A DNA stretch of 64,000 nucleotides. Source: Bolinopsis microptera. Its lineage: Eukaryota > Ctenophora > Tentaculata > Lobata > Bolinopsidae. The number at the start of each line of letters is the position of its first letter. Positions within the stretch are counted from its first letter, which is position 1. The notes beneath the pieces were generated by a model that worked only from the letters and a program-made list of their open reading frames with translations, was not told the DNA's origin and made no database searches. Made by a program: the position numbers and the translations under genes. Positions 1-64,000 of this stretch are shown piece by piece. The stretch lies in contig NC_087080.1 in NCBI RefSeq assembly GCF_026151205.1, positions 11,269,837-11,333,836 of the forward strand. Reading direction: 5' to 3'.

Positions 1-93
1 ATGAGATATAGCACCAACCCCCCACCAACCATTGATATTACTAGCAGTAGCAGAAGTACAATTTTACATATATAATAGTCATATAGGGGGGGG

Positions 94-290
94 TGTCATG
101 TCCGTCTATGTCCGCCTATGTCCTGTCCTTTTTGGATTCTATGAGACAACGGACGTGTTTTTTGGGACATTGGCGGACACGGACGGACATTGGCGGACTC
201 GGACGGACATTGGCGGACCCGGACGGACATTGGCGGACTTGGATGGACATTGGTGGACATTAGCGGACATTGGTGGACATTAGCGGACAA
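94..290. repeat. Left subterminal GTCCG/CGGAC motif array
   Basis: Short GTCCGYC motifs follow the left terminus, then inverted copies (CATTGGCGGACACGGACGGA and variants) repeat at about 24 bp. The right end at 3845-4130 has the same motif set. Open frames here in several registers come from the repetition. Confidence 0.7.
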
Positions 291-299
291 ACATTTTGA

Positions 300-1785
300 G
301 GACTGAAGAGTACTGAAGAGTACTAAGGAGGATGGCTGAGAAGGATGGCTGAGGAGGATGGCTGAGGAGGATGACTGAGGAGGATGACTGAGGAGGATGA
401 CTGAGAGGGAGGAGAAGGATCAGGAAGACCCAGGAGGAGGAGGAGGAGGAGGACCCAGAAGGAGGACCTAGGAGGAGGAGGAGGAGCACTGAGGAGGATG
501 ACTGAGGAGGACTGAGAAGGAGGAGGACTGAGGAGGATGGCTGAGGAGGATGACTGAGAGGGAGGAGGAGGAGGAAGAGGAGGAAGAGGACTGAGGAGGA
601 GGAGGAGAAGGACTGAGGAGGAGAAGGAGGACCCAGGAGGAGGAGGACCCAGGAGGAGAAGGACCCAGGAGGAGGACCCAGGAAAAGGCCCCAGGAGGAG
701 GAGGAGGACTGGAGAGGAGGAGAACTGTTGAGGACTGATGAGGAGGACTGAGGACGAGGAGGAAGAGTAGGAGGAGGACTGAGGAGGGGAGGAGGAATAG
801 GACTGGGGAGGATCAGGAAGACCCAGGAGGACCCAGGAGGAGGAGGAGGAGGAGGAGGACCCAGGAGGAGGAGGAGGACTGAGGAGGACTGAGGAGGAGG
901 ACTGACGATGACTGAGAAGGAGGAGGACTGAGGAGTACTGAGGAGGATGGCTGAGGAGGATGGCTGAGGAGGATGACTGAGGAGGATGACTGAGAGGGAG
1001 GAGGAGGAGGACTCAGGAGGAGGACTCAGAAGGAAGAGGAGGAGGACTCAGGAGGAGGACTCAGGAGGAGGACTTAGGAGAAATGAGAAGGAGGACTGAG
1101 GAGAACTGAGGAGGAGGAGGAGGACTGAATAGGAGGAGGAGAAGGAGGGGGACTGGGAGAGGACTGGGGAGGAGGAGGACTGATGAAAAGGATGAGGAGG
1201 AGGACCCAGGAGGAGGAGGACTGAGGACCGAGGAGGAAGAAGAGGAGGATGAAGAGGAGGAGGAGGACCCAGGAGGAGGAGGACTGAGGAGGAGGACTGA
1301 GAAGGACTGAGGAGGACTGAGGAGGATGGCTGAGGAGGATGACTGAGAGGGAAGAGGAGGAGGAGGAGGACTGAGGAGGACTGAGAAGGAGGAGGAGGAG
1401 GAGGTGGACTGAATAGGAGGAGGAGGAGGGGGACTGGGGGAGGACTGAGGAGAAGGATGAGGAGGACGACTGAGGAGGACTGAGGACTGAGGAGGAAGAG
1501 GAGGAGGATGAAGAGGAGGAGGAGGACCCAGAAGGAGGAGGACTGAGGAGAAGGACTGAGGAGGACTGAGGAGGACTGAGGAGGATGGCTGAGGAGGATG
1601 ACTGAGAGGGAAGAGGAGGAGGAGGAGGAGGAGGACTCAGGAGGACTCAGGAGGAGGACTTAGGAGAAATGAGAAGGAGGACTGAGGAGAACTGAGGAGG
1701 AGGAGGAGGAGGACTGAATAGGAGGAGAAGGAGGGGGACTGGGAGAGGACTGGGGAGGAGGAGGACTGATGAGAAGGATGAGGAG
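300..1785 (+). repeat. GGA/GAC-rich satellite, left block
   Basis: Nearly pure purine sequence built of GAGGA, GGACTGA and CCCAGGA words. Longer segments recur, showing higher-order repetition. The long open frames on either strand are low-complexity artefacts. Confidence 0.9.
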
Positions 1786-2944
1786 GAGAAGCTCTTAAGA
1801 TGGATTCAATCCTTCTTAACTGGTCGTGACCAAGTTGTTGTCGTGAACGGTGTGCATTCAGACAGCGCTAAGGTGTTAAGCGGGGTGCCTCAGGGCAGTG
1901 TTTTAGGTCCACTGTTCTTCCTGTTGTTCATCAACGACCTAGAGGACGTGGTTAAGCATTCTAGAGTGAGCTTCTTTGCAGACGATACTAGGGTTTCCAA
2001 GCAAATTAGCTGCCTTGAAGACTGCCAACTTCTTCAGACTGATCTTTACAGCATTATAGATTGGTCCCTATGTAACAACATGAAGTTACACGAGCAGAAG
2101 TTCGAACTCCTAAACCACCTACACAATAAGAGGAACTTATCAAGTGAACTTCCCTTCTACGTAGAAAGTCTCCTCTACAAGGTTTCTAGTGACGTCACTC
2201 TTTATCCCGTAGAAAACGTTAGAGACCTTGGTGTAAAAGTGTCAAGCGATCTGAGCTGGTCTAAACACGTCGGGGATATGGTCACCAAAGCTAGAAGTAA
2301 ACTGTCTTGGGTGTTCAGTGTGTTTAAGACACGGGATAAAGTGGTTATGATGACCCTCCACAAGTCTCTAGTCAGAAGCTTATTGGAGTACTGTTGTCCG
2401 CTGTGGGACCCAGTCAAGACGACAGAGATTCAGCTTTTGGAGGGGGTCCAGCGTACCTTTACAAGCCGCATTGGTGGTCTATACAGCTTAAACTACTGGG
2501 AGAGGCTAGCTCATTTGAAGTTAATGTCCCTGCAACGGAGAAGGGAGAGATACATCATCTTGGTGATGTGGAAAACGTACCATAACGTTGTTCCAAATAG
2601 CTGTAGCATCGAGTTTGTGGAAACATCCAGATATGGCACTAAAGCAGTTGTTACTTCTCTATCAAAGTCGAGTTCGATGAGAAACCAGACACTGTATGAT
2701 AGCTCGTTCGCAGTAAAAGGATCCAAACTGTGGAATAAGGTGCCGAGTGAAGTGAAAGCCGAGAAAACGTTTGCCAGCTTCAAAGTCAGTTTGTCTAAGT
2801 TTCTTGCTTTGATACCGGATAACCCTCCGGTTTCCGGTTATACGTGCAGCTGGTCGAATTCCTTGGTAGACTACACGCCATCACGGTGGTCAGACATCAG
2901 ATGACCCTTCCTGCTACGAGGATAAACCTTACCAAGTTACCAAG
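1786..2944 (+). mobile_element. 5'-truncated CR1/L2-like LINE in the satellite
   Basis: A non-repetitive block sits inside the GGA satellite. It encodes the reverse transcriptase C-terminal half and ends in two copies of an 8-bp unit (TTACCAAG). Short tandem repeats at the 3' end instead of poly(A) are typical of CR1-like LINEs. The satellite words on both sides resemble an uninterrupted satellite copy near 1171-1225, so the LINE entered after the satellite expanded. Confidence 0.75.
1789..2904 (+). CDS. Partial LINE reverse transcriptase
   Basis: Partial non-LTR retrotransposon polymerase that copies element RNA into DNA at the target site. The frame is open from the satellite junction. It contains the SGVPQGSVLGPLFF block, the FADDT catalytic box and the downstream region typical of CR1/L2/Jockey-like LINEs (ARSKLSWV, LLEYCCPLWDP, LLEGVQRTFTSRI, GSKLWNKVPSEV). 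The endonuclease and the N-terminal half of the polymerase are missing, so this is a 5'-truncated, inactive copy. The frame has no internal stop, suggesting a fairly recent insertion. A GTG at 1843 is not a true start; the original start was lost. Confidence 0.85.
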   Translation, partial: KLLRWIQSFLTGRDQVVVVNGVHSDSAKVLSGVPQGSVLGPLFFLLFINDLEDVVKHSRVSFFADDTRVSKQISCLEDCQLLQTDLYSIIDWSLCNNMKLHEQKFELLNHLHNKRNLSSELPFYVESLLYKVSSDVTLYPVENVRDLGVKVSSDLSWSKHVGDMVTKARSKLSWVFSVFKTRDKVVMMTLHKSLVRSLLEYCCPLWDPVKTTEIQLLEGVQRTFTSRIGGLYSLNYWERLAHLKLMSLQRRRERYIILVMWKTYHNVVPNSCSIEFVETSRYGTKAVVTSLSKSSSMRNQTLYDSSFAVKGSKLWNKVPSEVKAEKTFASFKVSLSKFLALIPDNPPVSGYTCSWSNSLVDYTPSRWSDIR

Positions 2945-3838
2945 TTAGTTAGGAGGACCCAGGAGGAGGAGGACTGAGGACCGAGGAGGAAGAGGAGGAG
3001 GATGAAGAGGAGGAGGAGGACCCAGGAGGAGGAGGACTGAGGAGGAGGACTGAGAAGGACTGAGGAGGACTGAGGAGGATGGTTGAGGAGGATGACTGAG
3101 AGGGAAGAGGAGGAGGAGGACTGAGGAGGACTGAGAAGGAGGAGGAGGAGGAGGTGGACTGAATAGGAGGAGGAGGAGGGGGACTGGGGGAGGCCTGAGG
3201 AGAAGGATGAGGAGGACGACTGAGGAGGACTGAGGACTGGGGAGGAAGAGGAGGAGGATGAAGAGGAGGAGGAGGACCCAGGAGGAGGACCCAGGAGGAG
3301 GACTCAGGAGGAGGACTCAGGAGGACGAGGAGGACTGGGGAGGAGGAGGACTGTTGAGGACTGATGAGGAGGACTGAGGACGAGGAGGAGGAGTAGGAGG
3401 AGGACTGAGGAGGGGAGGAGGAGGATGACTGAGAGGGAAGAGGAGGAGGAGGAGGAGGAGGACTGAGGAGGACTGAGAAGGAGGAGGAGGAGGAGGACTG
3501 AATAGGAGGAGGAGGAGGGGGACTGGGGGAGGACTGAGGAGGAGGATGGAGGACTGAGGAGAAGGATGAGGAGGACGACTGAGGAGGACTGAGGACTGAG
3601 GAGGAACAGGAGGAGGATAAAGAGGAGGAGGACCCAGGAGGAGGACCCAGGAGGAGGACTCTGGAGGAGGACTCAGGAGGAGGAGGAGGACTGGGGAGGA
3701 GGAGGACTGTTGAGGACTGATGAGGAGGACTGAGGACGAGGAGGAGGAGTAGGAGGAGGACTGAGGAGGGGAGGAGGAAGAGGACTGAGGAAGATCAGGA
3801 AGACCCAGGGGGAGGAGGAGGAAGAGTAGGAGGAGGAA
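2945..3838 (+). repeat. GGA/GAC-rich satellite, right block
   Basis: Continuation of the purine-rich satellite beyond the LINE. Segments of the left block (the GAGGACCGAGGAGGAAG region, the GACTGAATAGG region) recur here. The 180-residue frame on the minus strand is low-complexity serine/proline/leucine and is not a gene. Confidence 0.9.
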
Positions 3839-3844
3839 GCATCT

Positions 3845-4130
3845 AAATGTTATTTCCATTTTTGTCCGTTTTTGTCCATTTTTGTCCGTTTTTGTCCGCT
3901 CTATTTTTTGTCCGTTTTGAAAATATAGGGTACCGAACGGACAAAAAACATGATCCCCTTATAACAGCAAAAATTGAACATTTTATTTAGCAATTTAGGT
4001 GTCCATTAATGTCCGCCTATGTCCGTCTATGTCCGCCTATGTCCGTCTATGTCCGCCTATGTCCGCCTATGTCCGCCTATGTCCTGTCCTTTTTGGATTC
4101 TATGAGACAAGCGGACATAGACGGACGTGA
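3845..4130. repeat. Right subterminal GTCCG motif array
   Basis: Five TTTTTGTCCG-type units are followed by at least six CTATGTCCGYC units and a copy of the TGTCCTTTTTGGATTC segment also present at 120-142. It mirrors the left subterminal array. Confidence 0.7.
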
Positions 4131-4147
4131 CACCCCCCCCCCATATA

Positions 4148-5112
4148 ACACCAAGGACACCTCGACTTTATCAGTACGAAAAAGATTATTACTAACGAAA
4201 TCACTTTAATAATGTAACAGACTAATGCCCTCGACAATCGTGTTATAATTCTAGCAACCGCTAGGGCTAAGATAAGTGGTGTAGTAGCATCTCACACAGC
4301 TTGCAATCAAACAGGTGCAGGTCATAACGCCGCTATCAGCTATTCATCAAATATCTGCTACTACTGGAATTTGATCGGAACCGCTCCCACGATTAAACTC
4401 CAAGCAGCTGATTAATCAGGAAACCGAGATTTTGGGTAAATGAGGAGCAAAAATCATGAGCGGAAGCCTCGGACAACTATTTCCGACTGTGAAAATCCTT
4501 CGGGTTTCTGTAACTGGCCGAGCCATATGGTTACTGAGTCACCAATTAACATTGGCTGTTACGTACCAAAAAACAAAATGTTCATAAGTCTGCAGACTCT
4601 GCACAAATCAGGAATATCACCGAATGCAAATAATATACAATTTTTTGATTGCTGCTATCATGTCCCAGTTTCATGCTCAGTTGTGCCTAAGGTGGGGTAA
4701 CCACAGAAATTCACACTTTTAAGCTGGATTTATAATAGTGAGGCAACCACACAACTTCATACTTTGACTCTATTCACTCCACTGATTCGAGTGGAATTGG
4801 CGGTCTTGATTTAATCGGTCACCGGTAGATAGTCTTAGATCTATTTTCAGCGTATGTTGGCCGTATGTTGGGCGGTGCAGTGGCTGTATAGTGTATAGTG
4901 GCCGTATATTTACCATAATATGTAGGTCATAATTATATGTAAGCTATACCTAGTTGCCTTTCGTCATCCCATCATTTGTTGCCACATCTTGCTTGAGAAA
5001 ATCATTATTATATATTATGTTCCGAAAGCCATTATTGAGATTTGAGATAAGCCCGAACTTTCAATACCCTGCTATTAATGGAGTAATTAATGAACAATTA
5101 ATATTTTATATG
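4148..5112. other. Non-coding stretch
   Basis: No supported gene. The 86-residue frame at 4440-4700 shows no domain, codon signature or splice context. Confidence 0.5.
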
Positions 5113-5263
5113 CCCACATCTAGAAAAGCGGCATATAATCTGCGAGGAAATTTTGGATTGTGGAGGAAATTTTTAGAAGACCTGACTTTTAGGGCAAAAG
5201 AAATAATTTAAAGGGAAAACATTGGACTGCGAGGAAATTTAGGACTTTCTGGATGTGGGTTTA
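5113..5263 (+). mobile_element. Short MITE-like repeat, copy 1
   Basis: The ends are inverted (CCCACATCTAGAAA and TTTCTGGATGTGGG). The interior (GAGGAAATTTTGGATTGTGG, then an ACCTGACTTTTAGGG segment) recurs in inverse orientation near 15208-15382. Its class is unknown. Confidence 0.55.
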
Positions 5264-6648
5264 TTACACGCATCAATCTGGCAGGCGGCAGCTTACGGTC
5301 AATAATCTCAATATATCCAGCGGCGTCCTCTAAAATCTCTCCAAACTCTAATGGAACCAAACTTAAACCACTCATCAAGAAACTGAATCTAATCTGCCCG
5401 ACTTTAACTCAGCTCGTGGGTATGAGCCGTGTTGGGAGAGTGGCACTTTCCTCAAAAGGTTTGATCGAGGGATATAATTATAAGTTAGAGAATTAAACCC
5501 GGCTTAGTATGCAGGGTGGCGCCCAGAAGTTAATCCGCATGATTTAACCCTTTAATAACTCACGTAGTTCGTGCCAGAATTGCACACAAAGTTTAGAGAT
5601 TATTAAATATGTGTCAAACTTAGATTTCCCGAAAGTTTCGTAAAATTTCGTCGATTACAGTGGGTGTAGCATGCCACTCCCTCTTTTTCGCTACTGTCGT
5701 GTGTTATACCACATGATATTTTAAATATATATAATATGGATATAAGTTAAGTTGTTGTTTACGCTAGTATCAAGTTTTCGCGTTAAGAGAGCTCTTCCGC
5801 AAACTTTCCATGACTCCAAAAGCATGATGGTTAACGACGCGACAGGCCGAGTGTGACTATTAAACGGACAGGAGAAAGGGGGGGGGGGGGGGTCAGCCGA
5901 ATATTGTTAACACTCTCAGTAATTATAGAGAGCTATGAAGAGTTTTTACTGTATTCTAAACTTGATACTTTACAACATTCGTGATATTTTTTCTGCCACA
6001 ATACAATGCTGATTGCTGATGCAGCTTTTTAGAAATTTGCTGCATATCATGGTAGAGTTATAAGTTTGATACAGCATTTATAAAGTTATTAATTTGATAC
6101 GATTATCATAACGGCTAAGCGTTAAATCGCTCAATTTTGTATCATTAAAGCTGTCGGTATCAACATAAAATGATACGATATGATATAATAGCTGCCTGAG
6201 CAGTAGTAAGGATATTTGACGTCAATTGTCTCAACTAAACAGCGACTCAACTAAACAGCGACTGTCTCGACATACCAGTGACTAACTCAATTTTCGCGCG
6301 ACTGTCTCGACTTACCAGCGACTGTCTCAGGATCATTACCAGCGCCATGTTTGTTCCTCAAAGTTATGTAGTTGTTAGCGTGACTGTTCCTGATGAGAGT
6401 GTCGTAGACTCTACCATACTGTGTAGTTCCGGGCCTGCTCTCTTCTGTTCGCTCCAGCAACTGAAAATATGTCACAGATTAGGTAATATCATATACGCTA
6501 ATCTAACTGCGGGTAATGCGATTACATTATTAATTGCACGAGGCGCAGCCGAGTGCGAATTAAAACAATAATCGCACGAGGCGAAGCCGAGTTCGATTAT
6601 TGCAGTTATAACCATGGTGTAATCGTATTATACATGCAACTTTAAATT
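5264..6648. other. Non-coding stretch with a G15 run
   Basis: No supported gene. A run of 15 G lies at 5878-5892. At 6530-6595 the phrase CGAGGCGAAGCCGAG occurs twice next to AATCGCAC motifs, which continue into the next repeat. Confidence 0.5.
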
Positions 6649-7460
6649 CGCGTATAACTCCACGCTTCTGGTGTTATATTTATAATCAGTGCGTTTATAA
6701 TCGCACGGACTTATAAACTAATCGCACTGTTTTGAGAGCACTGAGCAACTCAAAGAACAGCGCATTTCAACCCTCCACTTCAACCTGAAACCTCATCCGA
6801 GAAACGAAGTGACTCTCTCTCGGTTGATTGTACAATCTAGTAGCTCCACGAAAATGTCTGATAACCACCTCAACAAAGGGTCAAATACAGATAAGAAAAG
6901 TAAACATATGATAACCGTCTGATGCTCATTGCTCCTGTTATGTGATCGTTCGGATCTGAGTCACGTGACATAACTCATCGATTGCTATTGGCCGCTAGGA
7001 AGGGATGGAGCAAGAATCGGCTCGTTCTTATTATCTGCAGTTGTGATGATTGTTAGAAAGTTTTGATCAGAGGTTTTCTCTGAAAATCGTGTTAGTACCT
7101 GTTCGATCAGTTATGGTAACGATTGCCATCTTCTCAGAACGTCAACCAAAATCCCGGATTTTTAGACCAACCGAGTATCACCAGTTAAATCACCTCTGAA
7201 AGCTGTCGAACACGTGACTTCCTTTAAAGTAAACAAATGTGCCTCACCTCCCCACCAGAATCCACATCTACACATTATCTTTCATAAAATCAATGCGATT
7301 AGTTTTGTAATCGCACCAAATTTGTTTTCGGTTGCTATCAGAACAGTGCGATTAGTTTTGTAATCGCACTCCCTGAAAAAAACCGACAAAATGGAGAAAC
7401 AAACAGTGCGATTATGAAAATAATAAGTGGCCGTCAAATAGGTCAAAAGTGGAGTTATAC
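6649..7460. mobile_element. Possible MITE with AATCGCAC hairpins
   Basis: The 12-mer GTATAACTCCAC at the left is inverted at the right (GTGGAGTTATAC). Inside are several short hairpins of the form GTGCGATTA-loop-TAATCGCAC. A segment around 6870-7000 recurs inverted at about 19050-19200, so it belongs to a dispersed family. No target duplication was identified. Confidence 0.4.
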
Positions 7461-8465
7461 TCTTATATAGACAAAACCCTTTAGCTTAATGCTTTTGTTT
7501 ATTATGTTCATTGTAATTGGGAGTGAAATTACTATCCCCCGATCAGTCTAGGTCCGATAGAATTTTAATTAATTCCAAATCTCAAAAAGTTTAGTTGGTC
7601 CGATCTAAAAATTATAATTTGACCAAAAATTAGCAGGTCTGATGTTTAGTTTTTCATTGTTAAGAATTTTTAATAATTTAATAACCCCGCACTGTTCGCT
7701 CCGTGAAAAACATATTCAATTAAAAAGTTTGCTTACGAAATCGCAAACAGCAAGTATCATTTAAAAAGCAACCAGGATTCGACTTGTTAAAATAGTTCAG
7801 TTGACTTTAACTTATTTTTAGGCGACATGTTTCATGGAGAACCATCTAAGTGTCATAAAGTTGTCGGAATAATGTTTCATTTCATGATCAATGCATAGAA
7901 TAAATCTATGCAAAAATATTAACTTAAGTTAATGAATATGATGTGGTGAGTTGCTGTTCATGTTTTAAATATGCAACATTTTTGTAATACTTTATGGTAT
8001 TTTGGTTTAATAAAGTTTGGTTTAAAAAATCCATTAAATCAGCGACTCTTAACATCTTAAATCAAGCAAATCTTTGTAAGAGGGCAAACAAGAGATGTAA
8101 ACAATATAACAAAGATTTGCAATCTATTATAGAAAGTAAAACAGATAAGAATTAGATATTTTAATTGAATCCTGTTAATCAGCGCAGTCAAACAGTGTCT
8201 TCATAAAGATGATAAAGCGCATAATAATGATAAATTTGATTCTGTCCCGGACTGGTTGGTGTCCGGTGAGTGTCTACTGTTTTAGTAACATGATACACCC
8301 AAAATGTAATCCAAATATTACGTTGCTATGTGACTAATGGAATGTAGCCTAGCAACTGTTGTTGGCAACTGATGCAGTATGTATTGAGTAAAGTCACAGC
8401 AATAAACTACTTTGAAAATTTAGAGCAGTACTGAAAATATTTTTAGGTAAGTAGTGGCCAGTGGG
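7461..8465. other. Non-coding stretch
   Basis: AT-rich, no gene seen. It ends at the TTAA flanking the Kolobok element. Confidence 0.5.
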
Positions 8466-8608
8466 TTAAAGGACCAGTTAACTGAAAAAAAAGTTATCCT
8501 CATATTTTGACAGATTGTGACAAATAGCAAACTAAGCAACGAGTCGAAATTCCTAAATCTCTAACTGCTCTCTAACGCGTGTAAATAGCGTTTGTATTAT
8601 TTTGGTGA

Positions 8609-8636
8609 TGACGTCACGAAGTCCCTCATTGCGCGC
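8609..8636. repeat. Inner inverted repeat with TGACGTCA palindrome (left)
   Basis: Matches 13455-13482 in inverse orientation with one mismatch. TGACGTCA is the consensus CRE/ATF site, so it could serve as a transcription-factor or transposase binding site. That role is inference. Confidence 0.6.
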
Positions 8637-8822
8637 GCAGAGGCTCTGAGGAGCTCGCGTGACTGTATTTTACAGGTAGAAATTGGACATAATACACAAC
8701 TTTAGAGTTAGACAATAAAAAGAGCTTAATTAACCGACACAAATGGTTCAAATTAGTAGATCATAAGAATCTTGAGATACTTAAAAATATAATCAAAGTC
8801 ATTATATAGCTAGCTATATGAT

Positions 8823-11210
8823 CTATTTTCCCATTCTGCTCAATCTTTTCTGCTCTAACAACACTTTGCTAGGTTTCTCAGCAGTATGAAACCTTTTCGG
8901 CACAACCTTACGCTTATATCTACCTAGGTCAATAGGAAGCTTGGTGTTGCTTTTAACATGGTTTTGAACAAGTTCTAAAAATGACTTCTTGTACGAAATA
9001 TTGTCTCTAAAATAGTTATTTTTCAAAACATATTGTTTTTGAGCTCTTGAGTAGGCAACTTTAGTCCTTGGTTTTGAAGTCGTCCCTATTCTCAGGTTTT
9101 TGTTGTGCTCAATACAGACCAGCATCATCAGGACGATAGTAGAATCCATAGAAAAAGCTTTCCTTTTCGGCAAATACTTTAATTTGGCACAGTGGAGTGC
9201 TTCTAGTGCTCCGGTATGGAGGAATTTTGCGCACTTTTTCATGGAATTACACATTCTAGTATTAGTAATAACCTTAAACAGAGCCTCAAAGTCAGAATCG
9301 CCTATTTTAAACCACATCCCTTTCCTGCTCGCACCCTTTGTCAGTGTTTGATGCAAGCACTTTTGGTTGAGCTTGTCTAAAGTTGGAGGCTTAGGGTAAG
9401 GTTTGGTACCCTTTAATGTCTTAAACTGTTGGTGGATTTTTCTTCTGTTCCCCCACGCGTGAATATTGAGTACATGAAACAGTGAAGCGTGAAAAAGTTC
9501 CATTAAAAGTTCAGGGTTACCGTTACAGTTTTGAGCTGACCACCAAAAGTGGTTTACGAGGGAATTTTCCCATGACGCAATTTTTGGGTTTTTCTTGCTG
9601 GCTTTTTTAAACTTCTTCCTCAGGGATTTACCAAAATGCCAAATGTCATACGAATGTTGAACAGAGGGGTAACTTTCACGCATTAGTTTGCCGATCCCAA
9701 TATGTGCATCCGTTACAAAACTAGTTATTTTCAACTGGTCCTCTTCTGTTAACATCTTGAGAATTTCTTCGCACGCATTCCGCTCTAGTTCCCCCTCATA
9801 CTGGCCCTTCTGGATGGGTAAAAAGTCCACGATCCTATCAGTTCCACACTGCATGAGCGTGTATGTGCAAAATTTTGCACTATACCCCGGACTATCGTAT
9901 TGTGCGTCACCACAAATAGTCACTTCGTCACATTTTTTCAAGTCTTCGATTGTTTTAGTTCTCATCAAAGCATAATCCCTCGCAATTACTGGATAGAGCC
10001 AAGTCTTGACTAATTTGTAGAACGCAGGTTTAGATAAAGGGGGAAGTTCAAGAAGCTTGAAAAATGTTTCAAATGTCGAATAACCTAGCCCACTGAGTGT
10101 TGCAGCAGCGCTTAATCTAACGTTAAGGAGTGCGATTCGATGTGGCATATCACCCGACCGCCAAACAAAGCTGTGTCCCATTAAGCACATACACTCCACT
10201 GCTACAGCAGATCCCGAATAGTTGGTTTTAATAGATTCAACTGGAGAACTGCAATGCAGACAGTATTTAAAGAGTTGCAGTAGCATTTCAACGTCAACTA
10301 TGACAGATTTCACGGGTGTTATCTTATTTATGTTTCGTTTTTGGCTTGTAAATGTTTTATTTACTGACATTGACAAAGCATTTTGATTGTGAGCACTATT
10401 TGTCGGAAGAAACGAATAATCTGCACTACCAGTGTATATTATATCACGATCATCTAACACAATTTCATCCTCTGAACCTAAACTCTGCACTACGGACTCG
10501 TTTTCTCTAATGTCCCGAACATTGTTACTTTTACAGCAATTACTGCATCTGAAACATTCTGTCTGAACATATACTGATTTCACACGGGTTTTAGTCAAAG
10601 TAGTCTCCTGAACCTGATCTAAAATACTTGGACATACCACGTCTAAGCCAAGACTAACTGGAGTCGTAGGGGCAGAGGAAGTGCTACTGCTAGGGGTTCT
10701 TAGAGACACTATTGCTTGATCATTTTTATCTATCAAAGACTTATTAACGTTCAATAAGTTATCTATATGCTCGATTGGGTTTGTCATTGTGAGCCGACGT
10801 TTAACTCCCGTACGTTTAACTTTAAGGACTGGTGTGTTTATACTGCTGGTGTTACTAACTGCTGATGCTGGCCGTGGTGTTCGCCGCTCTCCTGTCTCCC
10901 GTATCGTGTTGGGTATAGCGTCAGGTTTTAGCAGTATCGGAATCCCCTTCCAATGCTCGGGGTCCTGGATTGTGGTGCGATAGAAGGTGGTCTGGACAAA
11001 GTCATCATCGCAAAAATGATCAGAGCATATTCGCATGCTTTTAAAATTCATGTGTGTCATTTCCCTGTCAATTCTAGAAACCCACATTCTCGTACGTGAA
11101 TAAGCCTTATTGTTCTCCAACGGAAACTTATAGAAGCGAATAAAGTTTCGGTAACTGCTCTCATCCCGTCCAAGACGCTTAGTGCAGTTGTATGCGGCAC
11201 AGAAACTCAT
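8823..11210 (-). CDS. Kolobok THAP-domain DDE transposase
   Basis: Transposase expected to bind the element ends and cut and paste it into TTAA sites. The 795 residues begin with a THAP zinc finger (about 1-100): C4, C9, W43, the CSDHF motif at 62-66 and a terminal KPDAIPN. A Ser/Thr-rich linker follows, then cysteine clusters (CFRCSNCC at 219-226, CLHC and CMCLMGH at 317-345). The RNase-H-like core gives candidate catalytic residues D435 (GDAQYDSPG), D501 (VTDAHIG) and E670 (HTGALEALH). These follow the pattern of Kolobok transposases; the exact triad is inferred. The frame is uninterrupted and intronless, with the ATG just before the THAP cysteine. The neighbour gene at 12080 is divergent. 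Confidence 0.9.
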   Translation of the reverse strand: MSFCAAYNCTKRLGRDESSYRNFIRFYKFPLENNKAYSRTRMWVSRIDREMTHMNFKSMRICSDHFCDDDFVQTTFYRTTIQDPEHWKGIPILLKPDAIPNTIRETGERRTPRPASAVSNTSSINTPVLKVKRTGVKRRLTMTNPIEHIDNLLNVNKSLIDKNDQAIVSLRTPSSSTSSAPTTPVSLGLDVVCPSILDQVQETTLTKTRVKSVYVQTECFRCSNCCKSNNVRDIRENESVVQSLGSEDEIVLDDRDIIYTGSADYSFLPTNSAHNQNALSMSVNKTFTSQKRNINKITPVKSVIVDVEMLLQLFKYCLHCSSPVESIKTNYSGSAVAVECMCLMGHSFVWRSGDMPHRIALLNVRLSAAATLSGLGYSTFETFFKLLELPPLSKPAFYKLVKTWLYPVIARDYALMRTKTIEDLKKCDEVTICGDAQYDSPGYSAKFCTYTLMQCGTDRIVDFLPIQKGQYEGELERNACEEILKMLTEEDQLKITSFVTDAHIGIGKLMRESYPSVQHSYDIWHFGKSLRKKFKKASKKNPKIASWENSLVNHFWWSAQNCNGNPELLMELFHASLFHVLNIHAWGNRRKIHQQFKTLKGTKPYPKPPTLDKLNQKCLHQTLTKGASRKGMWFKIGDSDFEALFKVITNTRMCNSMKKCAKFLHTGALEALHCAKLKYLPKRKAFSMDSTIVLMMLVCIEHNKNLRIGTTSKPRTKVAYSRAQKQYVLKNNYFRDNISYKKSFLELVQNHVKSNTKLPIDLGRYKRKVVPKRFHTAEKPSKVLLEQKRLSRMGK

Positions 11211-12079
11211 GAGTCATTTATCTAAAATTAAGCTGTTAGTGTTCATGATCAACCTATGGCGACAATGTTTTACGTGAAATGTTAAAAGATCATAGTTTAA
11301 GAATTTTATAGATTAACATTTGTCATCTAGCCATCTCAGAATCAATCGCACCGTAATATATTATGGCTAAAGAATAATAGGGTCTCGAAAATTCTATAGT
11401 TTTTCAGTGGGTCGATTGACTGCAGTCTGCACTTGGTATTTAATTTTACCAGTAGTTTATTTATGGTAATACAATTAGGATGACAACTATAGGTAAGTCA
11501 AATTCAAAACACACCGCATACCGTACACTTCAATCAGGTATTTGGTATCCCGGGTATTTTTTGCGGTAATTCGGTTCCCACGGCACCATTCTGATAGGAG
11601 CTACTACTACTGGCTCCAATCGGAATGGTCCCGTGGGAACGGCCGTAAAATAGCCAGACTTCTTGTCTCCTGTACTGTCTAGCACGTGTGGATTATACAG
11701 TAAGAAATTCCGCTATGCAATAAATATAATTGCTCTCGGATCAAACTCTTTTAGGAGAGCGGACTATTCGACTGCTCGTATTCTTCCGAACAGCTGTAAT
11801 ATTATATTACAGAGTTACACTCTGATCATTTATATTCAACTATTTAATATACATTATTGAGCGAGTGTAGTTGATCAAGTCAAAAGTTGAAGTTTGAAAT
11901 ACACCCTGACCCTTTTATCCGTTCATATATTATTACATAGTACATACAGATCCAAGATTTAGGCCTTTATATAGACTTTGAAATTATAAGAAGCAAATAA
12001 AATTAAAATATTTTGAAAATGTCTTGGTTTTAGGAGTAAGAGTCTGAGTAGTAAGGAAGATTACGTACTACATTTACCA
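11211..12079. promoter_or_regulatory. Shared intergenic region of the divergent transposon genes
   Basis: Lies between two outward-facing starts and should hold both promoters. A strong hairpin sits at 11568-11650: left arm CGGTTCCCACGG...ACCATTC, right arm GAATGGTCCCGTGGGAACGG, loop about 10 bp. I could not assign TATA boxes confidently. Confidence 0.45.
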
Positions 12080-12805
12080 ATGGCTAATGACTTGGACAAC
12101 AATTCCACTGAGCATGACGTGCAAAGTGACTCAAGCTCTGCAGAAGTAACTTCTGATTCAAGTAGTGAGGAGGAAAACGAGAACATTCCGGATGACTGTG
12201 GGGTGATCAACAATTCAACATCCATCATGTACAGTTTGGCATTTGACCCCTATCGGCTAGATCTCAGTGACCATGATAGCGACCAAGAACTTTGTAAGGA
12301 GCAGGACTGTGACACAGATGAAGAGGACGATGACGTAGAAGATCGGTTGTGTGCTCCCGTTAGTGTTCACTCAAAAGATTGGTGTATTTGTGGGAAATGC
12401 GAAACACTACCTGAAGGGGAAGTTTCCTACTGTTGCTCTGACGTTAACGTTGTTCGAGACATGATGGAAACAGAAAATCAATGTATAACTGAACACAGCA
12501 AATTTTGCAATTTTATTTTAAATAGAGACGCATTAGAAATGGCCACATATGGTCACAAAACTATTAGTTATCCGGATAAAGATGACCAGGAGAGTTTCCA
12601 CCAACTTCTACGCCATACAGCTTATAGATCCTTTCTAAATTTGTTAGAGTTTCATGGACTGGGGAAAAATAATCGGTACAGGCTCCCTGCGTGTGTAATC
12701 CAATCAATAAGAACCAAATATCCGAGCATTTCAAACGAGTACGTGGGTTTTAAAGAAAGCGAATTTTCATCTCAATCCAACTGTAATACACTCCAACAAT
12801 TCTAG
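12080..12805 (+). CDS. P2X7 C-terminal (ballast)-type domain protein in Kolobok
   Basis: Second gene of the Kolobok element, 241 residues, intronless. Residues 1-95 are Ser/Asp/Glu-rich and disordered-looking. Residues 100-227 match the pattern of the cytoplasmic ballast domain of the P2X7 ATP-gated channel and its stand-alone invertebrate relatives: DWCICGKC at 100-107, CC at 118-119, CITEH at 135-139, AYRSF at 181-185, then RLPACVIQSIRTKYP and YVGF. In P2X7 this domain binds a zinc cluster through cysteines and a guanine nucleotide. There are no membrane helices, so this is not a channel. Its role in transposition is unknown. The start is the first ATG before the acidic region. An AATAAA lies at 12908-12913. 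Confidence 0.8.
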   Translation: MANDLDNNSTEHDVQSDSSSAEVTSDSSSEEENENIPDDCGVINNSTSIMYSLAFDPYRLDLSDHDSDQELCKEQDCDTDEEDDDVEDRLCAPVSVHSKDWCICGKCETLPEGEVSYCCSDVNVVRDMMETENQCITEHSKFCNFILNRDALEMATYGHKTISYPDKDDQESFHQLLRHTAYRSFLNLLEFHGLGKNNRYRLPACVIQSIRTKYPSISNEYVGFKESEFSSQSNCNTLQQF

Positions 12806-12947
12806 TTTCTATGCATTTGTAGTACTTACCCTACTTAGGGATCGTCAATGTCTATTTATAGTTCAATTCACTTAGATATTCGTATATTATGTTTTGTTTT
12901 TTATTCAAATAAAAGTGTCTACTTGAATCATATACTCGGCTGAAAGC

Positions 12948-13443
12948 AACAACAACAACAACAAGGTGATAGCCAAAACTATAAGGATTTTGGAGAACTA
13001 GGGAAATAGTCATAATTCTAAAATTTGAGTGAGTTACACGTGTTTTATTGACAATGATAAACATTTGTAATGTATTACGCTATGCCGTGCGTTCTGGAGG
13101 TTAATAAAGAGTAGGAGTAGCGGTAACAAAGCAACAACAACAACAAGGTGATAGCCAAGACTATAAGGATTTTGGAGAACTAGGGAAATAGTCATAATTC
13201 TGAAATTTGAGTGAGTTACACGTGTTTAATCGACAATGATAAACATTTGTAATGTATTACGCTATGCCGTGCGTTCTGGAGGTTAATAAAAAAGTAGGAG
13301 TAGCGGTAACAAAGCAACAACAACAACAAGGTGATAGCCAAGACTATAAGGATTTTGGAGAACTAGGGAAATAGTCATAATTCTAAAATTTGAGTGAGTT
13401 ACAGGTGTTTTATTGACAACGATAAACATTTGCAACGTATTAC
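12948..13443. repeat. Tandem repeat of about 182 bp, 2.7 copies, in Kolobok
   Basis: Units starting with (CAA)n-GGTGATAGCC recur at about 12963, 13144 and 13328 and share the segments GGATTTTGGAGAACTAGGG and TACGCTATGCC. The array lies just inside the right inner inverted repeat, like subterminal repeats that bind transposase. Confidence 0.85.
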
Positions 13444-13454
13444 GAGCTATGCCA

Positions 13455-13482
13455 GCGCGCATTGAGGGACTTCGTGACGTCA
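13455..13482. repeat. Inner inverted repeat with TGACGTCA palindrome (right)
   Basis: Inverted partner of 8609-8636. The palindrome is at 13475-13482. Confidence 0.6.
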
Positions 13483-13635
13483 CGAGGCCACAGCTTATTA
13501 TTGTAATAACACGCGTTACACGTACGCTAGAGAGTTGGTTCTTTCGGCGATACGATTCTTTACCAGTTTGTCACAGCTGATTTAAATCTTAGCCAAATTG
13601 GAGACTACAAATTTTTCAGTTAACTGGTCCTTTAA

Positions 13636-15207
13636 GCGCTTGAAATGATGGTGACGATATAAAATAATTATGCAAATTGGAGAAATATGTCAAGATCTGG
13701 TGAATCGTTCAGTTAACAAGAGGTGCAATCTTTAAACTGATTTAGTATATTTTGCTAATGGTCACTAGCCGTCGTGACGGTCTGACGTGATATGTAGAGG
13801 ATTCTTTATCATGAATAACTGATTGAACTTTATAAAAACTAGCACGAATGATAGTTCTAACTTCGTTCATGGTAAAGTTCACCTTCATCCGCACCATTTG
13901 GCCTAAATGAGAATTACAATAACTTCGGGAGTAATTACCGTTTAATTAATCAACTTAATTAATGCATAACTTGAACCTATCATAAATATAATTCATGATC
14001 ATTATCCTGACGTCGCCATGGAATCTCTTTCTCTTTCATAATCTTGCTCCAGTTCTATAATTTAGGTACCCGCCTCTGTGATCCTTCCTGTCTTCAACAT
14101 CTTTTGTTGCTTTGTTCAAATAATCTAGCTTTGTTGATTTGTTAGAACCGTTTTAATGAACCGTTGTGTCGTTAAATAAGGTTTATTGAATAGCAGACCA
14201 CGAACAGTACCTAAATAGCTCATATTCTTTGTAACTGAGAGAAACCCAAATCAATACTTCCTGACTCCTGTCACCTTCTGGTCTGTATGGTTAAATAGAA
14301 ACCTTGCCCTCAAAAGCAGCCGCTGCTGTCGTTACTAATAAATATTTGAATCGTCATTATAGATTGCTTGATATTACAATGGAATACTAACATTGTCTTA
14401 CCAGTAGGGCGGCTTAATGAAACTTGAATGGGTATCTGGGTATTTGGTAGAATTAGCACGTGAGGGCATCAGCGATACTCATGTTTGTGTGCGTTTTCAA
14501 TAGTACTAATATTAGCCAGAGAAATTGTTTAAGGAGCACACTTGGGTAGCCTTGAAAAACGATGCCGATCCGCTTAAAATTACCCCACCCATTGCACTTA
14601 TAAAGTTAAAGATTTAAAAAATTGCTGATTAAGCCTCTGAAACACCGGCCAAACCGAAAATCAATAAATTTTTTCTGATGATATTATTTCATTTAACATT
14701 CGATATTTAGCGATGTTGTTATATTTTCGTCACATTTCAAAATTTCGGTTTCCCGAAGAGTTTGAATGTTATTCCTTAATGCTAAATGATCCTTGCACTC
14801 TATCTGTGGTGGTGCCTCTCAATTAGGTGAGTTTTCATTTTTACAACATTTATGAATAAAATATAGAAAATATGATGATGTATCTTTAATTTTATGACAG
14901 GTTTGAAAAAAGGGACTAATGCAATTAGAATTTAAGTTTTTGAGGAAGGCCAGCATCAAAATTTTGATGCTTGAGTAGTACACTTAACTTAGATATCTGA
15001 ACGATTGGTCTCTGGTCTTTAATCAAAGATGAATCATTGGGGTCAAGATAATAAAATGGCAATTTTGGTGTTAGGACTGAGGACGACGAAGCAAACGATT
15101 GTTTGTAGCTTTAACTTGATACGAAAAAATATAGCATACATGTATGATGTACAGTAGAGATTTTTGCATGAAACAATATCAATCTGATAAATGGTAGATT
15201 ATCCCCC
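13636..15207. other. Non-coding stretch
   Basis: AT-rich; no gene or clear repeat structure seen. Confidence 0.5.
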
Positions 15208-15382
15208 TTCAGAAAGATTTATATAACCTCGTAGTCCAAAGTTTCCCCCCTAGAACTTTTATTTTACCCTTAAAGTCAGGTATTTTAACAATTTCTTCTT
15301 TAGCACCAAATTTCCTCTCCAAAATCCAAAATTTTCTCACAGATTATCTGCTGGTCTGCTGCCTTTCTGGAAGTGGGTAGAT
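15208..15382 (-). mobile_element. Short MITE-like repeat, copy 2
   Basis: Inverse-orientation relative of 5113-5263, sharing CCACTTCCAGAAAGGCAGC-type ends and the GAGGAAATTT and ACCTGACTTTAAGGG segments. It is diverged. Confidence 0.5.
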
Positions 15383-16736
15383 TATTGATACCAATTTCAA
15401 CCTACTTTTTTGATCCCTTTGAATCCAAAATAGTTTCTACAGCCCTTATCTTCTTGAGGATTGTAGAGAGGTATTGTTACTTGAACACAAGGATTTGTCT
15501 TGTTCTGTCTTGTATCCGACAAGTTTCCTACAGCAATGCAATCTGAGGAGATATTGAGAGTAAAAATACATAAGTACTTGATAATTCTTAAAACAGCGAA
15601 AATTTATGGTCAAAGCTAACAAAGGGATTTTTAACAAGGGATCACATATAAGGTGAACAATAATTTCATTAAGGCAAAACCTCATTAAATCAATTTGTAT
15701 AATTCAACTTATTGATAAAAATACAATAATGATTGAATATTCCAGGCATAAAAACCTAAAAGAGATGATAGCAATTCTTATTGATATAGTGAAATTCTTC
15801 ATTCATAGTGACGCTACATGTGATTTTGTTTTAAACACCCTTGTCTTAAACGCCCATTTTAACCTTTTTTAGTACAGCAAATTCAGTCAACATTGGGTAA
15901 TAACATAATCAAATTTACTTTTTGAAACCATGGGAACAAAAAGGTTAATTCCTACCTAATTTGAAATCTTTCTCCAACTTAGCTCTCTGGGTTGACTTCA
16001 AAGGAGGAAGTCCAATAAAATGAGGTTTTTTCTTTTTAGTTTCTCCCATAGCTTAAAGAAATTGGAATTATGATTATGAAAACAGTTAAGATAATACAAA
16101 ATATAAGACAAGATAGCAATTAGTTATGGCAATTTTATGCAAGCCAACTTATGAACGTTTGATAAAATTAAACATACCAAATATTTTCTTTTTTGTTCCA
16201 ACATTTACAATTTTTATTTCAAAACAATAACATGAGGTAATTATATCCCGCTCATATTCATAATATTATCCAACAACACATGAGCAGCTGGCTGTAAGTG
16301 ATATGAGAAAAGCCGAATTATAACATCTTTTAATTGTTATGTAGCACGATGAACCAATTAAATGTGCTTTGCCGAGCTGTTATGTGAAGGATTGACATCG
16401 TCAATGGTCAATCAAATTATTTATTACATAAAATAATGAAATTATGTTATGTTATGATATGCTTACGTCATAATATTTAGGGAGGGAGAACTGAAAGCTT
16501 GTGGAAAAACAATTGAGAATGGTGATAGTAGCTCAAAACCGAGAGGATAAAATTTAAATTGGATCTTTTATTTAAATCAAATAATATAATAAAATTCAGA
16601 AGCTCCCGCCGTATATAGTATTCAGTATTGATTAAAAATAGTTCGCAGTTTAAATATTAAAATTGTTTCACAATTTAATTTCTATATTAAATATGTGTTT
16701 TGTTATTCCACCATACCTGACCTTTTATTATTTACT
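15383..16736. other. Non-coding stretch
   Basis: No supported gene. Near 16372-16400 the phrase AAGGATTGACATCGTC recurs with the inverted-repeat family at 31075 and 33786. Confidence 0.45.
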
Positions 16737-16842
16737 TGTCATACGTTGTATAAGCCGACGGGCACGATTGCGCGGCTCCCCCTGTATCGTTGAAAATCTA
16801 TAGCATATAGTGAAACGACAGTGGGGGTCACAACGTGATACA
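16737..16842 (-). mobile_element. Short GC-rich MITE (TGTCATACG family), copy 1
   Basis: Starts TGTCATACGTTGTAT and ends GTCACAACGTGATACA. It shares GCGCGGCTCCCCCTGTA and GTGGGGGTCAC with copies at 28975 and 29440. The AT-rich surroundings make its GC content stand out. Confidence 0.6.
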
Positions 16843-16926
16843 AACCTTCACTATGGGCCGGCGCGCAGCGCTCAGCCTATTTGCTATCATTCCGCCGAAT
16901 TTCTATTTATGAACGTTATAGCCTAG

Positions 16927-17965
16927 CTTGTAGCGCGACGCGTTGTACTGTGCCACGCCGTGCACTCATTTATGCTTCTCGCAACGATCGGCGAAATGCG
17001 CTACTGTTAGGCAGTGCGCCATCGACCGTAAAACGCGCGCGCTGACCATTGAATGGTTTTTTAGCTCTTATTTCGGCCAGCACATTATTTCGGAAACATT
17101 CAAAAAGTTATAATGCTTCCCATATAACAATTTTGTTGAAATTTTGTCAGCGTACGTAAACACTTATGTTCTATTGAACCTAATTTAGTTTGAGCAATTT
17201 CGATGGTCAGAATTTGAGTTATCACCGAATTTATACCTATTTTGTCATTTTTCGACCTCTTAATCAAGACCAATCTCTCACTACTAAATTAGGTTCGGTA
17301 GTTAAGTATGATTCGAAGGTTCTGACAAATTTTCAGCATGATTCATGTTTAGGAATCGAAGATATGATAAAATGATACGACAAAAATGAACGAATTTGGT
17401 CAAATTACGCAAGTTTTACACTTAATTTTGCTCCAAAAGCCGTGCACCATCAAATATGGCACCTAGGCAAAACTCACTGAACATCCCAAAAAAATATGAC
17501 AAATTTGGTCTAGAAAACAATGGTACAAAAATTTTGAAAATCCGAGCAAGTTTATTTTTATCGTGCACCCCCTACTACTGTGCCTCGCCGAGCTGCGATT
17601 AATTGACATGGACATCTTCAATTAAAGCCTAGCCTGAGGTCCCCAGGTAAACATGACCTAAATCGATTGTATTACCAACTAATCATCAACTAATGAAGAC
17701 ATGACAGTTTTGAGTTTACTCAAAATAAAATGCTACAAAAACTCCATGTTTTATAATTATATTGTATACTTACTACTATACGAGCGCTTTTGCATTTGAC
17801 TATGCGCGGCACTGATCTTTTTAGCCTCTTGCATAACTTCTACTTTTTGACGATTTCAATTCATTGCAGCTCAGTAAGGCCCAGTAGCGCATTTCGCCAA
17901 TCTATGTGGTTGCGAGAAGCATAATTAAGTGCACGGCGCAGCCCAGTAACGCATTGCGCTACAAG
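16927..17965. mobile_element. Non-autonomous element with inverted CTTGTAGCGC ends
   Basis: The left end CTTGTAGCGCGACGCGTT... is inverted at the right (...AACGCATTGCGCTACAAG). Similarity extends about 100 bp through the GCCGTGCAC and TCTCGCAAC segments. The interior is AT-rich and non-coding. The 61-residue frame at 17190-17375 has no support. A longer relative lies at 30979-33869. Confidence 0.6.
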
Positions 17966-18471
17966 CCTTGATCATCGATGTATTTTCGGACGCTGATTTC
18001 GAAATCCGAATCACCCCCATGACATATGGTTAAAATGCCCTGGCGAGATATTGGCGAAAAACTGTCGATCTCGATCACGTGATATTACCGTAAATCGTTG
18101 CAATATGTTTATTTATATCCCAGCAAACCCTACCGGCTGGGGTATATCTCCAAAAGTAAAATAAATAGAACCTTCCAGTTCCAGTTTTCAAATTTAAAGT
18201 TAGCTCCCCAGGAGCAAAATTTGGGACAACTTAAATTCTGAATTAAACCGAAAAGTTTGATTTTCAATTTTGGGCTAAATAAAAGATCGCAGCTTTTAAA
18301 CTTTGCAAAGTAATGTCGTTGTCATGACTACTAGGCTAAATGCAGCGTGCGAAAGGTGAACTTCAAACTTGATGTGACGCGCGAGGACAAACGTGCTGTT
18401 GAAAATCGATCACCTCTATAGCGAGCCCGGCAGGCGGTAAGGTTTTCTGGGATTGCAGCTTTGCAACTTAG
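17966..18471. other. Non-coding stretch
   Basis: No gene seen. Confidence 0.45.
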
Positions 18472-18552
18472 CGGGTGATACTCGTAAAATATTTGTTCCA
18501 GGACCGTCGACGAGTCCAACTCGGCGCGCGGATCCTGGTAGGTTGTAAACCT
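18472..18552 (-). repeat. Conserved GC-rich 85-bp repeat, copy A
   Basis: Contains GGACCGTCGACGAGTCCAAC and the end GGTAGGTTGTAAACCT. It is inverted relative to copies B (18600-18683) and C (23013-23098). Confidence 0.75.
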
Positions 18553-18599
18553 ACAACTTTGCAACTTGAGTGAAGAGCAGAGTATGAAAACACATTTTA

Positions 18600-18683
18600 G
18601 GTTTATAACCTACCAGGACGCGCGCCGAGTTGGACTCGTCGACGGTCCTAATATTTGAAACAAATATATTACGAGTATCACCC
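18600..18683 (+). repeat. Conserved GC-rich 85-bp repeat, copy B
   Basis: Forms an inverted pair with copy A over a 47-bp spacer. Relative to copy C it has a stop and length changes in the would-be frame, arguing against coding. Confidence 0.75.
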
Positions 18684-19907
18684 GTTAAGAAAACACACAG
18701 CAGGTATGAGGTAAGCAACTCATTTTGGTGACTGTTCCTCATATCACCTAATGCATTGCACGAGAAATCCATTTAAGTTGGTTTTACAGCCCAACAACAC
18801 TTCTTTATCCCTACAAATTCATGTTTTATTCAAACGAAGAACATATTGATCCTGCGGCTGCAAGAAAGAAAAACATGAATATCGTCTCCTTAACTAATAG
18901 TAATCGAACAAGTACTATTACAATTTTCATAGCACTAGCAGAGCACGATAACAAAGTCAAAAGAAAAACAAAGCAGGTAACCAACATCACAAAACAATCA
19001 TGATAACAACTGAATTAAATTTATTCTGAACGACCGGCAGCAATGTGCTCCGTGATCCCGAGCGCGGACCGACCAATAGCAATAAAAGTGGTATGTCAAG
19101 TGACGCCGATCCGTCCAATCACGAACAGGAAAAGCGAGCAGACAGATATCATATGTTTACTTTCCTTATTTGTATTTGACCCTCTGTTCACATAGTTATC
19201 GTTACCAATACCACAGCTTGACTCGGCAATTGCAAGGTGCTCATATGTCATATCTGCACCGTACACACGCCATGATCTGATTACGTCATTAACTAGAATG
19301 ATGTGAACGTGTAACCGTACCCATGCACACGTACAATACAAACTGTTTGGTGGGTGGGTGGGGGGGTTAAGATAGGCAACCGATCTTGACAGTGTTTAGG
19401 TCGCTCCTCCAACTGACTTTGGTGCTTACCGTCCGAACATGAACAGAATATTAACCTTGCTTAGTAATAGAGTTCATATCTGCGCAAATAAAATGAATAG
19501 GCAGGATTGGCGATTAATTTGTGCAGGAATCAGATTAAGGCTTTAAAACCTGCCATATTAGATGGCAGGATTCAATTGCTGGAAGGGGCCTATAATTCAT
19601 CAGCGTCGTATATATTTTTTAAAAACTAGGAAGAAACTACACGAGGATTTATTTATTTAATGCAAGCTTCTGTCCATAGCTTTTTTATTGATGCGACCTC
19701 CAGGCATTCAATGTTGAACCATTTGCTAAGCTTCACTTCGTCTACACCGTTTACTTCCTTATTGTCGATAATCAAGCATTTGTTCTTGGAGTGTTTTAAA
19801 ATTCCAGGAACACAGATGGTGGATCATTTTAATGAATCCTCAGTCTGTTCTCACAGTCTGTTTAGCACTTCGTGTCTCTTCGTGAGAGTTGTCACGGCTC
19901 GAGTCAT
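18684..19907. other. Non-coding stretch with dispersed repeat
   Basis: About 19050-19200 is the inverse of a segment at 6870-7000 (GGGTCAAATACAAATAAGG, AAAGTAAACATATGATA). No gene seen. Confidence 0.5.
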
Positions 19908-19916
19908 GTCCCGTCT

Positions 19917-21124
19917 TTTTTTTCTTTTTTTTTTTTTCTTTTTTTAAGAGAGGCTGGGCCAAGATAGCCCACGAGAGGATAGCATTGAGATGCTCTGCCT
20001 ACCTCTGGGGTGTGTCAACCTTGGGGAAGGTTGCCGGTGAAATCAGAGTGATTGGTGGAGGATGGTGTAAGATGTTATATGAGTCAAAATGATACGCTTA
20101 AATGCCAGCTGGGTTTGGAAAAGTAAAACGAGACGAGATAGCATATATGAGATAATACTTTAAGTCACCCCGGTCTGATCCAGCTCTTCCGGCACAATTA
20201 AGCGTTTGGTGCGGTTTGCGAAATTGACAATTGTGGTGATGTGTTGGTTGTCGAATATGTCATTGACAGAGAGGAAGTAGTCCTGGAAATATTGACCTCT
20301 AATTTGGGCAATAGCTGGACACTGTCCAAGGAAGTGTGAGACAGTTTCCTCTCCGTCGCCGCACATAGGACAAGCACTGGTGTTTGATTTGCAAATGGTG
20401 TGAAGGTGTTTGTTTAAGCCGCAGTGACCCGTGATGAGGTGAACTGCAGTTCTGTAATCTTGTCTGTTTTTGCTGAGTGTAGTGTTGAGGTTTTTGATGA
20501 TTTTGGCATGCTTGTGGCCGAGTGTCAGTTTGGTGTGTCTGGGACCGTCAGTTAACCAAGTTTCCTGATTCAGTCTGTTGACTTTGTTGTCGATTTGACG
20601 CTTGATGTAGGATTGTGGAACTGGACACTTCAAAGTGGATTCACTGATTGTACCAAGCTTGGCCAGCTCATCTGCTTTTTCGTTCCCCCACAATCCGATG
20701 TGTGCTGCAATCCATCGTATCTCTAGCGTGTTGTTGGATCCGAGTGCATTAAGAGAGTCGTAACAGTCTCTTGTAGTTCTACTCCGCGTTGAAAGCGCAG
20801 AGATAGCTTGTATAGATGAGAGACTGTCAGACCATATGATGATATGTGTGTTGGTATATGTAGAGAGATATTTGCAAGCTTCAATGATGGCGGTGAGCTC
20901 TGTTTGGTAAACAGTGCAATAATCAGGGAGCTTGAATGATCTTTCTTCAAGGGTGGTGTTATTGTTGTCAGTTGTGATGATATAGCCAGCCCCGCATCCT
21001 GAGTCTGTGAGTGACCCGTCAGTGTAGCAGGTGATCGTTTCACTGGTAATGTTGTCAATGGTGTTTTGAAGTGAATTTCTATATTCAGTGGTATCGGCTC
21101 CAGGAGTTGTGACGGTGAAGTGCC
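19917..21124 (-). mobile_element. 3' fragment of an I/LOA/R1-like LINE with exact 9-bp target duplication
   Basis: An A-rich tail (T-rich on the plus strand, 19917-19946) follows a coding fragment read on the minus strand. GTCCCGTCT occurs immediately outside both ends (19908-19916 and 21125-21133), defining the insertion exactly. The element is heavily 5'-truncated. Confidence 0.85.
20160..21122 (-). CDS. Partial LINE protein: RNase H and C-terminal zinc knuckle
   Basis: Fragment of a retrotransposon polyprotein; RNase H would remove template RNA after reverse transcription. The continuous frame holds the four RNase H acidic/His motifs: YTDGS, TELTAI, SDSLSSI and AAHIGLWGNEKADELA. It then has a CPMCGDGEETVSHFLGQC cluster typical of the C-terminus of RNase H-bearing LINEs. 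The frame runs unbroken from the 5' truncation point to the stop at 20160, so only a downstream piece is visible if a start codon is required. Endonuclease and polymerase are absent, so it is non-functional. Confidence 0.85.
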   Translation of the reverse strand, partial: HFTVTTPGADTTEYRNSLQNTIDNITSETITCYTDGSLTDSGCGAGYIITTDNNNTTLEERSFKLPDYCTVYQTELTAIIEACKYLSTYTNTHIIIWSDSLSSIQAISALSTRSRTTRDCYDSLNALGSNNTLEIRWIAAHIGLWGNEKADELAKLGTISESTLKCPVPQSYIKRQIDNKVNRLNQETWLTDGPRHTKLTLGHKHAKIIKNLNTTLSKNRQDYRTAVHLITGHCGLNKHLHTICKSNTSACPMCGDGEETVSHFLGQCPAIAQIRGQYFQDYFLSVNDIFDNQHITTIVNFANRTKRLIVPEELDQTGVT

Positions 21125-21149
21125 GTCCCGTCTGTTCCGACCCTTAGTC

Positions 21150-21385
21150 ACAAATGACAAAATTAAGTCACGCTAGCCACACAATGTTTTCAGTTTTGGA
21201 ATCCTATGTTGTAAAATTGTTAAGTTATTAAATTGAATATTCTACAAGTCGATTGTGCTGATCACCAGCTCAACTAGCCCCAGTCATCCTGCCCATTCTA
21301 TTGTACAACTATCTATGAGGATAATTCTAGGTTAATAAATCTTTAATTATCAGAAAACTCAGTGTAAGACATTACGTAAGATCAC
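21150..21385 (+). repeat. Duplicated segment, copy 1
   Basis: Shares CACACAATGTTTT, CATCACCAGCTCAACTA-like, TGAGGATAATTCTA and AAGACATTACGTAA segments in the same order with 22200-22445. The LINE inserted just beside this copy. Confidence 0.65.
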
Positions 21386-22199
21386 ACCTTGTAAGTCAAT
21401 TGTCATGTTAAACACAACAATCGTGCAAGGCATGAACGACATATACGACGCTGTTGAATGCCTTACTGGACTTCATATTATATCTCCGTCATTATTTGAA
21501 CGGACATTTATTGGACGCTGGAGGCCCTAACGTTCATTTTAATGTCCGTTGAATAAAGTCTGTATGTTTGCGGTCCATCCAAGCCAAAGTCTGTTGAGCT
21601 TTTTTCCCGGAAGTATTCCACCAAGAACCAGATGCACCATATAAGTGCACTATTGATCTATCACTGACTGCACCCTTTTGCACATTTTCATGCCCATAAC
21701 TATGGTTAGGGTCACACGTTTTTCATGACGTAAAATAAAAAACATCAGAAATTAGTAGAATTACCTTTAAAATAAGGAAAAACATATTCAGGAAGTTTCT
21801 GAATGTTTAGTATCATTATCAGATAGCTAGTTGCATTGATTTTTCATTGGTAGATTGGGGAGACCTAGAATGAACTTGTTATCGGTTTTAAGAAGTGATT
21901 TAAGTAGTAGAAATTTGCAAATGGACAACTTGCATGAATTGAACGAAATTAGAGATATAGCTGCATGCAACAGATGTTGGGAAAATCTTTTTCAAGGGTA
22001 CAGTTTACCGCATTAAGGTATTTTTAAGAATCATTTTTGTCGGTAAGATCCTGTTTTATAATAATAATAGTTGCATTGATAATGAATCTACTTTTCATAT
22101 TATCCATGCATTATTACATTTTTTTTAAAGAGAGTGAATCTTGGCAAATGAACAACTTATTAAGCTGAATCACAATCCCTCATCAGATTGAAATTGAGT
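21386..22199. other. Non-coding stretch
   Basis: No gene seen. Confidence 0.45.
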
Positions 22200-22445
22200 C
22201 ATTTTATTTTAGTCACATTAGTCGCTTGTACACACAATGTTTTGGAATCTTAATTCTTACATTGTAAAGTTATAAAATTATAATATTGAATACTCTACTT
22301 CAATTTGGCTCATCACCAGCTCAACTATAGCCCCAGTTATCCTGTCCACCTTATCGTAAAACCTTCTTAGATGAGGATAATTCTATAGGTTAATACATCT
22401 TGAATTGTCAGGAAACTGCAAGTTTAAGACATTACGTAATAGTCA
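22200..22445 (+). repeat. Duplicated segment, copy 2
   Basis: Direct relative of 21150-21385, about 1.05 kb away, with small insertions and deletions. Confidence 0.65.
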
Positions 22446-23012
22446 GAATTCCACCCGACTAGGTCCGTTTTATTTGGAATAATGGGTATAGGTTAATTTT
22501 ATCCTAGCATTTCACATCCCCATTTCCACTTCTGTCGCAGAGTCTAAGTCTTCTTACGTTACCACGGAAAGATCAGGGTTTAGGTCTGAATTTTCAGTAC
22601 CATGGCGAATTCTTTTACCATACATTCACCGTACCATATATCCACCGTAAATTATAGTTCTCTTTTCGTCCAGGGGTTCGATTCCCATATTGCATATATA
22701 TATGCAATATGGGAGCAGGTTATATATAAGAGCAGCTCGCATGTTTGAATGATATAATTCGAACAATTGGTCGCATGAGTTTTATCATTTGCTATATTTC
22801 TGGTTCCGCCGTACTGTCCATAGTACTAATGTGAGTGTCATGCGATTCCACTGTATTGTCTGTAGACTAGTAATAGTAACCAGAACCTCCTTCGTACCGT
22901 AATCCACCGTAGTGTCCACCGCGGCGACCGTAGTTCATTCACATTGTGAGTCACAATTCAACAATATAATTTCAAGCCACATACGGCTTAGGAAGGACAA
23001 CATGGCGTTTGT
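22446..23012. other. Non-coding stretch with a 30-bp perfect palindrome
   Basis: 22684-22713 is a perfect palindrome (arm CCCATATTGCATATA). A B-box-like GGTTCGATTCC precedes it at 22675-22685, without a matching A box. Confidence 0.6.
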
Positions 23013-23098
23013 AGGTTTACAACCTACCAGGACGCGCGCCGAGTTGGACTCGTCGACGGTCCAATATATGGAACAGATATTTTACGAGTATCACCCGG
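23013..23098 (+). repeat. Conserved GC-rich 85-bp repeat, copy C
   Basis: Third copy of the repeat at 18472 and 18600, with the core ACGCGCGCCGAGTTGGACTC nearly unchanged 4.4 kb away. Confidence 0.75.
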
Positions 23099-23373
23099 CC
23101 GTTAACATGGCGTGCGAATTGGATGTCATATACACATTTATAATTATGCACCCATTCGGTCTCGATAAAGCTAAGCATCTTGACAATATTTCAATCGTAG
23201 GCGTCACGAAGAAGATTCTGTTTAGACCTGAACACTACTCAGTACACACTAAATGATCCAGACAGAAACTACCTCTGTGATCACATCTTTCTCTGGGTGC
23301 AAAATGAATATATAGGTTTATTAGTTTTATAGAAATTTATAAATCTTATAGAAATTTATATCTATATATATAT

Positions 23374-23423
23374 ACAAACAAAATGTTTCTAATCTATATA
23401 TAGATTAGAAACATTTTGTTTGT
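23374..23423. repeat. 50-bp perfect palindrome
   Basis: The arm ACAAACAAAATGTTTC... continues to the centre at 23398/23399 with no mismatch and no loop. Such sequences can extrude as cruciforms. Confidence 0.9.
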
Positions 23424-23880
23424 GTGTTTTGTGTTATGCATTTTTTATACCTATTTTAGCCCAAAGATTTTTATCGAACGTTAGAAGTGCAGTAGGGTCA
23501 GTTTCAGACAAATTAAGCATAAATGACATCATTAGCCCCTGCAAGCGTTTTGGTCCCTCATTCCTGCCACTCAGCATTGCCTACTGTTAAGTACACATTT
23601 TTTAAAGACAATAGAGAAGCTGACCCTGTCTCACTAAATTCAACCACTTGCCATAATAAAAAGACTAACAACCAAATAAATTTTAATAAATAATTATATA
23701 CAATCACCAAATAATATTTCCTCAAGTTTACTTCTAGTTAACTAATTCGTGGTTAAACAATTCGTGGTTAAAACAATAAGTTTCATTGAAAACTAATTGT
23801 TTCATTGAGTAACACTAACGTATGCTCAAATATAAATAAATTAAGCAGAAACTCTAAGTTTGGTGCAAGAATATGATAAA
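23424..23880. other. Non-coding stretch
   Basis: AT-rich; no gene or clear repeat seen between the palindrome and the 48-bp duplication. Confidence 0.45.
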
Positions 23881-23976
23881 TCTATGAGTCAATTCTAAAA
23901 TACTCCTACGGACACGGCTCCTAACATTTCTATGAGTCAATTCTAAAATACTCCTACGGACACGGCTCCTAACATT
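23881..23976 (+). repeat. Perfect 48-bp tandem duplication
   Basis: The unit starting TCTATGAGTCAATTC is repeated twice without visible change. Confidence 0.9.
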
Positions 23977-25980
23977 TCTGACTAATTCCTTATTGAAATA
24001 CTGGCCGATTCAAACCACCTCCAGAGAACGCTCAATTTTATTCGAGCTCAACGAATGTTTGCATCTGTTACAATTATGAGAGTATATTCAATATATGCTC
24101 ATGTGTAGATACTTTCAGCAAAACCTTTGAGGTTAATCCAAGAATATAATAAATCTGTGCGTAGGTTGCTCATACAATCAAAACAGCAATACCCCGATTT
24201 AATCACCGTATGATTCCTCCATACCTTACTTTGACCAAAAATAGTTCTCTTCATTAGGTAAAACAATTCCACTTTCTCTTCTTAAGAATTGAAGTCACAA
24301 AATATCTAAATCAAAACGTATATTTCTTCAGTAAATGTGAAAGCTGTCATTATCATCGATCCAATAGGATACTTTAGCATTCCATTTTAAAACAAAATTT
24401 GAAAAAATTGATATTCCCTTTTGTGTAAGCCTTTTTTCCGATCTCTTCAACAAGTAGCACCTGGTAGTTTACTTGTTAAAAACCAACTCTTTTGATCATG
24501 TGACCGATTCTTCTTGACAAGGTCGTTGCCTTCAAAGAAGTCCTCACTCAAAGTTTTGTTTCTTGCCAAAGTCCCTCACTCCCTCGTTTTGCAGTTGAAG
24601 GAACTAGGGTTTCTATACCGGAATGGCTGATTCTAGACCTCGTAAGCTAGAGAGTTTTCGTTTTGCTGACTTCCACTATTTATTCCTACAATTATAATGC
24701 TCCAATTTTGCATTCAAAAATTAGAGAGATGTTGCTTCTACTGTAATCGACTGCAAAGTGTCCCCAATTTTACCGCGGATGCAAGGTCATCAAATCAAGC
24801 CTGTTTTTCTTCTGCAATGAGAAACTACAAGAGATGTTTGAACGACAGTAATAAATGTGGTAGATGTGAGGAAGCCGTGTAAGCCGTGTACGGTGTAGAC
24901 GTGTAAGATACCAATTTCCTGATTCAGCCAGCAGTTACTAGTGGTACAAACCTCATCAATGTTCCTGATCCTAAAAATGAAGCCATTTAGCCTTCCTGCT
25001 TAAACTTCACCTCACATTATGGTTTTAGATTGAGGCCAAGATGATGACTTAACCCCTTTTTTACATTTTTCTAATCCTCAGCTGTGTAAAATGATCTATA
25101 ACAATGTTGTATACCTGCTCTTTTGCTTTATCACGTTACTTAGATAAACGCTTTCTATTGGCTGCTTCACTTCTCTCCTGCATACAGATTGGACAGTCAG
25201 TTGGCGAGCGTGCGTGCGTGCGTGCGTTGCTAACCACACCACATAGTTACTTATAAATCACGTATATCTTTCTTAGTTAGATTAGAATTTGGAATTATAA
25301 GGACTAGATAATTTCGCGTGCAAACAGTATTGTATCGCGGTCTCTTCCGACTCCAGTATGTGTCTCAATTCGTTCGTTACATACTTGAGCTCTTTCAGCT
25401 GTTGTGTTTCATGCATTAAAAAGCTAATATGTACATATGTTTTATATTTTATAGTTTTATGACTGAGAGATCTTGGTAGCTAACTTGTATATTGAAAACA
25501 ACCGAAAGATCTTTTTATTAAGGTCGTTTTCTCTCGAATGATTGCGGTTGCTATGGTGGTCATGGTGACGTAAAAACTTGACAAGTCACCATTGACCCGC
25601 ATTAGAGCATTAGGGAGTCAGGGACGATAGGGTCGTTTATGACCCACCTTTTCTAGAGGCTATAGAGGACAAACCAAAATACTAAACGCCACGAATCTTC
25701 AGCACATATGCTCAAAATTTATTAGGCAAAATTATTGACTTTCCAGTCGAGATCCAATTAATCACTAACAATTAAATAATTAGGCTAATTAGTCGTCATA
25801 ATTGGAAATTATTTCACTTAACGTCTTGCCTTGATTGGGACATTAAAACTTTATGTAGGCTTATTTGTTTGAGGACAAAATAGTTCAAGTGGGCAACGAT
25901 TTCCTAGAGACTAGTAAAAAGCCTGTGATAATCAGATACTCACAATATCAGAGCTAGACGCTGTTTACTAACTGCGGTAG
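23977..25980. other. Non-coding stretch
   Basis: No supported gene. A short (GCGT)n tract lies near 25208-25226, and one isolated GGGTCGTTTATGACCC motif near 25631 foreshadows the next foldback. Confidence 0.5.
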
Positions 25981-26610
25981 CAAACGACCCACTCGTCCAG
26001 GTCGCAAACGACCCATCACGGTTTTTAATGACACAAATAAAGAATTTGTGTCATAAACGACCCACTTACATGTCCATGTAACTTCTTGAATTCATCCTAC
26101 AAAATGACATCATAAGTGCAAAATCGCCTCTCAGCAAGTTATTATCATTATAAACTGCGAAAAATGAGTTAAATGGGTCATTAGCGACCCACTAAGACCA
26201 CCAAATTTATTAATAACATACATTGTAGTCAAACTTTTACAAATATTAGTATAAAAACATGTTATATCTTGATCATTGCTCCTGTACGTTTTTTTAAACT
26301 TTTAAAATCGATCAACTGCAGGTCAATAAATTTCGATTGGGATTTGGGTCGTTATTGACCCAGTTGATCGATTTTAAAAGTTAATGACCCATGTAACCGA
26401 TTATTCGCAGTTTATGATGATTATCACTTGCTGAGTGAGCCGAGTAGTCAGTAGGTCGTTAATGACCCAAATTCTTTATTTTTTTAAGTCATACAGTTTG
26501 GCCATATGCTTTTAACTTATGCTACAGTTTTTATTTTATCCTTGTTTCAGAAGTAATAGCCAAAAAACCGTGATGGGTCGTTTGCGACCCGGACGAATGG
26601 GTCGTTTTTG
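25981..26610. mobile_element. Long imperfect foldback with GGGTCGTT motifs
   Basis: The outer arms match inversely (left AAACGACCCACTCGTCC..., right ...GGACGAATGGGTCGTTT). Inner segments also pair inversely: TAAAGAATTTG, AAACTGCGAA and ACTTTTAAAATCGATCAACTG each have an inverted partner. At least six copies of GGGTC-N6-GACCC-like motifs are spread over both arms. The RNA would form a long hairpin. No coding sequence. Confidence 0.75.
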
Positions 26611-26857
26611 TCCATCGCTGTATCTTTTAAAGTAAACGAGATACAGATTAGCTTTTTTGGATATCTCATTTTTGCTGTTAAGTGACCTAGTGTGTTAAAC
26701 GGCATCAAATCGGCAAACTTTAAAACTCGTCGTCCCTAATTTGTTAAACCTTAGAACTACCAATAACTTTTTACATAATGAAGTTTAGACAAATGGATTG
26801 AAAGTTGTCTAAAAAGAACATCTTCACAGGACTTTTGAAACACCCTGTACTACTATT

Positions 26858-26871
26858 TTACAGTTTCAAAA
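26858..26871 (+). other. Possible 3' splice site just before the start codon
   Basis: ACTATTTTACAG ends at about 26863, eight bases before the ATG at 26872. A pyrimidine-rich tract plus CAG fits an acceptor, so the gene may have an upstream non-coding exon. Confidence 0.35.
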
Positions 26872-28128
26872 ATGGCAAAACTTCCCAGTCCGGATATGGT
26901 ATTGGCGGGATACTTCACACAAGTTGCTCTGTCAAAGCTAATCTTTCGAGTAGCCCGACGACCGAGTGTAGGACTGTTGTGGTTCCTGCTTATTGGGGTG
27001 TCTGCAGTAGTGGCTCTCCTTACAACTATTGCAAGTAAAGACAACAAATTGGTTCAAGGACTTCTTACATTTGTAGGGTCTTTCATTCTCAACCTTAGTG
27101 GAGGTTATCTTGGATTAGATTCAGTCTGGGCGTCCGTCTACACTGGTACCACCTTAAAGACCTACATGTATTTTACGATCCCAATTATGGCTCTAGCTTC
27201 TTTTCTGATAATAGTGCACTTCCTCAAGAAAAGAAACCCAGAAGAATCTGAAGAAAACACCAATTTGCCTAACCCAGAAACCATTCTTCTCGGAGTTTGT
27301 ATTCAGTATACCATTTTAAAGTGTATTCTTGCTGTTAAAGGGTATAATTGTCACGGAAACGGACTTGTATATTGGCTTGTGCTTTTGGTAGTGTCAGGCA
27401 TCCTCACAATCTTAACCTTCGTAAAAACTACGAACCAATTCAGGTTATCTCGATCATTGTTTATGTTCGTCGGCTCATTCATAACACAACTGACTGCACT
27501 ACCGAGATTTAGGCTAGCATGCAGTGAGTTTTATAATTATGCAACATATGATTATATCACGTTAGTCATAAATGGGATAGCTGCTCTGATCCTCACGATC
27601 ATGTTTCTGAAGAAAAATATTTCGAGCGGGTTGGCTCTTCAAAACACAACTGCTCAAAATCCTCAGGTCGTTGTTGCTCCTCACGCTCCCTCTTACCCGA
27701 TGCAAGCATCCAACCCATCTCAAGCATCCTACCCTCCACAAGCATCCTATCCGCCACAAGCATCCTATCCGCCACAAGCATCGTACCCTCCTCAAGCATC
27801 CTATCCGCCACAAGCATCGTACCCTCCACAAACATCCTATCCGCCACAAGCATCCTACCCTCCGCAAGCATCCTATCCGCCACAAGCATCCTATCCGCCA
27901 CAAGCATCGTACCCTCCTCAAGCATCCTATCCGCCACAAGCATCGTACCCTCCACAAACATCCTATCCGCCACAAGCATCCTACCCTCCGCAAGCATCCT
28001 ATCCGCCACAAGCATCCTATCCGCCACAAGCATCGAACCCTCTACAAAAATCCTATCCGCCACAAGCATCCTACCCTCCACAAGAATCCTACCCTCCGCA
28101 AGCATCCTATCATCCTCCACCATCTTAA
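26872..28128 (+). CDS. Six-helix membrane protein with (ASYPPQ)n tail
   Basis: Family not recognised. The 418 residues have six predicted membrane helices (about 33-53, 60-80, 98-118, 164-184, 195-215, 226-246). The two halves look like a duplication: PDMVLAGYFTQ parallels PETILLGVCIQ, and TFVGSFILNL parallels MFVGSFITQL. From about 271 to the end the tail is nearly pure ASYPPQ hexapeptide, over 20 copies, encoded by an 18-bp minisatellite. Similar XYPPX tails occur in annexin A7/A11 and some rhodopsins, where they mediate protein association; that role here is inference. The coding region is one exon. The start is the first ATG before the first duplicated unit. No close polyadenylation signal was seen. 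Confidence 0.75.
   Translation: MAKLPSPDMVLAGYFTQVALSKLIFRVARRPSVGLLWFLLIGVSAVVALLTTIASKDNKLVQGLLTFVGSFILNLSGGYLGLDSVWASVYTGTTLKTYMYFTIPIMALASFLIIVHFLKKRNPEESEENTNLPNPETILLGVCIQYTILKCILAVKGYNCHGNGLVYWLVLLVVSGILTILTFVKTTNQFRLSRSLFMFVGSFITQLTALPRFRLACSEFYNYATYDYITLVINGIAALILTIMFLKKNISSGLALQNTTAQNPQVVVAPHAPSYPMQASNPSQASYPPQASYPPQASYPPQASYPPQASYPPQASYPPQTSYPPQASYPPQASYPPQASYPPQASYPPQASYPPQASYPPQTSYPPQASYPPQASYPPQASYPPQASNPLQKSYPPQASYPPQESYPPQASYHPPPS
27710..28115 (+). repeat. 18-bp coding minisatellite
   Basis: Units of the type TATCCGCCACAAGCATCC repeat in frame. Blocks of several units are themselves duplicated, which suggests slippage or unequal exchange changes tail length. Long frames in the other registers and on the minus strand are by-products. 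Confidence 0.9.
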
Positions 28129-28313
28129 GTCTTAACCACCTCAAGGATTCTACCCGGCTCTAGCACTCGATACAAACGCACAAACTACTCAACTTTCTGA
28201 AGCTAGCAAAGATACTCTTGCTATCAAATGAACTATCAAATGAACAGCTTGTAGTCTGAAGATGCAGGTTCACAAGAGCCTCCTCTCTTTATATTATTGA
28301 TAAAATGAACTTA

Positions 28314-28685
28314 GGGGTCGTTCACATATTACGTTATCAGCCGAGGGGGGGGGGGGTTCCAAATGCTTACGGTTGATTACGGGGGAGGGGGGGTTTGGTC
28401 GGTGATTACGTAATCAAAATTTCCTTTTTTACCCTCTTGAATAATAACAATTTGACACTATTTTAATTCAAATTCCACTAAATTTCATTCTGATAGTGAT
28501 AAAATTTAGAAATTGATCGAATGTCCGACTATCTTACTATATATCAATGGTCAGGCCATGATTACGTAATATTGCTGTCAGGGGGGGGGGGTTGGGTCTT
28601 GATTACGGTTGTGGGTTGATTACGGAGGTGAGGGGAGGGAGTAAAAATTTCTAAGATATTGATTACGTAATATGTGAACGACCCC
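28314..28685. mobile_element. PIF/Harbinger-type MITE with 21-bp perfect inverted ends
   Basis: Both ends are GGGGTCGTTCACATATTACG-type and perfectly inverted over 21 bp. TTA flanks each side (28311-28313, 28686-28688), matching the TWA target duplication of PIF/Harbinger elements. GATTACG motifs and two long G runs lie inside. No coding sequence. Confidence 0.85.
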
Positions 28686-28857
28686 TTATGAAATGAAATT
28701 GTGGCTATTGATTTAAAGCTTAACACTGATAAAATGATAGCAATGACATAAAAACCATTTGTTACCATTGGTTGAGGAGTTACTTTTCTTCTTTACGCTT
28801 TATATAATATAGATAGGTTATAATAATTTAAAGCATGACAAGGTTTTGGCTTCAGTT

Positions 28858-29326
28858 CAGTGGCGTAACGTTGCCTGTTGGCGTCCCCCTGCCGAAAAAG
28901 GGCTTCCCTGTTGGCGCCCCCTCCCCTTTTCATTTTGGTGCCCCTCCCTAAAATTGAACAAATTAGGTGATTTTTGTATCACGTGGTGACCCCCACTGTC
29001 GCTTCACTATAGTGTGACTGTAGCGTCTTCGACGCTACAGCTACAGCTTCACGCTACAGCTTCACTGTAGCGTCTTCGACGCTACAGGGGGAGCCGCGCA
29101 CTTCGTGCGCGGCGGGTCATACAACGTATGACAAGGTGATTTTAGAGAATACGCCGGTAAAATCTCTAAAAAAGTGTGTATCTAGAGCAAAACGCGCAGT
29201 TTTGCTAGTACTTTAGTTAAGTTTTCGAAATTGTCCCACGGCCACATTCAAACGACGATTTGGCGTTCCCCTAAGACGGCGCCCCCCTGCACAGCGGGGT
29301 GAGCAGGGCCTTTCGTTACGCCACTG
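28858..29326. mobile_element. hAT-type MITE with 8-bp target duplication
   Basis: The ends CAGTGGCGTAACG and CGTTACGCCACTG are perfectly inverted. The direct repeat CTTCAGTT flanks both (28850-28857, 29327-29334), as expected for hAT. A second MITE is nested inside at 28975-29133. Confidence 0.9.
28975..29133 (+). mobile_element. TGTCATACG-family MITE nested in the hAT MITE, copy 2
   Basis: Runs from TGTATCACG to CGTATGACA. The exact 10-bp direct repeat AGGTGATTTT flanks it (28965-28974, 29134-29143), compatible with a Mutator-like 9-11 bp duplication. GTAGCGTCTTCGACGCTAC hairpins repeat inside. Confidence 0.85.
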
Positions 29327-29357
29327 CTTCAGTTAAGAATGCAAATGTAGTTAGTTG

Positions 29358-29555
29358 TTGTATAGTATCTCGTCGTGACCCACATTGTCGTTTCACTTAG
29401 TGTTCACTTATTGTTTATACGATACAGGCGGGCCATACTTGTATCACGTCGTGACCCCCACGGTCGTTTCACTATGGTGAAAACTCCCCTGTATAGTTTC
29501 TACGATACAGGGGGAGCCGCGCACTCGTGCGCGGCGGGTCATACAACGTATGGCA
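29358..29555 (+). mobile_element. Two abutting TGTCATACG-family MITE copies
   Basis: A diverged copy (about 29358-29439) is joined to a good copy (29440-29555) with the GTGACCCCCAC and GCGCGGCGGGTCATAC segments. I found no flanking duplication for either. Confidence 0.6.
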
Positions 29556-29660
29556 AGGACTAGGAGCAACGATCGACGACGATGCGTCGACGATGATGCA
29601 TCGACAACGATGCGAAGCAAGAATGCTGGTTTGCGCGGCGCGTCGAAGCGGCGAAGTCCT
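29556..29660 (+). repeat. GC-rich repeat, copy 1
   Basis: GAGCAACGATC and GTTTGCGCGGCGCGTCGAAG recur at 30541-30615, about 1 kb away. Confidence 0.6.
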
Positions 29661-30540
29661 CCAAGGAATAACCCATAACCATACTTTAAGAATGACAAAT
29701 TTAGTCTACGATAAACTTTTGACTAAAATTGTTGTTAACCAAATTTCATGTGACTAAATTTTTTGGCGACTAATTTTGAAGTAGACCAAAATTTTAGTAT
29801 TAGAATCAATTTAGAATTAAATTTTATTGACCTTACATTCTTTATTATATGTTTTGTGTTTATGATCCAACCGTTAAATATTGCATTGCTAACTTTACAC
29901 ATAACAGGTCCCTACTGCATGCGTGTAATAAGAAATTGTATGCTATGATATGTAACTAATGTATGTAATGTTGGCTCGCCGTTGGAATGTTCCCAGATCA
30001 AGAATATTCCTCCTTACCAAAATACGGGCGTACTGAATGGTGTAAGTTACCTGGGGACCTCAGGCTATTATGTTATAGAGATTTGGCGGAATGACAGGCT
30101 GAGTGCGGCCCAGTAAGGTGTAAGTTACAAGATCAGGCGCGCGGTGTATACGTGGGAAAATGTATGATACATGTGTTCCGTTGTTTGTACTTAGTTCACT
30201 ATAAAGTATGACTTAATATGCGGAATTGAAAAAAAAACAAGCTTAATAATGGAAAAATCAAATAAATGGAATGGAAAATGGTCTTGAAAAGCCAAAAAAT
30301 TCGACTAAAATTGTTGTAGACTAAAAATGTGCGAAATTTGTGCCCAAAATTATATTTACGGTAACCAAAATTATAATAATAACCAAATTTATTGTGACCC
30401 AATTATTTGTTGGCCCTAAGTTGACGCGGACGGATGTTATTCGTTTAAATTTATTCCAGCCTTTAATTTTGATCACAGAAACAATAAATTTTCACTGATG
30501 GAATGAAACAATAAGTTTTATTTAACATTCCTTTAAATTA
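29661..30540. repeat. AT-rich stretch with degenerate GACTAAAATT/ACCAAAATT motifs
   Basis: Degenerate phrases such as GACTAAAATTGTTGT and ACCAAATTT recur near 29700-29800 and 30300-30410. No gene seen. Confidence 0.4.
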
Positions 30541-30615
30541 ACAAGCCGGGAGTCGCAGAGCAACGATCTCGTCAGAATGCTAGTTTGCGCGGCGCGTCGA
30601 AGCGGTGGGGGATTG
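30541..30615 (+). repeat. GC-rich repeat, copy 2
   Basis: Direct relative of 29556-29660. Confidence 0.55.
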
Positions 30616-31263
30616 GGAGCCGGCTCAAGCTGATCCCTCCAAACTACCGATTACATTACACCCAGGGCCTTGTAAATTTAATGTGTAACACTTTTTATGT
30701 TACAGGCGACAGCAAACAAAAACAAAAACTTATAACATGGGTGAAACAGGACACCACACGTGTACGATCTCAGCCGCGCAGTATCACAACAGTCAATAGT
30801 TCAAAGGGTCCTGGACCCCCAAATCGAGGCAAATCATAATAGATTACCTGTAGTGGGATGCGTACGATGTGCTTTGTAACGTTTACAATTAACTATGTGT
30901 TAAAACTGCACGGCTGAGTAGTCCAGATGTAGGATTGGACTCCCTACAACACACAATTTCACGAAGATCATGCGTGCGCTTGTAGCGCGATGCACTACTG
31001 GGTCGCGCGCGCGCATCCAATAATTCTTCTCGCAGATTTATTTATTTAGATCGGCAGATCGGCGAGATGCGAAGGATTGACATCGTGAATCAAGCGTGCG
31101 CTTACATTAAAACGTATAATAGTAAACGAAGACCGGCCTTTATATTGCGATTTGTTATTTCCTAACACTATTACTAATTACTATTTCTATTTTAAGCACC
31201 AGCCACCAGATAATAATTTAAAGGCGTCCACGGACGCCTGGACGCCCTCAATAGCCGCCTCTG

Positions 31264-31365
31264 GAGGGTTGGTTCTTTCGGCAATACTATTTTTTACCAG
31301 TTTGTCACAGATGATTTAAATCTTAGCCAAATTGGCGAATATAAATTTTTGAGTTAACTGGTCCT
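31264..31365 (+). mobile_element. Relic of a Kolobok right end
   Basis: Closely matches 13529-13631, including GGTTCTTTCGGC, TTACCAGTTTGTCACAG and terminal GTTAACTGGTCCT followed by TTAA (31366-31369). No matching left end was found nearby. Confidence 0.8.
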
Positions 31366-32186
31366 TTAATAGTCAATAGTTCTATGTTTATTGTTTACAT
31401 ATGCACTGACGGGGTATCCTAGGAAGTTTCTTGAACTTTATGAGATTTAAACGAAACTCAAAAATCTCGCACAAAGCTCGCACGCGTTTCATCGAAGTTT
31501 TCACAATATAAAAGTGCAATAAAATACACATGATCGCACGCCATGTTAAGTTCCTAATTATTGTGTCCCTCAACTTTTAAGTTAAACTTTTTCTGTTTTC
31601 TTATTTATTTTCTTGTTACATTTTTTCTGTGTTTATTTACAAATTTTGTGCGATGAGCCTAACTCGCAATATCGCAATCTCGCATGAATCTTGACCTGGG
31701 GGTATGACTTACTACCACCACTGGTTCGAGAGATTTGTTAAATCGAAAAATATTCGAGTTCATTATTTCAAATGAAGGTTCATTTTTGCATTTATTTGAT
31801 AGTTTGTATAGTCGGATCGAGTCAAATTTTATTGAATTGTGTTTGGCCATTCGAATTACGTTTGTCCTGAAAAAATGAGAGTTGTAGCTTCTCAGATGGC
31901 CGAGATAAGAAGCAGAACGAGTTTGATAACTTCGTCATTTCTAATCTGTTTCACGTCATTTTTTCCCGATCCATGACTCGTGCCGAAGGCACAAAAGAGT
32001 TAAGGACAAGGTTTAGCGAACGAGTTTTTTTGTTGTATATGGTAGCTTTGCGACCGTCGTGTTTCGTGCGTGTGTACGTGCCTGCGAGCCCTGTTATCGC
32101 CCACGTGACTACCTGCGCAAAGTTATTTTGCGTGATAATCTGAATTATATAATTGTTGGCGCGCGGCGCTGAACCAACCAAGTACA

Positions 32187-32300
32187 TTATTAATTTCATC
32201 ATTAATTTCATCATTAATTTCATCATTAATTTCATCATTAATTTCATCATTAATTTCATCATTAATTTCATCATTAATTTCATCATTAATTTCATCATGT
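32187..32300 (+). repeat. (ATTAATTTCATC)n microsatellite
   Basis: About nine nearly perfect 12-bp units; the open frames on the minus strand are artefacts. Confidence 0.95.
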
Positions 32301-34000
32301 GCGTATCCCACTATACAAGGCACTAATTGATAGCATATTATTATTATTTTGAGTTAGTATTACTATTTTGCACAGATATCCGTGTCAGGTTGCATAAACA
32401 ATAAACATATGGTTACATACTCATAGAAGTATACACGATTTTCAAATTCAATATAGAATTATATTAACTGGGCAGCGCTCGGCAGTCGGCATGTCACTTC
32501 GCCATATTTGCATGTTTATATAAACAGTAAAGACTGGGTCGTCCCCAGGTTGTATGGAATATGATAAATACGCCATCACGGATCGGGAAATTGAGCGGCC
32601 ATCCACAAAAGAAAAGCGGCTGCATTTCTTGTTTCAGATCCAATGCACAACGTGTACAAATCTACCGTCTCTGAAAAAATCAGGCATCCAGCATGTTCAG
32701 AGAGAACATGTAGGTGTTTTAATTTTTAATGGGCGCGGTCTGAAATATTCGAATTTTCAAATTTTGACAACTGAATCCTCGAACCAGAAGGTACAGTATG
32801 CTATCTGCAAAGCAACAGCTCTCAAATATAAAACACGGCGGAGCTATTAAGGCCCACCCTGTACCCTGTACCCTCCGTACGGCGCTATACGTAATATATG
32901 TTAAAAGCGCGCCGCAGCTACTCCCTACCTCAACATTTGCGCGGGTTTCTTAAGCGCGCACGTACGTTTATTCTTGGCCGTTAATCAGACCCATGACATA
33001 ACGCTATAGGTGGCAGTGACTGTAATTTTCTTCAACAATTACTGAATTATCCATCCATGAAGTGATTTACAAAATGACACCTAAACCTCGTGTTTCGGTG
33101 TTCACTTAAACGGTACTTGGCGGCTGAACTGTGGTGTCTGACGTTTGCAGCTAGATCGGACTCTGCATGATATTGTATTAGCAAATTTGTACAGTGTATA
33201 ATTGTTTAGTGTTTATAATACTCTGCAACCTGGTAGCACGGCTGACACAAAAACAAAATATTGGCCTGGCTTGTGCATAACCAAGTAAATAACACGCACT
33301 CCGATAAAAGCCGTCTGGAGAAACTCCACAAAATGTTCATTGTAGTCAACGGGCACAAAGAAGCACTACTAGCAATTGTGTCCTTTACCCTCCTACATAA
33401 TTTGAACATTTTTGTGGCTAACTCACTGAACAACATCTGAATTAAAATGTGTCTAGTATTAAAAGATTCAGTAAGTAATTTTTTCATGTACACTGTACAC
33501 TGTAGTTAGTAAATCAAATCAAACTTTTTCGATCAGCCGCGCGCTGAACCAGTGTTGCACTAGGTAAAAATTGTGTATATTTTGTTCATTTTTGAGTGTA
33601 AATTAATTTATTAATTTATCACAAATTATTTTATTATAATATAACCACTTATGTGAAATGGTTATTTTGACTTTAAATATTTGAACTAAATATGAATTGA
33701 TTGTGGGTATAAAATAAAATTTGTTTTACTTTAAAAAAATTTGTTTTACTTTATTATAGCATAATATAAATTTGTACCTACTTAATTGATGATGTCAATC
33801 CTTTGCATATCGGCGACTCTGAGTGCATTTTGCCGATCTAACGCAGCCCAGTAGTGTATCGCACTACAATTCACCTACCTTAAGAGACATATTTACAAGG
33901 TAGGAGTCGGTGGTTTTCTGAGTATTTTTATATCTTAATCGCTGTGAACAAATTAGCATATGAATGAATTTTTCATATCCTCACCTGGTATTTTATAGCC

Positions 34001-35928
34001 ATGGAAGAGGCAAAGATTGCCTTGACCTGTTGTCAAATCAGAAAGAAGTCAAATGCTACAGGAACAAAGTCATCTGTTGTTGGTAGGTCAACATGTTTAG
34101 TAGTTTATTACTCAAATGGTACTTTTAAAAATTTTACCTTGAAACGTTTGATCTTTTGATCTGAATTGTTTATTGTGGATTGCTAAATTTTGATATATTT
34201 CACACTTCACAGGTATAGGGTGCCTTGTAACGTTACCAGCATCAGGACTTGTCTCCATATATCAGGACAGGCTGTGTATATTATCCAGATATCTTAAATT
34301 ACCTCAGATTTCGCTAGCGAGAGATTGCTTTGTGGTATTTAACAAAGTATGTAAATTAACTCAATATAATACCTATTTAATATGTACCTATTATTTTTGT
34401 TCTGTTGCTATGATACTCTCAAAAGCTGCTTGGCTCTATTGACAATGCAGGTTAGGTTGAATATTATCATCTTGAACCACTTTTTTCGTTAATAAAATAT
34501 CGTTATTCATTAATGAATTCATCATAAGAATATAAGCTGTCAACTTTACTGTCTATGTTTTCAGGATAAGAGAATACAATTAAAACCAGATCGGTACCTG
34601 GAAAGCTGTCCAAAACTAGGGTTCACATTGGTCGCCTGTGAACAAGCAAAAGTAATGAGAGATGATCAGCTGAAGCCTGTGCCTCTCATTTATCAGAGGC
34701 TTAAATTAGGCGATCCATTCTGTAGTGTTAGTAAGTATTCACTGAGATGTAATTAGGAAAGTTTATTAAGAAATTCCACCATGGTTGTTTAAGTTGCTGA
34801 TAAGTTTTTTATTTTATATTAATAATTTGTATAATAAATTTGTGTAATAATAATTTGTATCTAATAAATTTTCATAGTATAATTTTGGATCTTTTCTTCT
34901 AAAAACTTGCAGCTGATAATCTGTAGCCAAAGTTAACTTTTATCTTTTGACCAGCGATAAATAACAAGGCGAATTTCAGAGCTTAGTCCAAATGCAACTT
35001 ATGGGTATACTAAGACGGATCACAAAGTTACTAACTTATCCTACAGCAATATCAGTTACTCTGTTCCATCACAAACTAGCAGTCTCAAGTAAGTCTTCTC
35101 CATATATATATTATAGATGTAACTTCTTTGTTACTCCTCAGTTAGTGTTTGTTGAGAAAAACATTCCAATTATTATGAAATAAAATTCACCAACTTGTAA
35201 ATTTTGCATTCTTATCAAGGGATAGGATATCCAAATAAACACAGCAATTTGAACCTTCACTTGGTAGTAAATTTAAGATTATAACGACATCACTTTTGAT
35301 GTTGTAGGCATGTTGACGAAAGGAAAGGCTGTTCCTTTTTTAATTTTAAATTTATGTTTTTGATTTCCACTATTTATTATTCAGGAATCTGCTTGACATA
35401 CATACTATTTGTTTGATAAATGGGTATGATTTCTGAAAACTGTCTGATCCTTTTATCTTACAAATTAACATTGATTATCTGTATTTTACGTTCAATATCG
35501 TGACACGTATTATTTTTCATATCATATTATTTGTTAATAGGAATTGGGAATATTGAAACAAAAGTTGTCTTACTTGAAAATCTTACTTAATTTTTATTTG
35601 GATGAATTTTAATGTTAAGCTCAGTGGTATACTTACTTGATTTGAATATATATATATTGTCGACATTCAACATCAGGCCAGTCGAGCTCTTATTTGATAA
35701 TTATGTGCATATTCAGCGTTTTATTGCACGGTCAGCCCCAATATAATCGCTTGTTGACATATTCGTAGATTGTTATTTTGGAAGATTGTAATTGTGATAA
35801 GTGATTTCCTTTCAGGATCTCAGCAGGAGGACCTCTGCTGTCCACTGACAAGGGAGAAATAGTTGGTATTACAAGGGGTCTCGCGGGATCTGGGCTCTCA
35901 ATCAATGCAATTATCCACCACATACATG
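34001..35928 (+). CDS. Exons 1-5: trypsin-like fold lacking the triad
   Basis: Residues 1-201. The patterns GIGCLVTL, CFVVFNKDKRIQLKPD, LGFTLVACE and SAGGPLLSTDKGEIVGI follow the usual order of a chymotrypsin-fold domain. However, the expected His region reads LSRYLKL, the Asp region GFTL, and the nucleophile region SAGGP instead of GNSGGP. All three catalytic residues therefore appear replaced, suggesting a pseudoprotease used for binding. The fold assignment comes from motif pattern only. Confidence 0.55.
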
Positions 35929-38900
35929 GTTTTTATTAAAATAATGATATATCGGTCATACATCCGGATCCCGATGGCACTGTCGAGGCACTCTCTTGGC
36001 ATTCTCGTGCCATCTAAATTATTCACAATTCGGGCCAGGATTTTTCTACCGATTTTGCAAATTTTATTGTTATAATGTGCATTTATCAGTATTATTTATA
36101 CTATATTATACTCAATAACTGTCAGGGTTTAAAGAAAGTGATGGCACGGAAGCAATACTGCATCAACTGGAGCTCTTAGAACAAGAAGATATAGGGATTG
36201 ATAAGAACCAGCTGAAGATGAGCGCTTGTCAGGCTCTTAGCAAACTGGCTGCTAAAAGTGGTTGGTTCCCAATTCTGCATTTCCTGTTCAGATATATATA
36301 AAGTTGAAATATCATAAAAATAAAAAGCACACTTGAGCTGAATTACAATAATTCACGTAACCTGACACATTGTCAGTATCTATTTATCTGGTCCACAAAG
36401 CGTTATATTGTCAGTAAACTCCCCGAGTCTATGTTATATTCTAACGGGGTGTGCCCCAGTAACCATCCTTCTAGTAACAACTCACACACAACACGTTTAC
36501 TTGCTGTAATCTAGTAACTTGTCACGTGACAGATTATAATGATATATCGGTTCACAGTTAGATCACATTTAGGGAACACTATCCACTTTACACACTACTA
36601 CAACACTACTTGTGTGAACTGGTCAACACAAAAAGTGTTCAACATTCAATAACCTCACCTCACAGCTCTTATATTTACAAGCTTCAATTATCACACACAT
36701 TCAACAGCTCACCTGGTCTCAACTCATGTAGAAGCTAAGTCACTTTTATTTCATGGCATGTGGGGTATGTAATTGTAAGAGTGGTGCCTGATGCGGAATA
36801 TGTGGGACCCGGTGGTTTGATAAGAGATTGGATCTGAAGAAACTAGGTGCCTGGTGTAGCTGCTGTACTACTATTATAATATGGTGATTAATACAATATG
36901 CATAATATATTATATGTACAGGGATGTTGGGTAGTGCAGACTGCAGAACCTTATTGTTGAGCATAATAGATAAATTAATCTGACAGTGACTCATACAAGT
37001 CATAAATTACAAATTCTCAAAATAGCATATATTCTATTATTAGCTATCTAAAAAAATTCGAATGTATGGTGTGGCACTGTGACCTGATTTACCGTGGCTA
37101 TTGGCTGGAATGTAATGCCACACGGCTATAGGGTGAAGCATACTTTTACATCCCTCTGAATAAACAGCATGTTATGATTTAATTAGTACAGCTACTGCGT
37201 ATAATCGGTTATTCGGGCATGTAAACACGCAATTAGGCAGGAAATCTTTCAAGGATTATTCGAGAACAATCTAAAAATCCTCAGCTCCGTTATTGGAGTA
37301 GGTTATTATTATTAACTTATAGCTAGGTTCTTGAACTACAGCATTAATAGAAGCATCGCCAGAGTATGATATTTATAATATTGCGCAAATTCTAAATATG
37401 ACGTTTTATTTATAGCTATAATAAAGCGTAACCACACTGTCCATCGCTTGACAGTTGACATTTGTAACAGGTATTATATCACCAACTTCTGTTATTGCCA
37501 GAACTTTACGGAATTTTCTGTTGAAAACACAAAAGCTTTTGCACTGTCTATATTGGTAATTGTTGTTAATTTACATTGGATGAAATAAGTTTGTAAATGA
37601 GTCTGTAATGTAACTGCAATTAAAACGTTTGTAATTAGTTAATTAATTAATAATTGACCCAAACCACCATATGATGTGTTTCACAAGACAATGTGGAATT
37701 TCAATTTCAATACTGCTTTAATTAGACATTTTGATTGTTTTGGCAACATAATATGAACACTTTTAATCAGTACCCATATCCACAATTTGTGCTATTCTAA
37801 TCTAGATGTATGTTAATAAAATGTTATATGAAAGTTACTGTGGTTGCAGCTCAATGTCCCATTACCTCATTGGCTTGGGTCCGGCTTGCAAACCCCATCT
37901 ACAATGTTTCAGCAAAAACTAAACGACGTCATTTCTAATTACACTGGTTTTAGAACTGATAAATAATAAGCAGAATGTTTTGCATACTAAAAGCTAAAAC
38001 CATATTCTTATCGTCCAGATAATATTTCTTAAGACGTTCTTACCGACAGAGTATCTCAGAACGTTTCTTATAACTTATCAATTAAATCTCTGCATCATCA
38101 TCATTATACGTCATGATCCCTCTCTTGCCTTTAAAAGTAAAAAAGTAAATCTTAAAATCTGAATATCATTTGATTGAGATGGCCAAAGAAGGTATAAACT
38201 AGGTCCCTTAGTGATGTTGTCACCTGCTGCTGCATGTACTATTACTACATTATACTGTATTTAAGGTTAAAAAGTTGAGGAGTTGGCGACGAACTTGAAT
38301 TGAAATTTGCGGCATTCTTATAATCTGTAGAATATTGAAATGCCAGCCAAATGTTACCTTTTTAAGTGGTACTAATTGCGCTCGCTGGAACATACCAGTT
38401 CAAAAATGCTGCTTTGAACTATTTTGAAGCGCCTTATCTGTAATTCTAGTCTTTAAAAACGGGTAAATTGTTAGACATTGATATTATGAACTCATTTTAT
38501 AGAATTTTACACCTCAGAAATATTGACGGCTCTATGTTATGATTTGCTCTGTACTGTGGTGCAAGTTTAAACTTTAAAGCATCATATTTCACATTGGGAA
38601 CCAGTTATAAAGCATTGTATTTCAATGGAGACCAGTTATACAGCATTGTATTTCGATACTAGATACGTACAATGTAACAGTATACTCTGATATTTGCAGA
38701 ATTGTTTTCTAAACTGCGATCAATTAAACAATTAGGTACTGTACTTTAGGCTGTAACACAGTATAACAGTAAATTTAGTATTTACAGTGTCTCAAGTGAA
38801 AGGAAAGTGTAGCAATGTATACTGGCAACTTTCCTGGCCAATATGAATAATAATATGAATACTGGCAACTTTCCTGGCCAACATGAATATGAGTACTGGC

Positions 38901-41900
38901 AACTTTCCTGGCCAACATGAATATGTATTGATCATTACAGTTACCCTGTTGTAAAACGTTGTGACCTCTCACAGCTAGCTGTCAAATGGTTACACAGCAA
39001 TACACCTTCAAATTCCAGTCCGATCTTGTGTTTTCCATCAAAATTCAACGATCACATAATTCCAAATTCTTATCTTCAATGATCTAATTAGTTTACTTTA
39101 CAAGCCTTCCCTAAAAAGGTATTGTTAAAAAACCACGAGGTTTTTAAGGAAATTTATAAATTAAATGATGAACAAGATCTATACTTAAGATTGAAGATTA
39201 AAATATTGCCGGTATAATATCAGTAAACTAACAGTGTTTTCTCTTTCCCACAGTTAGTGATGTGGAGTGTCTTGTATCACACGAGTGTTTCCTCTCCGTC
39301 ATCGTCTCCTTCCCGAATGAGAGTGAACCTAACGTGGGACTGTTGGGGGCTACTTGCAAACTCCTCACCATAATCACCTCCCCCCAAACATGTGAGTCAA
39401 ACACAAGGATTTATTTTATCCGTCAGGTACAAAACAGTCAAGGACTAGGGTTAGTGATCGGGCTGTTTTTTGTATACAGAAGCTTGCTTCCGCACGCACG
39501 TTTAGTTGCTATGGTAACATTTGATAATTTATTTTATTTCCCCCGATCGGGAAATTTAGCGGTCACCCACATAAGAAATGTGACCGCATTTCTTGTTAAC
39601 TGAAAAACAGGCATACGTTCTGTGCAGCTTAATTGTGAGGCGTGATGATGATCGTACACAACAGTAATAGTATGGCTGAATGAATAGTCCGCCGTCTGAT
39701 AAGAGACAGATTAACCAAAGAACTTTGAGGTAAATCAAAATAGCCATAGTGTCTGACAACAAACTCGTGAAGTACTGAAATAAGCACTTTGAAAAGCCAG
39801 AATACGTAAATAGAATACTTATAACGGTTGTGAGGTCCTAAATCGTAATGTTATCCCCGATATCCCCATGACGGAGACTAAGATCTGTTGTTAAATGGAT
39901 TTCCACTCTTTAATATTAGAGAGGAAAGTGGTTCTTATTTCTTATTTATTTATCTGCGTTGTAGTCAGCCGTCTTTTAATACTTGATAGTTAAATGGGTA
40001 CTATTCGTGATATATTTTAGCCATTTTCGATGAGATTCATATTTAAAATCTTTTTTAAAGCCAGATTTTAAATATCTTTGCAATATCTTTTGGCTCATCG
40101 TCTGTTCGTGTTACGGTGCTGTTGTTTATCTTGTTGTCATGGTTCCGAATGTTAGTACTGGTAAGATAATGTACTGTATTGTTAGTTTTTACACCCCATT
40201 AAATACACGCTTGTGACTTTTGTAACAGTAGACTATTCACAAATTTGTCACATGATCGAATTCTGAATCATACGAGTCGTGTTCCCATGGTCCCAATTTT
40301 AATTTGAACTTTTAAAGTAGACTTATATGCAGAAATGTTCAAAGATTCAAATTATTATTACTATTAGTCCGTGGATCTTATGTTTTCCAATGATATTCAT
40401 CATCATGGACAGGACAATTAATCGCCAGTTTGACTTTTTACTGAAACTTTCTATAGCAGACAATTAAACCTCATGATTATGTTATCATCATGCCACAATC
40501 CACATGGCAACATGTTTATAATTCCCAGTTACTCCATTGTTTTTCTAATCGTGTACTGTCTTACTCACGTTTTACCTCGGTAAATTGTACCTTAACTGAT
40601 TGTCTACATGATGTAAAGTGTGTAAACACAGTATGTAAACTTCTTTTTATTAGTGTCACACTGCTACAATTGTCGTCTAGTGTTTTTATTAACAGTAATG
40701 TTTTCTTCCTGCCTATATAGCATTTTAAATGTGATTATTGTGAATTTATTTTGGATACCTTAAGCTTTAACTGTTATCAAACTGAAAACTCATCAATCTA
40801 ATTTTTGAATATAATTTACTAGCTTCACCGTTTATTGCTATAATACAACCCTTTTAAATAACAAAATTACAGTTTTTTACCACTTTCCAATGATTACTAT
40901 AATATGTTCACATTGTCATAACATTGATAGTCTTCTCGAACCCTTCTGGAGAGCTACATTTCAAGACGTTAACATGCCCGCATGTTTTTTACAGATAATG
41001 CATGTTAAACATGCATTATCCGTAGAGTAGAATAGAACTTGTTCTGCAATTAATTTAGTCCTAGTAGTAAACCCGCGATGGGGTGGCATGTGCCTCAATA
41101 AAAAATATTACAAATCATTTATTATTATATCAATTTATCGTTAAATATTTCAAAAATATCAATAACGTAAAATATATAAAAATAAAGTTAATCTACACTA
41201 AAGAATAAATAATCTATATTATATAAATCAACAATATTAACTCCCCATCTTCTTGTAGTCATTTATCCTGACGAGGTAAGGAGATTAGTAGACTCCATAG
41301 TACATGATCTTATCTTATCATTCTCCTCAAACTGATTGTACACTACAATCCTCAAACTTATTGTACACTACAATTGCAATCCTTAAACTGATTGTACACT
41401 ACAATCCTCAAACTTATTGTACACTACAATCCTCAAACTGATTGTACACTACAATCCTTAAACTGATTGTACACTACAATCCTCAAACTGATTGTACACT
41501 ACAATCCTCAAACTGATTGTACACTACAATCCTCAAACTGATTGTACACTACAATCCTCAAACTGATTGTACACTACAATCCTCAAACTGATTGTACACT
41601 ACAATCCTCAAACTGATTGTACACTACAATCCTCAAACTGATTGTACACTACAATCCTTAAACTGATTGTACACTACAATCCTTAAACTGATTGTACACT
41701 ACAATCCTCAAACTGATTGTACACTACAATCCTCAAACTGATTGTACACTACAATCCTCAAACTGATTGTACACTACAATCCTCAAACTGATTGTACACT
41801 ACAATCTCAAACTGATTACACTACAATCCTGATGATTGTACACTACAATCCTCAAACTGATTGTACACTACAATCCTTAAACTGATTGTACACTACAATC

Positions 41901-44900
41901 CTTAAACTGATTGTACACTACAATCCTCAAACTGATTGTACACTACAATCCTCAAACTGATTGTACACTATACTACTCTAGTTCATATCTGTGAGATGTG
42001 TAATATAAAGTGGAGCAGTGTGGCAGTTATTTAACTCGTTGTGCTAAGTATAGCAGTCTGCAGTTAGTGGGACTGTGTTAGTGGGATAGGTGTGCAAACA
42101 TTTTACCATATTTGGAGGAGTCTGTTGTAGTGCGGGCAGGGGTGTAGCCCCCCCCCCCCCCCCCGCTTCCTACACCCCTGAGTGCGGGCCATTATTTTAG
42201 TTAACCTTCAGTTCGAATATCTGGATCTTCCGTTAAATTGGTTGTCAGTATAACTGAAACTATTAGTAGTAGTTTGAAGAGCCTTGGAATTATGAGCATA
42301 AAAGTAGGGTTACTTCGTGACATATTCAATTCATACCACATGATATCCAATTCGTATTAGGTACAACTAATGTTCAAAATCATAAAATAATTTGATGATT
42401 ACTGACTCATACCTATAAATACAAGAAGCTGTGCTGTAACCACCTGTACTTTGGACGATACTCAACCGGTTTAGCTTAGTAACTACCTCCTCTTAGATAG
42501 TTCTTACTGCGACAAAAGATCTTATCAGCACCTCCACATCTAGAGTATAAAGTCAGTTTATTTTCTAATATTTTTCCTTTTCTCTGTTTTACAAGAAACT
42601 TGTTCTGTTAACTTTCTGTCTGATAATAAGGGCTTTTTCTCGCGAGTGTTTTATTATTACCTCGATTGCAATGCTGAAGATTTCAAATGTGATTTGAAGA
42701 TTCCCAAGAATGGCGAAACAACTACAAGCTATTCTTGAGAATGGCTTGAAGTTCTGCAAAGAAAAGTTCTGCAATGGAATAAACAGTTGAGTAATTATAA
42801 GCATCCAGATATTGTGTAAAAGGTACATAGGCTACGATGGTAATGTGGTTTAAGTTTGTTTTGAAACGTGACAGTAATTAACCAATCAGCTTGCAGCATC
42901 GAGCAAGGAAATCTCGGTATCATGGTCACCGGTCACGTGTCACTGTCACGTCTCGCTGTCACGTGTCACTGTCACGTGTCACTGTCACGTGTCACTGTCA
43001 CGTGTCACTGTCACGTGTCAAAATAAACTTGTACAACCTCTGTCCTCTCCGTTATATATTATCTAGTACCTTCAAGTTCATTCATTAAATACTCATTGAT
43101 TGCAAGTATTGCACATTCGAACAATGATGTACATTTTACTGGTCATAATGGACATAAGTTTCAATACCCACAAGAAATGCTCCAGCATATATTTTGTGAG
43201 CGGCTACTCAATTTCCCGACCGACAGTGTTTCATATTCCCGTTCTATGCAAGTGCCAACCTAATCAGTGGATCACCCTGAAAATCACGAAAAATATTTAT
43301 ATGATGTAGTAGCAAACTTAAAGCAATATCTAGGCCCAGTATAGAGACTTTTTACTGTACTGATAGCAGTTATGTGCTATGTTTCGTTTTTCGCTCTCTT
43401 GAATTGGTCGATCATGATTGATTGCTACCAGGTACGAAATGAGACTGTTATCTATATTAAACTAAGCAGGTATACCATGCATATGATATGCTCGGTTTAT
43501 ACTTTTATATTTTAAGGGGGGGGGGGCCAATGGATATTTTTTTGTGAAACTTGATTTCGAGATAGTAGTTGACCAACAAACTAAGACCAGTGACCGAACT
43601 TTTGAGGGGGTCCCGGACCCCAACCGCCAAACGGTGCGCGCAGGGCAGCCACGCCCATATTTGGTCCAAATTAGGCCCAATTTAGCCAAATACCCTGAAC
43701 ATGCCCAAAACCAAGGTTTATGGTGCTCTACTTGTAGCTAGTGGTCTCCTGAACTCGTATATGAAATTTCATCAAGATTGGACGAAAAATGACTGAGTTA
43801 TGAGCCAAAAACCATATGCCCATATTTGGGCATACGCACCAAATTTGGTAGATTTCGGCCCATAAATTGATCAAATATCAATATTTTTGAATGAAACTTA
43901 CTTTATATGAAAGGTAAGCCTAAACTACATATTATCTGTAAGTTATAGCTTTATATCTGTTTAAATGTGGATACTAAGGCGAAAAAACCACAAAAAATGA
44001 ACTAAATTGCCCATATCTCGGTTCGCGATATTTGCGGAATTGATCTCATTAAAATTGTAACAACTCAATCAGTTTTCAAAATTTTTGCATGAAATTTTCG
44101 GAATCGACTCGAAATTGCATTTCCACCTTATTTTAAATACGGATTTTTGATTTAGGCCTCCAAAAAAATTTGGCGGCCAAATTCCAAAATTATCTCACAA
44201 AAATTCAGAATTTGGCCGCCAAATCTAAATGAGTGATACACCCCACACGTACACCCCTAGGGCCTGTAGTGATACACCCCACACGTACACCCCTAGGGCC
44301 TGTAGTGATACACCCCACACGTACACCCCTAGGGCCTGTAGTGATACACCCCACACGTACACCCCTAGGGCCTGTAGTGATACACCCCACACGTACACCC
44401 CTAGGGCCTGTAGTAATACACCCCATACAACACCCCTAGGGCCTGTAGTGATACACCCCACACGTACACCCCTAGGGCTTGTAGTGATACACCCCACACG
44501 TACACCCCTAAGGCCTGTAGTGATACACCCCACACGTACACCCCTAGGGCTTGTAGTGATGCACCCCATACAACACCCCTAAGGCCTGTGCCCTGTAGTG
44601 ATACACCCCATACAACACCCCTAAGGCCTGTAGTGATACACCCCATACAACACCCCTAGGGCCTGTAGTGATACACCCCACACGTACACCCCTAGGGCTT
44701 GTAGTGATACACCCCACACGTACACCCCTAAGGCCTGTAGTGATACACCCCACACGTACACCCCTAAGGCCTGTAGTGATACACCCCACACGTACACCCC
44801 TAGGGCCTGTAGTGATACACCCCACACGTACACCCCTAAGGCCTGTAGTGATACACCCCACACGTACACCCCTAGGGTCTGTAGTGATACACCCCACACG

Positions 44901-47900
44901 TACACCCCTAGGGCCTGTACTGATACACCCCATACGTACACCCCTAGGGCCTGTAGTGATACACCCCACACGTACACCCCTAGGGCCCACAAGAAATGCT
45001 CCAGCATATATTTTGTGAGCGGCTACTCAATTTCCCGACCGACAGTGTTTCATATTCCCGTCCTATGCAAGTGCCAACCTAATCAGTGGATCACCCTGAA
45101 AATCACGAAAAATATCTATATGATGTAGTAGCAAACTTAAAGCAATATCTAGGCCCAGTATAGAGACTTTTTACTGTACTGATAGCAGTTATGTGCTATG
45201 TTTCGTTTTTCGCTCTCTTGAATTGGTCGATCATGATTGATTGCTACCAGGTACGAAATGAGACTGTTATCTATATTAAACTAAGCAGGTATACCATGCA
45301 TATGATATGCTCGGTTTATACTTTTATATTTTAAGGGGGGGGGGGCCAATGGATATTTTTTTGTGAAACTTGATTTCGAGATAGTAGTTGACCAACAAAC
45401 TAAGACCAGTGACCGAACTTTTGAGGGGGTCCCGGACCCCAACCGCCAAACGGTGCGCGCAGGGCAGCCACGCCCATATTTGGTCCAAATTAGGCCCAAT
45501 TTAGCCAAATACCCTGAACATGCCCAAAACCAAGGTTTATGGTGCTCTACTTGTAGCTAGTGGTCTCTTGAACTCGTATATGAAATTTCATCAAGATTGG
45601 ACAAAAAATGACTGAGTTATGAGCCAAAAACCATATGCCCATATTTGGGCATACGCACCAAATTTGGTAGATTTCGGCCCATAAATTGGTCAAATATCAA
45701 TATTTTTGAATCAAACTTACTTTATATGAAAGGTAAGCCTAAACTACATATTATCTGTAAGTTATAGCTTTATATCTGTTTAAATGTGGATACTAAGGCG
45801 AAAAAACCACAAAAAATGAACTAAATTGCCCATATCTCGGTTCGCGATATTTGCGGAATTGATCTCATTAAAATTGTAACAACTCAATCAGTTTTCAAAA
45901 TTTTTGCATGAAATTTTCGGAATCGACTCGAAATTGCATTTCCACCTTATTTTAAATACGGATTTTTGATTTAGGCCTCCAAAAAAATTTGGCGGCCAAA
46001 TTCCAAAATTATCTCACAAAAATTCAGAATTTGGCCGCCAAATTTTTTTGGAGGCCTAAATCAAAAATCCGTATTTAAAATAAGGTGGAAATGCGATTTC
46101 AAGTCGATTCCGAAAATTTCATGCAAAAATTTTGAAAACTGATTGAGTTGTTACAATTTTAATGAGATCAATTCCGCAAATATCGCGAACCGAGATATGG
46201 GCAATTTAGTTCATTTTTTGTGGTTTTTTCGCCTTAGTATCCACATTTAAACAGATATAAAGCTATAACTTACAGATAATATGTAGTTTAGGCTTACCTT
46301 TCATATAAAGTAAGTTTGATTCAAAAATATTGATATTTGACCAATTTATGGGCCGAAATCTACCAAATTTGGTGCGTATGCCCAAATATGGGCATATGGT
46401 TTTTGGCTCATAACTCAGTCATTTTTTGTCCAATCTTGATGAAATTTCATATACGAGTTCAAGAGACCACTAGCTACAAGTAGAGCACCATAAACCTTGG
46501 TTTTGGGCATGTTCAGGGTATTTGGCTAAATTGGGCCTAATTTGGACCAAATATGGGCGTGGCTGCCATGCGCGCACCGTTTGGAGGTTGGGGTCCGGGA
46601 CCCCCTCAAAAGTTCGGTCACTGGTCTTAGTTTGTTGGTCAATTGCTATCTCGAAATCAAGTTTCACAAAAAAATACCCATTGGCCCCCCCCCTTAAGCG
46701 GATTAATTAAGTCTACTCTGAAAAATGTAACCACTTCCACGAAGTAATCAGAATTCACATCTGGGACGGAAGAAACCTTAATATTCACCAACTTTCGGGA
46801 GGTGTTCAGGAATTCCTGTGTAGCCAGTGTTTACATATTTATTTTCACCTCATTTAGATTTGAAAGGACAGGTTAGGGTACCCTATTTAAATAGTTCTAA
46901 ATGACTAAATATAGAACCGTTTACAATTTCTCATCAAGCTTCCATATCATAATTCAGTATACATATTATATGTCGACTATCCGACTATCGAGTCAAGTCA
47001 TAAATCATGAAAATCAGTTTGACGTATTATTAATTATTTCGCCATAATTATATCCTGCATACAACATATCAGTATTAGATATACATAATGGTCAGTTCAG
47101 ACGCTGTCCCAAGTTTCTCGCAGTACACCCCCACACGTACACACGTACATCCCATACGCACACACGTACACCCCACACGGCCACACGTACACCCCTAGGG
47201 CCTGTAGTGATACACCCCACACGTACGTCGTACACCCCTAGGGCCTGTAGTGATACACCCCACACGTACACCCCTAAGGCCTGTAGTGATACACCCCATA
47301 CGTACACCCCTAGGGCCTGTAGTGATACACCCCACACGTACACCCCTAAGGCCTGTAGTGATACACCCCACACATACACCCCTAGGGCCTGTAGTGATAC
47401 ACCCCACACGTACACCCCTAAGGCCTGTAGTGATACACCCCACACGTACACCCCTAGGGCCTGTAGTGATACACCCCACACGTACACCCCTAGGGCCTGT
47501 AGTGATACACCCCACACGTACACCCCTAGGGCCTGTAGTGATACACCCCATACGTACACCCCTAGGGCCTGTAGTGATACACCCCATACAACACCCCTAG
47601 GGCCTGTAGTGATACACCCCACACGTACACCCCTAGGGCCTGTAGTGATACACCCCACACGTACACCCCTAGGGCCTGTAGTGATACACCCCACACGTAC
47701 ACCCCTAGGGCCTGTAGTGATACACCCCACACGTACACCCCTAGGGCCTGTAGTGATACACCCCACACGTACACCCCTAGGGCCTGTAGTAATACACCCC
47801 ATACAACACCCCTAGGGCCTGTAGTGATACACCCCACACGTACACCCCTAGGGCTTGTAGTGATACACCCCACACGTACACCCCTAAGGCCTGTAGTGAT

Positions 47901-50900
47901 ACACCCCACACGTACACCCCTAGGGCTTGTAGTGATGCACCCCATACAACACCCCTAAGGCCTGTGCCCTGTAGTGATACACCCCATACAACACCCCTAA
48001 GGCCTGTAGTGATACACCCCATACAACACCCCTAGGGCCTGTAGTGATACACCCCACACGTACACCCCTAGGGCTTGTAGTGATACACCCCACACGTACA
48101 CCCCTAAGGCCTGTAGTGATACACCCCACACGTACACCCCTAAGGCCTGTAGTGATACACCCCACACGTACACCCCTAGGGCCTGTAGTGATACACCCCA
48201 CACGTACACCCCTAAGGCCTGTAGTGATACACCCCACACGTACACCCCTAGGGTCTGTAGTGATACACCCCACACGTACACCCCTAGGGCCTGTACTGAT
48301 ACACCCCATACGTACACCCCTAGGGCCTGTAGTGATACACCCCACACGTACACCCCTAGGGCCTGTAGTGATACACCCCACACGTACACCCCTAGGGCCT
48401 GTAGTGATACACCCCACACGTACACCCCTAAGGCCTGTAGTGATACACCCCACACGTACACCCCTAGGGCCTGTAGTGATACACCCCACACGTACACCCC
48501 TAAGGCCTGTAGTGATACACCCCACACGTACACCCCTAGGGCCTGTAGTGATACACCCCATACGTACACCCCTAGGGCCTGTAGTGATACACCCCACACG
48601 TACACCCCTAGGGCCTGTAGTGATACACCCCACACGTACACCCCTAGGGCCTGTAGTGATACACCCCACACGTACACCCCTAAGGCCTGTAGTGATACAC
48701 CCCATACGTACACCCCTAGGGCCTGTAGTGATACACCCCATACGTACACCCCTAGGGCCTGTAGTGATACACCCCATACGTACACCCCTAGGGCCTGTAG
48801 TGATACACCCCACACGTACACCCCTAAGGCCTGTAGTGATACACCCCATACGTACACCCCTAGGGCCTGTAGTGATACACCCCACACGTACACCCCTAAG
48901 GCCTGTAGTGATACACCCCACACGTACACCCCTAGGGCCTGTAGTGATACACCCCATACGTACACCCCTAGGGCCTGTAGTGATACACCCCATACGTACA
49001 CCCCTAGGGCCTGTAGTGATACACCCCACACGTACACCCCTAGGGCCTGTAGTGATACACCCCACACGTACACCCCTAGGGCCTGTAGTGATACACCCCA
49101 TACGTACACCCCTAGGGCCTGTAGTGATACACCCCACACGTACACCCCTAGGGCCTGTAGTGATACACCCCACACGTACACCCCTAGGGCCTGTAGTGAT
49201 ACACCCCACACGTACACCCCTAGGGCCTGTAGTGATACACCCACACGTACACCCCTAGGGCCTGTAGTGATACACCCCACACGTACACCCCTAGGGCCTG
49301 TAGTGATACACCCCACACGTACACCCCTAGGGCCTGTAGTGATACTCCCCACACGTACACCCCTAGGGCCTGTAGTGATACACCCCACACGTACACCCCT
49401 AGGGCCTGTAGTGATACACCCCACACGTACACCCCTAAGGCCTGTAGTGATACACCCCACACGTACACCCCTAGGGCCTGTAGTGATACACCCCATACGT
49501 ACACCCCTAAGGCCTGTAGTGATACACCCCACACGTACACCCCTAAGGCCTGTAGTGATAAACCCCATACGTACACCCCTAAGGCCTGTAGTGATACACC
49601 CCACACGTACACCCCTAAGGCCTGTAGTGATAAACCCCATACGTACACCCCTAGGGCCTGTAGTGATACACCCCATACGTACACCCCTAGGGCTTGTAGT
49701 GATACACCCCACACGTACACCCCTAGGGCCTGTAGTGATACACCCCATACGTACACCCCTAGGGCCTGTAGTGATACACCCCATACGTACACCCCTAGGG
49801 CCTGTAGTGATACACCCCATACGTACACCCCTAGGGCTTGTAGTGATACACCCCATACGTACACCCCTAGGGCTTGTAGTGATACACCCCACACGTACAC
49901 CCCTAGGGCCTGTAGTGATACACCCCATACGTACACCCCTAGGGCCTGTAGTGATACACCCCATACGTACACCCCTAGGGCCTGTAGTGATACACCCCAC
50001 ACGTACACCCCTAGGGCCTGTAGTGATACACCCCATACAACACCCCTAGGGCCTGTAGTGATACACCCCATACGTACTGACCCCTAGGGCCTGTAGTGAT
50101 ACACCCCATACGTACACCCCTAGGGCCTGTAGTGATACACCCCACACGTACACCCCTAGGGCCTGTAGTGATACACCCCACACGTACACCCCTAGGGCTT
50201 GTAGTGATACACCCCACACGTACACCCCTAGGGCCTGTAGTGATACACCCCATACGTACACCCCTAGGGCTTGTAGTGATACACCCCATACGTACACCCC
50301 TAGGGCCTGTAGTGATACACCCCACACGTACACCCCTAGGGCCTGTAGTGATACACCCCACACGTACACCCCTAGGGCCTGTAGTGATACACCCCACACG
50401 TACTGACCCCTAGGGCCTGTAGTGATACACCCCATACGTACACCCCTAGGGCCTGTAGTGATACACCCCACACGTACACCCCTAGGGCCTGTAGTGATAC
50501 ACCCCACACGTACACCCCTAGGGCCTGTAGTGATACACCCCATACAAGTAACACTCACTGACTCACTGGATGGAGGTGAACACTGCAGCTCCAATTAATA
50601 AAAGGCTTTGTCACGTGCTACCAAATGTCACAAGGTCCTGTTACACCAACATATTCAGTAAGAGTGGGTGGTCGTGCACTTAGATACAGTTAAATATTGG
50701 TGATTACATTGGTTCAGTATTAACACCCGTAACAACCTCTGGCTATCTTCACAACACCCCACATAACAACTACAGCACTCTGTTTAACTAGGTTCCCAGT
50801 ATTTAACAACCTTCATATGTTGTCATGGTAACTGGTCTACCCGTCATATTACTGGTAGACCAGTTTAACTGGTCTCGGTAACTGATAACCGCATAGCCCT

Positions 50901-53900
50901 GGCTTTGCTAGGTTGTTACAAGGTTTCTGTACCAGGTCATTACTAGGTTACTACCACGTTACTAGTGGTAAGTGAGATAAGGGGTCGGAGATAACGTGTC
51001 AAGTTTTACATGCACCATGGTCTGTGTCATATTACCATGGCTATGTGCGTGACAGTGTTTAACAGGGCTATGTTTAGTATTAAACAGCATTAATTCGCAC
51101 TTCTGGTATGTTGAGTTATGTGGTCAAAATGTTGAGATATTATCTGTTGGGAAATTTGGCGTGAAGCCAGTTTTCTAGTTATTGCTAATAATAGCAATTA
51201 CAGTTACAGTGACGTACGAGGTAATTAGAAGATATATTTTAAGAAATTGAGAATTAATTCTTGCATACAGCCAACAGCTTTATACTTTTCTACAATTAAA
51301 GGAACACTGTCTGCAATTGTATTGGGAAGTGAGAAGAGGTGTTTTATAATTTCATACTAGGTCTGGATATAACTGGTGAGAGGTGAACTATATTTGATTT
51401 GACACGTGACAGTGATTCTAGGTTTATATTGGTCACGTGTCACCTCCCTTCAGTACCTACATTTGGGAAATCAACCATATTTTTCTGACACGTGACTGCG
51501 ATTAACCAATCAGCTTCCAGCATTTACCGATCAAAACCTAGAATCGCTACACGTGTCAAATCAAATATGGTCACTTCCCCACTAGTATCCAGATTGATTC
51601 TGTGAAAGAATGACACACAATTCGTGGGATCATTAAGCGGTTGCAAATTATATAACCATGTCCCACAGAAACATTGAACAGAGATATTTAGGAGGCATGG
51701 TAAGAGAATGTCGCCTGGGTTACTGTCATCTGGTTACTGTCACCTGGTTACTGTCACCTGGTTACTGTCACTTCATCACTTGGTTAGCAGTGATACTGTG
51801 ACTATAACATTGGCGCTTGATAAGTACTTTGCAAGCTCGGAGATTTATAGTTATCTCCTATAGTAACCCAGTGTGATATAATGTAGTTATTTAACATTAG
51901 CAACATTTTAGTAAATATCAACCATGTAGACAATATGTTAGGTTTTTTAAAGTGAGTTTTTTTAAAGGTAAGTTTTTTTATAGAATTTAACTTTAAGAAC
52001 TCACGAATAACGGAACCTCCCGTAATTGCTTGTTATATTTCCTGTCCAGCATTTCCCTCTTTAGGCACAGAATTTCATTATTTAAACTATGTAAACACAA
52101 CAAAATTGTGAGATTTATTAAGTGAATATGTAATGCGATTGAATATGTAATAATATAATTGGGTCATAGCGAGTCCAAACCCTGGCTAAATAGCATAAGT
52201 CTGTCGCATTTATACGAATGAAGGGGACGATGTTCCTTTATTTAGAAAAGTTAAGCTGGTGGCTGAAGCTTTGATCTTTTTAAGTCAAGAAGTAAGAACC
52301 ATAAAATTGTGAAATAAAAGTTGCCAGTCTTAGTTCTTTTGAAATTTTATCGGTACTATAACGTAAGGCGCATTGCGAAAATAGTGTCGCCAACGCGGTT
52401 AAATTATTGTCATTAAACATCACGCGCGCGGCTGGACGCCGGACGTACGGCCGGCGTATGGGCGATACAGTTCGCATTGCATTGTTCATCTTTGTCACAT
52501 GGTTCCCCAGGACCCCATTTGTTTACAATAAGTTCACTATGACAAGCTTGAAACGGAAGCTACTGTCTAGTTTTCTCTCAACCACTTTATGTAGGAGCAT
52601 ATCTTTATGTAGGAGCATATCCATGCTATAACAATTATAGTATACATATACAATAACACTGCTCCCAATGCAAGACTTTATATACACAAGTTACACTTCA
52701 CAAGTTCTAATCGTTTCCTGCTTGTTTGTATACGTTTTACTTTACAGTTGAAGTCCGTTAGTACCATGTCAGACATCAAGTTACACACTGACAATGACAA
52801 ACAAACTGACACACAAACAGACAACCTAATCAATCCTAAAACTGGTTCATTTCTCGACGAGAACGGAAATATTTTGTTTGACCATCAGCCAATCTCATCC
52901 GTAATAAAACTCGGTCGAAGTTTCCTAACCACTCTAAAGTTGGACACTGAAAACAAAGCCCCCGGAAATAGGTTTATAGAATCGATTGTTGGTCAGATTA
53001 ACGGTAGATTTGATATGAAGAGCAAACTGCCCTTATCTCCTAACTATTACAAGCTCATTTGGACTAATATCGCTGAGACTATTGTTCGATCGTCTCCATT
53101 TTATCCGGCTGAATACGATGAAGCAAAGTGGGTTCAGAACTGGGAAAGAATGAGAAAATACGGATCCTGTGGTATAGAATATTTTGATCACTTGTTGAAA
53201 TTGGGTATATCGCATTGCATCGGTAAAAACATATTAGTTTTTGATGGAAGAAAAGGAGAAAGTGAGGAGAGATGTGTTTTTGTGATCAGTCCTTGTGATT
53301 TGGGAGGAAAAGCTGATTCCACACCAGTGGTGCTCAGTTTTGACGGAATATCTTACCGAGGACTAATTCCTCTGACTAAAACAGATTCCTCCAAAATTAG
53401 CTTTATAGTCGAACAATTGATGTTAGGTGTGATTGATATCGTCAATATCAGACATATGATCCGTGAGAAGTTTGAGACTTTCCAGGTCCCAAATTTATTG
53501 GAGTCACTCAGTAAATCTAGACATAGTTTATCCCGGCGATCTTTAAAACGGCTGTCTCCTAAGATGAAACCTGCTTCATTTACCGGGAAAAGCATTGCTG
53601 ACGGAATATTCAACTTACCAAGTAAACTCAGTTCACTTCGAAGAAGAAAAATTAAGAACAGTGAGCACAGCGATGAAGAAAATTACGAAAACCACAACAA
53701 TCTCTCAGTGAGCAAAGTCAGCAACTTTGAGTCCAGAGGAAGGTTTGTGCACCCTCTGATGAGAGAAGGAATTCAGCTGGCTAAAGAATACTTCATAAAC
53801 CTGGAACCAGGCACCCCTAACGGGGGGTGTGGGAACTGCTCTATAGAGTCAGTCATGGATCAAATTAACTCGAGGGGGTGCTTCTCTGAGAAACTCCATC

Positions 53901-56423
53901 TCACCGCACAATTCTACCGGAATATGTGGATGAAAGAGACTGAGAGAATAACTCGAAACTCGGCCTACTTCTTGGAGGACGACTTCACAGAGGAGCAATG
54001 GAAAGAAGCTTGGAATAAACTCCAACAGGACGGTGCCTACGAAATAGACTACTTTGGGGACCTCATGATAGTTGGGATCATGCACTGTGTCCGGAAGAAC
54101 GCCCTGGTTTTCAACGTGTCCAGCTCCAGAGCACATGGTCCGTTGACTGTAATCAGGGGTGACCACTTTGGGGCAGTGGTGCGGGACGATGAACCACCCC
54201 TAGTCCTAGCGTATAGTGGCACTCACTATGAGAGTTTGGTCCCGGTTCATGGATGGATGTGGAGAAGACGGCGTATATCGTGGAACATTGGAGTAACTTT
54301 GATGGTTCTGATATGAGGTCACATCTTATGACCCTTGATTGGTTTAAATCGGATGTGGACTTGTCCGACTGCTTGAGGACACCGACTGAACGACAAAAAG
54401 ACGAAAAATGAACAGCTGGGTATCAGTGAAAAATTGAGGCGCTTGTTTTAATGAGAATGGTGCGTAAGCTATTAAAATTTGTCATCAAACAGCAGGCCAA
54501 ATAAATTTTTGAGGCTAAGCGTTTTAATCCGACCATACTGTACAAAATTAAATCCGTCGTTTAATCTAAAGATTAGGATAATCAAGGAAAACCCAATTTA
54601 ATCCCAACTGTCCCATCATTAAACGGTTACCTCCCCCAGTGACGTGTCAGACTCGAGCACTATCGGAGGATATAGTGAGCTATGTGCTGAGTGCCATGAG
54701 TTTCTCCCAACACGCCACAGTCCACCTGTTCGGGTGCAGGGTGCTACTCAACTTGATCACCAGTCACGCTTCTGAAGGTGAACTATTTCACTTTTATTTA
54801 ACTTTTTAATTGTATCTAACTTAGCGATCTAACTTTAATTCTGTCTGTTAGATGATATAGTTCTTGTAGAAAAAAAGTTTAGCTTTTCTAAAGCAGAGAA
54901 AAAAGCTAAAATATTTGACTCTCACTGATACAAACCCTCTCAAGATAACATCTAAACATTAAAAAACTATTTTATAATCATTAATTATGTTTTTCAGTTT
55001 TGCCTCGGATCCAATTTCACCTGTTTTTGAGATTGTCTAAAAACGAGATGTCTTGCTCAGGTCTGGAGCCATACGATAATGAGTTGGGAGATATCAGGAC
55101 AATTATACTGGACAAAGACGGAGCAAATGTGTTAAGAAGAGTGGTCAGATCACACCGGGACGACAAACATATCCAACACACTGTGTGTCTTATCCTCAGC
55201 CTACTGCTAGAGTTTACGTACCGAGGTTTAGACTTGTTGTTATACGCTTTCTTCTTATTGTTCTAGCCTGCCATGTACCAACTGAAGCCTCATGAACCCA
55301 TCTGCTTACAGGGATAATAAAGAAGTAATTAATTAATTAATTGATTACTCCCAGGCTGGCGTGAGTCGGAGGAGCACAGACTACACTGTATCACAGAGTT
55401 AGAACAAGCTCAAGATCTTCTGTCACAGGCTGGTGATGGACTTAACACCACCTACGACAAGGTTAGGAGATTACTGTTGCGCGCCCAAAATAGAATTAAT
55501 AAGTTAAAGTAATTTCTATACTTGTTCTTTTCTCTGATATCTGGTGTGTACGAATTCTTGCGGAACATTATTGATTATTTGCTTTTAAGGTTGTGGGCTC
55601 TGTTTGATGGTTTCCAGTTAATTTTTACAGAATTTGTCATTCGTTTGAATTTTATCCGTGCTTATTACTGTGCTCTGTAAACAATGAAGGCGAACTGATC
55701 AGAGAACAATTTCCCAAGATCTAATGTATTAATTCGTGCTGTAAATTTTATCGTTAGATAGTGCTTCACCAGGTGGAAGCCGAACTAGCGATGAGGATAG
55801 AAGAACAAGACACGACGATAAGACAGAAAAACAAGGTCATAGAAAACAGAGACAGTACAATAGAACAGCTACACAGGCGACTAGAGTTTGCCATGCCCAC
55901 AACTCAGACCGTGGATAACACCAAGCTGGAAGAGGAAAATTTGAGACTGACGGAGACTTTGGAGAGGGAAAGAGATTTGTGGCACTGCAAACAGTCGGAG
56001 CTGGAAGCTAGTCTGGAATTCAGGTATTGTTTTTGTCATGATCATGATTCATGACCAATGCTTTTCTTTCTATTGACTACTTTTGTAATTTGTATGACCA
56101 CTGACCGCTGACCACGAAAGAAGAAGATCGCGAGTTAGTTATTTTTTAAACCACCATTTTCCTGAATCCCTGATTTAAATTGAGATTTCTTATCAGCCAG
56201 GAATTGGTGAAGGACATGACGACTGCGATTAGGCAGATTAAGTATGATCTAGAAAATAGCTCGGAAAATTTAGAGAACAAACGAGTTGAATACAACTCCT
56301 GGAACAGTATTAAGGATGAACTGGATCGGGTAAGAGTTGATAAGCACTTCACATCGCTCTGATTCCGTTTTTCATATGAATTTTTGTTTCTATTTAGAAT
56401 TTGCACCATCCGCTTCGTTTGAT

Positions 56424-56498
<75 letters not shown>

Positions 56499-59400
56499 CT
56501 TAGATAACGAGAGCGGTACAGCAGTTAGGGAAGACAGCTGAAGAGGAGCTGATCTATCACTACGATATGGTGGATGTGGGGAGAGAGGAGGATCAGCAGC
56601 TTCAAAAGTCTATGGAGTCTGTCTCTACTACGGTTAGTCTGTCTCAGTGTCTCTACTACAGTTAGTATCACGCACCAGCTCTTTTCAATGTCAAATTAAA
56701 TGCAAATGAACCGATTTTTGTAAAATCAACCAACACATCTCCACGCACCTACACAATTATTTTATTCCTAAAATATAATATATTCAATATTCATGATGAT
56801 TGTTATTGTCAGATTGAAAAGGACGCAGCGCTGAGACGGTTCGAACGAACACACTCCCAGACCTCCCTCGACATCTCAATGGACAGCGAACAAAAAGCCA
56901 CGAAGACACTTGACAAGTTGCAGATGGTGAGAAGAGCAATACACGGCGTGGAGCAGACACTTGAGTCTGAGGAAGAGAGGCTGGAGAAGCTGAGACAGAA
57001 ACGATTCATTAATCCGCTCCACGATATCACTGAGGTTAGTTTCCGTCCGTCCGTGTAGTTCTTAACGAGATCAATGATTTTATTTACATTCATTACTTTC
57101 AAAAATCATAAAATCAATAACTACTAAGATCAGCGTCTGTTTGTTAATGATTCGTAGATTTAACCCACATTTTCGTCGCACGAACATTTTTTGTATGAGA
57201 ATATAATGGGTGAATGAAAGATTAGAAAAACTCACAAAAAACGTAATGATATCACTAAAACATGACAATTAATTATGATTACTAATGGATGATAATTAAT
57301 TATGATGATTAATGGATGATAATTAATTATGATGATTTATGGATAATAATTAATTATGATAATTAATCGATGATAATTAATTATGATAATTAATTCTCCC
57401 GACAACAACACCAGGACACGGAGGTGTCTGCTAATGAGAATGAGAAAGAGAAGGAGGATAAAGTTGCGAGTGGCCCAATAGTTGTTCACGCTCATGTGAG
57501 AGATATTGTTGTAGTGTTTGCAGCAGTTTAACTAGAATGTGTGATAAATGTGTGATGAATAGAGTCGGGGAAAGTTTCAGTGAATTTTTTTTACGGACTA
57601 GAGAGAAAAAAGCACTGGGGTTTAAACTGCATTTTAAGAAAGTTAAAAGCGTTCTGTTTCCCCTCGGAAATATATTTGGTGATATATTTTGTTCAGGAAG
57701 TTTAAATAGATAAACGCCAATTTAAATACAGAGAAAGCTTTTAAGGCCAGAGGGGGGGGTAAATGGCACTTTTGTAGTTTTTGCATATTTGATAATAGCT
57801 ACTGGAGACGAACAAAAAGAAAAAAACCGGATCAAAATCTGACCTTGCGCTTCTGAGATATCGCGCGCTCAATTTTGAGGTTTACCTGTAATTACATGTT
57901 AAACTGGAACTTTAAACGGCTGTAACTTTTTTGACCTTTCGATTCCTTAGTTGAGAAAACCGGCCCTTCCCTGATCTTGAGGTTTGGTACAGTGGTTCCT
58001 TGGACAATTATCCTCACATCTGGTGCAGCGATTTTTTTTATTTGACTCTGTTCTCAAATTATGAGGTTAACCAGGTCAAAAATTCGAAAAATTTAATTGG
58101 TTAACCTCATAATTCGAGAACTGAGTCAAATAAAAAAAATCGCTGCACCAGATATCTAGATAGTTGTCCAAGGAACCACTGTACCAAATCTCAATATCAG
58201 GGGGTGGCTGGTTTTCTAAACTAAGGAATTGAAAACCACAAAAGTGTGTTTTGAGATAAATGTATTTTAGTGTTTTCAAAATTTTTAATATTCACTGGAA
58301 TGTATCACAGTTCGTTAGTTAGGACTTTTTATACACTTAATAACGTTTGCTTGATCAGACCTGGCCGTCCCCTAAATGATTTTAGCCACTTTCAGTAGTT
58401 AATGTCCTTGTATTGTAAAAAATGAGGTTAACCAAGACTTCCTGTAAACACTAACTGTTTAAAATTTGGTTGTTAACCTCACTTTAGACCATATAACACT
58501 GGGATTGGTTTATCAATATGTTATTATATATGTAGTAAAACATTTGCACAGTATAACGATTAAGTTTTTGAGGTTAACATGTAATTGACTGGTCAGATAT
58601 TCAAAATATTCAAAAAATGAGAGGTTAACCTCATTTTTTAGCCATTTACGGGTAAAATCTTCTACTAAAATATGGTCAGTTCAAATCACCTTTGTCACGT
58701 GATTATAGTTGTAGGCATTGTGATATCAATAGATACCTCACTTCGATATTGTGGTACATTACATAAGTAAGAATCGTATGTATATTCCCTACGGTACCAA
58801 AATGTGATGGTTAACCTCATTTTTTTCATTTTCCCAAGATAAAAGAAAGTCAATCAACACGTCATCTATTTAGAAATGTGTATACCGTAAACTTACGATG
58901 AAAATAATAACTCTATCATTTGATCTATTTTCGCTATATCTAAAAGAAGAGGTTAACCTCATTTAATCACGTTTGGATATTGCTTTTTCTGATAATTATG
59001 AACCTAAAATGTAGAGTTTACATTTGCTGACCGAAATAACAAAAAATTATGGCGTGTAATAAAATATTAACCTCAATTTTATTAACTTCAATGTTGTATA
59101 GTCAATTTTGTGAAAATCGGTTAACCTCAATTATAAAATAAAGTTAATCAGCTACAAATATGTGAATAGCAGCAATGTTTTTGTCATCAAAAATTAAATC
59201 GATTTAGAAAATAATATTTTGGTAGAATTTTTTGACCCCTTACCCCCCCCTCTGGCCTTAAAAGGTTGTTGACGTGCAATTTACGATTGATATTATTTAT
59301 CAATCGAAATTAAATATTTAGGAGTTTGCTAGATCTAGCGACCATCTCTAGTGATTTCTTGAGGATATCAAAATTGGTCGTGTATTAGTAATTAGTATTC

Positions 59401-60360
59401 TATTAGGATATATCTACAAAGTTATCTGTCCACAGCACCACTCACCGTCTCACCAGGTACCTTAAAATCTGTGACCTGTCCATACTCCATAAGACACTTA
59501 CATACACCTGCCCACTAACAATAGCGTCCTCCCTTAACTTTATAATTTAATTCTTTATATAATTAATAACAAAGACCATCCCCTCCAGAGCTCGACACCA
59601 CAGAGGACGTCAGATGTAGATGTACACGACATACCACGCGGTCTACTGAAGCACATGTGCAGGATGCTTGACGAGCCACCTTCCTGTGGGTGGAGAAGGA
59701 TTGTACCTCTGCTCGGCATGTCACATCGACTTAAAGACATTGAATCGTAAGTGCTGTGATTTGTTTTCAAGAAACGGGCGCGGACTTCATTTTGATGTTG
59801 ATTTGAGCGAATTTCGAGAGAGACTTGACTTAAAACCTTTCTGGTATTTCTGTTCCATCCACACCTGCTTTGTAATGAGTTTTGATTTAACATTTTTTAT
59901 AAACAGGTCACTGGACAGTCCAACAGCTGAACTAATTAGAATTTGGACGAACGAAAACAGATTGGTTACTTTTCCTGATCTTATGGAAGTTCTTAGGTAA
60001 ATACCTTTATTCAATATCCGAATATTTGTTCATGAAATATTGTTTAAACACAGAATAGTCCTTCCACTCTATCGGGTTAAGAATAAAAATGTGTGTTTAT
60101 TGTAACAATAATAAGAATACGTCATAGCCAAATTAAGAATATACTCAATACTACCCCCACTACCTCCCCCTGCCCACAACCCCCTCCCCCACCTAAATAC
60201 AACCCCCACCTCAATACTAGCTCTTCCCACCTACAGGTTAGCAGAACAAATGGATACCGTAGAATTCATTAAGCGGCACCTGCAGTTGAAGAAACGGCTT
60301 TCAAAACAATCGTTCCTCTACTTCCCCATCGAGAAACAATCTTCTCCTCCCGCTTCTTAA
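34001..60360 (+). CDS. 18-exon gene: pseudoprotease, ARM-like repeats, coiled coil, Death domain
   Basis: I assembled the model from splice sites and codon phase. Exons: 34001-34082, 34213-34346, 34565-34730, 34980-35088, 35816-35928, 36126-36260, 39254-39391, 54640-54777, 54998-55225, 55355-55461, 55758-56023, 56197-56329, 56504-56632, 56813-57034, 57415-57495, 59589-59746, 59907-59996, 60237-60360. Every junction is GT-AG, phases agree throughout, and the total is 2553 nt (850 residues). Order: trypsin-like fold without catalytic triad (about 25-201), armadillo-like helical repeats (202-415), coiled coil (440-715), Death domain (745-830). Death domains recruit partners in apoptosis and innate immunity, so an adaptor role is inferred. 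The ATG sits two bases after a possible acceptor, so an upstream exon may exist. AATAAA lies at 60541-60546. Confidence 0.8.
36126..39391 (+). CDS. Exons 6-7: armadillo-like repeats
   Basis: Exons 36126-36260 and 39254-39391 (135 and 138 nt) are both flanked by phase-1 introns. Each encodes one helical unit of about 45 residues ending in ACQALSKLA or ATCKLLTII. Symmetrical one-repeat-per-exon structure fits growth by exon duplication. Confidence 0.75.
36261..39253 (+). other. Intron 6 (3.0 kb)
   Basis: GT-AG intron. It includes three imperfect 33-bp tandem units (TACTGGCAACTTTCCTGGCC type, about 38819-38928) and a short duplication near 38585-38660. No other gene seen. Confidence 0.7.
41330..41975 (+). 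repeat. 25-bp tandem array, about 26 copies
   Basis: Units CTCAAACTGATTGTACACTA plus CAATC are highly uniform, with C/T variants and a few shortened units near 41800-41840. No spacers, so not a CRISPR array. Confidence 0.95.
41976..42933. other. Non-coding intron sequence
   Basis: No supported gene; the micro-MITE at 42137-42180 is listed separately. Confidence 0.5.
42137..42180. mobile_element. 44-bp hAT-type micro-MITE with C17 core
   Basis: CAGGGGTGTAG and its inverse CTACACCCCTG bracket 17 C plus GCTTC. The direct repeat AGTGCGGG flanks both sides (42129-42136, 42181-42188), an exact 8-bp hAT-type target duplication. Confidence 0.8.
42934..43022 (+). repeat. 13-bp tandem repeat (ACTGTCACGTGTC)n
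   Basis: About six to seven units, each with the palindrome CACGTG. Related GACACGTGAC words recur near 51400-51560. Confidence 0.9.
43167..44224 (+). repeat. 1.06-kb duplicated block, copy 1
   Basis: Same length as, and nearly identical to, 44986-46043, with about half a dozen substitutions by eye. It includes the left arm of the TTAA/G-run foldback (43516 onward) and stops exactly at the foldback centre. Confidence 0.95.
44228..44985 (+). repeat. 36-bp minisatellite, array 1 (about 21 units)
   Basis: Unit GTGATACACCCCACACGTAC plus ACCCCTAGGGCCTGTA. The 36-bp length keeps all six frames open, so the predicted 12-residue repeat proteins are artefacts. Variant units (CATACAACACCCC, GTGCCCTGTAGTG, GGGTCTGTAG) occur in the same order in array 2, offset 3376 bp, so array 1 copies part of array 2. 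Confidence 0.95.
44986..46043 (+). repeat. 1.06-kb duplicated block, copy 2
   Basis: Direct copy of 43167-44224, offset 1819 bp. It continues directly into the inverted arm of the foldback. Confidence 0.95.
45335..46693. mobile_element. Foldback element with G11/C9 ends flanked by TTAA
   Basis: The left arm (G11-CCAATGG...) and right arm (...CCATTGG-C9) pair over about 670 bp with few mismatches, around a short centre near 46000-46030. TTAA flanks both ends (45331-45334, 46694-46697). The 65- and 75-residue frames on both arms are mirror copies and not genes. Confidence 0.85.
46698..47186. other. Non-coding intron sequence
   Basis: No gene seen. The last 70 bases contain irregular ACACGTACAC words leading into array 2. 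Confidence 0.5.
47187..50545 (+). repeat. 36-bp minisatellite, array 2 (about 93 units)
   Basis: Same unit as array 1. Variants include CATACG for CACACG, AAGGCC for AGGGCC, and two ACGTACTGACCCC units (50083, 50400). The minus strand carries repeated GGGG and GGG runs. Frames up to 679 residues exist in several registers and are artefacts. Confidence 0.97.
50546..52747. other. Non-coding intron sequence before the OTU gene
   Basis: Includes four GGTTACTGTCACCT units (51716-51772), GACACGTGAC words, and a GC-rich patch at 52420-52465 that could be a promoter. GTAGGAGCATATC is duplicated at 52590-52622. The acceptor TTTACTTTACAG ends at 52747. Confidence 0.5.
52766..54316 (+). CDS. Nested gene with two OTU-like domains, frameshifted 3' end
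   Basis: OTU proteases are cysteine peptidases that usually remove ubiquitin. The first ATG after an acceptor at 52747 is 52766, giving 516 residues to the TGA. Domain 2 (about 352-493) has GNCSIESVMDQI with C358 and SGTHYESLVP with H487, fitting the OTU Cys and His. Domain 1 (about 64-202) aligns as GNRFIESIVGQI and GISYRGLIP, so both residues are replaced and it is likely inactive. Both share a WERMRKYG/WNKLQQDG helix and an EYFDHL/DYFGDL motif. Near 54251 the reading frame appears shifted: another frame from 54253 to a TGA at 54409-54411 encodes a better-matching tail. AATAAA is at 54500-54505. The gene lies inside intron 7, same strand. OTU identity is by motif. Confidence 0.7.
   Translation: MSDIKLHTDNDKQTDTQTDNLINPKTGSFLDENGNILFDHQPISSVIKLGRSFLTTLKLDTENKAPGNRFIESIVGQINGRFDMKSKLPLSPNYYKLIWTNIAETIVRSSPFYPAEYDEAKWVQNWERMRKYGSCGIEYFDHLLKLGISHCIGKNILVFDGRKGESEERCVFVISPCDLGGKADSTPVVLSFDGISYRGLIPLTKTDSSKISFIVEQLMLGVIDIVNIRHMIREKFETFQVPNLLESLSKSRHSLSRRSLKRLSPKMKPASFTGKSIADGIFNLPSKLSSLRRRKIKNSEHSDEENYENHNNLSVSKVSNFESRGRFVHPLMREGIQLAKEYFINLEPGTPNGGCGNCSIESVMDQINSRGCFSEKLHLTAQFYRNMWMKETERITRNSAYFLEDDFTEEQWKEAWNKLQQDGAYEIDYFGDLMIVGIMHCVRKNALVFNVSSSRAHGPLTVIRGDHFGAVVRDDEPPLVLAYSGTHYESLVPVHGWMWRRRRISWNIGVTLMVLI
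54253..54411 (+). pseudogene. Out-of-frame C-terminal tail of the OTU gene
   Basis: Fifty-two codons in a different frame overlap the end of the OTU frame. The segment YIVEHWSNFDGSDMRSHLM resembles the segment just after OTU domain 1 (FIVEQLMLGV...IRHMIREKF). A one-base loss (or two-base gain) in the ATGGATGGATG tract would explain the shift. It may be a real mutation or an assembly error. Confidence 0.6.
54640..55461 (+). CDS. Exons 8-10: end of the armadillo-like region
   Basis: Exons 54640-54777 (138 nt, phase 1-1 like exons 6 and 7), 54998-55225 and 55355-55461. Motifs VLSAMSFSQHATVHLFGC and VLRRVVRSHRDD follow the helical-repeat pattern. The exon 9 donor (GTTTAG) is weak, but only it keeps the frame into exon 10. 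Confidence 0.75.
55758..57495 (+). CDS. Exons 11-15: coiled-coil region
   Basis: Exons 55758-56023, 56197-56329, 56504-56632, 56813-57034 and 57415-57495. Heptad-like, charged sequence (KNKVIENRDSTIEQLHRRLE, EEENLRLTETLERERD, ESEEERLEKLRQKR) suggests oligomerisation. Exon 15 is a short acidic linker. Confidence 0.8.
56425..56501 (+). repeat. (CACTTT)n microsatellite forming a splice acceptor tract
   Basis: About 12 hexamers run directly into CTTAG, the acceptor of exon 13. The repeat supplies the whole pyrimidine tract. Confidence 0.9.
57283..57393 (+). repeat. AT-rich tandem repeat (about 28 bp)
   Basis: Imperfect units of ATGATAATTAATTATGAT with ATTAATGG spacers, in intron 14. Confidence 0.8.
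57745..59257. mobile_element. TTAA-flanked element with GGTTAACC array
   Basis: The ends GGCCAGAGGGGGGGGTAA and TTACCCCCCCCTCTGGCC are perfectly inverted and each flanked by TTAA (57741-57744, 59258-59261). Inside, GAGGTTAACCTC-type motifs recur about 11 times. A 115-bp inverted pair is centred near 58085. No coding sequence; mobilised in trans if at all. It sits in intron 15 of the Death-domain gene. Confidence 0.85.
59589..60360 (+). CDS. Exons 16-18: Death domain and C-terminus
   Basis: Exons 59589-59746, 59907-59996 and 60237-60360. The order GWRRIVPLLGMSHRLKDIES, SPTAELIRIWTNE and FPDLMEVLRLAEQMDTVEFI follows the six-helix Death domain (W at the helix-2 position, LLG, SPT..L...W, then L...L). 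The protein ends about 30 residues after the domain. The open frame continuing past the exon 16 donor at 59747 is intron sequence. Confidence 0.8.
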
Positions 60361-62637
60361 ATTTGTAATTTGACTGCTCGGTCATTTAGTTGAATGGTTA
60401 GTTGATTTGTTAATTGATATGGAGAGTTGTATCTCGCGCGATTACAACGAAGAGCACGTTGGTTTGAGCGGAGAGTGTTTGAGGTGTGAAATACAGAAAT
60501 GTAATTTGGTTTCCTTGTAAATATAAGAGAGTCAATATTAAATAAAGTAATCAGCAGAGTGTTGCTGATGCTAGATGTTGAACTTGTGGGAGATAATTAT
60601 AATGGGAAAGGTACTACTCCCAGAAACTGATGGTACACAACAAATTTAAAGTTATTGTTTGTTTTAATTTTAAAATTAAGTTATAATCATTATATTTTCA
60701 TCTTGATCAGTCTACTTTTCACCAATATGTAACTATAACTACTGGACCAATCTTCTACTCCTAAAAACAAATTTTCCCGCTAATTCTAAAAACAACAAAA
60801 ACTTGAATCTTTTGTCAATCCTTTATTGAGCTGATAACTGCAAACATGAAAAAAGGGGAAAAACATCAAAAAATCATGAAAAGAAAAAATTATTTACAAA
60901 AAACATTTAAAAATGATGTTTTTGAAGATTGTTCCAAAATTTCGCCAAATATAATTACATGTTTGTTATAACAGTATGAGTTAAGTTTCTTCCGTATTAA
61001 CTATTAACCCCACTTTGATTTTAAACCTATTTTTACTCTGTATTTGTGTTTTTAATAACGATTAAATATTAATAACTTTTTTTGGTGATTGAAGCAAAAA
61101 ATCAGGTATCTTCGCATTTGAATTTATTTTGAAACTCAACAATAACTAATACACCAACGAGAATCAAACATCTTGTCATACATTTACCGTCAGTCAATTA
61201 TTATACTTTAAAATCCATGGCAGTAATTTTTTGATGACCTAAGTCCTAACTGTAGATTGTAGATACACTATTTTTATCATCTAAATATCTTTGTTTGTTT
61301 TAACTTTTAATTTTTGTTATCAGTTAAATAAGTAATCACGGATATATTATACGCTGTGTGATATTGTAAGATGCAATGAGCTGTATGGTTAATCATTCCA
61401 CTTTTGGGTTGCTTTTATTAAGCTCCTCAAGATTAATCAAGAATTTCCTTTAGTTTGTTTTTATACTATACTCGTAAAACTTGTAAAACCCACCTAAATT
61501 CCACGCATAGCATGTTGTATTCTTTACAATTGTACAAAATACAAAAATTTCCAAAACCACGGAGAATTGTCACTTAGAATAATATTACGGTTTTCTAGCG
61601 TTTAATTTTACTCATATTGGATTTTAGATGATTGGAAAATTTAACAACGAATGATACAAAAATGTGACCGTGAAAAGAAATTGGTATTCGTTGTGAACAA
61701 ATTGCATAAAATCAAAAACAGTGATGAGTGATAGATCTATATCAAGATTTAGAAAACGGTAAAGCTTAATCCAATAAATTTGATCAAATCAACTGTGCGC
61801 TTTATGTGTCCGACAACATTCACATCGACCAAAGTGAAAAACCATTAATTCATCTCCAATTTCTTGCACCTTCAACTTCAAGTTGATCTGAATCTATTTT
61901 AAACTTATTGAACCCTTGTAGCAAATATAACAAACATAATTCAAAGATATAAGTGTACATGAACTCATCGCAATCTTTGTATCCAGCACCGTGGAAAGAG
62001 GAAAGAAGAGAGTAATAATAAAAGCATCACAAATATTGTAATCACAATTTACTACACAGTAGCAAAAACAATCAAAATCTTTCTCATGTCGAAATACAGC
62101 GTCCAAAAACTTGGGTAGATGGATGCTACATCACAGCAGTTGTAGATAAGTTAATACGTAGTCATCGAGACTTCAAGAAAACAGAAGACAAACGTTTTTG
62201 GGACGCTACCACAGTCAATCAAAACACCACCCACCCAAGGCACGTGGAGGCCAATATGTGTACCATTTGGGGCTTGAACAGATAAAAATACTTGATTTTG
62301 TAAGAATTTGATTACAGTTATGTATACAGTTACACAACCATGTCCACTACGTATTTATCTGTTATTTTTTACATAATACAACGAAAGTTTTATCGTACGT
62401 TCGATTTTATCCTAAATTTCAAGGTTCCATATGTAATTAACTGAACATTAATGCTCGTGCTCATGCCCCAGTGTAACAAAAATTTTGGAAGTAAATAGGG
62501 GTTGTTACACTTTTTTTGTTATAACTGATCAAGAACCCATCGAATATAAATCAAAATGCTGTTAAACTTAAAATTGTCACGCACTGGAGTAACCACTCCC
62601 AGTGGCTGACCCGGCATAACTCATCCCTGATAAGGCT
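60361..62637. other. Convergent 3' regions
   Basis: Between two convergent stop codons. AATAAA at 60541-60546 probably ends the plus-strand transcript. No clear minus-strand polyadenylation signal close to 62638 was found, and no gene seen. Confidence 0.5.
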
Positions 62638-63853
62638 CTATCTAATGGATGTGTAGTTCCTGTCAACCTCTCCGACGGTAACACTGTGAGGTCCACCTCT
62701 CTTGGAACTGTCCGACCAGAGCTGAGCCTTATTGATTTTATCCGGGAGTATCTTCTGTAGGTCGGCTTGTTGATCACTGTCTTTGCTGCGGGGGGCGTTT
62801 GTTAAGTCCCTTTCTAAAGCTGGATCACATGGTAATTAATAAAAAAAACAGCACGTTCTTATACCAAGAAATACTAATTACTAGACAATTACAAATTACA
62901 ATGATTAATGTCCGACTAGATTTCAAACGAAGAGTAATAAGTGGGTAAGGGTAATATAACGTTGGTAACTGGTAAGGTTTTACCCCGAGGTCTGGCAGCC
63001 TTGACCCCACTTCGTGGCAATATCTGCCCTGTGGACGCTTTATGAATTACTCTGTTTGCTCGTATTGTTACTTTCTTCTTTACTTTTGCTCTGTCTAGTG
63101 CATGTTTAGCATCGGTCTCGGTCTGCAGAAATAGTTTTAATAAAATCCGGAAGATGCCTGTAAAATGCAGTGTATGAATCATTGATGGTTCCAGTTGACC
63201 TTTGTGATTTAATGGAATAGAAAATCCGATATGATTGTGTAAACACAACAAATTACATACCTCATAATAAAGACTCTCAGGAATTTCCCAGGATTGTAGT
63301 CTCATCACATCCCTGGGTATGGGTTCATACGACCCCGTACCGAGGTGACCTGCTCGACCAGATATCATCACACTATTCACTGTTTGTGCAATCAGGTTCT
63401 GAACTACTGTTGTTTGTGGGTCCCTCTGATGGTGGTGGTCACTAATAAATCACTAATAAGTCACTAATTAAATATGTTTTGTTAAAATTGATTCCAAATT
63501 TGGATGAAAATTTAGTCTAGTATTTGACGAACGCGAAGATTTTTTTTTAATTCTTGAAAATCTTCATTAATTAACTTCAATCAGTTGTATCATCATGCGA
63601 ATAATAAAGCACGAAATATCGTGTATTATAAGTAAATTATAATGTAAATTACCACTCGAAGTACGATCATGTACCGCAGTTTCCAGGTGACGTAGCACAA
63701 AGCAATAGCAGCTAAAACGAAACAACACAAAACTATGACCATCACGTGATAACCCCGCATCATGGTCTCTTCTGACAAAACCGGCAGTGCCATTAAGTCG
63801 CTGTCTTCTTTTCCAACTCCGCCGGTTTGATTCAAACTTCTGGAGTCTTTCAT
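62638..63853 (-). CDS. Four-exon gene for a small single-pass membrane protein
   Basis: Not a recognised family. Exons on the minus strand: 63853-63653, 63425-63261, 63122-62984, 62819-62638. All junctions are GT-AG with consistent phase (0, 0, 1), giving 228 residues. Residues about 34-55 form one membrane helix (HVMVIVLCCFVLAAIALCYV), followed by WKLR, so the N-terminus of about 33 residues is probably outside and the basic tail inside. The tail has a conserved-looking LGTGSYEPIPRDVMRLQSW segment and a Lys/Arg-rich helix (RAKVKKKVTIRANR). No signal peptide. The first ATG after an upstream stop was chosen; an upstream exon beyond the window is possible. Confidence 0.65.
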
Positions 63854-64000
63854 CTTGTCAGGAACATGAGAAACATACTGTTAGTGGAACTATTTTATCG
63901 GACGTTATTTTATTTGACCTTCGTCCTAGAATCTAGAATATTAGTTAACAAGACGTATCCGTTTTACAAAATGACTTGAAGTTGAACAGTGTTCATGGTC
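63854..64000. other. Upstream region of the minus-strand gene
   Basis: May hold the promoter or 5' UTR; no motif identified. Confidence 0.3.

Follow-up and report, generated by a model that had tools for sequence, protein, structure and literature searches.

A Kolobok-type DNA transposon of the ctenophore Bolinopsis microptera encoding a KolX protein similar to the P2X7 ballast domain

P2X7 is a much-studied inflammatory receptor, and we know of no role for its ballast domain. The Kolobok transposons were reportedly described in 2007 by Kapitonov and Jurka. Kojima & Bao 2022 (PMC9587614) joined the two subjects: in their account the KolX protein of the Kol0 lineage is clearly similar to human P2X7 residues 476-595, has the ballast fold and was its source, P2X7 arose when a P2X4-like gene fused with KolX, and Nanor is likely to be KolX that became domesticated. 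In Rump et al. 2020 (PMC7016195), proteins that have the ballast but lack P2X architecture were described from across the animals, with transposons unmentioned in the main text. The link between Kolobok and the P2X7 ballast, and the capture by P2X7, have thus been in print since 2022, and the element reported here is a further example; the gain is a well-documented case and a few anatomical details.

We analyzed a 64,000-nucleotide stretch of the B. microptera genome (the window; contig NC_087080.1, positions 11,269,837 to 11,333,836). Window positions 8470-13631 are almost certainly a complete, young Kolobok-type DNA transposon of the Kol0 kind with a THAP-DDE transposase and KolX; that degree of confidence belongs to the identification of the element, and the explanation that we build on it is, as a whole, reasonably probable. 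The first-pass annotation had given the element these same limits, and they proved exact. TTAA target site duplications lie at 8466-8469 on the left and 13632-13635 on the right, and the 20-nt terminal inverted repeats at 8470-8489 (plus strand, starting with AG) and 13612-13631 (minus strand, finishing with CT) are 100% complementary, giving an inverted repeat between 8466-8489 and 13612-13635 that is perfect over 24 nt with TTAA counted in. When inverted ends of 16 nt next to TTAA were sought, the window pair scored 16/16, whereas the best pair reached 11/16 once this sequence had been shuffled a single time. A 28-nt subterminal inverted repeat (96%) sits 120-150 nt inward of the ends, with its left arm at 8609-8636 (plus strand, including TGACGTCA) and its right arm at 13455-13482 (minus strand). 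Two intact, divergent genes, the transposase gene at 8823-11210 (minus strand) and the KolX gene at 12080-12805 (plus strand), lie on either side of an intergenic region at 11211-12079, which contains an imperfect hairpin at 11574-11640. Direct-repeat comparison also revealed a 159-nt repeat in three tandem copies, spaced 182-183 nt apart, at 12950-13473.

Two more full-length copies of the element are present, both on contig C1. Over 5170 aligned columns, pairwise comparison of the three copies gave 21, 27, and 28 substitutions, of which 21 and 28 are those of the window copy against the other two. All three sit between TTAA with unlike outer flanks, consistent with TTAA target site duplication, and because near-identical copies in differing surroundings share these limits, the element boundaries are fixed. 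An intact family with three near-identical copies offers a concrete system for testing the original job of the ballast fold. The DNA search also returned nonautonomous relatives, with 34 left-end matches paired with right-end matches, which correspond to 33 distinct elements because two of the pairs use the same right end; most pairs (28 of 34) are 2.03-2.10 kb long. At the left end these relatives retain about 230 nt (query 26/27-257) and at the right end about 305 nt, both including the subterminal repeats. Most also retain part of the intergenic region (11201-11858, query 2762-3419, at ∼76-82% match), and many keep a short piece of KolX (∼45-90 nt). The retained ends are likely candidates for the regions that the transposase recognizes, and in the mechanism that we propose the transposase would bind the terminal and subterminal repeats and cut and join at TTAA. 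The nonautonomous relatives lost both genes yet spread, so KolX is dispensable in cis.

The 795-amino-acid window transposase matched the THAP domain (E value of 1.3e-10) and the Mutator-like transposase (E value of 2e-9). Its motifs GDAQYDSPG, TDAHIGIGK, YDIWH, and LEALH align across six families, which have the D, D, DxxH, and E motif columns in common, with one family carrying ExxH in place of DxxH. The catalytic residues of the window protein are presumably those within these motifs, an assignment made by motif and in part from general knowledge. The protein has the DDE transposase architecture with the C/DxxH signature of Kolobok elements, and the AG...CT ends of the element agree with the 5'-RR and YY-3' termini given for Kolobok in PMC9587614. 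Together with the TTAA target and a second gene matching the P2X7 ballast, these features leave no essential difference from the Kol0 Kolobok elements with KolX in the portion of Kojima & Bao (PMC9587614) compared, and the Kol0 placement is based on these shared features.

The 241-residue KolX protein had been read in the first-pass annotation as a homolog of the ballast domain with its cysteine pattern, and comparison of 12080-12805 with the P2X7 C-terminal family bore this out. The match to P2RX7_C (PF20478) was significant (E value of 1.8e-15; 57.8 bits against a cutoff of 23.5), aligning KolX residues 90-225 (window 12347-12754, plus strand) with positions 70-192 of the 192-position profile. 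Among solved structures, KolX matched only P2X7 chains at E values up to 1, comprising four distinct sequences with a best E value of 3.1e-9. All seven zinc-binding cysteines (rat positions 477, 479, 482, 498, 499, 506, and 572) are cysteines in the window KolX. Our alignment held 36 rows from this genome, fewer than all the ballast matches found, after the duplicate rows L001, L002, L003, L004, and L007 were dropped, the same places being covered by L011, L020, L015, L016, and L027. The full set of seven cysteines was present in 22 of these 36 rows; of the other 14, L021 departs from the set by one change, and 13 are truncated, broken in frame, or derived by deletion. At the level of sequence, the second gene fits a KolX predicted to have the ballast fold. 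A single-sequence AlphaFold model of KolX had a mean pLDDT of 39 and was set aside.

The window KolX is identical to rat P2X7 at 37 of 119 aligned residues and shares with the P2X7 ballast (PDB 6u9v and others), besides the cysteines, R546, H547, Y550, P570, R578, P582, Y588, and G590. Unlike P2X7, it has no channel part, carries an acidic tail in front, and has I in place of R574 and S in place of K583. The guanosine-site positions 546, 547, 574, 578, and 583 thus read R, H, I, R, and S, with three of five kept. Across the alignment, R546 and R578 are kept in nearly all rows and H547 in few families, and R574 and K583 are replaced in every row from this genome that covers them. Rump et al. 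2020 (PMC7016195) found R546 and R578 conserved beyond deuterostomes, and the pattern here agrees with that observation. The stand-alone ZCD proteins and NANOR resemble KolX in being short proteins with a C-terminal ballast, seven cysteines, and R546 and R578 kept; they are host genes according to Rump et al. (PMC7016195) and KolX or domesticated KolX according to Kojima & Bao (PMC9587614).

At least 49 ballast matches were found in the genome. We compared their positions with 60 genome matches to the window transposase, and 24 of the 49 had such a transposase match no more than 5 kb away, against 0.11 expected at random placement, a count in which copies belonging to a single family are not independent observations. 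Of these 24, 14 are head to head with the transposase, 6 lie downstream of it in tandem on one strand, and 4 are overlapping remnants. Among the 25 that lack a transposase neighbor at this distance, some adjoin a THAP frame (for example, L005 and L008) and others are isolated. The same TTAA scan with 16-nt ends, run on 31 sources, gave at least 13/16 for 16 of them, where the best of one shuffle each was 12; convincing ends were not found in the other 15 scanned, including L016 and L020. Half of the 16 sources with ends are full-length elements, and the remaining 8 are shorter derivatives. The full-length elements fall into five families with differing ends that hold both genes between TTAA (window/L009/L010, L011, L012, L013/L014, and L015). 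Across six families (window, L011, L012, L014, L015, and L016), the transposase and KolX protein distances were correlated (Mantel r of 0.906, a value attained in 3 of 720 permutations), with L011 and L016 entered by their longest transposase frame only and L016 having no recognized ends. This correlation indicates that the transposase and KolX were inherited together.

These data speak to the idea that the transposon captured a host ballast gene once. A single-copy ballast gene with no recognizable transposon ends (L020/L002) suggests that host-type ballast genes may exist, but the five TTAA families with both genes, the correlated distances, and the 24 of 49 matches near a transposase contradict a one-off event, and Kojima & Bao (PMC9587614) report KolX elements in other animals too, so we consider it very improbable. 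With the second gene carried by several related elements, five TTAA families among them, and with the significant P2RX7_C match, neither of the two outcomes that the first-pass annotation had named as counting against its reading was observed. Sixteen pattern-matching stretches turned up among viral contigs, and none of them was confirmed as a relative.

We examined selection in 17 KolX pairs. The five distant pairs, which compare different families, had pS of 0.80-0.92, near saturation, and pN of 0.18-0.45, which demonstrates long-term constraint on KolX. Among the 12 closer pairs, dN/dS was defined for 9 (0.12-0.77), and the other 3 had zero synonymous and one to three nonsynonymous changes; between the window and L009, dN/dS was 0.72 for KolX versus 0.13 for the transposase. 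From these small counts, recent constraint looks loose rather than strong. Retention of KolX in copies lacking the transposase was considered as a sign of function and discarded because the frames of L017, L018, and L019 are broken or truncated.

Harbinger and MuDR elements have second proteins that are required beside their transposases, and they provide an analogy for KolX. From the anatomy of the element, we give about an even chance that KolX is a partner, or accessory, protein of the transposition machinery, serving the transposase during transposition. In that role its acidic tail, with an SDHxSD motif, would engage the transposase or a factor of the host, its zinc ballast would be a compact fold that binds protein or nucleotide, and P2X7 would have kept the ballast part alone. 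The separate gene coinherited with the transposase would fit any role that serves the element, including that of an anti-host helper that aids persistence of the element without being a transposition partner, for example by decoying or inhibiting a host pathway of silencing, of nucleotide sensing, or of the nucleus. In favor of such a helper, nearly all rows keep R546 and R578 of the guanosine site, but the replacement of R574 and K583 in all covering rows from this genome and the presence of H547 in few families argue against it; we know of no host target of KolX, and we regard this role as possible but rather unlikely.

The ballast domain could have passed in either direction between transposon and host. 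In our ballast tree, P2X7 sat on a branch of length 5 and was placed weakly beside L014 (79/74), with a warning for long branches, and we set the tree aside as evidence of direction for these reasons. The first-pass annotation's reading holds for the Kolobok type, the ballast homology, and the several carriers, and its further proposal that P2X7 gained the domain by transposon capture is not established by our data. A P2X receptor fused to a ballast was not found in this genome; its one P2X match is on contig C3, away from the ballast matches. The ballast could instead have been born as an animal gene, of which an ancestral Kolobok took up a copy long ago, with P2X7 tracing back to the host gene rather than to a transposon. 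The tree leaves room for this history, as do the single-copy ballast gene present here (L020) and the linkage of ballast genes to two neighbors from sponge to sea urchin (Rump et al., PMC7016195). Against it, most ballast matches in this genome belong with elements or element derivatives, the study reporting that linkage did not consider transposons ("transpos" occurs 0 times in its main text), and Kojima & Bao (PMC9587614) argue for the opposite direction. We consider an animal-gene origin doubtful.

The small additions made here are the head-to-head and tandem gene orders, an SDHxSD motif, THAP-KolX derivatives, and the L020 ballast gene. Neither the two gene orders side by side in one genome, nor the motif, nor the THAP-KolX fusions were found described in the portion of Kojima & Bao (PMC9587614) consulted. 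The acidic motif, P-x(4-5)-SDHx[SD]D, lies N-terminal to the ballast in 8 of 11 aligned proteins; in the window it is P-x(5)-SDHxSD at KolX codons 57-68 (12248-12283, plus strand). The motif is weak in L014 and absent from L040 and L020. Nine proteins (L011, L012, L014, L015, L016, L021, L022, L024, and window) have an acidic N-terminal tail with a net charge of -9 to -27, and eight of the nine carry the SDHxSD-type motif. L020/L002, present as a single copy, is a 594-codon open frame on contig C7 (L020:8081-9865), with a long proline/serine-rich front and ending in a ballast that has seven cysteines and no tail motif. Ends above the shuffle level were not found within 10 kb of it, and it lies outside any recognized element.

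A bolder and rather unlikely reading is a KolX of two parts with fates of their own, in which the acidic SDHxSD tail ties the protein to the transposase and the zinc ballast is exportable. Hosts would then have taken the ballast from Kolobok more than once, in P2X7 and in L020, the latter being a second ballast capture if the proposal is true. P elements have repressors, and short THAP-KolX fusions could possibly act in the same manner.

Such fusions account for most of the ballast matches that cover the C-terminal half only. A piggyBac with a KolX-like C-terminal part was described by Kojima & Bao (PMC9587614), alike in its TTAA target and its partial similarity to the C-terminal half of KolX. 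Unlike that case, the C-half-only matches here are Kolobok deletion derivatives, mostly of the L015 family, with the start of THAP fused in frame to the end of KolX; piggyBac was rejected as their carrier, as 0 of 26 piggyBac matches lay near one when the lists were compared by eye. A frame with THAP and ballast in Ixodes is mentioned by Rump et al. 2020 (PMC7016195). The derivatives show three different junctions, and that all three are in frame may be chance. Seven copies of the first two junction kinds cover the full 151-amino-acid query at 96-100% with no stops, and in L041 and L042 an almost complete THAP region is fused to the final KolX residues.

The ballast, the zinc-binding domain that KolX has in common with P2X7, also occurs in a single-copy open frame of 594 codons at the B. 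microptera locus L020 (L020:8081-9865, corresponding to C7:10030480-10032264 of genome G000). This frame is proline/serine-rich, and its C-terminal end is a complete ballast with all seven cysteines. Transposase matches are absent within 5 kb, and we recognised no transposon ends at this locus; the frame is a candidate for a host gene that has captured a ballast. At another locus, L025, an open frame with ballast (L025:885-1799, minus strand) includes about 145 residues of unrelated sequence preceding the domain, and a Pfam search of this frame matched the ballast as its sole domain.

Short derivatives of the L015 family, a TTAA-flanked family with both transposase and KolX genes, were seen at L029-L035 and L041-L043, where the start of THAP runs in frame into the end of KolX. 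The fusions show three junction types; they possibly represent repressor-like proteins or in-frame joins by chance.

Within the window element, a 159-nt unit is tandemly repeated three times at a spacing of 182-183 nt between KolX and the right end (12950-13473), with copy 3 overlapping the right subterminal repeat. An imperfect 33-nt inverted repeat with a 1-nt loop (11574-11640) occupies the intergenic region between the transposase and KolX genes. Elsewhere in the window, 44544-50594 is a long tandem array whose frames read as repeats, in several frames and on both strands, and open frames at 1696-2904 and 20160-21143 look, by eye alone, like the reverse transcriptase and RNase H portions of retroelements.
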